A stretch of 64,000 nucleotides of DNA from Prosopocoilus inquinatus (Eukaryota; Arthropoda; Insecta; Coleoptera; Lucanidae): contig CM069874.1 in NCBI GenBank assembly GCA_036172665.1, forward strand, positions 26,619,946-26,683,945. Reading direction: 5' to 3'. Of the stretch, positions 1 through 64,000 are shown piece after piece (position 1 is the first letter of the stretch; each line of letters begins with the position of its first letter). The notes under the pieces were generated by a model. It saw only the letters and a list, made by a program, of their open reading frames with translations, did no database searches and was not told the origin of the DNA. Position numbers and translations under genes: made by a program.

Positions 1-35
1 ACAAAAATCAAAATTTTCTAAAAAGAAATTTTGAT

Positions 36-245
36 GTGCATAATTATTTCATCAGAAATAATGATTCTCTGCACTTACCGCTTCCTCACGCTGCATACGT
101 GAAGCAATCTCCATTTTATATGAGTAAGATTCTTTTTAATAAGCTTCCTAATGAACTGCGCATAATTTCTAAAATTCAGATTTCAATTGAAAAGTATCCT
201 ACTAAGTCAGGGATTTTATTCTGCAAACGAATTTATTATTTTTAA
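36..245 (+). mobile_element. LINE reverse-transcriptase C-terminal tail (fragment)
   Basis: This reads as the last ~70 residues of a non-LTR retrotransposon reverse transcriptase. The pattern is 'TRN-like word, basic/hydrophobic stretch, FNKLPNELR, then a short charged tail', which is the usual C-terminus of insect jockey/CR1-type polymerases (family knowledge). RNNDSLHLP and ILFNKLPNELR are the recognisable blocks. The catalytic core is absent, so this is a 5'-truncated copy or one running in from outside the window. The reading frame ends in a stop just before an AT-rich 3' region and a TTTGAA tail repeat at about 345-366, as expected for a LINE 3' end. The clade is not resolved. Confidence 0.55.
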
Positions 246-344
246 TTATATTAGTTGACTTATTTAGTGATGTCTTTATCTTATATTTTTACATTCTGTA
301 ATATATGTTTATGTCTATTTCCACAGCTGGTTTCAGGACAATAT

Positions 345-366
345 ATTTGAATTTGAATTTGAATTT
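345..366 (+). repeat. TTTGAA tail microsatellite
   Basis: About three and a half copies of TTTGAA lie 100 bases after the LINE reading frame. Several LINE clades end in a short tandem repeat instead of poly(A), so this probably marks the 3' edge of the element at 36-245. Confidence 0.6.
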
Positions 367-497
367 AGTGGTAAGAGAAGCCCCGAGGAACAATGGTCGA
401 CTTGGCGTGGACGTTGTAAAAACGTAGGCACACCCTTCACTCGTGGTCAGAAAGAAATCTTGACCCTCTTCCAGGAAAGCGACGACGAAAGGCGACT
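367..497 (-). other. Possible host coding exon, strand uncertain
   Basis: Just outside the LINE tail the base composition rises and both strands are open. On the minus strand an acceptor-like ttgacag at 498-504 precedes an open stretch whose translation looks protein-like (a FVVAFLEEGQDFFLTTSEG segment). On the plus strand an open frame also runs to 519. No donor site is clear on either strand and I do not recognise the family. It may be an exon of a gene beyond the left edge into whose intron the LINE inserted, or chance. Confidence 0.2.
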
Positions 498-504
498 CTG
501 TCAA

Positions 505-3500
505 TTTAGTAACTTGTAGTTTTTAATTTTGAACTTCTATCTTCCTTCAAAAATAACATTTTCAATTGAAGTCTACTCTTGTCCAACGAAAATTTCAAGA
601 AAATTATTTTTAAACTTTAAAGAGATACTGTTAAATTGGAAAGAATGCTAAATGTTTTACTTCGTTCGATAGCTCCGTCAGCAGTAAAAAGATTAGTTAA
701 ACAAGTTATCAAAAGAAGATCTTGTCCTAAGCATTTGGAGGCATTGGTAGCCATCGTTATTAGACCAGAACATTAACGAAATTTTAATTGAGTCTGCGAG
801 AATCAAAGTAACTGGCTACCCTACTTTAATCTTCTATAACTAGTGTCAGATTTTGAACTTTCTGATAGACGCAGATTAGGATCGCCAAAATAACTTGCAT
901 GTTCTACCCCTTTCCCTCGTGTAAGCTACCTTCGAGGATATGATTAGTTTAGAATGGTTGGGATACTGCTACATGGATACCTTAAAGCGGAAATTGGAAT
1001 TTATGTAGACAAACAACTTGGTTTCAAATTATTGAAGCTTATCTGTTACTTGTCATGTTACTTGTTCAAGTTGGAGATGTTTGCTATTCTGGAAGCAATT
1101 AAGAAGTATATCGTACAGAAGCACTCTTCAATTCTTTTGAGAAATTAATTTGCCGTTGAAATAGCCAAGTAAGCTTCCACTGCTACAAGATTCCACGATC
1201 ACGAACTTAGCTCTAAAGAACTAATTAAAAATTTTTAAAAGTTAATACTTGGGATAAATTTGAAGATCTAAGTTGCAATTTTTTTTTTCTTTAAACCCAA
1301 AGTAAGTAAATACCAAATCCTGGTTTGCTTCAGTTAATCTCACTCCTAGAATCATCAGCGCCCTTCGTATAGTCAGGCCAGCAAAAAAAAAAACGGAGTA
1401 ATCAAACTGCGTGATGTACAGGTGACTGTCGTTTCTGTGAGATAAGTAGCGACAGGTTTACACTAACCCACGGTGTGTTTGAGTCTTTATTAATTGGTTA
1501 GAGCGTGCTCGTATTTGTTCTAGCTTTTGGTGTAAATACGTCTTTCCGTGTCCTTGCCATGAAGGTAATGCGTGAATCACTCCGTTTCTTCAACGACCCA
1601 ACTGATTTTCAATCATTCACTTACATAAATACGCATTTCCAGTTGAAATTGCGAACTATGGGGAGTAAAAACTGCCAATCCAGCCGTGAAGACGATTTGG
1701 CTCATATTGTGTTTCGCACACAATTTAAACATTCTAGTTTCTTATATGCATCAAAAATTTTCTAATTTCCATGAATATTTTGAGCTAACAAAAGAAATAG
1801 CTAACACTTATCGGAAAATCTTTTATTTATATATTCAAATTAATGTGAGTGCATGAAAAGTTACTTATTTTTCCGACACCCCTAGAGAAAACTAACTTCC
1901 GACTATTATTTTAGTTTTAAGCAAAAATGCTTATCCTTCCGCAATGTGGCAAATCAAACGCATATACCAAGAGTTGGTTTTCCTTACCGTGTTAGGAAAA
2001 GTGCTTCCTCATACAACGAAGAACAAGAAAATTAAAACTGAAATTATAATTAAAAAGAAAAATTGTCATTGTTCCACATTAAAGAACATTCTATAATGAA
2101 GTTACAATTTCTACTCTAACGGATAGTTTACTTTGCAGTAAACATATATTAAGACGTAAATAACCCAAGCAAGTAAAAGATCTTTCCGTGGTTAATTCCT
2201 GGAATAGTTTTTGCCGGGGAAAAGCGCGATAAAAGTGGAAAGGCGTCCATTGGTCAGAAGGGCTGCTCGTTTAGTGTCACATTTTTAGCGCACCAGGGCG
2301 AGGATCTCGTTCAGAAAGGAGAACTGTAACAGTGCCAGGGCAAAACGACCAAACGAAGTTAAATCTTATCGCTTCCAGCTTGCAGACGTCGGGCTGCCTT
2401 TGAATAATACGCCAACCAAACATCTATTTTATTTTCTATTGGCGCGTCGACGCTGGATACGAGATTGGGTTAACTAACTTCAACTTTCTTTTGCGAGATT
2501 TGATGCGTTTTTGTATTATTTTCAACAACGTAGTTTCACACCATACGACGAAGGCGTAATTACCCATCGTTTAATTTTTACTGTATATTTTCATTCAACA
2601 ATGAACGCTATAAAATATTGGTCGGAAACTTTTCAATCAATTTTCTATTGTAACATACTATGCAGCTGGTAATTTTACTGTAAATGACCGTGGATAACTA
2701 AATTATTTTAATTTTATAATTATTGTAATTCGAAGAGAGAAGAAACGGCATTCTGCACAACATAGAGAGCTTTAATTACCTTCTGCTGTATCTATTTAAC
2801 CAGACGAATTGATTTTTGGCTTATCAAACGTCTAGCGTGTTAATTTTTCTAGTAATCCAAAATTCTTAGAAACTTTAATTTTCATTTCGAAAATAGTTCG
2901 AATATAAACTGCTTAGAAAACATAAACCTTAAAAAAATTGCGACGAGAATTGAAGATATAAAAAAGTTGCTTTCTGTTCGAAATTGGGAACCTGAACTGC
3001 CTAGTCGGAAGATAATCTTATGCGAGAACGTAACATTCAAATTTAATTACTTTTTATCCCGCGCGTAGATTCCGAGCGAAAAGAGGAAAGAGGACATGTA
3101 ATCCTTTATTCCGTTATGTTTTTGCGAGGTGTACGTGTAGCTGTGTCAGTACTTCTTCACTTCTCACTCAAGTTTTCGGTTGCGAATATTTATCAAAACC
3201 AGTTCTAATACGAGTGATTTTTTTCTTAGAACTGTTTACTCTAAGCTTCCTAGATTTGAATGGCGTTTCCTTACTTGATGGATTCGGAATTAACATGGCA
3301 TACCACAAAAGTTAAATATGAATGACATCTGCGAACCCTAGATTACTTTAACTACAAGCCTTTGTTATAAGTTACAGACTCAGATCATTGCACTCTCTTT
3401 GAACATCAGTTTTATAATCGTTACCAATTGTTACCATTGTAACACAGATTCATTGCCTATTAATTTATTATAGCAGAGTGTTGCAATTTCTTTTCTAATT

Positions 3501-4558
3501 AGAATTAATGAAGGAAAAGTCATATACTAGTGCGGCTTTAATGACTTATGTGTATAAATATAAATATTATTGGACGATTTCTTATACTAAATCATGCTTT
3601 TTAATAAAACGGTCAACGAAAAATTAATTTAACTTATGAATGTAAGGAAAGCATTAAAATCTATTTGAACGAGTTGATAGCAGAGAGTGCAAGGGATTAA
3701 CATTGCGTTTGCTTTTGACTACTCAGTGGAGAAAGGAGGGATTCCCGGATGTTAATAATTAGCACCAGGGTGAACCGACTTATCAGGCAAAATAATGCGG
3801 AGCAAGGCAATTCCCGCTCCAAACCACAACAAAGGCACCAACTCGTATGTATTCAAGGGAATTATTTAGCCGAGCGGATATTCAAAAATAAAACTGTATT
3901 CTGAATTTTTAGAAATAAAGTAAATGTAAATATATTGACAAACTTAAAATATTAAAAGTGAACAATTACAATAACCATAAAACCGAATGGCAGAATTTGG
4001 ATTACAGCACTTCGATAATTTATTATTTAATTGACAATTATTCAGAGAGAAAATAAAATTTACAGCTGTCAGATGTTAAGTATCACCTGTGTCCAAGCTT
4101 CTGTGTTTATTTCCCAGGTGGTGACGGTATTGATTACCACCAAGATTGGTAGAACTGATATTGTATGTATCAGGTAGCCTCGATTCCAATTAAATCTCTC
4201 CATACATATAGCTTGATTCCTTCACATTCTGCAGAAAGTAACTGATCACGTCACGTTATACGACAAATTTTTCCTGTAATACAAAATAAGCCGAGTGAGA
4301 TATCAATATGTCCTCTAAACATTGCCAGAGGGACAGTTATCATAGGGGTTGCAATCGAAATTTTGGAATTACCACAAAAAGGTGTATTATGAATGCAGAG
4401 GGATCATAAATGATGGTGGACTTATGCCTTGGATGAATGAAATTCATCAATTACTTTTCTATAGTATGTTGTTTGTTTGGTGTTGCAATGTGAAATTGAA
4501 ATCGTACGAAACAAAGGAAAAACGTCAACGTATTTTTTTGTTTTTATGCCAATAAAGG
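505..4558. other. No recognisable gene
   Basis: Four kilobases of AT-rich sequence with only short random open frames. A more GC-rich patch at about 2190-2460 and another at 3720-3850 have no coding signal on either strand and could be conserved non-coding DNA or old repeats. Confidence 0.5.
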
Positions 4559-4568
4559 CGAATTATAT

Positions 4569-4742
4569 TGCCTATGTCGCAGGCAAATGCCTATTTTAGG
4601 TAAATAGCTTTTGACTGGGCTAATACTATTTGCCTGGGCAAATAATTTTCTGAAACTAATTTATATTTAAACACTCGTACTATTTTACTAGGTAAATAAT
4701 ATTTGAACGGACCACTTTGGGTAAATAGTATTTGGTTTTGAA
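4569..4742. repeat. Cluster of GGTAAATA/TATTTGCC half-palindromes
   Basis: The motif GGTAAATA with its complement TATTTGCC or close variants recurs about six times in 170 bases (for example actatttgcctgggcaaata near 4625). Clustered short palindromes like this are common in the subterminal parts of hAT-type DNA transposons, but I could not define both ends here. Confidence 0.35.
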
Positions 4743-5151
4743 TGTATTACAAATTAAGAGAGTTTATGTGCGTACACTTTACTTTTGAAAACCAATTATA
4801 CAGACTTTCGTAAATTCTCGCCTAGGAAGTAGAAGTATTCAATTTTATTAGTTCTCGTACTAATTTTATTTTTAACAGAAACAATGCTGGTAATAAATAA
4901 TAATAGTAAAGCAATGTCTTTGCAGTCTCCCAGGTATTAGATCCACTAATAATAATTTATCTATCTTAAACAATAGGTTAAAAGAATTATTAAGCAAATT
5001 ATACGTTTTTAAAATCTTTTTTATAACTGTAATACAACCTTAAAACAATCAATATAGCCTTTAAAAGAACAGTTGAATGTCGTTTCTCTCTAAGACAGCT
5101 ACGTTGATTTTTATTGCAGTTATCGTTACATTTATTTGAATAGTAGGCATC

Positions 5152-5261
5152 TGTTAAGATGTTTAAGTAGTTAGTTTAAGTTGTAGCAGTTTACATATGA
5201 AGTATGGTAATTGAATATATTATCTTCACTTAATTCACTCGCCATATAATATGCTAAGACA
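5152..5261 (+). repeat. 5' LTR of a decayed copia element (probable)
   Basis: A short segment beginning TGTTAAG and ending ..AAGACA lies immediately before a copia-type primer-binding site (5262-5274). The start is chosen on the TG..CA rule and is less certain than the end. No matching 3' LTR was found, so the downstream side is truncated. Confidence 0.45.
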
Positions 5262-5274
5262 TTATGGGCCTAGA
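5261..5274 (+). other. Copia-type primer-binding site
   Basis: attatgggcctag differs by one base from the half-tRNA-Met-initiator binding site TTATGGGCCCAG used by copia elements. It sits directly after the proposed LTR end and ahead of gag-like codons. Confidence 0.5.
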
Positions 5275-5389
5275 AGCCCCTGAAGGAAAGCATAGTGCAA
5301 TAAAAGTAAGTGAACATGTAAAATGTCAAAACCTTGCTTCATATCACTTTGAAATTTAGACTCCGTTACCATATCACAACGAATACATT

Positions 5390-6650
5390 GGCAACCAATG
5401 GTAGAAGCTTTGAATTGTAAAAATTATGATGCGTGGAAGATACATACGGAGACATTTTTGATAAATAATGATGTATGGAAATAGCACGAATGTAAAACCA
5501 GAAGGTGGAGCATTATTACAACAGGCACACGATTTATGGACTGCAAATGATCGGAAAACCTAGTCGGACATTTTGCTTTCAATTAGTTCCTCGGAGTTGA
5601 AGCAAATCAAAGGCGACATCACGTGACCCGCACTGAAAGTCACACTGCCCAGACAATTAATACCCCATCGAAATGGAAGGCACGAAAGCGAAGACGTTGA
5701 CATCTTCGCAAGATTTTTGATTTAGTGGATAAACTTGGTGAATTATGTAGATATTGGCGCAGAATTATTGGCGACATTAGTATTGCACAGTCTTCCGCTG
5801 AATTTTGAAAATTTTTATTATGTAATTGAATGGAGGGATGAATTACGGTTACCCGAAATTTTGCCTGTCAAATTAATAGAGTAGCAAAAATCGGTACCTC
5901 AAAAAGAAATAAATCTTGGATATTCGAACTGAATTTAAATGCAAGCGTCACCGTTCATTGTATGTTTTTCATGGAAATTCTAGAGATGACGGAGAGAAGA
6001 TACTTTATTCAAACAAAGCGAGCATCAAGAGACTAACTGAAGAAAATACGTGAACGTAACAAGGCATGTTTGCTTAAGAAGGTACTGTATGGTCTTCGCC
6101 AGGCTAGTCTTCAGTGGTACAAGAGTCTCTATCATGAGTTACAGCAACTTGGTCTCACTCCATCGACGTCAGACCCGCGTGTCTACTTTCATGATCAAAG
6201 GAGAGATTTAGTTTTTGTCATTGTTTATGTTGACGACATACTGATAGCTTCACGAATTTTAGAGAAAATAGTCAACCTGAAAAAGGAATTCGTAAGTTAT
6301 TTTGAAATCAAAGATCTCGGTGAAATAACTAGGGACAGACTTTATACGTTACAAAAGTGGTTATTCAATTCACCAAAAAAAAAGTTTATTGAAGAAGTTC
6401 TAAATCGTATCGGAATGAATGGAAGCCAGTCTCAACACCAATGTGTACAGTTACAGAATCGTGTCAAACAAGTAAATCGAATGTCAAGAATGCTGAAAGT
6501 GTTCCATATCGCGTACTTATTGGTTCTCTAATGTACCTTGCTTTAGGCACTAGACCTCACATATCAGATGCGGTGAGTTATCTGAGTCATTTTAATGATT
6601 GCTACCAACAAGTTCATTGCCTTGCGGCAATTTTTTCCCCAAATTGTGCA
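5390..6650 (+). pseudogene. Copia gag-pol remnant (gag then reverse transcriptase)
   Basis: Two blocks of a Ty1/copia polyprotein remain. From about 5400 to 5930 broken frames give gag (WKIHTETFLINND, then a block at 5750-5885 with LPLNFENFYYVIEWRDEL). From 6070 to 6650 there is reverse transcriptase: VLYGLRQASLQWY, the catalytic FVIVYVDDILIAS motif (YVDD near 6228) and, after a frameshift at about 6440-6530, the YRVLIGSLMYLALGTRPHIS block. Protease, integrase and RNase H are missing, so a large internal deletion joins gag to the polymerase. There are several in-frame stops. The gag block resembles the gag of the element at 25.2-26.2 kb, so the two are probably related families. Confidence 0.8.
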
Positions 6651-6673
6651 GAAACTATAAGAAACAAGCCTAA

Positions 6674-6783
6674 TGCTGCAATTCTAACCTTGATCGTAAG
6701 CATGGTAAGGTACAATCCAGCCATTTAAAAACACTGGCCGTAAGTAGCTTACGATGCTTACGATCAAGCTTAGAATTGCAGTA
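6674..6783. repeat. Short foldback element with 30-bp arms
   Basis: Arms at 6674-6703 and 6754-6783 are inverted copies (TGCAATTCTAACCTTGATCG against its complement with few changes), 50 bases apart. It lies at the broken 3' end of the copia remnant. The arm faintly resembles the CTGCAATGTTAGGTC part of the ribozyme element next to it, but not enough to claim descent. Confidence 0.5.
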
Positions 6784-7014
6784 TAAAAGACGAAACTTTT
6801 TCCCCGTTAAATAAACATTGTAATTTGATGAACAAATAAAAGAGCGACATCTTACTATCGCTTTTTGACCTAACATTGCAGTAGGATAGACAAATTGAAG
6901 CGGGATTTGCTCCTAATGAGTCCCCCATGCAAGGCGGCCATGCTTGCTGTCAAAGCATAATGAAAGATTTTAGAAAAATTTTGTGCAAATCGTTTTTGAT
7001 TGCAGTGAGAACCT

Positions 7015-7077
7015 CGAGCAGCCTCTGGACAGCTGTTTCAGCCCTGCTTGGGGCTTCTTCAGCAGAAACGTAGCTCG
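7015..7077 (-). ncRNA. Type-I hammerhead ribozyme, copy 1a
   Basis: Read on the minus strand, the 63 nt contain in order: stem I outer arm CGAGC, loop, inner arm UCUG; core CUGAAGA; stem II AGCCC-CAAGCA-GGGCU; core GAAAC; short stem III ACAGCUGU (two base pairs with an AGCU loop, or a palindrome pairing in trans); cleavage triplet GUC; then CAGA and GCUCG closing stem I. Every conserved hammerhead residue is present. Beyond stem I the flanks keep pairing (CACUGCA on both sides), giving a long rod. Confidence 0.85.
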
Positions 7078-7445
7078 ACATTCCCACTGCAGACCAAAAA
7101 CGACTTGCCCAATTTATTCGCAAATGCGATGTAAGAATGATGAACAAATAAAAGAGCGACATCTTACTATCGCTTTTTGACCTAACATTGCAGTAGGATA
7201 GACAAATTGAAGCGGGATTTGCTCCTAATGAGTCCCCCATGCAAGGCGGCCATGCTTGCTGTCAAAGCATAATGAAAGATTCATGGGGGACTCATTAGGA
7301 GCAAATCCCGCTTCAATTTGTCTATCCTACTGCAATGTTAGGTCAAAAAGCGATAGTAAGATGTCGCTCTTTTATTTGTTCATCATTCTTACATCGCATT
7401 TGCGAATAAATTGGGCAAGTCGTTTTTGGTCTGCAGTGGGAATGT

Positions 7446-7508
7446 CGAGCTACGTTTCTGCTGAAGAAGCCCCAAGCAGGGCTGAAACAGCTGTCCAGAG
7501 GCTGCTCG
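7446..7508 (+). ncRNA. Type-I hammerhead ribozyme, copy 1b
   Basis: Same 63-nt sequence as the minus-strand copy at 7015-7077, here on the plus strand. CUGAAGA starts at 7461, the GGGCU/GAAAC junction is near 7480 and GUC ends at 7495. It is 312 bp upstream of the next plus-strand copy, so a transcript through both would have two cut sites and release a monomer of 312 nt (inference). Confidence 0.85.
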
Positions 7509-7757
7509 AGGTTCTCACTGCAATCAAAAACGATTTGCACAAAATTTTTCTAAAATCTTTCATTATGCTTTGACAGCAAGCATGGCCGCCTTGCATGGGG
7601 GACTCATTAGGAGCAAATCCCGCTTCAATTTGTCTATCCTACTGCAATGTTAGGTCAAAAAGCGATAGTAAGATGTCGCTCTTTTATTTGTTCATCATTC
7701 TTACATCGCATTTGCGAATAAATTGGGCAAGTCGTTTTTGGTCTGCAGTGGGAATGT

Positions 7758-7820
7758 CGAGCTACGTTTCTGCTGAAGAAGCCCCAAGCAGGGCTGAAAC
7801 AGCTGTCCAGAGGCTGCTCG
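7758..7820 (+). ncRNA. Type-I hammerhead ribozyme, copy 1c
   Basis: Identical in its conserved positions to copy 1b, with CUGAAGA at 7773. The unit ends 46 bases later at the right target duplication, so this copy is close to the element's edge. Confidence 0.85.
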
Positions 7821-7878
7821 AGGTTCTCACTGCAATCAAAAACGATTTGCACAAAATTTTTCTAAAATTGTAATTTGA

Positions 7879-9430
7879 ATAAGAAGCAAGTTCCCTGAAG
7901 TGGACAACTTATTCTGGACAGTCTGTATATCATTAATTTAATGATGTACCAAGTGCAACGCCGCAAGTAGGCGCACACGGTTGTTTCAGATGTCGTCCAA
8001 TGAATTTTTTCACTAAAAATAGATTTATATGTTTAAACATCTCTCACAAATTGTGATTTGTGAGAGATGTTTTAGATCCTCTTTAGTTAATTAACGGTAT
8101 TTCTTATGTAGGTAATAAGACTACAATTTGTTCAGTGTTTCTCGCTTATTCCGTTTAGAAATTTCTCTGTAAAACATAGCACTCAGAATGCAATTGGAAT
8201 GAAATTTAAAAATGTGACAAATTTCGAGTACTTATATCGAAAATAATTTATCAAAATTTCTCCCTAATTTTCAGTTATCATTTTTTAGTTATTTTATAAT
8301 AAGTGTACAAAAAATTTTCCCATCCAGTATCTTGCTGTAATTTTTTTGGCATGTTCATGTATGTTCCGTACTTAATCTGTACCCTAACCAGACCAGTAAC
8401 CAATTGTACCAACATTTTGCAAAATGTTATTAATGTATGTCACAGTAGAGTAAACATGCCAAAATATTAGAGCACCTTTTTGTATACTTGTTATTTACGC
8501 CCTTTTAAAGAAGTAGATATACTCGAGGCTGAAATCCAGTGAACAAAGAAAATTGTTTTTGTTTGAAACAGAGCTCTGATATTTCATAGTATGTCATAAC
8601 CAACCAGGCTATTCGTATTTGAATTAAAAAGCAGCCGCAATATATACTTTCAAACAGGATAATATCGATGACGAGAAAAAAACTATTCATAAACCTGCAG
8701 GCAATACAGAAAATTTGAGCCCGGGAGGGCAATAATTACGATCTGCATTTTGAATTGATACCTTTGACATACATACCTATATGCGCATTTACTAAGCGAC
8801 AACGAAGCCGTAGCTGCATTAAAAAAAAACCTAAAAATAATTTTTTAAAAATTCAAGTAACTTTTTCATGTTTGGAGAAAATGTTTGCATAATAATAAAT
8901 TGAAATTTATATGTTTCAATATATATAAACAAAATCTTATTTTTCTTTCAATTTTGTTTCGTATTTTAGAGTTATTCACAAAGAACTGCTTTCAGAATAA
9001 TTTTATGTAACAAGGATATTAAACTTGGTAATGAAAAATTAGGAATTAATTAAAAACGAATCAATACATTCCATACTGCTGATGTGTAAAGGAAGTTGTT
9101 CTTCATTTGTATGCACAAATAAAAGTAAATGTAAATACGTTTTCGAATAGAACGGAACTTCAAACTTGATTTCATGAATTAAACAACACAGAGTAAAATA
9201 AATAGCTACATAAATTCGAAAAGAATTCAATTTGTTATTGTTATCTGGAAACTCCGCGGCAAATAAATATTGAATAGTTTCGAACGGAGCCTCGGACGCT
9301 GAAACTTTTATAAACACGGAAGAGCAATATCGCTGTTATTCTTTCGCGAGATTTGTGAAGGAACGGCGTCGCTCGCAAAATATACACAAAATTGCAAAAC
9401 GCTGTTTGCAGAAATACGTCCGAACCGACT
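7879..9430. other. No recognisable gene; one perfect small hairpin
   Basis: AT-rich DNA. The only structure I see is a perfect 16-bp inverted repeat, AAACATCTCTCACAAA at 8035-8050 and its complement at 8057-8072, with a 6-base loop. At 40 bases it is shorter than a typical microRNA precursor and could be a tiny foldback remnant. Confidence 0.5.
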
Positions 9431-9435
9431 TTAAA

Positions 9436-9519
9436 ATGAGTTTCAAAGTGTCGGTTTGCCGGATGAGCACCGAATACGAAGAACACGAGGGCGACATCGA
9501 CAAGCGGGTCACGTCCCAG
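9436..9519 (+). CDS. Possible first coding exon of a host gene
   Basis: A patch noticeably richer in GC than its surroundings contains an ATG in good context (aaaatga) followed by 28 codons (MSFKVSVCRM start, DIDKRVTSQ end). It then meets a consensus donor, CCCAG|GTACT, at 9519/9520, leaving phase 0. I do not recognise the peptide. No following exon could be tied to it in this window, and the next few hundred bases include Penelope-like remnants. The gene model is a guess from composition and splice context only. Confidence 0.3.
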
Positions 9520-9559
9520 GTACTCCATGTCCCAGCATTGAATCTACCTTAAGCCATTT

Positions 9560-10200
9560 TATTAAACCTCATTTATTCTAAGGCTTCATCAGCGACGGCA
9601 CTTCCCTCTTTTTGGGGCTTTCGCCCGGAGGAGATTTAAAATTAAATGTATCTCGGGCCGTTCTTGCGACGACGAGGACTAAACGACAAGTTTACGCTGA
9701 TAAGAGACGGTTAAATTCGGAACTGCTTTTAAATTTGTATTTGATGGACACTACGTCTTTCGGATTGCCGTTTAGTCGTAAAAGATTGCCGTTCTTAAGC
9801 GACGCTTCACTTCGGCTCTAGTTATTTGTCTTCACTCATACTTAACATGTCATTTGTTCAATGCACAAACATTAATCTTAAAGAGAGTAATGATTCTTGG
9901 TTTAGTATCTCAGACAATACAATTCTTCAACAAATATATTTTTCGAGAAAAAAGTATTTCCTGCAAATGAAATAATTTTTTTTTTAATTCTTAGCAGTTT
10001 ATTCTTTTCAACTTGGGGTCAACCATGTTGACTTCGAATTCGAACCCTCACCTAATGCTTTCTTAGCTAAGCGTGAATATAACAGATTTTTGTCATTAAA
10101 CTTAAAATCCGTGAGCGCTTCAGTGGCCTTCGAACCTGATTTAATTAACTATGTATCTGTGATTTCTGCTTTTAATGCGCTTGTGGTTTTGTTTTTGTAC
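9560..10200. other. Unassigned, possibly 5' part of a Penelope-like remnant
   Basis: Contains a 69-codon open frame at 9612-9821 that I do not recognise. The stretch leads into the hammerhead-like motif at 10241, so part of it may belong to the same old Penelope-like copy. Confidence 0.25.
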
Positions 10201-10240
10201 GTCTCCAATTGTAACTAGTCATTTAATTTTGAATTTAATT

Positions 10241-10283
10241 CTAGTTACCCCGGAAGATGACTAACTGGTCGAAACTAGTCAGC
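10241..10283 (+). ncRNA. Degenerate hammerhead-like motif (Penelope-type)
   Basis: A CGGAAGA (for CUGAAGA) is followed by GAC...GTC as a possible stem II, then CGAAAC, TAGTC and AGC. The first core word has a substitution that should abolish cleavage. The pattern matches the hammerheads known from Penelope-like retroelement terminal repeats. The neighbouring ctgtgtccacgg text is uninformative. Confidence 0.4.
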
Positions 10284-10299
10284 TTTTGTAGATATACAC

Positions 10300-11460
10300 T
10301 GTGTCCACGGATTGGGTTTACAATAGGAAAAACTTTTTTATTTTAGAGGTTTCGAGAAAAAGTCATTGTTTATAAAAGTTTTAGATTATTCTAAAATTCC
10401 CAAAAATGTTATTGAAAATGATGAATTCCTTTTGATAGCGGAGAAAAATAAAACATTGTATTTCCATTTTCATAAAATATGGCAAAATCCGGTAAAGTAA
10501 AATCATGTTAGCCAGTATTGTCAGTTAATGTTACTAACTTATGTGTAAAAATTACTCAGGCAAGAATATTAATTAGCATGTTATGGAACTTTGAATTGTT
10601 TGCCGTAAAATCCCAAAAAGAATCCTGTGTGCGGGTAAGTGAAAAATTGTTTAAAAAAATTGATAAAAAAGACCAGTGATGAAAGAGAATGAAGTTTATC
10701 TTGAGGCTGAGGATTCTATTTTGCCTTTGCCTTTTGACTTCCATAGCATTCCCTTGTCTTAACCATAAGGAATCGATGATTAAAATTATCGACGATTTAA
10801 ATATTTATTCAAAAAAGTTTTAAAATGCAGATTTTTTTAATTAAAACTTTAACATTTTTGATATCATAAGAACATTTTAATTTATGACCCAAGCAGTAAC
10901 AATTCACGTGATTTTACTAAAAAAACTTTAGATTTTGCATTATTTAAAAAAGTAAGAATTTTATGTTTGTGTTTAAAAATGGAAGTTGTACTTCGTTATA
11001 ATGTATTCACTTCTCTTCTTTTCTATAAAGAGTGCGCCCCTTGAAAACTTAAAAAACCCTAATCCAAACTGACAGAAAATCCTAACAAACCGTAATCGAA
11101 ATCAGCTTAAAATTAAAACCGTAACCTTTTATAACATGCGTGTACATCTCTGCCAGTGACCTTTGGAAAATAAAAGAAATGAACATTTACTGCTTATTAA
11201 TAATACTGCCATTCATCATAATAACCTAAGAGGAGTCGATTTATTTCTTGCAAAATGAAATTGCTACAGTAAAATTAGCACGAAATACACAGAACGAAAA
11301 TCTTTGATATCTACTAATTTCGCTATCTGGAAGAGGCCTACCGTGTCTAATGAATCATTTATAATTGCGTATAATTGAGACGTTGGCAAATTAAAATTTT
11401 TCTTTTCTCACTTAATTTCAATATCGACAACTAAGTAAATGTTTACGGTGGAAGCGATAA
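10300..11460. other. No recognisable gene
   Basis: AT-rich, only short open frames without codon bias. Nothing repeats within the window. Confidence 0.5.
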
Positions 11461-11461
11461 G

Positions 11462-11697
11462 ATGCAGTTCAAGTCAGGAAAAAATACATACACGTCTTAT
11501 ACGGAACTCCTATGTTTCAAATAATTACACTACGCTAATCAACACAATGCGAATTTTCATGTATCGGAAATATATCATTAAATCAAGTTCAAATACGAAA
11601 TTAATAATAGTGTTGATTAACGTAGTGCAATTATTTGAAACAGATGAGTTCCGTATATGACGTGCATGTATTCTTTCCTGAATTGAATATGCATTCG
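11462..11697. repeat. Foldback element with ~90-bp arms
   Basis: The left arm (gatgcagttcaagtcagga... to ...actacgctaatcaacac) is repeated inverted on the right (gtgttgattaacgtagtgc... to ...attcaattcaggaa...), with a short AT-rich centre. Arms are about 85-90% alike by eye. It has the shape of a MITE; no superfamily can be assigned because the target duplication is unclear. Confidence 0.7.
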
Positions 11698-11699
11698 AA

Positions 11700-12850
11700 T
11701 TTATGGTAGTGGATAATAAAATTAGTGTTTTATTGAGGTGATGTTTCTCTTAATTAATTAATCATTACATAAAAAGAAAGATTTTAAGTGTCAAATTTCA
11801 TAAATTGCAATTTGGTAACAATTCTTCCTTCTGATCAAATTTCAACTGATAAAGAGTCTATTATGCTCTTATTTTTTAATTGAAATTTAAATGAGGCATT
11901 TTATCGAAATACAAAATGGAAATGATGTGCCCGAATTTTATTGTCCACCGTTGTACACATGCGGGCCATAATAATATGCCTAACTATTTCTTTGATTCCG
12001 GACTTCATTCAAGTTGTGAAATATAACACGTCGATGCTAGGACAAACTAAATATTTGCAGTTTCATTTTCAGTACAATTTAAATTAATACTAAATGAAGA
12101 ACACTGAGAATCTTAACACGGAGATTTAAATTCTTTTCAAGTTGTAGTGCTCTACTTACCTCAGGTGTTCAAAGCGTAAGACGTTGTTTTTCTTATTTTA
12201 TACAATTTGTACTAAAAAGATCTTTTTTCAGATGATTTACGTCTGTATCCTAAATATTTTGGAGTTTCTGCAATCAAATAAATGGCAATGTAAATCATGT
12301 CCGAAATAACCAGTAAATGTAGAATTTTGACGTGCCAGCAATTTTAATATCGAAATAAATCATTTCACGTGCAATAAAAAACGTTGTTTAAATTTATTGC
12401 AGTATGTACATTTAAAATGTCAAATGTCAACTAACAAAACCATCTGAATAAATTATATCTTTATGTAAGCCTGTATGTATTTTTAAAATATAAAAAAATT
12501 TGTATTGAGAAGTGAATAGAGCTAATGTTTCGGAGTTCCTGTTTCGTAGTTTGTCGTATCTACTGAAAGAACAAACAATAACCGTTAACAAAAACGAAGG
12601 GTTGGGTAAAAGACAGTTAAAACAAACGGAACTTGTTAAATGTTTTCGGGTTAAAATTAATATATTTGTGTTCTATAAAACAGTTTTTCTTTAAACAAAA
12701 AAAAAATTAACTGAATTAAATAAAAATATACGAATTGGACTTAACCGCAGAGACTCGTTTTTTTATTAATAAGTTTATCTGGCATGTCCGAGAAGTTTTA
12801 ACCGAGTCACACTCGAGGTAAAAAGTTGTCAATTAGGACGCAGTTAAATT
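11700..12850. other. No recognisable gene
   Basis: AT-rich DNA without an open frame of note or repeat structure that I can see. Confidence 0.5.
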
Positions 12851-12853
12851 ATA

Positions 12854-13550
12854 CAGTGTTTCCCGAAAGTAACGGATAAATTATATAAAATGGTTAAGAA
12901 AAATGTTTCGTAAAAATGCTCAGACAGAGCGACTTTTATTTTTAAATTATCATTTGAAAATGTAATATTAATTAATATTATATTCCTCAACCCCTAAGCG
13001 ATATCAACCCCAACTTTAAAAATTCAAATAGCAAAGTATAAAATAAATAAAATAAATAAAACGTTTTCAAAATCAGCTGATAAATAAAAATAAATAAATA
13101 AATAACAGCTTCACTTTTGGTATCTAATGGGTAAAGCAAGTAACAAACACTGCACCATGTAATGTAGATAAGTTCTATTTGATATTTAACAACTTGCAAT
13201 TGTTTTTATCACTTATTTCTAGAGGCGTACCAACGCTAGCTCGAAAATTCACCCTTTCGTTTCAATATAGTTTTTTGAATATCTCAGGTATTTATCAACC
13301 GATTTTTAAAAAGTTTTATTTGTTGTATTTAGCATTACAAGTGCTATTAAACGAGGTATCACAAGGAGTGCTTTGCTATATGAATTTTTAAGGTTGGGGT
13401 TGCATGCTTCTAGGGACTGAGGGGTGAGAGGCTCATTATTACATCTTCAAATGATGATTTAAGAATAAAAATCGACATGTCTGAGCATTTTTACGAAATA
13501 TTTTTCTTAACCATTTTATAGAATTTATCCGTTACTTTTGGGAAACACTA
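12854..13550. mobile_element. Full-length foldback, mariner-like ends
   Basis: The element starts CAGTGTTTCCCG after a TA and ends with the complement ...GGGAAACACT. The inverted similarity continues inward almost to the middle: cgtaaaaatgctcagac near 12910 against its complement near 13490, and aaccccaactttaaaaatt near 13008 against its complement near 13390. Most of the ~700 bp is therefore one long imperfect hairpin. TA flank and CAGTG start point to the Tc1/mariner group. No transposase remains; the open frames inside are chance. Confidence 0.7.
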
Positions 13551-13554
13551 TGTA

Positions 13555-13738
13555 TTACGCCTACCAAAAAAATCTGGGACATGTAATACGTCCTACTGTA
13601 AATATAACGACGTGTTTTTACATTACCATAGAAACAAGCTCTAAATGTTAAGATGAACGGCTTAAAGCTGCATTGAAACTAATAAAATAATTGAAAAATG
13701 GATGCATAGAGTTGTCCCAGATTTTTTGGCGGGCATGG
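13555..13738. mobile_element. 184-bp MITE with TA target duplication
   Basis: Inverted ends CGCCTACCAAAAAAATCTGG and its complement (CCAGATTTTTTGGCGGG) lie between TA dinucleotides at 13553-13554 and 13739-13740. A diverged relative is at 37259-37592. This copy lacks the extra 123-bp insertion found there and so serves as its empty site. Confidence 0.7.
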
Positions 13739-13741
13739 TAC

Positions 13742-14766
13742 ATGGTAATAATTTTAGAACGACTGTGGTAACAAAGTTAAACGTCGGATGTTGTATCAGA
13801 ACGCATCCATTAGTATACAATGGAAACAACTTGTCAGAATCGTCATTATTTGAACCTCATGTAGTTTATGAAACAGTAATACTATGCTTGATTCTTTCTA
13901 ATCTAGTAACTTACTATGAATTTGCAGTGACTGTGTTATCTTTTCCTCAACTTCACACATAAATGTTAAAAGTGTTACACAAGTTAAACGTCAATTGTTC
14001 CAGGTATTAGACTTTAGAGAAAAGGTTTAATTGTTATAGCTACTGACGATGACTTTCAATGTATTGCTCAGTACCAAGCAAAACTTTCACCTGTTTGCTT
14101 ATGACCATCTTGTAGCTATCTAATAAAAAATTGACTCTCTTGACAAAAGCATCCTTTTGCATCTGCGTTCCTCCATGGTTATTACAGTACAAACTTTACT
14201 CTCGTAATATTTTCTTGTTGACACTGACAATCAATGAATTAATTAATAACATTTGTTGAAAATAAATAAGAATTTTAAAATAAATTCTTTTCAATTTGGT
14301 TCAAATTTTCGGAACAGCGTGTCTTGAGTAAATTAAGTCAATTATCAAAACTGAAAAATGTTTTAGTACTAAAATGATGAACTCTACCTTTTCGTTTTTA
14401 AATAATAGTTATTCTGAGAATCCAACCTAACGCACAAATCAAACTACCGGGTTATTTTTAAAAAAATTTAATTGGATTAAGTTATGATTTTACAAAAGTT
14501 GCTGGCAATTCTGAAGAGATATCTGAAATTTTGATTGAAGTCATTTGATTGTCAGATAATTGGAATTAATTTAATTAAGGCCCGGTTAATTCATCGGAAG
14601 TTTAATTTAATTGTTAGTTTACTCCCATGGCAACAGTTATTTCTATAATTGCGACAGTGAGAAAATATTAACCGTTCACGATCTTTTGAGACTCAGAATA
14701 TGCCCTGTTAGGGTGACATACTCGTTAGTATCGCTAAAAAATACATTTGTCGGAATTGACACTCGT
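13742..14766. other. No recognisable gene
   Basis: AT-rich flanking DNA between two elements; no coding or repeat signal seen. Confidence 0.5.
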
Positions 14767-14779
14767 TTTCAATTTTATG

Positions 14780-14943
14780 AAATTTTGTTGCAAATCGATT
14801 TTGATTGCAGTGAAATCCTCTAGCAGCCTCTGTACAGCTGCTTCAGCCCTTTTGGGGCTTCTTTAGCAGAAATATAGCTAGAGATTTACACTGCAATGTT
14901 AGGTCAAAAAGTGATCGTAGAGTGTCACAGTTTTATCTATTCA
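14780..14943. mobile_element. Hammerhead element, short 164-bp form, locus 2
   Basis: This copy has the same two ends as the larger ribozyme elements, AAATTTTGTTGCAAATCG at the left and ..TTTTATCTATTCA at the right, but a single ribozyme region and no inverted duplication. It is flanked by a 13-bp direct repeat TTTCAATTTTATG (14767-14779 and 14944-14956). The ribozyme (minus strand) is followed by the CACTGCAATGTTAGGTC segment and the end hairpin. It looks like the basic monomer of the family, or a deletion product. Confidence 0.8.
14820..14881 (-). ncRNA. Hammerhead ribozyme relic
   Basis: Layout as in the intact copies, but the core reads CUAAAGA for CUGAAGA and GAAGC for GAAAC, and the cleavage triplet is GUA. 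Two core changes should make it inactive. Confidence 0.75.
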
Positions 14944-15249
14944 TTTCAATTTTATGGTTCTATTTTGGAAAACTACCATTGCCAGTTGATAATTATTTAT
15001 TTTCTCATTAAGAAATAAAGAAATTTAAATGACAAGATCTTCTTTCTGTTGCGGGTGCCTTAGAATTTTTTCCATAGTCATTTGGACCTTATTTAAAATT
15101 CAATCTGCTTTCGCCACCTCCTGCAATGTCCACACCTTCAGATTCTTCTGCTAATACTACGGTTCTTCAAATCTGCTTCGTTTTTTTTTAAATCTGGGTG
15201 ATCCGTTTTATAATAATTAAATGCCTTTACTATTGCTCGTTTAGTTGTT

Positions 15250-15795
15250 TTTCTGGCTTCCGGTTGGAACCGCGTCTCTCTTTGGATTTCTTCTACTGCC
15301 GACGTTTCGTTCTCGATTGCAGAAGAACTTCCTCAGGGCTACTGCTGGTGGCGGTGGTGCTGCTGCTGTTAGTGGTCTTGTTGCTGCTTCTTGTAAGTCA
15401 TTGAAACTGAGTTGGCATGTCCGTTGTCGTGGTATTTATAGTGGTCGGTGGGGGCAGTTGGGCGGAACGGTGGGCAGCGATTGGTCTGTTGGTGCGTGAC
15501 GGATCGTTAATGAGATATTTCTGTGTTGTGAAGGTAGAAGCGATTATCACTATCTTGGTTATTGGGGTGTTTGAAAATTTCCATAGATTCACGGATTTTA
15601 CGGTTAAAGAAATAACATGAACGGGTTAGGAGTTTTGTGTCGGAAAATTGGATTTGGTGGCCGCTTTCTAATTTGTGTCCAGCCGGGGCGAAGTCAGTCG
15701 TTTTTAGTAGTCTGTTACAGCATTTATGTTCAGAAACACGAGTGCTGACTGATCGTTTAGTTTCACCGATGTTTACACGTCCACAAGAACACGGA
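15250..15795 (-). mobile_element. Penelope-like element, 3' half, minus copy
   Basis: Contains the C-terminal GIY-YIG endonuclease of a Penelope-like polyprotein (about 15507-15795, minus) followed by a terminal repeat with the hammerhead-like motif at 15298-15339. Endonuclease marks seen: IPCSCG with a cysteine pair, NIGETKRSVSTRVSEHK (in place of YIGET..), GHKLESGHQIQFSDTKLL, and the closing IREsmEI-HPNNQD block. The reverse transcriptase is missing because the copy meets another one head to head near 15795. A CAG/CTG-rich simple stretch at 15350-15395 lies between frame and ribozyme. Confidence 0.8.
15298..15339 (-). ncRNA. Hammerhead-like motif in Penelope terminal repeat
   Basis: On the minus strand: GCC, CUGAGGA, an A then GUUCU...AGAAC as stem II, GAAAC, GUC, GGC. 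GCC and GGC can close stem I, and ACGU can form a minimal stem III. The unpaired A before stem II is unusual. Hammerheads are known in Penelope-like terminal repeats, and this lies just downstream of the endonuclease reading frame, where one is expected. Confidence 0.6.
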
Positions 15796-16100
15796 ATTCG
15801 AATAGGCAAAATCCTTAAACGACAAAACATTAAATCCATTTACTTACCTGTAACAAAACTTTCAAATTACCTACCCTCTACAAAAGATCATATTCTCTTA
15901 CAATCCGAAGGAGTGTATCGAATTCCAAATTTTCAAACACCCCAATAACCTGAACAGTGATAAAGGCTTCTACGTTCACAATACTTGAAAACATCTCACT
16001 AATGATCCGTAACGCACCAACACACCAATCCCCGTCCACCGTTCCACCTCTCTGCCCCACTGACCACTATAAATACCACGACAATGGACGTGCCAACTCA
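15796..16100 (+). mobile_element. Penelope-like element, plus copy, left part
   Basis: On the plus strand the linker between reverse transcriptase and endonuclease is readable (IGKILKRQNIKSIYLPVTKL, later KDHILLQSEGVYRIP). It then jumps directly to the C-terminal tail (HPNN-like, TTINTTT..), so the catalytic part of the endonuclease is deleted. The copy is interrupted after 16100 by a solo LTR and resumes at 17227. Confidence 0.75.
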
Positions 16101-17226
16101 TGTTACGTTTGAAAACGTGGCAACGATGCATTTCCCTAGAGTTTCCAGTTCATCTGGCAACACTGTTGTCGTTGCTTCTCCGCACTTCCTGACCAAATAT
16201 GGTCACGAGTAATTTCATTGGTTACCGAGGCATTAAAGCCGTATTTGACCTTTTAAACTGATTGGCTGGTATTTTTAGCTCGCCGATGCCTTCCGTTTTG
16301 CCTGTTTCACTTGTTGGTTTGTTTTCGCCGGCAAAAAGTGTTTTGTTTGTGCTGTGAATATAACGTAGCTTTTGCTGGAATTTAGCAGAAAATCGTATTT
16401 ACGGTTGTACCGAAATCTTCTCTCACACCGCCAGCGAGTTTTGGGGTATTTTAAAGCCTCATCCGAAGCCTGAAACTGTTTGCAAACTCAGGTAAATTTA
16501 AGAATCGCATTTGGCCCTTATGGACGCTAACGGCTTTCTTTCTTTTTTTCAGGCTTTTACTTTTACTTTCACGTTTACTATTACTTTTATTTTTATTTTC
16601 ACCGTTTACGTTTACCTTCCATTTTATTCTACTTGCGACTTTTGGAGTCACTTTCAGACTGAGTTGCAATTGCAGCTGCAGTTTCAATACCGTTTCCTCC
16701 ATACGAATCAAGTTTTCAACCGAGACGGACTCGCCATCTCCTGGGCTGACGTCGAAACTCTCCCGACCACAAAGCATTGTCAGTGCCCCACAGACATCAC
16801 CATCGGGGGAATCAATTGAACATAACCTGACAACTTTGACGTTCGATTTCATGAGTTAACCTTGTACTCAAATTTTACTCAACGATTTTGATATCGCGTT
16901 TCGATGATTGCATGCCCTTTATGGAAAGCGAATTTCGGCTGAATCCGTAGTTTATCGTTACATTGTACGACTAGCTTAAAGTAGCAGTATCTATAACATA
17001 AGTGTTATTGTTTACGATTTGTGTATTTATTAATTTTTATTGTAGATTAATAAAGGCCGAATTTTGTGGATTTATGTGTATCGTTCGTTCTCTACCTTCG
17101 CTTACAAGTGAGATACGTTTAGGCTCGAGTTTTGTGTGGAACCTTCTGGTGAGAGATCCAGCGCAGACTTGTCACCAGGTCCAGCTAACATTAGAGGCTA
17201 TTCGCTTTACAGCAAATTCGGTGACA
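16101..17226. mobile_element. Solo LTR (Gypsy-type) inside the Penelope copy
   Basis: The 1126-bp insert begins TGTTACG and ends GGTGACA, so it has the TG..CA ends of an LTR. It is flanked by the 4-bp repeat CTCA (16097-16100 and 17227-17230). The neighbouring minus Penelope copy shows the uninterrupted text around CTCAG near 15408, which supports the insertion call. An aataaa signal occurs near 17050. The 133-codon open frame on its minus strand is not a gene. Confidence 0.75.
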
Positions 17227-17445
17227 CTCAGTCTCAACGACGTACAAGAAGCAGCCGCAAGACCACTAACAGCAGCACCACGACCACCAGCAGCAGTACC
17301 ACCAACAGCAGCAGCAGTCCTGAGGAAGTTCTTCTGTAATAGAGAACGAATCGTCGGCAGTAGAAGAAATCCGAGGAGAGATGCGGTTCCAACCGGAAGC
17401 CAGGAATTCAACAATGGACGACGACCGCGGAAGCCTTCAAGTTAA
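17227..17445 (+). mobile_element. Penelope-like element, plus copy, right part
   Basis: Resumes the terminal repeat after the solo LTR: a CAG/CCA-rich stretch, then a hammerhead-like motif (17317-17358), then the gcggttccaaccggaagcca text that is mirrored at 15258-15285 in the minus copy. Similarity to the minus copy ends at about 17402. Confidence 0.75.
17317..17358 (+). ncRNA. Hammerhead-like motif, mutated core
   Basis: CUGAGGA, stem II GUUCU...AGAAC, then GAAUC instead of GAAAC, then GUC and GGC. The changed core base after GAA should impair or stop cleavage compared with the copy at 15298-15339. Confidence 0.5.
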
Positions 17446-17860
17446 ACTAATTGCTCATTTAGTTTCGCAACTTGTAACCGTAGCCTTCTAGAGTCTCAAG
17501 AGATCGTGAATGGCTTATATGCGTAGGAATACCCAAATTTATTTAATAAAATCATTTTATTTTTAATTTTGTTGTGAAAACTATTTCGGATAAAAGTTTT
17601 CCGTGTATGGCTAACGGAAGATTAATGATGTTTGCATTACTGATTGATTCACTATACCTAATCTACAAGAGTATTTCTCTGTAATATTTAACTCAATTTC
17701 GCCTAACTGCGCTACACTATCCATATTTGTATAATTACACAATTACTTGTGTGTAAAGTCATTTATTATCATTAGTTTCGAAATGAAAAACATGCTCTGG
17801 CAATTACATTAACACTGTCAAGTACTCATCTTACTCAGAAAAAGTGAAATTTTGTGATGA

Positions 17861-17892
17861 TCTCTCTTCTCTCTTTCTCTCTTCTCTCTCTC
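17861..17892. repeat. CT-rich microsatellite
   Basis: A pyrimidine run of TCTC and TTCTC units. It is a simple repeat. Confidence 0.8.
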
Positions 17893-17899
17893 ACAAAAC

Positions 17900-19885
17900 T
17901 GGTTTTTTTTTAGCATTTACCTAGATGTTGAACAATAATCTTAAATAGAAAAGTTTTTATTTTTTAAACAGAGAGAATTTTAAATGGAAAAGCATTTAAC
18001 TTACTTGCTTTTTACTTACAATTTTCATCGGAGAAGTGTCAACTTCAATTACCAATCTTAAAACAAATCACACACAAAGAAAACTAAATTGTAAAATAGT
18101 TGGCACTCATGATTAAGGCATACGCAAATATTGTTTTTCTCCTGCTTCTAATTTTCTTCTTTTTTATTGATATGGAGAATGAAATTTTGTGTGATTAGAT
18201 AATTACAAATCAATTGCCTTTTCATAAGAATGATAGATAATGAATGTGGATAATTCGATAATAGGTCCGTTTCGTCTCATTTCACTCGAGCTTAATACTT
18301 AGCAACACATAGAGTCGCCAAGGAAAATGAAATGGGAAAGTGCTGATGTGTGAAACTCCTTCAGTCAGAAATATCCTAAGAATCGAGTTCTGTGCGATTC
18401 AATACACATAATACGGGACGAGAAAATCCTCTCCGGTAGACTCGTCGGATATCAACTAAATTCCGAATTTTTACACTTCCCCTATCTCTTCTGTTAAATT
18501 CATCTAGGAGTAATATATTTATTTCTTTAAATATTATTTAAGCTTATTATTAAAGTATTAATGTTAATTGTATAAGCGCTCAGTACAATTGATTGCAATG
18601 TTTTAATCACCCAGCTTATTTAATTTATATGTAGGTACCAAAATGGTCCGAAAAAGATATCTGCGGCAGACACTGCGGAAAACTACCACGTGAATTATTA
18701 ATCTGCTGCAAATTTAGGGCGAGCAAATATTTAGCGTTTTTTTTTTAAGTTTTGCACGTAATCCGAACGCGTTTTCGAATTAAACTGGAAATTTACGATT
18801 TTGCACGCTGCCGTTAGAGCTTTTATTTCGAAATTTTCCGATGATTACTGGGCGGTTATATTCGTTTTTATTCTCGGTAATGTAACCGGAAGCTTGTTGT
18901 GTTGCAGACAAATCCTTGTGTACATTACGTAAACAAACAACGGGCTTTCGGGCCGTTGTATAATTTTAGTTCGACAATAACTGGCGCTATTCAGGATTTT
19001 TCAGTAAAACCTTTTTTTTTAATCCAACAATGCAATCAAACAAGATTTTAAAATTTAATTATTTAACAAGAGACTAAATTACGATAACATGTTATTCACG
19101 TTGTAGTCCGAATCAGATATAATGCTCAATTTACTCTAATCAACGCGAACAATGGAAAAAATAGAAAACAGAAGAAAAAACACATTTACAGGCTTTGTTT
19201 CATGAACGCAAGGTAAGAATACTCGTAAAAGTAACGGTGAATTTGAATGAAATGATGTATATCGTGAAATAAATAACGAATGTCTAATTAAAAAACTAGT
19301 CAAGCAGATTTGTTCTCACTTATAAAAAATAACGAAGAGAAGCTTTGGAAAACGTTATTGAAAACAAATTTTGACGTTATAAAATCTATTTGATCACACT
19401 TTTATATAGGTGTTACCGGAAATGTGTATAGGGTGATTCAGAATAAGTGTCCGACCCGTTAGGTGCGTATTCACTAAAGTCATGCAAATATGAAATTGCA
19501 AGAAATAATTTGTCAGAAGCATTTCAGAAATTAACCTCCTTTGAATCCAAAATAGAAATTATGATTCATTTCTTACTTTTACATACCCAAGTTCGAAATT
19601 CGAATGAAACAATTGCCTATTAAACATTTTTTCATTTCATTTCAGTTTCATTTCAATGTAAAAGCTAGTGTTTCGTTCTATTCCAGGCGACTTCATTGCT
19701 CTTGTGCAATGCATAAAAGTAAATTTACTTACATTTAGACATAAGTATCTTTTAGGATGATTAGATTGTTGTTAGCTTTAATATTTTTATGATTTTATCA
19801 GTGTGATTAGGTAGTTTTAAATCTTTCTTAGTGCTTTTAAATATAAAAATTATTGTGGGCGGAGGTTAATTTCAATTACTGAAGT
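17900..19885. other. No recognisable gene
   Basis: AT-rich with a somewhat GC-richer patch at 18730-18970 and no open frame of note. The text gggtgattcagaataagtgt at 19432 resembles the end of a common insect repeat, but no partner end was found. Confidence 0.4.
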
Positions 19886-21620
19886 ATGGCATCTGATTCG
19901 CGAATATCGATTATGAAAGATCGATTTTACAGTGAATTACAAAGTAAAAGAAGTTCAACAAACGCTAAACACTGTGTTTATATAAATTATGAACGTTACG
20001 AGAACTTAAGCGAAGTTAATAAAGCAAAAGTGAGTCAAAAAAACGTGCCACGTGATTATTGGTTTTTGCAACGATATGATATTTTAAATGTAGGCCAGAA
20101 AAGCAAACTGATATTTCCAGTTAAAGAACCCAGTGAAAACGTAATTTTCTTCATCTACAGTAGTGAAATATTTGATGTTTTACATGAGGCTCATCCAAGT
20201 ACCGGTCTTGGAGGAAGAAATCGCGTGATAAAGGAATTGTCAACGCGTTATAAAAATAAAACTCGTAATGGTACAGAGTTATATCTTCAATTGTGTGAAC
20301 TATGTAAACAGAAACAAAAGGGTATCAAAAAATATATTATTGTGAAGCCTATAATTTCATCAGAGTTTAATTCTGGTTATCAAGTTGATTTAATTGATTT
20401 TCAATCGCACCTACATGTTGAATACAAATATATCATGGTATATCAAGACCATTAAACAAAATTTATAATTCTGAAGACTTTCAAATCAAAACGCACAGAA
20501 GAGGCAGCTTACAACTTATTAGATACTCTTACATTATTTGGCGTTCCTGCCATTTTACAATCACATAACGGAAGATAGTTCGCTAATCAAATCGTTCACA
20601 ATGTTAAGCAATATTACCCTACACTAAAAATTGCGCACAGTAAACCGAGACACTCTCAAACTCAAGGAAGCGTTGAGAGGGCCAACCAGGATATAGAATA
20701 CATGCTGTTTACATGGATGCAAGATAATAATAATCCAAATTGGAAAGAACGTCCTAAATTCATACAACTCATGAAGAACAGGGCTTTTCATTCTGGTATC
20801 AAGCGCACCCTTTACGGAGCCCTTTTTGGTTGCAAAATTAAAATAGACATATCATTGCCTCATGATGTTACACATGACTTGGAAAGTGAAGAAGAGAAAA
20901 TCGTAAAAAACATTGATCAAGTAAATATAGTGTCGAAGGAAGATAATCAATTATTTGACGCCGCGGACCAAATCTTGCATACAGTTGATACACATCACGA
21001 ACTCTTAGTAGCTCCGAATCAATTCGTTCCTACTCTTGAATCTCACGATAAGATCTCAGACACCAATCATCCGTCGTATATGGTATGTTGTTTTTATTCC
21101 GAGGAAACAACGGGAGCACATATCTGTTCTAGAAGAGACAAGTTCTGAGGTTCTAAACTTTTGTACCCCTTGTGTTTTAGGAAGATATCGACAGCCAAAA
21201 AGTTGGTACAGTGGCAAACATAATTTACTAAAACATGCACAAAAAAGTGTTAAAAATTCTGCTAAGAAGTTTCATCCTTATCTCCTGGAGTAACTATAAG
21301 GATTCCTATACCAGAAATTGATAGAGGACGTGGTGGTATCGGTACAAAATAAGGAGTAATCAAACAACTACTCGTATATTCTAGGCATCAGTTCGCAATT
21401 TGTAAACAAAGACTTTTGGATATAAAGGATATCCTGACCAAGAATTAACACTTCGGTCAATCGCAAGCATCCAATCTGTTTGTACATGCCAGAAATTCGT
21501 TAAATGTAATTGCAAGAAGAACTGTGGGACACAGCAGTGTTTACGTATAAAGCAGAAAATATTGTGTCAAGACAGCTTGCTCTGTAAAAATAAATATTAT
21601 TATAAATATTTATAGAGGAT
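19886..21620 (+). pseudogene. Gypsy-type integrase gene of the KRBA2/SCAND3 kind, decayed
   Basis: The first 189 codons give the zinc-binding part and start of the catalytic core of an integrase of the type found in KRBA2/SCAND3-like genes: HEAHPSTGLGGR, a C-E-L-C pair, and the first catalytic aspartate in QVDLIDFQS. A TAA at 20453 and a TAG at 20576 interrupt one continuous frame. After them come GVPAILQSHNGR, where the second catalytic Asp (normally QSDNG) is His, and TQGSVERAN with the catalytic Glu. The WMQDNNNPNW and GALFG blocks follow. A frameshift at about 21120 leads to a cysteine-rich C-terminus (CTCQKFVKCNCKKNCG near 21480). Broken frame and lost catalytic residue make it inactive. 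Such genes derive from Gypsy-like integrases and spread as repeats in many insects. Confidence 0.8.
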
Positions 21621-21636
21621 ATGAAATAAATAAAAA

Positions 21637-21796
21637 AACCTTTTTAAAAACGAGCTGAAAAAGTAATTTATTGACTTACTTGATGTTTCGCAAATACAAT
21701 AAATATAATATATATACATATATGTATATTATATTATATTTGCGAAACATCAAGTAAGTCAATAACTCTTTCAGCTCGTTTTTAAAAAGCTTTTTT
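21637..21796. repeat. 160-bp palindrome after the integrase gene
   Basis: ttgacttacttgatgtttcg at 21672 is mirrored by cgaaacatcaagtaagtcaa at 21744, and both arms extend about 75 bases around a TATATA centre. A related single-armed sequence (gcgaaacgtcaagtaat) is at 54511, so this is a repeated-family end and not a unique hairpin. It may be the 3' end of the element that carries the integrase gene. Confidence 0.75.
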
Positions 21797-21799
21797 ATT

Positions 21800-24700
21800 T
21801 TTTCATATTCTCTGCAAATCTAACGAGCAAGATCTATCCACAAATTAACTATAAATATTTATATTATAAAAATAAATCAAATTAAATTTTGACTGTTTCA
21901 TTACAGTGAAAGCAATTTCGAAGCATTTCGAAGTAGTTCTTATTTTAAAACACAAAAGATTTGCCAATTGAGAAAATTATTGTTTCCAATCAGAATTTAA
22001 TCTGAAAATTTTGGATATTTGTGTCAAAGTACCTGCCAAAATTTTCATACTGATTAACTAAAACCTGAAGTTAAATTTTATAATACGCTGTTTTGATTCG
22101 CACAGTGAATGTTGGGATTAATTGTTTGTACTGTATGTACTGCACTTCAGTCACAAGAGAGCTTTAAAAGCTCTCTCTTTCCGAATAATGGACGATGCGG
22201 CTCAGTCGTTCAAGTACGAATTCACTTCGGCGGCTTCTCTTCGGTTTATTATTCAATGGTGCCCGTGTAACACAAAGCAAGAAAAGTTGATCTCTTTCAG
22301 AGAGTACATGAATTACAATTAAAATTCTCGAGAATGTAATTTGTTTTCTTATTTTTTTGTTGTATTTTAAAAATTTGAACGTTCAAAAATTCATGTTTTG
22401 TTATATACTTTTATCGCGAAAATTTATTCTTACTGACAGACAATTACTCTTAGGATGGAACAAAAGCGTTCCGAATATATTTTTTAAGAAAAATAAATTA
22501 AAAAATTGAAAAAAATGTAAAACAAAGAATTAAGAAGTAAGAACACAGCTATTAAATTACGCACTTAAACAATAAATTTATTTTAATATTAAAAAAATAT
22601 TCAAACATTTATTTATTTAGTATATGTAGATCATATTATATCTAATAAATGTTTAAGCTGGAAAGTAGATTAGCAAGAGAATTTATAAAGCTTGAAAATA
22701 TGATTAATATTAAAGTAAAATAAAGTGTACATATACAATAATCACCAAAAAATTAAAATATTTTTCTCTTAAATTGTAATGAATCAAAACAGAAATGCAA
22801 TTGTTTAGATTAGAAATAGAGAACTTATCTAGTCCTGGTACAGTATCAGAAGTGAATATAGTTTTCTTTAAGCAAAGTCCAAAGATGATAAACTTTTTCT
22901 ATAAAATAATGGTTTTATACGATCCCTTATAAAATTTTAAATATCGAGAAAACCAGTGAAACGATTCGGTGGCCATCAGCTGTTCCAGACCTCACAGTAG
23001 AAAGCACTGGGCTTATTCAAAACAAGCAATTAACCTACGAGATAATGTTGTATACTTACTCAGGAAGCAATTAACAAAAATCACAATGCTTGCTATACAA
23101 TATTTGAAAGTAAGAAGCACGAGGTGGCCAAGCTGATGGCATCAAGGCGTGTCCTTGATGACATCAGCTAATCAGAAGCGAAATCACCGGTGGCATTAAA
23201 TCCTGAAATTGACCAATAACAGTTGTTGGTGCAAAAAATGTCACAGCTGTGCCATTTGCGTTTACCTTTTATTTCGTAAGACAAAAATAACGCATACCAA
23301 AGACTTATGTGATAAACAGAAATAGCGCATATCTGATAACAGTGAATAAATTCGCTAGGGAAGTTATCCGTCTCAGTGGTTGTCTCTGCTAGAGACTAAA
23401 ATTACCTACTAATTTTCATCTCAATCTAGTTGCTTTCTGTCGCTATATCGCGTCATTATTAAATCATGTCAGTTTATGCTGTTCGTAGCTTTATCATGAT
23501 TTCTGATTCAGAAAGTGACTTAGATCTTTCCAATACTCCATCAGAAGTAGTAAATCGGGTCGTAAAAAAATATAGTCGTCGTAATCACTTTCTTAAGCTG
23601 GTGAACACTACCAAATTCGACTTCGCCTCGTGTGGTAAATTATTACTTTCGTCACTCGTTGAATAATATACTGTTTATTACAATTTATTTATATCAAGGA
23701 GTTAATTAATGTCTGAAACTATAACTGTTTAAAATTCAGATGGTAAATACAGAGATTTTCAGCTCTCTGACTGAAAAAAACGAGACCGGAGTAATTTTTG
23801 CGAAAAGTCGGAGATAAGCGGAGATGAATATCGAAATGAAAATAAAGCGTGGATTTGGAGCAGATCCGGATACAATTTCATTCAAAAGTCGCTCTTATTA
23901 TTCCGGGTACTTTGCTTCATCTCCGACAATATTTTTCCTGCTGCGTGGCCAGATAGATTCCCTCGATACCACTCTTATGTTGAATATATCTCATTTACAA
24001 ATCGCACACGAGACGTATCTTAAAGAGGATGAAAGGTAAAGCGTTTCAACCGGATTTATAGGATACGATAAGGATAATCCAAACAAATTAAAGCCAAGCA
24101 ATAAAAACGAAGTAATCCTAATTAAAAGGAGTAATTTATAAATTGCTTTTTGAATTAAAACTGAGAGATTTCACTTCTGAAAGGGTAAGGCTAACTCTAT
24201 TAGGCGACATTCGTACTTAAAAACTTTCTTTCACCAAACAGTTATGTGCAAACACCATGAATAAACATGTCATTAGATATTAATTGAAGGCTTGTCTAGG
24301 CATCTGTACTAAATAGATCTCACGAGAAGCTTCTTTCTCTCTTTTCATTATTCATAATTACATTTAGTACTTTAATTCACATTTTTTGATAATTAATTAA
24401 TTTTAGTTCACATGTTTTGAAATTTTTCAGAAATGGGCAGAACGGACATTATGTGTAGAACATTTTTACTCCGTTTGATAAACCGAACCTACAATTTTAA
24501 CTTGTCCAGGCAACAGCCAAACACCCTGTATACTCATCCTTAAATTATATGGGGGACAGGCATCCATTGACAGTGTTTTCATAATACAAAAAAAAGAATT
24601 AAATTTTTAATATTTCTCCTCATACCTTATGCAAAGAAACCGTCATTAAATAAATATGAAATACTTCCACTGGCTTCAATTTCTTTATTAAAATTAACAT

Positions 24701-24984
24701 TCACCTATTAAAAACATACATGAATTTACGACGTTCGCTCATATTCATATCTACGAAACTACAAGTAAAAATTCCATAGTAAACTTGAAACATTTAGATT
24801 CTCTTTTTGAAAAATATTCTAAACATGCTGGCTCTCATTTTTGCAATCCACTGCCAAACAGTAACGGAGAAAAAGACAATAAAATATCTAAGAGAAAATT
24901 AAAATTATTTTTGTCTAACAATTCATTTCATTCGACAGAAGAGTTCTCGTCCGTGCTGACTTGTGGCAACACTTGACTGCGAGC
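21800..24984. other. No firm gene; short hairpin at 23131
   Basis: Open frames at 22122-22322 (with an internal MDDAAQSFKYEF start at 22188 in a GC-richer patch) and 23466-23666 are unrecognised and unsupported. A near-perfect 17-bp inverted repeat AGCTGATGGCATCAAGG at 23131-23147 pairs with 23153-23169 around a 5-base loop. The rest is AT-rich. Confidence 0.4.
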
Positions 24985-25140
24985 TGTTGGAGCATAGTTA
25001 TTTTATCGAGCGGTTGCCGAAATAATAATAATTAGACACACAGTTGAATTACGATTTAATAATAACTGTTTAATGACTTGTAAAAAGTTCTGAAAGTATT
25101 TTAATAAAACCTGCGTTTACGAAGCTATCCAGTTTTATCA
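24985..25140 (+). repeat. 5' LTR of copia element
   Basis: Begins TGTTGGAGCATAG and ends ..CCAGTTTTATCA. It matches the 3' LTR at 30350-30502 nearly base for base, with differences in the first 50 bases and one small length change. Flanking five-base words are cgagc at the left and cggac after the right LTR, alike at three of five positions, so the target duplication is doubtful or eroded. Confidence 0.9.
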
Positions 25141-25154
25141 GGTTATGGACCCAG
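25141..25154 (+). other. Primer-binding site
   Basis: ggttatggacccag immediately follows the LTR and is one base from the half-tRNA-Met-initiator site of copia elements. Confidence 0.75.
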
Positions 25155-25236
25155 AAATACGTGTGGTGAAGGTGAAGAATATCAAGAAATTTTGAAATAC
25201 GTTTAAATTTTGAAATTTGGAAAATTTATTCGGAAT

Positions 25237-26201
25237 GAATGGAACGCTGAAGATAGAACCGTTAAAAAAACAATTACGACACATGGAAACTCCAGATGGA
25301 AGCCCTTTTAATTAAAAACGATGCTTGGTCTTATGTTAATAGGCAATGTAAACAACCAGAACTTATGTCAGGTGATGACAGATCGGCCAAAGCCGTGGAA
25401 TTATAGATCAGAAACGATGCGAAGGCAAAATCAGATAAAATTTTATCTATTTGTCCATCAGAATTAAAACAAATAAAACGTTGTAATACATCTCGGGAGG
25501 TTTGGTTAAAATTGAAACGTACCTACATATATGAATCAAAGGATCAAAGGGGCCTGCGAAGAAAGCAAGAAAATAAGGACGTACGCGAGCACTTGAACAA
25601 ATTTTTTGACGCTGTGGATAAGCTGCAGGAAATGGAAGTAGAAATTAATTCTGATTTGTTGGCGATTATGTTATACAGTTTGCCCTCCAGCTTTGAAAAC
25701 TTTCGATGTGCCATCGAATTTCGCGACGAGTTGCCGAATCCAGACATTCTTAGGGCGAAGATACTTGAAGAAAGTGATGCTCGGAATAATAGCATTCGCA
25801 ACACATGTCAAGAAGCTATGGCAGTGTATAAAAGTGGTGTTCGTCATCGACAGAATTTTGAGAAACATTCTAATCATGAGAATGCAAACTGTGACAAAAC
25901 ATTCAAATTTCGCTGTCATAGATGTCGGAAAATCGGTCATAAAGTAGCGGATTGTAAACTCAAATGGACACCTAAATCAAAACCGAAGATTAGGGCTAGT
26001 GCGTCTTTTCACACTTGTAATGTAACTTTTGATGGGAACTGGTGTTTGGACAGTGGTGCTACATCGCATTTCTGTAAAGACATTGACATTTTCATTGAAA
26101 TTTATGAAAACTCTTGCGGAAGATTGAAATTAGGTACAGAAACAGCCTCTACTGAAATCAAAGCTAGTGGAACTGTGAAATTAATTGCAGATGTTTTTTG
26201 A
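25237..26201 (+). pseudogene. Copia gag and protease start
   Basis: Gag reads from about 25237 with a 1-base insertion in an A run near 25265 and an in-frame TAG near 25404, then stays open from 25512 to 26201. Seen in order: WKLQMEALLIKNDAW, VWLKLKRTY, LPSSFENFRCAIEFRDELP, a zinc knuckle CHRCRKIGHKVADC (C-X2-C-X4-H-X4-C, near 25917), and the protease active site WCLDSGATSHFC (near 26041). The frame stops at 26201 inside the protease. Gag packages the RNA and the aspartic protease cuts the polyprotein; this copy cannot make either whole. Confidence 0.9.
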
Positions 26202-26295
26202 AATAATACAAATATTACTCTGCGAGATACTCTTCATGTTCCCGATTTACGAACTAATCTGTTATCCATAGCTAAGATTACTAATAACGGCTATA

Positions 26296-27126
26296 ATGTT
26301 ATTTTCAAGAAAAATATGGCACTGTAAACCAAAAAATGGCAGCATAGAATTTGTAGCTGATCGAATTGGCGATATATACTATGTGCGTGAAGCGCTGAAT
26401 CCAACAGAAAATTCTCTACTTTCTATGGAAAAATGGCACCGACGCCTTCGTCATTTAAATACACGTGATCTTGATGCAGTGCGAAATGAAAATGTAATTG
26501 GAGTGGAAGTCGAAAAATCAGCAAATGAACTGATATGTGATGTTTGTTTACGTGGAAAAATGGTCCGGACACCTTTTCCAAAGAAATCGACACGGAGTGA
26601 CGTTTTTGATGTTGCTAACGGCACGGAATTTGAGAATGAAATATTTGAAAGTTTCTTGAAATAAAAAGGAATCACAAAAAGGTTGACGGTACCATACAAT
26701 CCGGAACAGAATGGTGTCTCAGAACGAAAGAATCCTACGCTTCTTGACATGGCACGTTGTCTGCTAATACAATCGAAGTTGCCTCGTAAGTTTTAGGCTG
26801 AAGCCGTGAATACAGCCAATTATATTCGAAATCGCTGTTCATCGAAGGCTTTAAATGGCAAAACCCCGTATGCATTGTGGAATGGAAAGAAATCGAATGT
26901 CAGTAATCTTAAAGAATTTGGTTGTCAAGTTTTATGGCTAAATCGTAATCCGAAGAAAGGTAAATTTGAATCGAGATGCAGGGAAGGAATATTCTTGGGT
27001 TATTCCGAAGAGTCCACGGGTTACCGAGTGTGGTTACGTGAAGATAAGAAAGTTGAAGTTACTCGAGACGTGAAATTTAGGGAAGATGTCAAAAATGAAA
27101 TTGATGAATTTCTAGATTTCTTTTGA
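26296..27126 (+). pseudogene. Copia integrase, internally deleted
   Basis: The zinc-binding pre-integrase domain is present (HRRLRHLNTRDLDAV, later CDVCLRGKM). After KKSTRSDVFD the sequence jumps to NGTEFENEIFES, so about a hundred residues with the first catalytic Asp are missing. A stop at 26662 follows. The next block has the catalytic-Glu motif PYNPEQNGVSERKN (near 26695), a stop near 26794, and then the C-terminal part (NTANYIRNRC, GCQVLWLN, GYRVWL) up to the stop at 27126. Confidence 0.85.
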
Positions 27127-27138
27127 GACAGTAACAAC

Positions 27139-27958
27139 ATGGATGAAACTTCTTTGCAACAATTATTGGAAATAGATGTTAATTCTATTGAAAATGTGAA
27201 TTTACCGAATGAAGAAGACGAGGAAGATGAAAAGGAAGACCACGAGGAAAATTTTACTGCGGATAACAAGCGAGGACCAGGAAGACCAAGAATAATTAGG
27301 ACTGGCGGTAGAGGTAGACCCCGTAAAGAATATAACACGGTAAATAAACAACCGGAAGATCAACTTGGAGATACGGGTAACGCTGATTTTTCATTTTTGT
27401 CGGAAATATGTATGAAGCAAGCTTTGTCTGGTGCAGACGCCGAAGAATGGTTGGATGCCATGGCTTCAGAAATTAAAACAAATAATTAAAAACGATACCT
27501 GGTAACTGGTAAACAAACCTCAAAATTGTCAAATCATTGGAAGTAGAATAGTTTTAAGAAACAAATATTGCTGAGATGAAACATTAGAAAGAAGAAAAGC
27601 TCGTCTCGTAGCACAAGGATTTAGTCAGCGACTAGGTGTGCATTTCAATCAAACTTTTGCCCCCGTTGCTCGACTGAGTTCGATACGTTTGTTGACTTCT
27701 CTGGCTGTGCGTCATAAAATGAAAATTAGCCAGTTTGACGTGACGACGGCTTATTAGAATGGTGATCTCGAGGAAGATATTTTCATGGAATCTTCAAAAA
27801 TGCTGAAAGAGATACTACAACGTATCGTGTCTACTGAAAAGAAATTTAAAGAGAAAGAAAGAAATTTTACAACATGTCAATCAAGTTTGTAAATTACAAA
27901 AATCATTGTACGGCTTACGTCAAGCTGGAAGAAATTGGTGTATCAAGTTGAGTGATGT
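27139..27958 (+). pseudogene. Copia reverse transcriptase, N-terminal part
   Basis: An acidic linker and a GRGRPRKEY basic patch lead into the polymerase start (ALSGADAEEWLDAMASEIK, near 27418). With frameshifts and stops it continues through RLVAQGFSQRLGV, FAPVARLSSIRLL and KISQFDVTTAY (first catalytic aspartate block, near 27730) to NWCIKLSDV, where it is cut at 27958 by a DNA transposon. The remaining polymerase resumes at about 29300. Confidence 0.85.
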
Positions 27959-28126
27959 ACAGTTGGGGAAATAGAAAGCGGGACAGTAAACTTTCGTTAG
28001 TTTAAACCTTACTTCTAAATTTCGGTAACTATGGTAATTTATCAACCTTCACATTAAGTAAAATGATTAATCATTCCGTTTATAAAAAAAATTTGTACAA
28101 ATCGTTTTTGATTGCAGCGAAAACCT

Positions 28127-28189
28127 CGAGCAGCCTCTGTACAGCTGTTTCAGCCCTGCTTGGGGCCTCTTCAGCAGAGACATAGCTCG
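28127..28189 (-). ncRNA. Type-I hammerhead ribozyme, copy 3a
   Basis: Core CUGAAGA and GAAAC intact; stem II begins GGCCC so its first pair is G-U; triplet GUA, which hammerheads can still cleave. Confidence 0.75.
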
Positions 28190-28437
28190 ACATTCCCACT
28201 GCAAACAAAAACGACTTGTCCAATTTATTAGCAATTGCGATGTAAGAGTGATGAACAGATAAAATAGCGACATCTAATGATCGCTTTTTGATCTGACATT
28301 GCAGTAGGATAGACAAATTGAAGCGGGATTTGCTCCTAATAAGTCCCCCATGCAAGGCGGCCGTGCTTGCTGTCAAAGAATAATGAAAGTTTTTAAAAAA
28401 AATTTGTGCAAATCGTTTTTGATTGCAGCGAAAACCT

Positions 28438-28500
28438 CGAGCAGCCTCTGCACAGCTGTTTCAGCCCTGCTTGGGGCTTCTTCAGCAGAGACGTAACTCG
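28438..28500 (-). ncRNA. Hammerhead ribozyme, copy 3b, blocked cleavage site
   Basis: Core and stem II intact, but the triplet is GUG. Position 17 should not be G, so self-cleavage is expected to be lost. The outer stem I arm is CGAGU. Confidence 0.75.
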
Positions 28501-28570
28501 ACATTTCCACTGCAAACAAAAACGACTTGTCCAATTTATTCGCAATTGCGATGTTTTTGTTTGCAGTGGG

Positions 28571-28628
28571 AACGTCTCTGCTGAAGAAGCCCCAAGCAGG
28601 GCTGAAACAGCTGTATAGAGGCTGCTCG
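28571..28628 (+). ncRNA. Hammerhead ribozyme, copy 3c, stem I truncated
   Basis: Plus strand: CUGAAGA at 28581, intact stem II and GAAAC, triplet GUA. The CGAGCTAC part of stem I has been deleted on the 5' side, leaving only the inner pairs. Confidence 0.7.
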
Positions 28629-28841
28629 AGGTTTTCGCTGCAATCAAAAACGATTTGCACAAAATTGTTTTAAAAACTTTCATTATTCTTTGACAGCAAG
28701 CACGGCCGCCTTGCATTGGGGACTTATTAGGAGCAAATCCCGCTTCAATTTCTCTATCCTACTGCAATGTCAAAAAGCGATCGTAAGATTATTTTATCTG
28801 TTCATTTCGTTTATAATTAAAAATTATAACGAACAAATACC

Positions 28842-28866
28842 TATACAATACAATACAATACAATAC
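28842..28866. repeat. ATACA microsatellite
   Basis: Four to five ATACA units next to the ribozyme element, within the TA-flanked element. Confidence 0.8.
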
Positions 28867-29299
28867 TATAATACAAATAAATCATACTATATGCAATAGT
28901 TAGTTTTTATTTTACTTACAATTATTTCCACGCGAAATAAAATGAAACAAAATAACAGTCATGCAGCCTTTCGATTAAATTATTGAATGCAAATGTCCGG
29001 AGATTGATTGAATTAAGGTTTCTAATATACATATTCTACATCCAAAATGTCACATAGTTTTTCCAAAGGCTTCACTAATTCCTTTTAATTCACTGGTCGA
29101 AAATTTTCACTTACATTTCCCTTAGAAAGCCGATACATTCTTAAGAACTCAAGTTGACAAGTTAATTCTGACGTTCAGTGACGGTAATAAATTAATTAGA
29201 AGGGTCACGACCGTCACCAAGGAAACTTCACACTATCAAAATCATCGGAAATTTCATTATAAGACTTGTCCCGCTTTATGTTTCCGCAGCTGTACTTAC

Positions 29300-30175
29300 T
29301 GTTACTTACTAACGAATGGGTGCGGTACCTACTAATGCTGATTCGTGTGTTTTTCGATTAGAGAAGGAAAACGTTTGTTGGAATTTATATACACGATATT
29401 TTAATTCTGTCATCCAACGACGAAATTTTCTTCGGAAATAGGACGCAAACTTTCGAAAGAATTGGAAATGAAATATCTCGGTGAAGTAACCTATTGCTTA
29501 GGTATTGAATTTTTGAAAAACGGGAACAGTAATCATTTGAGCCAAAAGGGATATATAACTGACATTCTCAAACGCTTTTACATGTCAGATTGTAAACCGG
29601 TATCTATTCCATGGGTAACTGGTACCAAATTAGAGGGAAATGTTGATGAACACGAAAACACTAAAAAATTACCCTACCTTAAATTAATTGGCGCCTTGAA
29701 TTATTTAGCTGTGACAACTCATCCTGATATTAGTTTTGTTGTGAGTTATCTAAATCAATTTAATCATTGCTATGTCAAGACACATTGGATAGCCGCTAAA
29801 AGAGTGTTACGATATCTTAAAGAAACGATATCAACTTCAATTTGCTATACACCAGATAGTAATCCTTTGATTGGTTTTGTGGATGCCGACTGGGGAAGTT
29901 GCCTTGATGACCGCAGATCGTACACTAATTACGTGTTCGTTTTAAATGGAGGACCCATTTCTTGGGAATCGAAGAAACAGAAAATCGTAGCTCTATCATC
30001 CGCAGAAGCTGAATATATGGGAATGACTGAAGCAACTAAAGAATTAATTTATTTGCAGAAGTATATATTGGAATTGAATCAAGAAAAGTTGAAGAATGTG
30101 GATATTTACACAGACAATCAAAATGCTTTGAAGCTCGCAAAAAAACTTCTTTTCACAATCGTAGTAAGCACATAG
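29300..30175 (+). pseudogene. Copia reverse transcriptase C-part and RNase H
   Basis: After a broken stretch that should carry the catalytic YVDD (only IY then DILILSS-like codons in different frames remain near 29380-29415), an open frame from 29462 gives ELEMKYLGEV, the LIGALNYLAVTTHPDISF block, RVLRYLK and the RNase H domain. Seen in RNase H: GFVDADWGSC (first Asp), ALSSAEAEYMG (Glu), and YTDNQNALKLA (Asp). It ends at 30175 by frameshift; the usual HIDI..FIRE tail follows in other frames to about 30300. A near-complete RNase H contrasts with the broken polymerase. Confidence 0.88.
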
Positions 30176-30335
30176 ATAGCAACATCATTTTATTCGTGAG
30201 GTGATAAAAAGAGGTGATTTGATTGTGAAACATACACCAATTGAAATTATGAAATTATTACTTACTAAAGGTGTATCTCGACAGAAGCATGAAAATTGTT
30301 TAAAAATGTTGGGGATAAAAAAATGTTTCGGCATT

Positions 30336-30349
30336 TCTTCGAGGGGGCG
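30336..30349 (+). other. Polypurine tract
   Basis: cttcgagggggcg directly before the 3' LTR, the expected place for plus-strand priming. Confidence 0.6.
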
Positions 30350-30502
30350 TGTTCGAGCATAGTTATTTTATCGAGTCGTTGCCGAAATAATAATTAGACA
30401 GACAGTTGAATTACGATTTAATAATAACTGTTTAATGACTTGTAAAAAGTTCTGAAAGTATTTTAATAAAACCTGCGTTTACGAAGCTATCCAGTTTTAT
30501 CA
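30350..30502 (+). repeat. 3' LTR of copia element
   Basis: TGTTCGAGCATAG...CCAGTTTTATCA, the partner of 24985-25140. High identity between the LTRs suggests a fairly recent insertion, which contrasts with the many breaks in the coding part. Confidence 0.9.
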
Positions 30503-30507
30503 CGGAC

Positions 30508-33500
30508 GCATACCCTTAATTTCATTTTCTTGAAAATTTTATTGTATTTTATGACTCAGGTTTTATTTATTATGTTTCTATTGTTATTTACATCATTTAA
30601 TTGTTGTTTTTTATCTTTGACAGTTTGAGTGTCCACATATACTATTTGTACCTGACGTTGTAACAATTCATATAAAATGCAAGTCTTTTTACTCTGATAG
30701 TCAGTGGAACCACCCCCGTTTAGAGATAACCCAACCTACTCTTTTCATCCCCTCGAGCCATCCCTGGGAGATAATTTTCTTCTTTTTCTTTATTCGGTAG
30801 CTAATTTGAATTTTAAGGTCAAAGATATGCTCTCAGGTGTTTCCGCACGAAGACCAAATAGTGTCATTAGATGCTTCAAGTTTGTCAAATTCTTCTCCCT
30901 CTCCTTATGAGGTTTTTCTCGTTTAACATATTGAATATATACAGGGTCTCCCAAGTTGAGTGGCCTATTAAAAGTTTTCGGGGAAAGGAATGGTGAATTA
31001 TGGTATTTTTTCATAGTAAGTGTCGACAAGACAAAAATATTTCTTGAGTTACAAGCTATATTAACACACAATGCTATGTTATATTAGTTGAAGGTTTAAT
31101 TTTGATTATGTTAAATAAGTTTTACTTACATTTTTGGAATGTATTATTAAGATTTCGCATCAGAATTTTTTATTTTGCCTCAAATAATACTTACACTAAA
31201 ACACAAATTTTGTTCCATGAATTAAATGATATGGGTTACGACAAAACACATTGAACTGCAGGACTGCAGGACTTTGCTGATATGAAGGCATCTCTTAAGC
31301 CTAGCTAAAGGTAAACACATCGTAAGCGAAAATGGTAATATTCGGCCAAGAAGTCTTCAAGCTTCACGACAACAAGAAACACATTCGTGGTAACAAAACA
31401 AAATACGTACGGAGATTATTTTTGATATCTGTAAAGAGAATTCATTTAGGAACATTTTAAAACATTACATAAGTCGGTAGCAACAGCAATAAGGAAGTAG
31501 TTTTTTTGTGAAAAGCAATAAAACTCATTTAACAAAAAAGTGTTTACTAGAAATTGGGAATGACGCGCTCTAAGAAGAAAACGAGAGGGAGATGTTTTTC
31601 TTGTATGATCTATATAAAGGGGATGGAGCGATTTTCAAGAAAGTCAGGAAAATACCAGCAAATAATCCGCGTCGTGTATTATCGAAAAAAGTTACCAAAA
31701 TACCAGCAAACATCTGCGTCGGGTGTTTTCGAAAAAGTCAATTAAAAACGAAAGTACAGTGTCGAAGTTCCATTGAATTAAGTAAACGAACGAGAGCGTG
31801 CGTGTACGTTAATAATAAAGTACAGATGGGACAAAAGCCGTAGGATGAACAAAATTATTAACATAACGTCCGGAACTATTTAAATCACTTATCAATTTTA
31901 ATAAAAATTGTCCAAATAAATTGAACGTTAAATGTCAAGACAAGTAGTAAACATTTAAAGGAAAGCTAGCGTATCAGTATCGCAAAAATAAATATCAAAC
32001 AATTAATAACTCCATTGCAGGAACTTAGTTTGTTATAAACCGTTTAAAATAAAGAAATATATTTCATTTATTGTTGCAAAATAAAAAAAAAATGTTAAAT
32101 AAACCCATAGAAGAAAATTAACGATTTTAATTTGTTCTGAATTTCATTCAAAATTATAATTGAGCTTTTATTTATAACAATTAGAAAAGAACCCAGGAGA
32201 TTGTTATAAACAACAAACAAAAAGGTCACGACCCTGGACCTATAAGAGTTTCATGTTAACAAAAATTTATATGCGTTATTACAAACAAAAATTGTTGCAC
32301 GGCAAAATAAAGAATTATTTATTTCTTAGTAAAATAGGAATTCAATATCTGCTTCTTTTTTTTCAAAGCTGTATACGAATAACTGCATTAATGTCATTAA
32401 TTCATACAAATAAAGTAAACAATTTTAAGAAAACTAATGGAAATAGGTATGGGAAATGCTACTAGTAATCAATGTAGAATGCATGATGCAAAAATATTCT
32501 GTGTGGCCCATTTACGAGTTTTAGACAGTTAAACAGTACCAGGTTCCACACCATATTGTGACCACACTGAATTTTTCAGTGATAACTAGGATATGATTTG
32601 AAAGGCTGAACATTATTATTTCAAACTTCAGGCAACTTGAATCTTGAAATTTGAAAGTGTCATAAACAGTCTTAACAATTTTTACTTGGAATAATGTATA
32701 GAATGGAAATTTGCAATAAAATATATACATTTTTGATTAGACAGTCGGCCGTAAACTACTATCAAAGCGCGTTCGTAAAGTTGGGTGAAAAGGGAGGGTA
32801 AAGTAAACATGCGGTAAACAGTTCGTTTCCTTTCCTAAAATTTTGACGAACGCATAAAGGGAAACAAATAGGAAACCAACATCTAATTGTTGGTTTGTTG
32901 TCGTCACCGAACACTCCGATTACACATTTTAATACAAATAGTTGTACCTTGTACAAAATAATGGAGAATATTTTCTTAAAAAGAAATACCACAAGAAATA
33001 ATACTTAAAAAGTTATAATGACGGCAACATAATCCTTTCTTCTAGATTTTATAATATTTCCATTCGAGTCTCTCATCACTAAGGCCTCGAATCTGAGGGT
33101 CCAAACTCAGAGGCGTTGTAAACCGCGCGCGGCGGGGCTCGATTTCTCGCTGGATTTCCGACAGGCACGGGGATTCTACGATCGAATTCTGTGTCTCATT
33201 AATTTTGATTCTGATGATTTGACATTTATTTGATTGCTCAGTCTCTCCGTAAATATTGAAGAGTTCAAAATTTACTTACAGAAAGCGTCTCTCACAACCT
33301 GTTATATTGAGAGATCATTTTCTCGCTTTAAAAGAAAAGACATTGTCACGGCAAATCGAAACGAACGAATGAACGAAAATTTGTAACGTTATTTAATAAT
33401 TAATTTTAATAACAATTAATAGCTGAGAAATTTTAGTATTTTCTTCCCTATTCGAATTTCGAATACCTGAGACTACTCAACAACGCGCGTCTCTGTTAAA

Positions 33501-33949
33501 CCGGGCAATCGAACAATTCAGATATGCGCTACACCGGGGGTGTTACGATGCGTAATCGGCATCTGGGAGACTGGACGGGCTATTTTCCTCGATGCTGTAC
33601 TCATCACTTCAGGCGTACATGCAGTTCTATTCCATTGCTATCATTTTTTTCACATTTGCAAACGTTTTTACTTCCTTACAGTTACACTGTACAAATAGGT
33701 TACGAGAATTCTGGCGGCTTTCGTCAATCTTCCCCATCTTCCCACACTGCTGACTGCGGGAGCAAAAGTAACTCGGGTAATTCTCCGGCGCGTTCGTAAA
33801 GTCGCTCACCCCATTTCCCTCGATTTTACGAGTGAACTGGAGAGTAGTGGTGTTACACGAGGAGACATTTGTATTTGTTATCTTTCTTACACAATAAACT
33901 TTGAATGGAATGGGATGGCGTTACCTGAACATATATGTTTGTTGATTTA
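30508..33949. other. No recognisable gene
   Basis: Mostly AT-rich. tatacagggtctcccaagtt at 30939 resembles the tip of a TA-inserting element but no second end is visible. A GC-rich patch at 33100-33190 (gcgcgcggcgggg) and a region at 33480-33850 have open frames without recognisable similarity. Confidence 0.4.
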
Positions 33950-34723
33950 ATGGCCTTAGTTTGGCCAAGGTTGGTAGAGCTGGACTGTGTATTAGGTGGT
34001 ATTAGCACCGATTACTACTCAGATGCGAAGGCTGGCATTTCCGTCATTTCTCAAGCCGCTATTGTTTTGGCGATATATTAATCAGATAGTGTGAGATTAC
34101 GAATTACACTTAATAAAATGATTTCACTTTATTTTCGTTACCATTTTTATTCGTTGAACAAAATAACAAATGATGAAAGGTGTATTAATGTATTAATACT
34201 GCCATACGCTGCAGTTTTCAAACTTCGCTCTATATCAACTACCTTGAAAATGGCTGAAGATTACGGAATTTTGCCGCGCAACATCAAAGGTGCCGCCCGG
34301 AGCATTCATGTCTGTGTAGTAATCTGTGGTATTAGTTGGTTGCCTTAATCAGCGGAGGGTACAGAGGGTGCATATCTCCTTACGTCACGTCATGTGATAA
34401 ATTCCATTATATTAAAGAGCTTTTTGTGTTATTTGACCAATAGTACCACAGAATTGATTCCATTTTTAGTGAATTAGATTAAGCTTTAGGAAACAGATTG
34501 AAACTCACTCTATTTACTACACTGTGACGGATACAGGTTTCGTGTGACGTCACAAGTTACTTTAGCGGGGAGGAAATTTTAAACTGCATATTAAATGGGA
34601 AAAAGGCAACCTACAAGATGCAATATCAGTTTGACCAAATTTCAGTTTGGCCAAGGTTCGTAGAGCAATTTTCGATTTTCAATGCAAACTTTTGTTCCTC
34701 TGACCATTGCTCTGGCGTTTGAA
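33950..34723. repeat. Dispersed repeat related to 60.1-60.5 kb
   Basis: Contains ggccaaggttggtagagctg at 33961 and again (ggccaaggttcgtagagc) at 34650, plus cgtgtgacgtcacaagttac near 34540. The same pieces occur inverted at 60290-60530. Its ends are not defined and it carries no coding frame that I recognise. Confidence 0.6.
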
Positions 34724-34731
34724 GCTCGGTA

Positions 34732-35620
34732 TAAAGTCCCTAGATTACTAAAGTACCGCAATTGATTAAGCCAATGTAAATTTAAAATTGACCCAAAATG
34801 GCGGATAAAATGCATCTAACTAACGACTAACATCCTCATAGTTTTGACAGATTAATAAAAAAGGCTTGCTGATCTGCAGATTTATGATTACAAAAACTGA
34901 CCAGAAAAGAGTGTTTAATTATTTAAAAATCCTCAAGATATAAGAAACGAGACACGGCGTCAATAGTGGCTATGCGGCTATAATTTATTTATTTAACCGA
35001 AGTGACACCGAAGTTATCTATCTACCTGAAATTGGCGCTCTTTTTGTGAGGTGGATCTGAGGAATAAATTATTTTTAGTACTAAAATACTCCATAATAAA
35101 TACAGGCATGTTTTCCAAGTAATCAGTTTGTTGTTCGTTTTATTTGTAGAAATTCTCTCTTTAAAAATTGCACATTTTATTCAAGTACTGATGTTACTCG
35201 AGGCAGTGAATTTAAGTTTCTTTTGAAGTAAGAGGTATGTACAAAACTAAATATTCTTAAATGGGAATCATATAATATTGTGAAATACGTTTCAGATAAA
35301 AATTATTGATTTCGTAAATGAGTTTATGTAACAAAATACTTTCATTTCAATTCCAACTTGCCATGATATTTGTCAATGACGTTTAATTAAAAATAAACAA
35401 ATATAACCAATTTATTTGTAAAAATAAACCATTTTTCAATAAAACTATCCAAAATTCATTAAGGCATAATAATAAATTAAATAAAACTTTAAAACAAAGC
35501 AATTTGTATAGATAAAGTGTACAATTTTCTTATTTATACGCAAAATAATTTGAAATTTTAGCGCGCTTATTTTGACCCAAAATGGTGTATTTGCGGTGCT
35601 TTAGCTATCTAAGGACTTTA
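34732..35620. mobile_element. Non-autonomous hAT-like element, 8-bp target duplication
   Basis: Exact 8-bp direct repeat GCTCGGTA at 34724-34731 and 35621-35628. Ends are inverted: TAAAGTCCCTAGATTACTAA at the left, complemented at the right with few changes (GCTATCTAAGGACTTTA), continuing to the ACCGCAA block. No transposase codons. 8-bp duplications are typical of hAT elements. It interrupts the 33.95-kb repeat. Confidence 0.8.
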
Positions 35621-36205
35621 GCTCGGTACATAGATATATAAGTAAAGATACGCCGTCTCCATGTAAACGTACGTCGTTTATTGGGAAAACATATTACAGA
35701 ATACTATACATCTCTTCATTTCACTCGATATGATTTCGTTGCATTTCCCCTCTTTCTCGCTTGCAAAAATAGAGCGTTATGTCTTATACATATTTATTGT
35801 GCAGCGGCGGCAGTGGCTATGCGTCGGCCACACAGCTAGCGTGATTAGTAATATTTAATTTGCGTAATAAAATTGCTTATACGTCTGCAGTTTCACATGG
35901 ATATTTTTATAAAGTCAAATAATTCAATAAATTTTATAAAAACGGGTAATCTTGTATTTTAGCAATCCCTAACATGTGTGTGTGCGAGAAATTAGGAAAT
36001 TTTAGCGTTTAATGCTTGGACGTTTACATAAAGTGAGGTTAGGGTTTCCAGTTCCCCGTTTTGTATTTTAGAGGATTTGATAAAATAAAATTAAGAACCA
36101 AGGATGAAAATAGGAGACATCGTTGTTTTCAATAAAATTCTCTTTTATAGTATCGGTAACGACATTAATAAAAACCTGGTTAAGGCTGTTTGCTCGGCCC
36201 CAAAA

Positions 36206-36457
36206 TCGTTTTTCCCATTTCCTGGGCTTATTTTTCATTAAAATCGTACCAATTTTTCGCGAAAAATTTTTAAATAGATTCTGTTAGGCGGCTAAAGGCT
36301 CGTTTTTCGAGAATTGCCAAAAAGGCCTTAAAAAAAATTAAAATTAAAAAAATTCGAAAATATAAGCCTTTAGCCGAAATTTCGCAGTATTCAATAATAA
36401 TAAACCGTTTAGTTTTTTTTTTTATTTTTAAAAATAAGGTCAGGAAATGGGAAACAA
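36206..36457. repeat. Foldback MITE, ~250 bp
   Basis: GTTTTTCCCATTTCCTGG at 36209 is mirrored by the complement near 36440, and an inner pair (gcggctaaaggctcg near 36292 against agcctttagccg near 36365) continues the fold. No coding content. Confidence 0.65.
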
Positions 36458-37256
36458 ATTAGAAATTTTCGGAATGAAATCGCTGAAATCAAATGTGGTA
36501 TGTGATACACGCTAGCTCCGCCTTCGGGCCTAGTGCAAGAGGGGCGAATTCGCACATTCATTCTCCCGATTTAGTGACAGATGAAGAGTATGAGTGAGAG
36601 CGAATGCGTTTCAGTGCGTGTATGAGTGAAACACAGAATACACGCACCGTAAACACACGAACGCTACCGAGCGCTGCCAGAAAATAATTCTACAAAGATT
36701 TCTCTTTTCAGAGTCGTGCTTTTTGGTAAATTTTTTTACGGTACATTGAAAGAAACATTTTTGTCATAATAAACTTCTGCAAATCTGGTAGTCATGCACT
36801 TAATTAGTTTTAAAAAGGGGATGTTCAATATTTTGCTCAATATTTTGTTATTTATTTGTGTACACATTTACCTTGACATCATTAAAAATGCCTGTTAATG
36901 CATGTAATTAATATTATGTGATAACACAGGAATAAACAATAAGTAAAATGGGTCGGTGATGTAACATTTTGAATATCAAGTTCACCCAAATAGTGAAACG
37001 GAACTGCGTCAAATAATTTTTGTTTCTACACAACTAATTGAATAAAATATAAATACTTGATGAATACGAGGATTCAGATCTCATCAACTGTAACCTAATC
37101 TACAACCACGGTTTCAAATTTGTAAGTGCATCTGCAGTATACGATATTTTTAAACATTCGTCAAGCATCTCAAAAAAAAAAAATTAAAAGCTTGTTTTTG
37201 ATCCTGTTAATATTAACTTTCTGGTGATAATAGTGCGGCCATTTTGAATCATATTG
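36458..37256. other. No gene; short GC-richer stretch
   Basis: 36500-36680 is richer in GC with many TGAGTG/GAGCG words and no open frame. It could be a solo LTR or promoter-like remnant. The rest is AT-rich. Confidence 0.35.
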
Positions 37257-37258
37257 TA

Positions 37259-37592
37259 CTACACACTAAAAGAATCTGGAACACGTAATACGTTCTGTTG
37301 TAAATACGAGGAGTTAATTATTGTTGCTATCATGTATTCGTCCGTTTGTTTATTTCCGTGTTTTTTAAGTTTCTCTAGAAACAAGTTTAAAGTTGCATTC
37401 AAACTAATAGCGTTTTCCACTGGCTGCACTAGTGCGCACTGAGTGTATTTCCAACTCGTTTCAGCTTTATGTAATAAAACGAGATGGAGATACACTCAGT
37501 GCATACCGGTGCAGCCAGCAGAAAACGCTATAATAAAATAACTCAAATATGTATGCACAACAATTGTCTCAATTTTTTTTTAGTGGACATAG
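37259..37592. mobile_element. TA-flanked MITE carrying a nested MITE
   Basis: Diverged relative of 13555-13738: ctggaacacgtaatacgtt and gcattcaaactaata match ctgggacatgtaatacgtc and gcattgaaactaata there. TA at 37257-37258 and 37593-37594. Part of the length difference is the insertion at 37408-37530. Confidence 0.65.
37408..37530. mobile_element. 123-bp palindromic MITE, TAA target duplication
   Basis: Almost a perfect hairpin: TAGCGTTTTCCACTGGCTGC against its complement, arms near 55 bp around a short loop. TAA occurs on both sides (37405-37407 and 37531-37533). Removing the element and one TAA restores the text of the empty relative at 13675-13690 exactly (aaactaataaaataa). A 3-bp TWA duplication is the mark of PIF/Harbinger elements. 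Confidence 0.8.
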
Positions 37593-38083
37593 TACAGTTA
37601 GATATTATATGGCATTATATAATATGGAATCTTGCAGAGCAGATTTCAAATACAGATCTATTTCAGAATTGTCACCAGATTATCAGAAAGAGGTTTCAAC
37701 TGTCCAGATCGATCAGGATCGTTATTTTAATTTTCTTTTAAAGCCAGTATAGGCAGCATATGTTCTAAATGAAAATATTTTAACTTCGGCTTCATTTTAT
37801 GCCAAAAATTGTCATCTTTTTTAATCTGAAAAAGAAAACGTATTACAGGTGTGTTGTAAATGTAAATTGTTGTTATTTTTTCTAAAATCGTCTATAATTT
37901 CTATTTTATACACTAGTCTTCAAAACCAAATCGGTTTTACTTATTTTATTGTCAAAATAATAGCTTTCGTGTGCTTAAAAGTTGAAACTATTACAAAAAT
38001 AATCTTATAAGATTTCAGAAAAAAATAATGTATTATGATGAATTCAGAACTTTCTTGACGTTTATGTAAATAACATTACTTGT

Positions 38084-38700
38084 TCACATATCATTCCCAA
38101 AGGTGTCCATACAATGAATACAACTATTCGTTAAAGCCAACTGCCCTTGAATCCGATAATAGTAGATATGTGTTTTCTTCAGTTTCACAGTATTGCAATC
38201 CAAAAAGAAATAGGGCATAACTTTCATCTTTGCTGCTTCCTGAGGAGTTATTTTGAACTTCGCTAACTTATAGGGACACTTGATCTCAATTATAGCATCC
38301 TCACCAACTAGTCCATCAGGACTAGCTCCAAGATACGGCATTTCTTTAGATATAAATAATCCGCCGTTCAACTTTATGTCCAAATTCCTGTGAAAATTGT
38401 TTTCTCGCAATTTCTTCATGGTTACGGCACCAATTTGTAACTATACTTTCGCAAAATTAGAGGAAATTAATTTTTACGCCAATTTTTTGGTATCAGTTGT
38501 TTGACGTCTTTTACAGACAATACCAAATTTCGTTGCTGTTAGTCTTCGCTCTTTATGCCATTTCACTTTGGTGTTTTGGCCAACAGTGTTTCCCTCTAAC
38601 GATTCTAACTCTACCTGGGTCCTGCTCAAGTAGATCATTAAAGATGATTTATTTTCTTCTAAGTTTTTAAGAGGGATCACCTCTTCTATTAGTCCGTAGT
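38084..38700 (-). pseudogene. YqaJ-type (lambda exonuclease-like) ORF from a mobile element
   Basis: Two minus-strand blocks in different frames. The first (38680-38474) has VKWHKERRLTATKFGIVCKR, the usual 'W..eR..RiTaSkFG' entry of transposon-borne YqaJ proteins. The second (38419-38084) has the nuclease core: GGLFISKEMPYLGASPDGLV, with the catalytic Asp in SPDG, and AIIEIKCPY with the E-X-K pair. A frameshift near 38400 and a stop near 38473 break it. YqaJ is an RecB-like nuclease fold; in insects these ORFs occur in dispersed repeats and some DNA viruses. The upstream part (to 38770) shows only weak codons. I cannot name the element. Confidence 0.75.
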
Positions 38701-39227
38701 CACCCTCAGCTTCGGCTGCCTGTTTTCTTTTCTACCTTGCCCAAGAAATAGTCGTGCTCTGCATTTTCGGTAAAAACGTCTCCTACGCAACTTTGACGTA
38801 TACAGTGTACCCGGATAGAAAGATGATTAAATTAGCAAAAGGTGCAGGTTCGAGAGCTTATTAAGAATCCATTTTCAATTATTACTTGTCATGGCCAACT
38901 TGATTATATTGAGATGCGGTTTGAACTAGTTTGCACGATAATTTAAGTACTTTTATGGGCACTTAATAAAACTAATCCCATTTTTACAAATTTTCAATAA
39001 TCTAACCTAACCTTAAAATTTTAAATTGGTGATTTTGTTGGCCCTTTTAAGAGAGACTTTTTTTCTAAATGCAATGATGTATCACATGATATGGAAACTT
39101 CTTCAAAATTTTGGGAAACAGAACTTATTCTTTTTATGAATAGAAATCGCTAGTGCCATGATCACAAAACTTTGTTATCGAGACTGTTGCAAGCTAACCG
39201 CGCCCTTGTTAACGTTGGTAATAAACG

Positions 39228-39752
39228 GGCGTTTACATTACATACATATTTGTATTATACATGTGTCCTACATATTGTTTGACAAGTCTGGAATGAATCT
39301 GAAATTTGTCTCATACTACTATTACATTTTTCATGTATTTGACATGTATCCGACATGTCTTACCAGACAGATTTGTATTCCAAATTAATGGAAAATACAG
39401 CGATCGCAGATCATACAAAGGTACTTTACGCACGTGCAGAATAGTTAGCTGTTTTAAAGTATTAAGCGATCTGATGGTTTGTGACGATGGAGTGATCCAA
39501 AAAGAGCATAGTAATATTATGCTGCCGCGGCCAAAAACAAAAATTGATTGTCATCTTTCACGAGCGATACTTTTTCTTATTATTAAATACTAGATATGTA
39601 GCGAACAGGTCACATAGAGTAAACGATGTCCTGTGCTAGTATTTGTCGAAGACTTGTGCTAAAGATTCATCAGGATTTGTATGCGACAAGTCGACAGTTT
39701 TGTAAAGATTTGTTTTTGAATTTATTGAAGACATGTATGTAATGTAAGCACT
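39228..39752. repeat. Inner element with GTTTACATTACATACAT ends
   Basis: GCGTTTACATTACATACATA at 39231 is mirrored by the complement near 39728-39747. It sits inside the long-TIR element. The interior has direct and inverted copies of ACATGTC-like words, suggesting subterminal binding repeats. Confidence 0.5.
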
Positions 39753-39787
39753 CCTTAAGGATTGCAGAACTTTAAATAGGTCTCGAT

Positions 39788-39904
39788 TCACTTGATTGCG
39801 ACTATACGTATACCAAGTGCTACAAGAACGTAGAACTTACTCGTGAAATATACGAAGCTCAGTATCCAGAAAAGGCTACACAGATGAAGCTGCAGTGCCA
39901 CTGA
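39788..39904 (+). pseudogene. Fragment of DUF4817 helix-turn-helix domain
   Basis: Open codons give KCYKNVELTREIYEAQYPEK, which matches the helix-turn-helix domain (DUF4817) found at the start of insect mariner-like transposases. It aligns with KCYKNFRVAAETYYNSFPEE in the element at 63.4 kb. It stops after about 37 codons. It lies within the long-TIR element and may be what is left of its transposase. Confidence 0.55.
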
Positions 39905-40569
39905 TCGTTCGTGGACAATCGTGTACAAGCGATTAAAATTTTAGACCAATGAAATTCTTATCTTTTTGGCACATCATACCCCTAGCTGATGTGATATTGG
40001 TTTAAAATTTTAATGGCTCGCTCACCATTGGCTGCAATCGATCAGTGCCACTGCAGAATAACTTGATAAACAAAAAGCAAAATTTCTGTGATCATGGCAC
40101 TAGCGATTTCTGTTCGTAAAAAGAATAAGTTCGGTTTTTCAAAATTTTGAAGAAGTCTCCATATCGTGTGCTACATCATTGCATTCAGAAATAAATTTTC
40201 TCTTATAAAGGTCAAGAAAATTAGGGAGTACCAATTTAAAATTTTAAGGTTAGGTTAGATTATTGAAAATTTGTAAAAATGAGATTAGTTTTATTAAGTG
40301 CCCATAAAAGTAATTAAATTATCATGCAAACTAGTTTAAACCGCATCTCAATATCTTAAATAACAAAAAAGTTACGGCAAATAAAAGAAATGAGGAGATA
40401 TTGGTTTTAGTAAAATTTTAACCAAGTTGGCCATGACAAGTAAGTTTGAAAATGGATTCTTAATGAGCTCTCGAACCTGCATCTTTTTGCTACTTTAATC
40501 ATCTCTCTATCTCTTCAAAGACAGAAGTTACCCATGCTGTCCCTACGTATCCGGGCACACTGTATACTT

Positions 40570-42320
40570 TGGTATATTTGCCTGGACTTTTCCCGATCAT
40601 TCTCTTATAAATGCGGTGGTGATATTGCTCACTGAAATTTTAAGAAAGGCTCGCAGCGTGGCATTTCACTTCGTAGCTATTTTTCAAAGAGAAGTTAACT
40701 CTTTTTCCACCAACAAATTTTGAAACAATTGAAATGTACGTCTCCGCTGCATTAATGTTCATATTTAAAAGTAAACTGTGCATTATGCGTCAAAAGATTG
40801 CAGCAAGCAATAATATCATGAAGTCATCCACATTCTACTAAGTCTGGAACTGAATTAATTTCATTATCTTTGAACCCGGTGCAAAAATAAACGTCACAAT
40901 CAGAATGATCGCCGATTACGTGCTTAGGGCAATGAATTATCCTCCTTTTTTAACGCATTAACTTGCTCTATGAGCGTCGGTACATTAGAGCAGTATTAAT
41001 TCCTATTCCAATAATCATAAGCACAATTATTCTGTATAATGTATATTTTTTCTTTACGTCCACTTTAAACCGCAATACTTCATTGTGCCTAATTTTAGTG
41101 CAGGATCTAGTCTAGTGTAGTCTAGATAAAAAAGCAACCCACGTAAAATTAAAAAAAAAAAACAATTTTATAGGGGTAATAATAACGGTAATGAAACAAC
41201 AAAATGACGTTATTGATTTACAGAGGAACATGCTATGCGTTTTTTTTTATGTCGTTTCAATTCTGATAAACTTTCACTTTCCGACAGACGTAGTTTTATT
41301 TTCCGAGTTTTACATAGTTTCTGTGTTAGATCAGGTCGCCGTTTTTATTTACATCACTTTTACATAAAAAAATTTACTCATCTGAGTGTGCGCTCGACCT
41401 TAGAATTTGCAGGAGGCCGCGGGCGGTAGCCATGTGAATGAGGCCTTATCGGAATATTCTCTTGTGGGTGTGTCAAACTGACACGTAAACCAATCAAAAA
41501 TAAAGATCAGTGACAGCAGAGTCATAAATTACAAGGAAAATGTTTAGGTGGTAATTCTGTTCTCTGTTCTTTTCGTTTGTGTGTAAAAATGCAGGAACAC
41601 ATGTTGAACGTATGTTTCTTCTAAATAGATGCGAAAAATAGTGATACGCCCATTTGAAATCGAGTTCAGCTGTAAGCGAGCATACAGCCTTAAGTGCAAA
41701 TCAGACTCAAGCACTGAGGGTTCCGTAGGTACCTAAATGCTGCTTTTTACTTTATTTTTAATATGCAACGTATCGTAGTCGTTAATTGAAGCCAATAGTA
41801 AGTACTTAGTTATTTAATTATGAATAAGAATAAAAATAGCTATTATTGTCCTCTAGTCTTGATATTAAAATATGCGACAAGATTTGTTTTCAGTCTAAAA
41901 ATGGGGGCGTCCTTTAAAACAGAGGACGTCTGGCAAACTTAAGCAGGGTGTTTGTATTGAATCTGAAAAGCCATTTTCTTTCTAGGCTTCAACGAATTTA
42001 TGTGTAGCAATATTTTTAATGAATTTATATGCATTATCCCTTCACGACCTTTTTACTATACAACAAGTTAGTCATTGAAAGTAGATTAACTTTAGAGTGC
42101 TGAGAGATGTTCTCAACCGTTCCTTCTGCGAATCCAGAGACCAACCGTTCGCTCACTCTTGATAACCGGGTTCAGAATCCGAAGGAACGATATGCAGATT
42201 TTTTCCTTTTTCACAAAGGAACTGCTCCAAACTCTTCAGGGACTTCAAGCTCTGTATTCCGTTTCACAAAACAGTTTTCCATTGAACAACTAACTTTGAG
42301 CGGCTCCAGGATTTAAGACC
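40570..42320. other. No recognisable gene
   Basis: AT-rich with a few 60-70 codon open frames (41235-41429, 42107-42316) that show no motif. Confidence 0.45.
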
Positions 42321-42321
42321 A

Positions 42322-43028
42322 GGGGGGCTATTCTCAAATGTCGAGTGGTGACACTAGAAATCGACAATTGTCGAAGACTAAAGTCGCACAAGTTTTGATT
42401 TCTGTATTCTCAAACACTATTCGAAGTGAATGTCGTACGCGACTCCGATTGTCGACGAAAAGATTTGACAACGTTGTATATTAGTTCAATTGAATAGCAT
42501 TCGGCCGCATATTTCATATTATTCAAGTTGGCAAATCTGAAATTTACCACCTAATTTTTGTTTATCAGTATCGTGCAGTAGAGGGCTCCCTCGTGCATCC
42601 AGACAACAAATTATGGAAACAAATAAAAAACAATATTGTAATGCGCGACAGAAAGAATTGTTAAGTAATTTAGTGCAGGTTGAGAATAATGTAGTAATTT
42701 TATGTGGAAAATTCACAAAAGATATATGAAATACATCATTGCCCCTTCATTTTCTTCTAAATTTTGAATAATAAATAATTCTTCTGCCATAATTTAATGC
42801 ACGAAATCAATAACCACTTCAACACACCTGCGAAATGAAATTACATAACCTCGTTCTGTTCGTGTCGTACACGACATGACAAATGGAGAGTGGTTTTGAC
42901 CACTCAACAATATCTCTACTAAAAATGTCGAAAATTTGTCGTACGCGACATTTGATAATTAGTTTTAGTAGACATTTTAGCAATGTCGCATTCGACATGC
43001 ACGTTTGCTGATTTGAGAATAAGGCCCC
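42322..43028. mobile_element. DNA element with GGGGCTTATTCTCAAAT ends
   Basis: Ends GGGGGGCTATTCTCAAAT and ATTTGAGAATAAGGCCCC are inverted copies. Just inside them a perfect or near-perfect short palindrome TGTCG-N4-CGACA recurs: 42431 (with final T), 42863, 42937, 42984, with a related TCGACAATTGTCGA near 42360. Such repeats probably bind the transposase. The terminal sequence resembles Harbinger/ISL2EU-type insect elements, but the target duplication is not clear. Confidence 0.7.
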
Positions 43029-43029
43029 T

Positions 43030-43830
43030 GGGGTGTTACAACTTGAAATGGAAAGTAGCTATCGTGGACAGTTTCGAATCTAGATTCGGAGAAACGTTTC
43101 AGTTGTTAAGACTCCTCTAGAATTACCCGGGAACAGTAATGATTAACTTTGTCAAAAAAGACCACAACTCCCGGACTATAAGATTACTTTTACTTTTACT
43201 ACTATATCCATGGCTCGGTACATCACATGGCGCCATCTATTAATGACTATTGAATAATTAGATGTGTCTAAACATTATTTGCAGGTTAAAAGAATGTCAT
43301 AAGACTTATTTCGGCAGTTTGTTTTTATTTGTTTGCAGAATGTGCCATGTGCGCGCCCTGGCTTACCAGAATTTGTTGATAAATGAAGGCATAAGTAGAT
43401 AAAGATCGAAAAATCGATTTTAGCATAAACATCGAAAATTATAAGTTAACGCACAAGTGGTGGCGGATCTTCGGTGTTACACCGTGAAGACTTTTATCTT
43501 TCCCCTTTTCTAATGTAGGGATCTGTTTACTAAAGCCACTTTTCTTAATGGTACAGTACTTACCACAAAATTTAACCAGCAATTCCAACCATTTTTGCCA
43601 CCTGGCTAAATCGTTTGAAATTTGAAAAAAAACTTTATTTCTATTTCCACCAGCGACGGCTCTCCGTAACAATACATGTGCGTCATGTATTGTTTGTTTT
43701 CTGTTCATGTCTACCTATGGTAAAAATCTCGTATTATCCAATAAAAAGTCTGCTTTTATCTAACGGTAAGTCTAGAGCGACCAAAAAAACGGCTCACTCA
43801 CCACTTAATTCAAATTAGAGCTTGGTATAA
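43030..43830. other. No recognisable gene
   Basis: Open frame at 43439-43708 (minus) shows no motif that I recognise. Confidence 0.4.
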
Positions 43831-43844
43831 GTATTTTATTTACA

Positions 43845-44106
43845 AAAATTTTGTGCAAATCGTTTTTGATTGCAGTGAGAACCTCGAGCAGCCTCTGGAC
43901 AGCTGTTTCAGCCCTGCTTGGGGCTTCTTCAGCAGAAACGTAGCTCGACATTCCCACTGCAGACCAAAAACGACTTGCCCAATTTATTTGCAAATGCGAT
44001 GTAAGAATGATGAACATATAAAATAGCGACATCTTACTATCGCTTTTTTTTTTTTTTTTGTTAGGTCAAAAAGCGATAGTAAGATGTCGCTATTTTATAT
44101 GTTCAT
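43845..44106. mobile_element. Hammerhead-ribozyme element, locus 4
   Basis: One full minus ribozyme unit, then a T run at 44044-44060 and only the plus-strand end segment (ttaggtcaaaaagcgatagt ... atgttcat). A 13-bp exact repeat TATTTTATTTACA flanks it (43832-43844 and 44107-44119). The two GCGATAGTAAGATGTCGC end pieces face each other across the T run. Confidence 0.85.
43885..43947 (-). ncRNA. Type-I hammerhead ribozyme, copy 4
   Basis: All 63 nt agree with the locus-1 copies: CUGAAGA, stem II AGCCC/GGGCU, GAAAC, triplet GUC, both halves of stem I. It should be able to fold and cleave. Confidence 0.85.
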
Positions 44107-44602
44107 TATTTTATTTACATTAAAAAGTTGGGTTAATTTGATTGACAGATATGGCAAATATATGACTAGTAAGAATTTGCCGCTTTCATTTAATACGTCA
44201 ATATTTGGCATACCGAGCACGCCACGTAAGGTACCTTCCAAGGCTTACTTTACAGAAACAGTTTTTTTTTGTAAATTGGAACGGCCATATAAACGTCAAG
44301 CTTATTGATAAAATTGGCCCTGGTTTGGCGTACTTTTTGGAACTTTCATGCAGCTGCATCGAAAGATTCCAGCTTGAAACGCTGTGTCAGCTTTCTTGTA
44401 CTGCGCAACAAAATGAGACATGGTGCCGTGTTTCACAGTTCATATTTCACAACTGCATGAAATCTCACAAGTGAGTTATCATGTTACAATAGGTATATTC
44501 TTTTTACCGCAAAATTCAGAGTAACTCAGCGGCACTCGGTAACCTTGGAAATTTGTATGTTTTTTTACACTCTCGTTGGTGAGGTTTGGTGAGATTTTAG
44601 GC

Positions 44603-45011
44603 GCTTTCCATTTGCCTTTGGGAACAGCTTTGGGCTGCTCTGGGACATAAGAGTCTCTGTTCCATTTAAAAAGGGGATCGGGGCGTCAAGTCTCGTTGAG
44701 TTCCTCCACCTTTCCCCTCGAGGATCGCTTTTGACTAGAGGCGTGAGGCACCAGTGGCAATTTTCATGGTCCTTGAGGTTAAGGCAAGCTCTATCTGGCG
44801 TATAAATGAATAGTTGAATAGTTTAAAATTATCCTAATCATTTACTTGCGAAAAATATTTAAATAACAAGTTTAATTGATCAAACTGACTTATAAATAAA
44901 ATGTGTTATCTTGCGCATAAAATTTCGTGTTCCATTTGCGAGCTTTTCAGAGCAGCTCCGAGTAGTCCCGAGTTCTGTGCCTCACGGGCATCACGCTCAC
45001 AAATGGAAAGC
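44603..45011. mobile_element. Insertion 1: element with GCTTTCCATTTG ends
   Basis: GCTTTCCATTTGCCTTTGGG at the left and its complement ..CACAAATGGAAAGC at the right bound a 409-bp insert that is absent from the other arm of the host element. GC-rich ends, AT-rich centre, no coding frame. Target duplication not clear. Confidence 0.6.
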
Positions 45012-45146
45012 AGCTTTCGTGAGCTACCTCCGAATCAATCAAATAGGGATTTAGGTTAGAATGCACGTGTATGTAATGACCAAATATCTCTTTTGACATT
45101 TGCACGATGTCAGTGGAATTAACTTGTTTTTTTATAGAACATTTAA

Positions 45147-46425
45147 AGGAGTTCGCCCATTAGACCTGACCGTAATAGGATCGTAATAGGACCGTATCAG
45201 CACCGACACAGTCAAAAAAACGCCCGTATCGGCTCCGACAGGCTTCAGACCGTGCCGGGCCCGGCCAGACAAATTTACCGGCGACGAAATTCTCCGAACC
45301 GGTGCTTAGCAACGACATGCCATTTGATTACATTCGGCATCGGCAGCAGAAATCACTGTCAAATTTATTTTAGAAAGGGCGACCAGATTTTTCAACAAAT
45401 AAATGCATTACGCGAATGTGCACATTGAAGGGTGAAATAGAATATGAGTTCTCTAGTTAGTAGTTATTTAGAAACTTATGAAAATAACGACAGTGTTGTA
45501 TCTATCCTAATTTTTCTTAATAAATGCCAAAAAGCTTCTAGAGTTTCTTCATTCACAAGAACTTTTTCATTATCTTTTAAAAAGTTGTAGAAAGCTGCGC
45601 CACATGTAATTTTTCTTAATACATAAGGTAAGATACAGCAATAAATTATCTCTAACTTCTCGAATATAGGATATTACTGAACAGCAATGTTTTGCCGAAT
45701 GCTAGATAACTGCTGGTCAAACATGTTTGCGAGTTCATTGCTTACATTTCCGGACGATTTAGCGCAATGCTGGATGTATGTAGTTTTACCCGAGAAACAG
45801 CTTTTGGTTTATACTAATGTTGTAAAATGAAGCATTTTATTTTAAAAACTTATTTAATAACAACATATATACATAATACATAGCAACGGTTTGATATAAT
45901 TTTAGGAACTTTACAGGAATTATGGAGGACGAAAAGTTAATAGAATGTGTACATAAATATATATTTATGTGATCGAATTGGTTAAATAGTTATTATATTT
46001 TATCTTTTAAACGTTTTGCCAATTATTAAGAAAAATTAGAATAAATACAACACAGTCGTTATTTTCTTAAGTTTCTAAATAACTACTAACTAGAGAACTC
46101 ATATTCTATTTCACCCTTCAATGTGCATGTTCGCGTAATGCATTTATTTGTTGAAAAATCTGGTCGCCCTTTCTAAAATAAATTTGACAGTGATTTGGGC
46201 TGCCGATGCCGAATGTAATCAAATGGCATGTCGTTGCTAAGCACCGGTTCGGAGAATTTCGTCGCCGGCAAATTTGTCTGGCCGGGCCCGGCACGGTCTG
46301 AAGCCTGTCGGAGCCGATACGGGCTAGTGGGCGTCACGCCATTTAAATATATGGAAATAATGTTTTTTTGACTGTGTCGGTCCGGATACGGTCCTATTAC
46401 GGTCAGGTCTAATAGGCGAACTCCT
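45147..46425. mobile_element. Insertion 2: long-TIR element, ~1.28 kb
   Basis: AGGAGTTCGCCCATTAGACC at the left is mirrored at 46405-46425, and inverted similarity continues for about 350 bases (ccgtgccgggcccggccaga, gaccagatttttcaacaaat, ctctagttagtagttattta all mirrored). The right arm has an extra ~55 bases near 46335. Target is a TTAA-like word, seen intact as gttttaactcagc in the third copy at 46968. The unpaired middle (45500-46040) has no open frame I recognise. Confidence 0.75.
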
Positions 46426-46783
46426 TTACTCAGCAAAACTCACCTCACTTCTGATATTTTATTTATTTATTTCAATTCAGATCAGAAAGTATCAGAAGTG
46501 AGGTGAGTTTTGCTGAGTTAAAATGTCCCTAGAGAAACAAGTTAATTCCACTGACATTGCGCAAATGTCAAACGAGACATTCGGCCATTACATACACATG
46601 CATTCTAACCTAAATTCCTATTTGATTGATTTGGAGGAAGCTCACAAAATCTCACCAACGAGTGCGTAAAAAAATACAAATTCCCAAGGTTACTGAGTGC
46701 CGCTGAGTTACTCTGAGTTTTGAGGTAAAAAGAACACACCTAATGTCGTATTGTTTATGTTCGCAGAAATACGACATAAGATG

Positions 46784-47033
46784 CGTTCTTTTTACCGCAA
46801 AACTCAGAGTAGCTCAGTGGCACTCAGTAACCTTGGAAATTTGTATTTTTTTACGCACTCTCAATCAAATATGGATTTAGGTTAGAATGCATATGTACGT
46901 AACGGCAATGTCTCGTTTGACATTTGCGCGATGTCAGTGCAATTAACTTGTTTTTTCAGGAACGTTTTAACTCAGCAAAACTCACCTCACTTCTGATATT
47001 TACTGATCTGAGTCGAAAGTAAAACGAACACAC
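46784..47033. mobile_element. Third copy of the GGTGTGTTC element, single arm
   Basis: gcgttctttttaccgcaaaa ... cgaaagtaaaacgaacacac, same orientation as the left arm of the neighbouring foldback, without the two insertions. It gives the empty-site text for both insertions. Confidence 0.75.
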
Positions 47034-47039
47034 CTATAG

Positions 47040-49560
47040 TGATTCTAAGTATTAGGCATTCACTCTTTTTTCTCCTCAGAGTAGGCTAGTTGACGACTCT
47101 TTTGTTGGTATCACAATGAAATATAGACATCAAATGAAACGGTTAAATTTATTTTTAATTTCAAGTTTATGATTTTAGTACATTCACACCACCTCGACTG
47201 CAGTAGTAGCTACATTATTTATGCCAAAGTCGGTCGCAGATGAGTGCTTTTTCGTATTTGGCAGTGGTCAGATTATTAGTGTGGAATTGTCATAATATTT
47301 CTCATGTTAGTTTCTGGCATCTATTAAAATTCATGAAATCAACCTAAGGAAACGAGAACTCGACCTGCTCTGACGAGGAAAAAGAGTGAAGGCTTAATAA
47401 ACATTTTTTCGTCGAACGAGGGATTAAATAAAAATTATTATTTTTCTCTTCGTACCGATAGGAAATTCAAATCTTTACACAAATAACATGGCGATGATTC
47501 TGTGTCCTTAGAAATTACTAACGCTATTATGAAGATATCTGTTGGCTCGTAGGACTTATGTTTCAGTGAAATAAATATGTCAAAATATTTACAATTTCGG
47601 TCCTGTGTTTATTTCGAAATTAAATCCGAAAACAAAGCTGCTCGCCCCTAAAAGCTAAGAGCTTTTTTCGCGAAATATTGATAGTTTAATAACATTTGCG
47701 AGCGCGGCGAGTTTGTGAGCAAACACCGTTCGAATTGAGAGCGTTCTCAAACAACACTGTTGACTTTGCATTATGCCATCTCTTATCAGACATTTGTGTG
47801 TCATCTCTTCTTCGCCGAGGACAGAGTTTCAGTTCTAGGTTTCCGTCGACCCACTTTCGGTCAATATACTTTTCTGCTCTCACTGTTATTTTTTCCGGAA
47901 GATTTAGACGAGTAAAGATCTGAGCTCACTTGGGGATTTTAATTTAAATGTTTCAGTTTAAAAATGAATTTAGAGAAATTTAAATTAGCTACTTGTTTTG
48001 AAAATATTGCATTAATTCAAATGAAACGTCAGTAGATAAACCAAAAAACTTTTATACTCTGAAATCTCGTGCGTTCAATATTACCTTCGTGCCCTTTCCA
48101 GAGCGCAATAGTAAATAACATTTAAGCCTTCCACGTTGTAAAGCGACGTAATTTCGCTGTTAAGTACTTCATTTGAAAATTTAATTGAGCTTTCCTCAAA
48201 CGCCGAGTTTATCACAGAGCTTAATTGAAAACTTCTGCTAATGCACCTATTATTTCACTATTACCGAGTAATTTGCCAGCACACAGTGAAGTGCATAAAA
48301 CACACGCGCCGGGGCGCCGGTGAACGTGCAGAGAATTTTTTTCAGTGCATGCGAATGCCTTAATTATGCCGTTAAGTTTTAATTAAAACTACGTCACGTA
48401 TGCGGAAAGCGCTCGCCGAAAATAAATAGGTCCATTCGTAAGTTTAAAAGGGACCGACCAGGCAAAAATCTTCGGGGCATGTTTACCATCGTTTATATTT
48501 TACGGAAAAAATCCTGCGTGAAAATTTGCGTACATTTTTTATTCATGTGCTCCGCGCGGATATTCGGCTTTCCCTTTTTTCTGAGCGTACTATAAATTTA
48601 TTTCACAGGAAAATGAATTTCATGCACTGGAAATTTTCGTTTCGTAATACACAAACATGTATTATTTATAAAATAAGTTGAAAAATTTTATTTACTACCG
48701 TTTCTGAAATATTGAGCAACAGTTGCCTAAAGGCTTGTTTGATAAGCTAGGTCTGGAGAATTTTTTATGAGGTGAAATTACCGAAATACTTAGCTGAAAG
48801 GTTTTTACAAATTTTTAAATTACCTGGTTTCAGATATACGGGGTGTGTCTGTGTTTCGCTCACGATTTTTGGCATTCAGAGTAGGCCATGTTGGAGTAGC
48901 ATTTTGTTGGTATTACAAAACAAAAAAAAATATGGACGTAAGAAAACTGGGTTAGAATTTCATGATTATTGTTTCTGAAGATCGGTGCTCCCTAATAAAT
49001 GTTATGAATTACTTAATTTTCCTTCACCTTATTCACCAGGTTACCAAATAAATAACATAGTCGTTGTTTGAAAATGTAGATAATAGTTTTAATCTGTCAC
49101 CAGGTACTGTGAGAAATTGCGAAGAACGCTCAATGTCCTAAGGAAGCTATCAAACAAAAAGGAAAAGTTGAGTGTTCTTCTCATTTTTTTCACAGCGTCT
49201 AAAAACTATTACAATTCTTATCAGACAAGATGACAAGATGAGGACAAGAGTCTACTTCAATTTTGAAAATATATTTTAGGTTTGTAGTATATTGTAACCA
49301 TAGTAACGAATTGATACTAAGGGAATATTGTCATTTAAATTTACCTTCCGGTGAATAATCCGGGTCTACACTTAATAAAGACTTTGGACATGAAATAAGA
49401 CATATTTAAAATGTGGCAGGCAAGTGATTGTTTCAAGCAAATTTAAAAACATATTAAAGCATTTCTGTCATCTAGTAGCAATATTTTACATTACGAAGGG
49501 CAAAATAATGAAGGACTCTGTAAAATCAGGCCAGTACCTACACATTCATGAAGCAAAAAC
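47040..49560. other. No recognisable gene
   Basis: AT-rich with a GC-richer patch around 48240-48460 and 47690-47880. Text near 47090 (ttttgttggtatcacaa) resembles 48902 (ttttgttggtattacaa), both after a cagagtaggc word, so a small dispersed repeat is present twice. Confidence 0.4.
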
Positions 49561-49600
49561 GCTTTTAAACAAAACGTTTTGCTGCGATGCAAAACATTTC

Positions 49601-50332
49601 GGTTAGTCACACACTGATGAAACAAAATGTTTTCAGACAAAACGTTTTCGGGCAAAATGTTTTCGGGCAAAACGTTTTCACGCAAAACGTTTTACTGCAC
49701 TATAAAACAACACGACGTAACATCGAAAATACAAAAAATGTTCTTTGTGAATCCTTTACCTCTTTTGCTGATTAAACTAAATAGTACAGATAAAAGATAA
49801 AATGTGATACGTTTGTTCGCTGTTATATTTAATATAATAACTTACTATTATAGTAAGTCTTTACCGTGACTTCGGACGGTGAAGATATTGCTTTGCTTTG
49901 TCTGTGGCAGTTTTTGCAAGTGTGTGCAAAAGAGGAGTTAAGTAATAAAAGAAAACGCTATTGTATGCATCCTTTAAATTAAGAAAGAGTTAAAAAATTC
50001 TCTGAAAACCTATGGAACCTGTGCTACGTCTTCTCCATTGCACTGTTTTCTTCTCTTTTCTCTCTTGTTTCATTGAAAGATAAAACGTCTGCTTCAGCTG
50101 AAATAATTTTTTTGATTGACGTAATACTTACTTTCATGATAAAAACACTTTCACTTATCGAAACGCTTTAAGTAAAACTGCAATTGTTTTAGCGTGCTTT
50201 AAACTGCTTTATGTTTTTCTCTACCACTGTGTACTTGGTACTATTTAAAGCATTGAAAAAGCACGTTTTAACAAGATTAGTCAAAAACGTTTTGTAGAAA
50301 CGTGCTTTTGCTTTATGAACGTGTGGCCAGCC
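49601..50332. mobile_element. hAT-like non-autonomous element with internal minisatellite
   Basis: GGTTAGTCACACACTGATGA at the left matches the complement of the right end (GTTCATAAAG.. reading GGCTGGCCACACGTTCAT). Possible 8-base flanks aaaacatt / aagacatc agree at six positions. Both subterminal regions are rich in AAAACGTTTT words. No transposase codons. Confidence 0.5.
49621..49698. repeat. 15-bp minisatellite around AAAACGTTTTC
   Basis: Five units of AAAAYGTTTTCGGGC with small changes, beginning just inside the left end of the hAT-like element. Single AAAACGTTTT words also occur outside the array at 49570 and near the other end at 50286. Confidence 0.75.
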
Positions 50333-50339
50333 TAAGACA

Positions 50340-50735
50340 TCTAGCGTTCTGTGTCAAGAAATAAAAGATAATCTCACGGCTTCCATAAGCACTTCGTAGG
50401 CCTGCACGGAACCCAATGAAAAGAAAACGTAGCGTACTAGAGTATCAAAAGATCGTGAATGATTAATCAACATTATTACTCTTCTGTAAAATTTAGTGTA
50501 ATAAGTAGTAGACAGGTGAAAACAATGGTAGACTATGTACACGTTCCAGAATTGTGAAACACTTGTGGTGTGCCTGTGACATGCAAGGGGTATACGAGAG
50601 AGTAGCCTAAATTGAAACATCATTTAGCAAAAAAAGTAGGAGTCTTTAAAAAAAGTGTTTTTGTTCCAAAGTAGGAAACTGGTTTCCTAATTTGAACTGG
50701 AATGTTCATAATTTGGACCTGTCTCTAATAGAACT
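50340..50735. other. No recognisable gene
   Basis: Spacer between the hAT-like element and the pogo C-terminus. The 89-codon minus frame at 50354-50623 shows no motif. Confidence 0.4.
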
Positions 50736-51535
50736 GCGTCACACGCACAACTCGCAAATAAACTAATCATCGTCACAAATTCCGGCACATTCTTCGTGTA
50801 TGCATCGGTGGCATTGGTTGCAGCAAATCCATCCCTCTCCGTTTTTAGAACACAGGTAAGTACTCCCCCAATACAAGCATTCCGCGTCGTCTTCACTCCC
50901 TACTTCTGAACTTTTAGATTCTATGGGTTCAGCAACTCTTGAAGTTTTCTTTGACTCAAATAAATTTGTAACAACTTTCTTTGAGATGTTTCTCCCACTG
51001 TTCTTTTTCTTGGTAGAACTTTTAAAGGCTGGATCTTTACCTTTTATTTAAACAAAAGGGAGTTAAGTTAATAGCAACTCGACCAGCAACTATTGGACTA
51101 TGGATTACGATTTTTTATTGGTTTGGTGTTGTAAGTACATTATTTATGTTCCATTGACTCGTTGTTATTTGGTACCTGCTCTTCATTTGGTTGGAGTAGT
51201 ACTCATGAAGGTGCAAAATATTTGTCTTTAAAGCTGTTTAGATCTACTGGCCAAATCCCTGAGCCACGAAAAACACTTGCGGCGCTTTCTACAGTAGCCG
51301 CTTTTCCGTATGGTTCTGCAATTAAAGAGGCTACATTGTAAAGAGAAATTGTTTTTCCAACATTAGCTCGCAACTACTTTTCTCGTGCTCGGATATGATA
51401 GCTTGAAAAACGCTATGTCTAGTGGTTGAAGCACGACCCATTTTAAGAAAAGTTCAGACTTAATATACCCCGAATCAGAAATTTCCACCCAAAGGACTAA
51501 GATTCCTATTTCAGGTGCAAAACGTTTTCGTTTAA

Positions 51536-52915
51536 AGCCTGTTTTATTTTATCCGTTCAGACACGAAGCGAGATCGTAGCGTTTCAGATAATTCACCCCA
51601 AATCGTACGATAGTTTGTAGTTTATTGTTTTGTGTTAATCAGAAGTAAAAATGTTTTTAATTCTTAGTTGATAGAATCTCACTGTATACCTTTTAGGCTC
51701 TGAGGAAGGTTTTAAAATAAAACCGAAACTGGTCAGCTGAATGATGTAGAATCATTTTTTTGTCCTAAAAACCCGATCAATTACCACGTTTTTCAAAATT
51801 TAAATGCAAGTATTATTATTTATAGGATCTGCTCTGCTCAGACGCGGCGCGGATTAGACATCAACGTTCCGACATTTTCGAGAATATGTTGTCTAACACG
51901 GTCAATATCGGAACGTATCTGATGCTTACGAAAACTTCCTCGAGTACTTTTATCGGAACGTAAACGCTACGATTCAACGCCCACTGTATATAGGCCTGAG
52001 TCATTAGGTGGGAGAACACCCCGACTTAAATGTAAATGTATTGTGTAGTGCGGAGTCCGAGCTGACCGCAAAATTTTATCTTCATGTAATATTTAAAACT
52101 TGACTTCAACATGTGACAATAATTAAAGACGAGCCAAATGTTGGGCAGAGCGATTACTTTGTGACTTTAAATCACGAAGTAACATCAGCGACGGTGAGAA
52201 AAAAGTTTCTTGAATGAGCGTGTTTATTACGAATTCTTTGTGTTTTTTATTCAAATGAAGATGAAGACCCATCAAACATCTTCAAACTTAATGCTGCTGC
52301 AATAGAGAATTACAAATTTATAATTCGCCTTAAAACAGTGTGTTATTCTGAATGCGATTTATCTTATGTACGATTCCCAAACAGAAATGAACTTTCTAGT
52401 AATGTTAAAAAAATAAATATCTGGCCTAATTAAACAGATATAATAGGAACTGTTGGAGATGTGTGATTCTACTGCCAGTATTCGATTCAACATCAAAATC
52501 AAGTCATCGTATTAAATAAAAAAACATCAATTAATGCGTTTTGTAAACAAGTCTAGAAAGCTACATATTTTCTTGTAATTACTAAATAAAACGGTTTCAT
52601 GTATGCCCAATTGCATATTCTGTGTTTCCACGAAGTTCCATCAGGAACCAAAAAAACTAACACGATAGAAAATTGTTGACTTTGACTTGCAACAGAGCAC
52701 AGGAATTCATCATTTTAAAATATCCTAGCGTACTTATTAATGAGCAGAGCGCACACATCCTGACGCTTCGACGACTAAATGCTGACTAGCGAATACCCTG
52801 AAATCTGACGAGCATATCCCGAAATATGACCTTCATATGCGATCGGGAAGGCCTATATGAAGTCCGATGTTGTACGATTCCGTTCCGTGCCTGACCGGAT
52901 AATATAAAACGGGCT
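51536..52915. mobile_element. Harbinger-like non-autonomous element inside pogo
   Basis: AGCCTGTTTTATTTTATCCG at the left and the complement of AGCCCGTTTTATATTATCCG at the right; the inverted ends extend about 50 bases. TAA stands on both sides (51533-51535 and 52916-52918). Pogo codons continue across the junction (..LIIIFK / KRKRFAPE..), which fixes the insertion point. TAA fits the 3-bp TWA duplication of PIF/Harbinger. It carries a Penelope-type hammerhead at 51697 but no recognised transposase. Confidence 0.75.
51697..51737 (+). ncRNA. Hammerhead-like motif (Penelope-type)
   Basis: GCU, CUGAGGA, A, then GGUUUU-AAAAU-AAAACC as a 6-bp stem II, GAAAC, UGGUC, AGC. GCU and AGC close stem I. 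All core bases are present. Stem III is very short and the extra A before stem II also occurs in the 15.3-kb Penelope copy, which supports a common origin. Confidence 0.6.
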
Positions 52916-53469
52916 TAAAGATAATAATGAGCGGAACATATAGACCCGCAGGATTCACTCAACAGACTGCTGTGGTTTTAATTCCTCTCTCTCCGCTAAT
53001 GATTCCACTCACTTGTTTTTTCTTTTCAGAGAGACAACCTTCGGCATTTTTTTCTGTACCGTGCTGTATCCAGAATCGTCTACATTGAATACGGTGTTAG
53101 CGGTTATTTTATACTTATCCACCAATAATCCAAGGATAACCAACAAGTGTTGTACTCGTTCCTTGTTGAATCCTCTTGCCCTTACTATCGAAGTACACTT
53201 AGGGTAACGAACTGATAGTTCAGGATGTCGTCGCATAACACCATAAAACCACTTTTTTTCAGCAAAGCGTTTTTCAGTATTAAACTGATGCGATATGTTA
53301 CTGCTTTCTGCCAAATCATAAGCTGTTCTTCTATTAACGGTTATAATAGGTCCAAACATTCTCTCCTCAAATTTCAAAATATTCTGAATGAGAAGGACTC
53401 CCATTTCTTGGTCGAAATCAGAAGGCCTGCCAAGTACTTTATCTGATCATTGGCAGTTTTAATTTTATT

Positions 53470-54480
53470 CTCCAAATATAATATAATATTCTCATTGATT
53501 TGCGTTTAATCCAGTACCTTCGAGAAGATAGAGATATACTATAAAAGCCGTACCGGCCCACCAGTAGAGTAGTTATAAGTTAGCAAACGAAGCGTTTATA
53601 CTTCGAATAGTAGAAACTACATACTATAGAAGTGTTATTTGATGGACGAGTGTTGCAGTTCATTACTCTTGTGTTTTTAATTGTGTAAAGCAGCAGTTTG
53701 TAATTAAGGTGTTCTAAAATTTAACGTCTATAATTTGTGAACCCCCAAATACGTAACAATAAAAAGCAATTGTTTAAATTCAATAACAATAAAGCGAATG
53801 TAGGATGTCGCTGTTTAAGCTATTCAATAATAATAAAGTTTTAATATTTTAGTCAAAAACTTAAATGACTGATGATTGGTGTGACGGAAGTTGCATGGAC
53901 AGAAGAATTTTTTAGAAAATAAATAAGGGCTTCATTTACGGAAAAGAGCTTTACTTTTGCTAAAAAAGTCACTAAGAAGAAAGCCGTTTACGTTTTCCAC
54001 AAAATAAAATTTTTACTAATTCAGTAGATAGCTGATTTATTAGCAATAAAACTAAAAATAAGCGCTTCAAAAATCGTTACATTTATGAAAAACCTGTATT
54101 TTAGCCAAAGAAAGCATTAAAAAGAAAGAAAATTCATGTAAAAACATACTTTTTTGTTTTCGTACAGTTCGTGAGAATTGCAGGAAGATTATTATTATTA
54201 TTATTAAAAGAAAAGCAATATTATATTTAAGTTATTTTATTGTTTTATTATTGTTAATATTGTTGTAATTCATTGTTACAACAACTTGATCGCATACTCC
54301 GGTTTTGGTTTTACCTGGATTTCCCTAACTCTTGCAGTAAATACTGGAGTATATTGTTTGTAGGTATGTTAAGACGGGCCCAGCCATATCAGTAATGATA
54401 TTCTTGTTACACGTACATCATTGCTGGTCTTTTAATAATTTCTTAATAAATAATTTAAAAATTAGTAGGCTAAATTGTTT
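53470..54480. other. No recognisable gene; ATT microsatellite
   Basis: AT-rich. A short ATT repeat lies at 54188-54206. No coding signal. Confidence 0.45.
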
Positions 54481-54507
54481 ACATTTTTTGATAAAACAAA
54501 AAACCAA

Positions 54508-54600
54508 ATTTGCGAAACGTCAAGTAATAAACTTATATTTTTAGTTCGTTTCTAAAGTTGTTTATTTTATTTCATATCCTTTATACTTATTTTGAATAAC
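54508..54600. repeat. Single-arm relative of the 21.7-kb palindrome
   Basis: tttgcgaaacgtcaagtaat followed by a tagttcgtttctaaa block and a tttcatatcctttata block follows the same order as the right arm of the palindrome at 21740-21810. It marks a second, decayed end of that repeat family. Confidence 0.5.
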
Positions 54601-54733
54601 ATAATTTATATTAAATAATTAATTTAGTTAAAATAAAATACAAAGAAAATAAGTCACAAACAAAAACATAATATATATGCATAATTTGTTAGAAAAAATT
54701 TGTGCAAATCGTTTCTGATTGCAGTGAGAACCT

Positions 54734-54796
54734 CGAGCAGCCTCTGGACAGCTGTTTCAGCCCTGCTTGGGGCTTCTTCAGCAGAAACGTAGCTCG
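54734..54796 (-). ncRNA. Type-I hammerhead ribozyme, copy 5a
   Basis: All conserved positions intact with GUC; same 63-nt sequence as the locus-1 and locus-4 copies. Confidence 0.85.
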
Positions 54797-54904
54797 ACAT
54801 TCCCACTGCAGACCAAAAACGACTTGCCCAATTTATTCGCAATTGCGATGTAAGAGTGATGAACATATAAAATAGCGATAGTTTTTGGTCTGCAGTGGGA
54901 ACGT

Positions 54905-54967
54905 CGAGCTACGTTTCTGGTGAAAAAGCCCCAAGCAGGGCTGAAACAGCTGTCCAGAGGCTGCTCG
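54905..54967 (+). ncRNA. Hammerhead ribozyme, copy 5b, core mutated
   Basis: The first core word reads GGUGAAAA where CUGAAGA is needed, so activity should be lost. Stem I, stem II, GAAAC and GUC remain. Confidence 0.75.
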
Positions 54968-55502
54968 AGGTTCTCACTGCAATCAAAAACGATTTGCACA
55001 AATTTTTTCTAAAATCTTTCATTATGCTTTGACAGCAAGCATGGCCGCCTTGCATGGGGGACTCATTAGGAGCAAATCCCGCTTCAATTTGTCTATCCTA
55101 CTGCAATGTTAGGTCAAAAAGCGATAGTAAGATGTCGCTATTTTATATGTTCATAATTTGTTACTTTATTGATTGATTCAAGTTTCATTCTTCGATATTT
55201 AAACTTACCATCTACACAAATTATCGGAACAAATTTATACAGGATGGTAATTCATGTGTAAAATTAAAATATCACCGAATTTTGTTAATAAACGTACTGA
55301 TTTTGCCAATTTAAATGATACTTAATGATAAATACATTTTGTAGTTTTCTGGATTTATTAAATAAAATGTAGATAAAAAAGTTAGTTCTTTATCTTTATG
55401 TTTCTCCGGATTTGGCATTTAATATTTAAAAAAAAATCATATTACCTTTTTGTTTTTCCTGACAACTTGTTCTCTTGACAACTTGTTTATTTATTTTTCT
55501 TC

Positions 55503-55545
55503 ACTCCTGACGAAGCTATCGGTCGATGAAATCGTGGAATGTTGA
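55503..55545 (+). ncRNA. Weak hammerhead-like motif
   Basis: CUGACGA is followed by AGCU, an AUCG/CGAU pairing, then GAAAUCGUGG. The spacing and the changed GAAAC make this the poorest of the hammerhead-like sites. It may be an old Penelope terminal repeat. Confidence 0.25.
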
Positions 55546-55703
55546 GTGATCTTTTCAATTTCAATTGTATCCGGTTAAAAACTGTTTTCTTGTAAAATTA
55601 AAAGTAATATTTTGTAACATGTAAAGTTGTACGTTTAAATAAAAGTAACCTTATAATTGTAAAAGAAATTTGTTGCAAATCGTTTACTTTGCAGTAAAAA
55701 CCT

Positions 55704-55766
55704 CGAGCAGCCTCTGTACAGCTGTTTCAGCCCTGCTTGGTGCTTCGTCAGCAGAAACGTAGCTCG
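55704..55766 (-). ncRNA. Hammerhead ribozyme, copy 6a
   Basis: Core CUGACGA (position 7 is free) and GAAAC; stem II has one mismatch (AGCACC); triplet GUA, still cleavable in principle. Confidence 0.72.
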
Positions 55767-55927
55767 ACATTCCCACTGCAAACAAAAACGACTTGTCCAA
55801 TTTATTCGCAATTGCGATGTAAGAGTGATGAACAGATAAAACAGCGATATTTTACGCTCGCTTTTTGACCTGACATTGACAATTGCGAATAAATTGGACA
55901 GGTCGTTTTTGTTTGCAGCGGGAATGT

Positions 55928-55990
55928 CGAGCTACATCTCTGCTGACGAAGCCCTAAACAGGGCTGAAACAGCTGTGCAGAGGCTGCTCG
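55928..55990 (+). ncRNA. Hammerhead ribozyme, copy 6b, blocked cleavage site
   Basis: CUGACGA, perfect stem II with loop UAAACA, GAAAC, but triplet GUG, which should not cleave. Confidence 0.72.
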
Positions 55991-56314
55991 AGGTTTTCAC
56001 TGCAATCAAAAACGATTTGCAACAAATTTTTTTTTAAACTTTCATTATGCTTTGGCAGCAAGCATGGCCGCCGTGCATGGGGGACTTATTAGGAGAAAAT
56101 CCGCTTCAATTTGTCTAACCTAAGGCAATGTCAGGTCAAAAAGCGAGCGTAAAATGTCGCCGTTTTATCTGCTTATAATTGTAATAAAAAGGGAATCTTA
56201 TAATTATGTTAAAAATGTAATTTTCTAATTATAATAAAATAAAAGATAACATAAAATAATTATAATAAAAGTAATCTTACCTCTTTCTCAGTGTAATCTT
56301 AATATACAATGTCA

Positions 56315-56850
56315 TTCAAAAAGTGTGCTATAAACTGAACTTTTTTTTATTATTGATTTTTATATAAATTTATGAGACAGAACGCTTTTGAATCTCTTAA
56401 GGTCAAGTTGGGGAATGTCAGACGAAATTTATCTTAAACGATATACAGCGTGGACGCTTAGAAATGAAGATCGATGAGTAAACTGCTCTCATTTAATAAG
56501 ATACGATGAAATATCATAAGAATAAGTCGTTAAGAATTAAAAGTTACAGCTAGATTTGAAATTACAGCCTCCTATCTCAAAAATTAAAAAAAAAAACAAT
56601 TACAATTTATTGTGAAACACTCTTTTTACACACTACATTTGAGAATACTGGTGGGTTTAGCGTCTCCCAAAATAGTATGACTAGGAAAATACGAGATTTG
56701 CTCTTATTTCTCAATTATTTCATTTGGTTCCGAGCGATTATTTCAAATAATTGCTATCGTGCTACAAAAAGAAGTTTCGAAACCCATTCAAATAATCATT
56801 CAGAAATAAATTAAATAATTGAGAAATAAGAGCGAACTTAAAATTTTCCT
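56315..56850 (+). repeat. Dispersed repeat, copy 1
   Basis: Starts near attcaaaaagtgtgctata and matches 58583-59105 throughout in the same orientation (gttggggaatgtcagacgaa, cttaaacgatatacagcgtgg, tacagcctcctatctcaaaa). It ends in an inverted pair: ctcttatttctcaattattt near 56700 against its complement near 56815. No coding frame. Confidence 0.75.
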
Positions 56851-57149
56851 ATTCATATTATGTTAAAGGCACTTTAGCCCTACTAGTGTATTCTAATGAA
56901 GCGTGTATACGGAGTAGTTCAAAATAAATTGTGATTTTTCATTTTTGAAATGTAAGGCTATAATTTCATACCTAGCTATAAATTTTAATTCTGAAAAATC
57001 TATTCTTTGACCTTTTCCTACAGTTTGTGAAATAAGAGCACTTTTCTCTTAAGCGGTCGTCATTTCTCGGTGTCCACGCTTGCTTAGTGGCAAGTAAAAA
57101 GGAGTTCTGCATTTCTGAATTACTTTTATTTACTTACTCGAAGCATCGA

Positions 57150-57448
57150 TTATATAAACAATTCGTCTAGTGAAAAATAATCGAATACATTCTTTACGAG
57201 AGATAAAACAGCAGTACCGGCCGTTTTTTCTGCCAAAGGCCTTATTTCTTCAATCACTTCTTTCGCGTTGTCATTCAATATTTCATTGGTTCTCTTAGTT
57301 AACTCCGGATTATTCCTGAAAAGGTCATCAAATCGAAACTTGCCGTTCTCTACATCTAAATGATAATCGATGGTTTCGAAAGAAATGTACTCTTTTCCAT
57401 TTTTCTGTCTTCTAGTACCAGGGAATGTCATCGTAGCTCTGGCGTTCG
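57150..57448 (-). CDS. takeout/JHBP-like protein, C-terminal exon
   Basis: Minus strand, the last ~98 residues of a takeout/juvenile-hormone-binding-like protein (DUF233/JHBP family), small secreted lipid-carrier proteins of insects acting in hormone transport, feeding or chemosensation. The block GTRRQKNGKEYISFETIDYH, then FRFDDLFRNNPELTKRTNEI and the final ALSLVKNVFDYFSLDELF-like helix, follow the family's usual C-terminus, including the short tail after the last helix. The exon starts after an acceptor tttgattccag (57449-57459) with two bases finishing a split codon, and ends with a stop at 57150. Earlier exons (signal peptide, lipid-binding core) must lie at higher coordinates on this strand. 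I do not see them before the window ends, so they are in a distant position or lost. No stop or frameshift interrupts this exon. Confidence 0.85.
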
Positions 57449-57518
57449 CTGGAATCAAAATATAAAAAAGTAAGTTATTGGAATCTCTCTCGCTTGTTTG
57501 TAGGTTAAATTTAAGAAA

Positions 57519-58008
57519 GTCTCACTGCAAAGAATTTTAATTTCACAATAGCAGCCACTGTGGTTTTGTCAGTTGCGACATTGGGGTCTATTCTGTAACA
57601 TTGATATGGACTTGATATTGCTACGTTTCAAGTGACCTTGCAAAATTGGTATTTTGTAAATAGTTTCTAAATAACTTACAATCCGTTTCAAGTGTGATCT
57701 CGAGTTAATATGCATCTCTATTCAATTTGCGGTCGGCAATCGACGTGAAATGTTATGAAATAGTAACAAATTCTCTTCAATTATTGAAGATCATATCAAT
57801 TGATATGCATATCAATGTTACAGGATAGCCCTGATTATCAAGCAAAAGTTCAATATGAGACAAAGAGGAACGTTATGGCGCAATGAACAAGACAAGAAGA
57901 TAACTTCACGTTCTCCTTTGCCCTATCTTGAACTTTTGCCTGACAATGTCGTAACTGACCGAACCGCGGTTGCTGCTATTGTGAAATTAAAATTCTTTTT
58001 AGTGAGAA
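57519..58008. repeat. Foldback MITE just upstream of the takeout-like exon
   Basis: TCACAATAGCAGCCACTGTG at 57541 is mirrored by the complement at 57965-57990, flanked by AAAGAATTTTAATT on both arms and starting TCTCACT on both. Inner pairs (ctgtaacattgatatg and its complement near 57810) and another hairpin (gcaaaagttca near 57842 against tgaacttttgc near 57930) show nested folding. It lies in the intron before the exon. No coding content. Confidence 0.75.
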
Positions 58009-58282
58009 TTTGCTTTTCTCTGTCCTAAAAAATTATTACGGAGTGTGTATTTTCATAAAAAAATCTGGTGAAATTAGCCTGCTGCCTATTTTTACAGAAA
58101 AGTTCGGTAAATTAGACTCCCGTCCATTTTCATCGAATTTTTCGGTGCAAATAGATACCTGTCTATTTCCACCGAAATTTTTCAAGGAATAGATTTATCA
58201 ACAATTCAGCCGCTGCAGTTGCTTAAACGCGACCATTGTTAATATTTTTTAATAGTCGGCAAGTAATTTCTACTAGAGATTG

Positions 58283-58381
58283 CAGTACTTGTAAACCGGT
58301 AACCATTTACCGGTAAATCGCTAAAAATGTGCTAATTTACCGGTAATTTTCCAATTTTTTACCGGTATAAGTATTTTCTAC
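58283..58381. repeat. TTACCGGTAA palindrome cluster
   Basis: AACCGGTAAC, TTTACCGGTAAA, TTTACCGGTAAT and TTTACCGGTAT within 100 bases, after a cagtacttgtaa start. It resembles the end of a hAT element with subterminal binding repeats. The other end was not found. Confidence 0.5.
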
Positions 58382-58582
58382 TTGCGCTCTAGGCGGTTTC
58401 TGGTATTGTGACAAGTCAGATTTTATGTCATTTGGAGATTTCACTGAAAACAGTAATTTGAACATCTGAAAAGTTAGATTTACGCTTTCCTGTTCAAACA
58501 CAAAAGATGCGGCGACAACTTAGTATCTTGAAAACCACTATAAAACTTAGCACTATACAAAATTCAAAGAAAATTATACAGC

Positions 58583-59105
58583 GTCTTTCAGAAAGTGTGC
58601 TACAAATGGAAATCTTTTTTATTATTGATTTTTATATAAATTTATTGAGGCAGAACACTTCTGCATCTCTTAAGATCAAGTTGGGGAATGTCAGATGAAA
58701 TTTATCTTAAACGATACACATCGTGGACGCTTAAAAATGAAAACCGCTTAAGTGTAAACTGCCTTTATTTAACAAGATGCAGCAAAATACCATTAGAATC
58801 AGTCGTTCAGAATTAAAAGCTACAGCTAGATATGAAACTACAGCCTCCTATCTCAAAAATAAAAAACGATTACAATTTATTGTGAACCACTCTTTATACA
58901 CACTATATTAGGAAATACTGGTGGGATTAGTGTCTCCCAAAATAATACGAGTAGGAAAATACGAAATTCGTTCTTATTTCTCAATTACTTAAGTTGGTTG
59001 TGAGTAATTATTTCAATGAATTATCACGCTACAAGAAAGCACAAAATTTCGGAACGCATTGAAATAATCACTCGGAAATAAATGAAATAATTGATAAACT
59101 GGGAT
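58583..59105 (+). repeat. Dispersed repeat, copy 2
   Basis: Same order of blocks as 56315-56850, roughly 80-85% alike by eye, starting ctttcagaaagtgtgctaca after tatacagcg. The two copies bracket the takeout-like exon. Confidence 0.75.
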
Positions 59106-59561
59106 TTTACTTACGTAACTGACGAGCGAAAATCGAACTGAAGCTGGACAGAATTAATAAACTGTGTATTACTAACATGTATGTTTGGCATGTTCCGGCC
59201 GATGAATTCATTCTGCAAGTATTAATTACAATGAAGGTGTTCACATTGAAAAACTTGTTTATACTCTCGAGGTTTTTCGGTCATTGCTAATATGAGGAGA
59301 GGGGACAGTAACTTTTTCCATATTCTTGACCATAAATTATACTAATCAGTTAATGCATTTTATAGTGGTTATTACAATTAAAACGTGTAAAAAAATTATA
59401 AAAAATTACGAAAGAGCGCGGTCTAAAGTCAAGGTAAAAATAAGGTATTTTTAGTGCATTGAAAAAAACTAGTATAATTTCAGCAATCTCTTATCCAATG
59501 GAAATTATTATTAACAGCCTGACGTAGTTTATGAAATTAAAGGCCGCATTACACATGTCAA

Positions 59562-59777
59562 GTGCTGGGCCGAGAGAATGTACTCGCCCGTTCAAATTGC
59601 AATTTTGTTTATGTAGGAGAAACTTGTGTAATAAAAACGTTAATATCAATCAAATTTCACATTCAAAATAATCAGAATCATTACGTGTTAGTAGAACATT
59701 TAACGCAAAAACATAATTTTGGTCTTGATAATAACTTATATTCTTTATTAATAAACGCACAGATTTTGAAAACTTGA
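59562..59777 (+). pseudogene. Penelope-like GIY-YIG endonuclease fragment
   Basis: NFVYVGETCVIKT followed by LVEHLTQKHNFGLDN is the order of the GIY-YIG-type nuclease at the end of Penelope-like polyproteins (VYVGET..., then H...HNF). The first catalytic Tyr region is present, but the arginine of the usual 'lktR' word reads as LIS. Unlike the 15.5-kb copy, this belongs to a different subfamily. A perfect hairpin CTTTCGGGTAC/GTACCGAAAG lies downstream at 59928-59950. Confidence 0.55.
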
Positions 59778-60109
59778 GAGAGATATTCTGTACCTATTTA
59801 GATTCTTTAAGCAACCCATTTATTAAGAGTTTCCAGACTTCCTCTTTAAATGTTTATATTATATTGTGCAGTTTTAGATTATAGCGATAGTGATCTATTA
59901 ATATATAATATATGCAACTTTCGGGTACTTATGCTCGTACCGAAAGACTTATTTTAAATTTAATTCTCCATATTTTTATGACATTTTTAATTTCTCATGA
60001 AATTCTAAAAATATTTTATGGAAGATGTGATACAATAAAAATGAACAGTTTAGGAGGTATTTAATTAATTTCCATTAAAAAAAATATATCAGATTTGTAG
60101 TATCTTGTT

Positions 60110-60560
60110 TATGATACTCCCATTTTTGGGCCAAAATAACCATTGTGCCAATTTTTGGCCTGTAGGAGGCTATAATAACATGCTTTTAGATCATGCCCAA
60201 GGTTAGTAAAGGTGATATTGCATCTAGCAGATTGCCTTGTTCCCATATAAATCCGTAGTTTGTAGTAGTTTGAAGTAGTTTGAAAGTCTTCCCCCTACGA
60301 AAGTAACTCGTGACGTCACACGAAACTTCTATCCATCACAGTTAAATAAATAGATTGAGTTTTAATCTGTCTCCTAGAGCTTAATCTAATTCACTAAAAA
60401 CGAATCAATTCTGTGATCCTATTGTTCATTTAATGTAAAAACGTGACGTATCGAGTTTCGTACCCAAATGCTCCCTACTGGACCAAGGCAACACAGTCCA
60501 GATCTACCAATCTTGATCATACCCAGTTTTGCACTAAATTATTTACTAGCTGGTGGAAAA
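60110..60560. repeat. Dispersed repeat, inverted relative of 33.95-34.7 kb
   Basis: aactcgtgacgtcacacgaa at 60306, tctgtctcctagagcttaat near 60367 and acacagtccagatctaccaa at 60490 are complements of text at 34440-34560 and 33960-33990. No coding frame. Confidence 0.6.
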
Positions 60561-60569
60561 GCAACTTCT

Positions 60570-61170
60570 GTTCGGACTAATCCCAGCTGTCCAAAAGTCA
60601 TGCTTTTAAAATAGAACACCTAGTATGTTCTTTTGTCCCGCATTAGCATTCCTTAAACTTATCTCTTACCTTTCACTTTCTATTCGAATTTCTCTTTGAC
60701 ACACATTTATCTTTTTCATTTTCCCGTATTATTTTTAAATAGGCTATACAATATACAGAAGTTATCATTTTTCAAATCATCATTCTAGTAGGAATAAAAA
60801 ATAATAATATAATTACTGTGGAGAACTGAGATAAAGAATTTTCAACTTCACATATTAAATGTATTTGATGTTAAATAAATAGATAACTGAAGAAGTTAAT
60901 AAAACAATTGGTTGTCTACGTAAATATGTTGTTGCTTAGACACTATAGAAAGTTATTACTAATAAATAATAACGAAGGATACTCACAGCAATATCATAAC
61001 TAATTTATGTATTTATTTTTCAATGCTATTTAATGAAGATTATTGAAAAATTGATTTTCATTGAAGATAATGACTTTGGTTTATTAAACAGTAAACAACC
61101 CTTCATAGTTACTTCATTACATTCTAATCACAGACCTTAATATATTTGATAATTGATTATTTCCACACTC
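60570..61170. other. No recognisable gene
   Basis: AT-rich, no open frame or repeat noted. Confidence 0.5.
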
Positions 61171-61175
61171 CGACT

Positions 61176-61790
61176 TCAATTAACAAATATTTGAAATTTA
61201 ACATAAAAACTCTTTCTGATTTTTAATAGACATAACACGCAACATTTCTTTTTGTTTCTCCAAGTTACTCCTGGCAAGTGATCTTGAGAACTAACATACT
61301 CCAAATTAAAAATGCTCGAATGAAATTTTTCTCTGACGAAATGATACTTTACGTCTATACATTTGGACATCTTGTGGAATTAGGGACTTTTTATCAAACC
61401 TATCGCACTTTGATTATCCACATGTAAAAAAACATCTTTCGATTTCATCAGACTGCAGAATATAGGTTTGGTCCAAATTATTTCCTTTAGTTTGACATGA
61501 AGCAATATGTTGACAGGGCACATAGTTTTTGCTTTTTGAATTCCACGCCACGGCAGCTTTATCCGATTTTATAACAAATCCTGTGGTTAATCTTCGAGTT
61601 TCAACATCACCTGCATAATCTGAGTCGCGGAAAGTTGACACTTTAATATTATTATTTCGGTAATAATACAATCAGTAAGAAATTATTCCCTTCAAATATG
61701 TTAAAATCCGGATACCGAACATTGATTGCAGCTTCATGGTGTGCATGGCAGAACACATTTGAAAATTCTGATCAGCAGAAATTGCAATTG
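61176..61790 (-). pseudogene. Copia RNase H remnant
   Basis: Minus strand. From about 61750 down: ILTYLKGI (the RYLKGT word), then 61671-61414 with FRDSDYAGDVETRRLTTGFV and AVAWNSKSKN, matching the start of copia RNase H. After a frameshift, 61370-61176 has KCIDVKYHFVREK and NLEYVSSQDHLP, the usual copia C-terminus. The AEY block and third Asp lie in a damaged stretch. No LTR is visible on either side. Confidence 0.8.
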
Positions 61791-61799
61791 CATTGGCAT

Positions 61800-63385
61800 T
61801 TTCCCTGCCAAATGACACTAAAGTAAACCTAAATTCAAGATGGCTGCCTCTGACAAATGAAACTCATATCAAAATATGGGTACTTATGTATAATTTAACC
61901 ACACCAAACATCAAATCTAAATTTCAAACCGATTGTACATAATCTCATTCGATGCAATACTTTTTACGCACCTTGTATAAAGGAAAGGATATGTTCTATT
62001 TCAAAACTCGTATTCTCGGTAAAGCTGGGGTTTCCTAGGAAAGACAGTTGGGTTGAAACGACCGCGACCAGTGAGTTTCCTAGACTTCGCGAAAAAAAAA
62101 ACTATTTCTTTGATAAATGTAAAATAACAAAATAAATTATAAAATAGCAATATAGTAGGAAATACATGGAATAATGATTTCTAGAAAAAAAAAACTTTTA
62201 ATAATAATAAATTAAATTTATATCTATAAGTTACTGATCACTTATACTGAAAATTGTTGTACTCATATTTTATTTTATAATCAAAGCTTATACTCGTGTT
62301 TATAAACATTACCAGAGACTTATTTAAATATGTTAGACAACTCACAGACAAGTTTTCCTTTCGCAAAACAATTCATAACAAAACTCTGTCTAGATCGATA
62401 AATGAAGTTGGCTCTTGTCTGATGAAAAATGTGAGTAAAAAGTCAATTGGTAGTGAAACAATGAATGCTTTTCCAATTATAATTCTGTCCGGTTAAAGGT
62501 TAAAAACTTTCTATCTAGATTGTTTCAATTGAGAGATACTTTTACTCATGAAGATATTAAAGTAAAACACTTTTTGAAATCCACTTACACTTGACGTTTC
62601 ACTAGCTCTATTGGCCACTTTGTAAACCAACTAATATGCAAAACGGCTCCTTCAGCACTTATCAAATAAAATTTATTTTCCCAAAACCCCTAATGAATTA
62701 AATTTCTTAATTATGTACAAAATTATTGACACCGTTCAACTTGAGTAAAATCCTTCGCTGAAAAAATTGAAAATTTCGAATAGTTTTGATATTAATAATA
62801 TAATAACTTCATAATTACAAAAAATTACGAAAAATATATATAATATAAAAAATATGTTTCATACAAAAGTTACTATATTTGATCAAATGCAGTTGAAAAT
62901 TAAGTCAAAATAAAATTCAAAAAGGCGGATGTCCAGATATCGATAGCAACTTTATTATTTTAAATAGACACTATACTGGATTTTTGTACGATTAAATAGC
63001 ATTTTTCTTTCCCATTTCCGCCATGTATTACAAGTAAATAAAACATTATTTATAAAAATTCATATTTTTATTTCAAATCAAGTAAGAATAGGGAAAAGTA
63101 TTGGTAAGAGCTTGTTTGTGCCGTATTGGATTTTACACTTTTTTTAAATAATTTTCTTTATCTTTTTAACTATATACCACAAATTATGCCGGAATAAAAA
63201 AAAATAAGTATATCAAAAGTTTTAGTTTTAAGAAAATTGCATTTTTAGTTTTAAATCAAGTAGCCACGATTTAGCAGAAAACAGTAAAACAACAGACTGC
63301 AATCACCTGTCATTAAATTAAATTTTTGTATGTTTACTGTATTATTCAGTGTTGTAATAATTATTGTTCTATAAATAATTATTTT
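61800..63385. other. No recognisable gene
   Basis: AT-rich. An open frame at 62296-62496 is unrecognised. Confidence 0.45.
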
Positions 63386-63388
63386 AAA

Positions 63389-64000
63389 TGGCAAAATTTT
63401 CAACAATTCCGCTGTACGATATGTTTTGCACCTACGTTAAATGTTACAAGAACTTTCGTGTTGCTGCAGAAACATATTATAATAGTTTCCCAGAAGAACA
63501 CAATCCGAAGTTAAGATTTCTAAAAGATTGGATGTAAATATGCAGCAATAGGGATTTTTACAAAAAAAAAAAAATCGATAGAATGTGGCACATGATGAAG
63601 ATGATTTATTAACATTAGCTTGAATGGCGGCCAATCCAATCATTCTAACTCGCGAAATACAAGCACAAGTTAATGTTTCCAAATCCAAGGCATGGAGGAT
63701 ATTAGATAAACACAAGTTTCACCCTTACAAACTACAAACTGTTCAGACATTAAGACCAAATAACCAAAACCGCAGAGTGCATTTTGCAATTGGCTTATAA
63801 ATAAAATAACCGAAAATGGTGACTTCATCAATCATATTTTATGGACAGAGGAATTTTACTTTTGCAATACTAGGAGGTTATTTAATCAATATAATCAGCA
63901 CCACTGGGCATTGGAAAATCCACATGTAGTTGTTCCTCGGCGAAATCAGGTTCGTTTTGGCTTTAATAATTTTCTTGTGGAATACTGGGAAATCGGTCCA
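63389..64000 (+). pseudogene. Mariner-like transposase with DUF4817 N-terminus, cut by window end
   Basis: Begins MAKFSTIPLYDMFCTYVKCY and continues NFRVAAETYYNSFPEE, a DUF4817 helix-turn-helix. A TAA at 63535 and further stops/frameshifts (near 63580, 63630 and 63797) break it. Then come ILTREIQAQVNVSKSKAWRI (second HTH), KFHPYKLQTVQTLRPNNQNR and HILWTEEFYF. In this family the motif is normally 'TDE.F', so the first catalytic Asp is Glu here. QHHWALENPHVV follows, and the frame runs off the window. This is the insect type of Tc1/mariner-like transposase with a DDE core. Related N-terminal scrap at 39.8 kb. Confidence 0.8.

Follow-up and report, generated by a model that had tools for sequence, protein, structure and literature searches.

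Divergent hammerhead retrozyme insertions with two fixed outer ends in Prosopocoilus inquinatus, probably made by Penelope-type two-strand, two-site target priming

The genome of the beetle Prosopocoilus inquinatus carries a 312-nt repeat with a predicted hammerhead ribozyme, and most of its insertions in our sample consist of two arms that point outwards from a centre and end at two fixed places of the unit, here called A and B. From its sequence, the element appears to be a non-autonomous type-I hammerhead retrozyme of an insect, and we consider it probable that it is moved by the machinery of Penelope-like elements (PLEs) via two-strand, two-site target priming. This reading is built on what the DNA itself displays, i.e., the layout, the fixed ends, the duplications, the centres that differ, and a PLE family of this genome that follows the same rule. 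The initial annotation had taken the head-to-head layout as the mark of a special element. The evidence is that each stretch represents one insertion event with two cDNA arms, and PLE copies are likewise inverted (PMC3846280); on the best reading, the layout is the usual insertion product of the retrozyme and not a new kind of array.

The window, i.e., the whole stretch of 64 kb that was analysed, contains a first copy at 6829-7866 (1038 bp), built of the 312-nt unit (GC 43.6%) in two outward-pointing arms, with about 1.46 antisense units followed by about 1.88 sense units. Both the exact 312-bp period and the central inversion, noticed in the initial annotation, were confirmed, the arms being 100% identical to the unit throughout and in opposite orientation. 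The unit-matching stretches extend over 6826-7281 (left) and 7282-7868 (right), and trimming of the 12-bp duplications gives the limits used here. The features of this copy are the following:

6817-6828, no strand: left target-site duplication, ATTGTAATTTGA, 12 bp
6829-7281, minus strand: antisense arm, outer end at site B (unit phase ~104)
7014-7078, minus strand: hammerhead, predicted cleavage 3' of GUC at 7028
7282-7866, plus strand: sense arm, outer end at site A (unit phase ~275)
7445-7509, plus strand: hammerhead, predicted cleavage after 7495
7757-7821, plus strand: hammerhead, predicted cleavage after 7807
7867-7878, no strand: right target-site duplication, ATTGTAATTTGA, 12 bp

The two hammerheads of the sense arm (7445-7509 and 7757-7821) would together release a 312-nt monomer. 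That ribozymes lie on both strands of a single insertion, as had been claimed, holds with the one at 7014-7078 on the minus strand and these two on the plus strand. A hammerhead had also been announced for each unit: direct reading gives the motif as described (CUGAAGA core, 5-bp stem II, GAAAC, GUC, and a stem I with internal loops), and it is found three times in about 3.3 units, not in every fragment.

The ribozyme is predicted to be a type-I hammerhead with a short stem III on the sense strand of the unit, and the antisense strand of the unit is without the same core pattern. Rfam, to which the initial annotation had looked for confirmation, did not provide it: at the gathering threshold there is no match over the 64-kb window, and at E ≤ 10 the sole hammerhead model found in window 6700-8000 is HH9, with 14.5 bits against a gathering score of 52. 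With scores below threshold, Rfam was set aside as judge of the ribozyme, and a descriptor combining the core and the stems was taken instead. This descriptor gave 8 matches in the window versus 3 in 200 dinucleotide shuffles combined. Among 58 sources including the window, with overlapping loci counted twice, 116 matches fall inside unit-bearing stretches and 0 outside. Blast retrieved 103 ribozyme copies, 99 of them without length change, and among these each fixed core residue is kept in at least 98; the residue at the cleavage site (position 17) is C in 86, A in 11, and G in 2. Conservation hardly differs between the core and the remainder of the 65 nt (0.981 vs 0.977), which show next to no covariation. 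By descriptor and core residues, the unit carries one of the features of a retrozyme, a type-I hammerhead with a conserved core, here as a predicted ribozyme, which supports its earlier placement among repeats of the animal retrozyme kind. At least two intact ribozymes in one arm, predicted to be able to release a full monomer, are present in 16 of 51 stretches. Simple patterns detected neither Pol III boxes nor a TATA box in the unit.

Blast of the unit against the window revealed six insertions, all divergent, antisense then sense. The five further ones had escaped the initial annotation, as had the duplications and the fixed ends:

14780-14944, minus then plus strand: second insertion, shorter and more diverged, ends A/B, 13-bp duplication TTTCAATTTTATG
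28080-28805, minus then plus strand: third insertion, ends A/B, duplication TCATTCCGTTTATAA / TCATTTCGTTTATAA (one mismatch)
43839-44110, minus then plus strand: fourth insertion, ends A/B, 13-bp duplication TATTTTATTTACA
54689-55158, minus then plus strand: fifth insertion, ends A/B, 12-bp duplication CATAATTTGTTA
55656-56180, minus then plus strand: sixth insertion, ends A/B, 13-bp duplication CTTATAATTGTAA

The unit was also searched as DNA in the whole genome (649.6 Mb, 173 contigs), which gave at least 111 matches, with 40 of 386 candidates scored. The annotated set, composed of the window and loci L001-L051 of the same genome, holds 60 distinct unit-bearing stretches. Three rows repeating insertions in segmental copies (C15:1906307, C15:3345430, C5:32941028) and six stretches lying 20 bp or less from a locus end were left out, and 51 unique, uncut stretches were kept; 42 come from search loci or their flanks, 6 from the window, and 3 from random DNA, and the search favours full-unit copies. 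Contig C15 (4 Mb) carries the same insertions as C6, mirrored (L021/L022 and L023/L024), as would be expected of an inverted duplicate or haplotig covering part of C6. The strand order is minus-plus in 39 of the 51 stretches, plus alone in 6, minus alone in 4, minus-plus-plus in 1, minus-minus in 1, and plus-minus in none. Identity of the arms to the unit ranges from 78 to 100%, and the longest insertion (L043, 1579-3703, 2125 bp) contains seven ribozyme copies and a 13-bp duplication.

Twelve of the 51 stretches are not minus-plus by the blast criterion. In three of these (L026, L032, L033), an A-end piece of 11-15 nt lies on the missing side, the background for such short pieces being some 10-nt unit match in 31 of 400 random segments. 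The two rows of L031 seem to stem from a single insertion interrupted by a repeat: one at window 36598-37669, without long frames, is also found inside the L031 stretch (~590-2005) with 81-92% identity, and seems to part it into these rows. L015 and L046 seem to be genuinely one-armed. In ten random pieces of 10 kb (5 among the 51 loci) there are five unit-bearing stretches in all, two of which are minus-plus with A/B ends by the blast criterion; in one of the other three, L057, a short antisense B-like piece adjoins the arm by eye. The fit to the minus-plus order is poorer in random DNA than in the searched loci. From the rate in 100 kb of random DNA, the genome total can be extrapolated, very roughly, to about 30,000 unit-bearing stretches.

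The outer ends of the arms are restricted to two places. One A end and one B end were found in 35 of the 39 minus-plus stretches, split 20 to 15 between the two orientations; the other four comprise one with two A ends (L011, with palindromic flanks), one with two B ends (L030), and two with one other end. Where both ends are at A or B (37 stretches), one of each is present in 35 (binomial P 5e-9 at even odds), the A window (phase 255-292) and the B window (phase 85-115) having been chosen after seeing the data. The observed A ends spread over phases 266-290 and the B ends over 94-113, with 142/170 nt of the unit between the two sites. Comparison of the sequence upstream of A with that upstream of B revealed no likeness beyond that of shuffles, 136 of 1000 of which attained the score, and no 70-mer of an A or B end was encountered outside annotated insertions among the loci examined. 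No common poly(A) tail was seen by eye at the ends of the 35 insertions.

These insertions are flanked by duplications. A duplication score of at least 8.5 is reached by 34 of 35 insertions versus 3.6% of 659 controls with mismatched flanks, and an exact duplication of at least 10 bp is present in 21 of 35 versus 2.0% of controls; under a laxer rule (at least 9 bp, one mismatch), 35% of controls also pass. The called lengths are 9-21 bp, some with one mismatch, and 25 of 35 are at 12-15 bp. Microhomology between target and RNA, although higher than in permuted pairs (mean 1.9 vs 0.55 at A and 1.4 vs 0.64 at B), was set aside because it is partly a by-product of how the duplications are called.

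The centres, on the other hand, are all different in the 35 A/B insertions. The inner breakpoints do not depart from a uniform distribution (KS p 0.77 and 0.25). At the centre, 23 of 35 insertions have bases that both arms can claim, in 14 of them 1-3 bases. The varied inner ends and the different centres thus suggest that the arms were joined at insertion, starting from two fixed places of the RNA, and they argue against an inverted element that existed beforehand.

The longest arm measures 1435 nt, i.e., 4.6 units, and arms of more than one unit call for a circular or multimeric template. A circular RNA appears plausible from the arm length, the strong predicted circular fold (z -7.0, 60 shuffles), and the published relatives; few places of this predicted circle are less paired than the A window (rank 7 of 312), while B is moderate (rank 61). 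Rare variants are common to sister arms in 18 of 336 cases, to units of one arm in 6 of 216, and to different insertions in 140 of 43,853. Thus, sister arms share variants about as often as units within one arm and far more often than different insertions, while 318 of the 336 rare variants are private to one sister arm. A nearest-neighbour test, in which the sister arm was nearest for only 11 of 68, was set aside, blurred by young and short arms.

The retrozyme loci contain 232 open frames of at least 85 aa. Domains were searched in 55 of them, and RVT_1 was found in 6, GIY-YIG in 1, and an APE-type endonuclease in 1. Three open frames over the retrozyme arms have no Pfam match at 0.001, and neither RT nor GIY-YIG at 0.1. 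A genome-wide search for GIY-YIG, with 150 of 2232 candidates scored, mostly of one young family, led to PLE coding sequence such as the match C1:57803626, which lies in a 788-aa open frame with RVT_1 within the 475 codons before it. Among these 150, neighbouring matches no more than 12 kb apart are minus-plus in 47 of 48 pairs and minus-minus in one, and 55 of the 150 have no scored neighbour within 12 kb. Three small PLE pairs all have one short outer end and one that is 38 nt longer, with duplications of 12, 13, and 11 bp. Of the 44 remaining pairs, 30 were examined at their end windows, which gave 29 with a short and a tailed end and a duplication, and one that was not classifiable, so that the rule of one short and one tailed end applies to 32 of the 33 pairs examined. 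A duplication score of at least 8.5 is found in 29 of 29 classified pairs versus 1.8% of 566 controls. The autonomous element, with divergent pairs having one short and one tailed end, thus obeys the end rule of the retrozyme, and this shared signature, on which the link between the two rests, suggests that they are moved in the same way. The PLE arm also carries a hammerhead-like core, and there is no sequence likeness between the retrozyme A/B ends and the PLE ends. At the PLE centres, the open frames have equal lengths on both arms in 11 of 47 pairs versus 0.33 expected by permutation. This excess of mirror symmetry may mean that some PLE inserts were self-primed and that the joining step differs from that of the retrozyme, whose centres lack it.

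We propose that sense transcripts of an arm with two ribozymes would cut themselves into 312-nt monomers, probably then ligated into rod-like circles. A Penelope-like RT/GIY-YIG enzyme would cut both strands of an AT-rich target with a stagger of about 12-15 bp, and each of the 3' ends so released would prime reverse transcription on the RNA, one at A (~275) and the other at B (~105). The two cDNAs would run inwards, the long ones making repeated rounds of the template, and end at places that vary; they would then be joined, 14 of the 35 junctions having 1-3 bases in common. The product would have divergent arms that end at A on one side and at B on the other, a centre of its own, and a duplication. 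Circularity, use of the PLE protein, and priming of both strands on one RNA are what we infer here. Going further, a dimeric Penelope-type RT/endonuclease could hold one circular hammerhead RNA at two dedicated sites, each subunit cutting one strand and starting its own cDNA, and this could be how retrozymes and PLEs alike normally insert, an extension for which we see the chances as evenly balanced.

Metazoan non-LTR retrozymes are described as tandem repeats by Cervera and de la Peña (2020; PMC7229834), who leave their partner and mechanism open, with PLE a strong but unproven candidate. The text of PMC7761336 also leaves the question open, stating that the repeats show no motif telling the partner, and that of PMC11722881 holds that animal retrozymes must depend on LINEs or PLEs for their movement. 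The element described here shares with them the type-I hammerhead, the size (312 bp within the reported 150-450 bp), a GC content below 50%, duplications of more than 4 bp, a strongly self-paired predicted circle, and the presence in the same genome of a PLE with a hammerhead-like core. It differs by its divergent arms with two fixed outer ends: repeats are head-to-tail within the long arms (up to 1435 nt), whereas 39 of 51 stretches, taken as whole insertions, have the head-to-head layout. Titles and the openings of abstracts, together with passages of PMC7229834 and PMC7761336, yielded no report of head-to-head retrozyme insertions.

For PLEs, PMC3846280 reports copies that lie head-to-head in inverted orientation, one end of which may bear a 31-bp tail; duplications of 8-10 bp accompany some copies and are absent from others. 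A purified lizard PLE, predicted to dimerise, cleaves and extends both strands of its target, prefers AT-rich DNA, and starts at two adjacent RNA sites matching the genomic tail (PMC11167929). The likeness to the retrozyme thus covers the head-to-head copies, the short duplications in many copies, two alternative ends, AT-rich targets and, presumably for the retrozyme, cutting and extension of both strands. On the other hand, PLEs encode RT and GIY-YIG, neither of which was found in three frames over the retrozyme arms, and their two sites are 38 nt apart versus 142/170 nt on the retrozyme unit, whose centres show no excess of symmetry.

LINE-type machinery could also prime on two strands, by twin priming, the likeness to PLE being then a coincidence. 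Human L1 does so in 18-22% of insertions, with cDNAs from both target ends in opposite orientation and a median duplication of 13 bp (PMC12016303); moreover, frames with RVT_1 and APE-type endonuclease are present in this genome, and two RT frames have PDB matches to chains of LINE-1 ORF2 and R2. We nevertheless find this rather unlikely. In PMC12016303, inversions are a minority outcome for L1 and reach 0.02% for Alu, against 39 of 51 minus-plus retrozyme stretches, the commonest outcome in our sample, and L1 breakpoints spread over the 3' part with peaks, while both outer sites of the retrozyme are fixed. The retrozyme insertions show neither the varying second priming site of L1 twin priming nor, by eye at the ends of the 35, a common poly(A) tail. 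The one LINE 3' region compared has no likeness to A or B, and the PLE of the same genome shows the same end rule. Inverted arms could also arise by snap-back, a single cDNA folding back and copying itself, as proposed for the head-to-head copies of rotifer PLEs (PMC3846280) and in line with the symmetric pairs in excess among the PLE centres of this genome. For the retrozyme this is very unlikely: it would predict like ends, against one A and one B in 35 of 37 insertions, and the inner phases lie within 20 nt of each other in 4 of 35, where 4.6 are expected if uniform. A stable head-to-head element moving whole, either a foldback DNA transposon or an inverted RNA template, is suggested by the composite look of a single locus and is highly improbable, as all 35 centres differ and the termini are different sites of the unit, not inverted repeats of one another. 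An assembly artefact, which had been named as a possible refutation, or an inverted duplication of a satellite could be imagined from the 100% identity of the first copy and the palindromic flanks of L011, and we give it hardly any credence for a family whose divergent layout recurs at 35 sites with A/B ends, their own duplications, different junctions, and arm identities of 78-100% to the unit.

If two-ended, two-site rolling-circle target priming is indeed the usual route of retrozymes and PLEs, it leaves a fingerprint in the genomic copies of both. The two-end signature common to the retrozyme and a local PLE offers a sequence test, applicable to other genomes, of how animal retrozymes return to DNA and with whose enzymes. 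The genomic insertions match the in vitro result for one lizard PLE, with two strands and two start sites, and they suggest that inverted hammerhead arrays be checked first as insertion products.

The phage and viral collections gave no match. Fragments of copia-type LTR retrotransposons (RVT_2, gag, gag_pre-integrs, Pol_BBD) lie at window 6037-6528, 25407-26661, and 29405-30172, and frames with a double jelly roll-like domain (PF21738) lie near retrozyme insertions at L012 2781-3311 (plus strand) and L022 2-604 (minus strand). Finally, an open frame at window 57153-57521 (minus strand) matches the haemolymph juvenile hormone binding protein (JHBP, E 1.2e-24).
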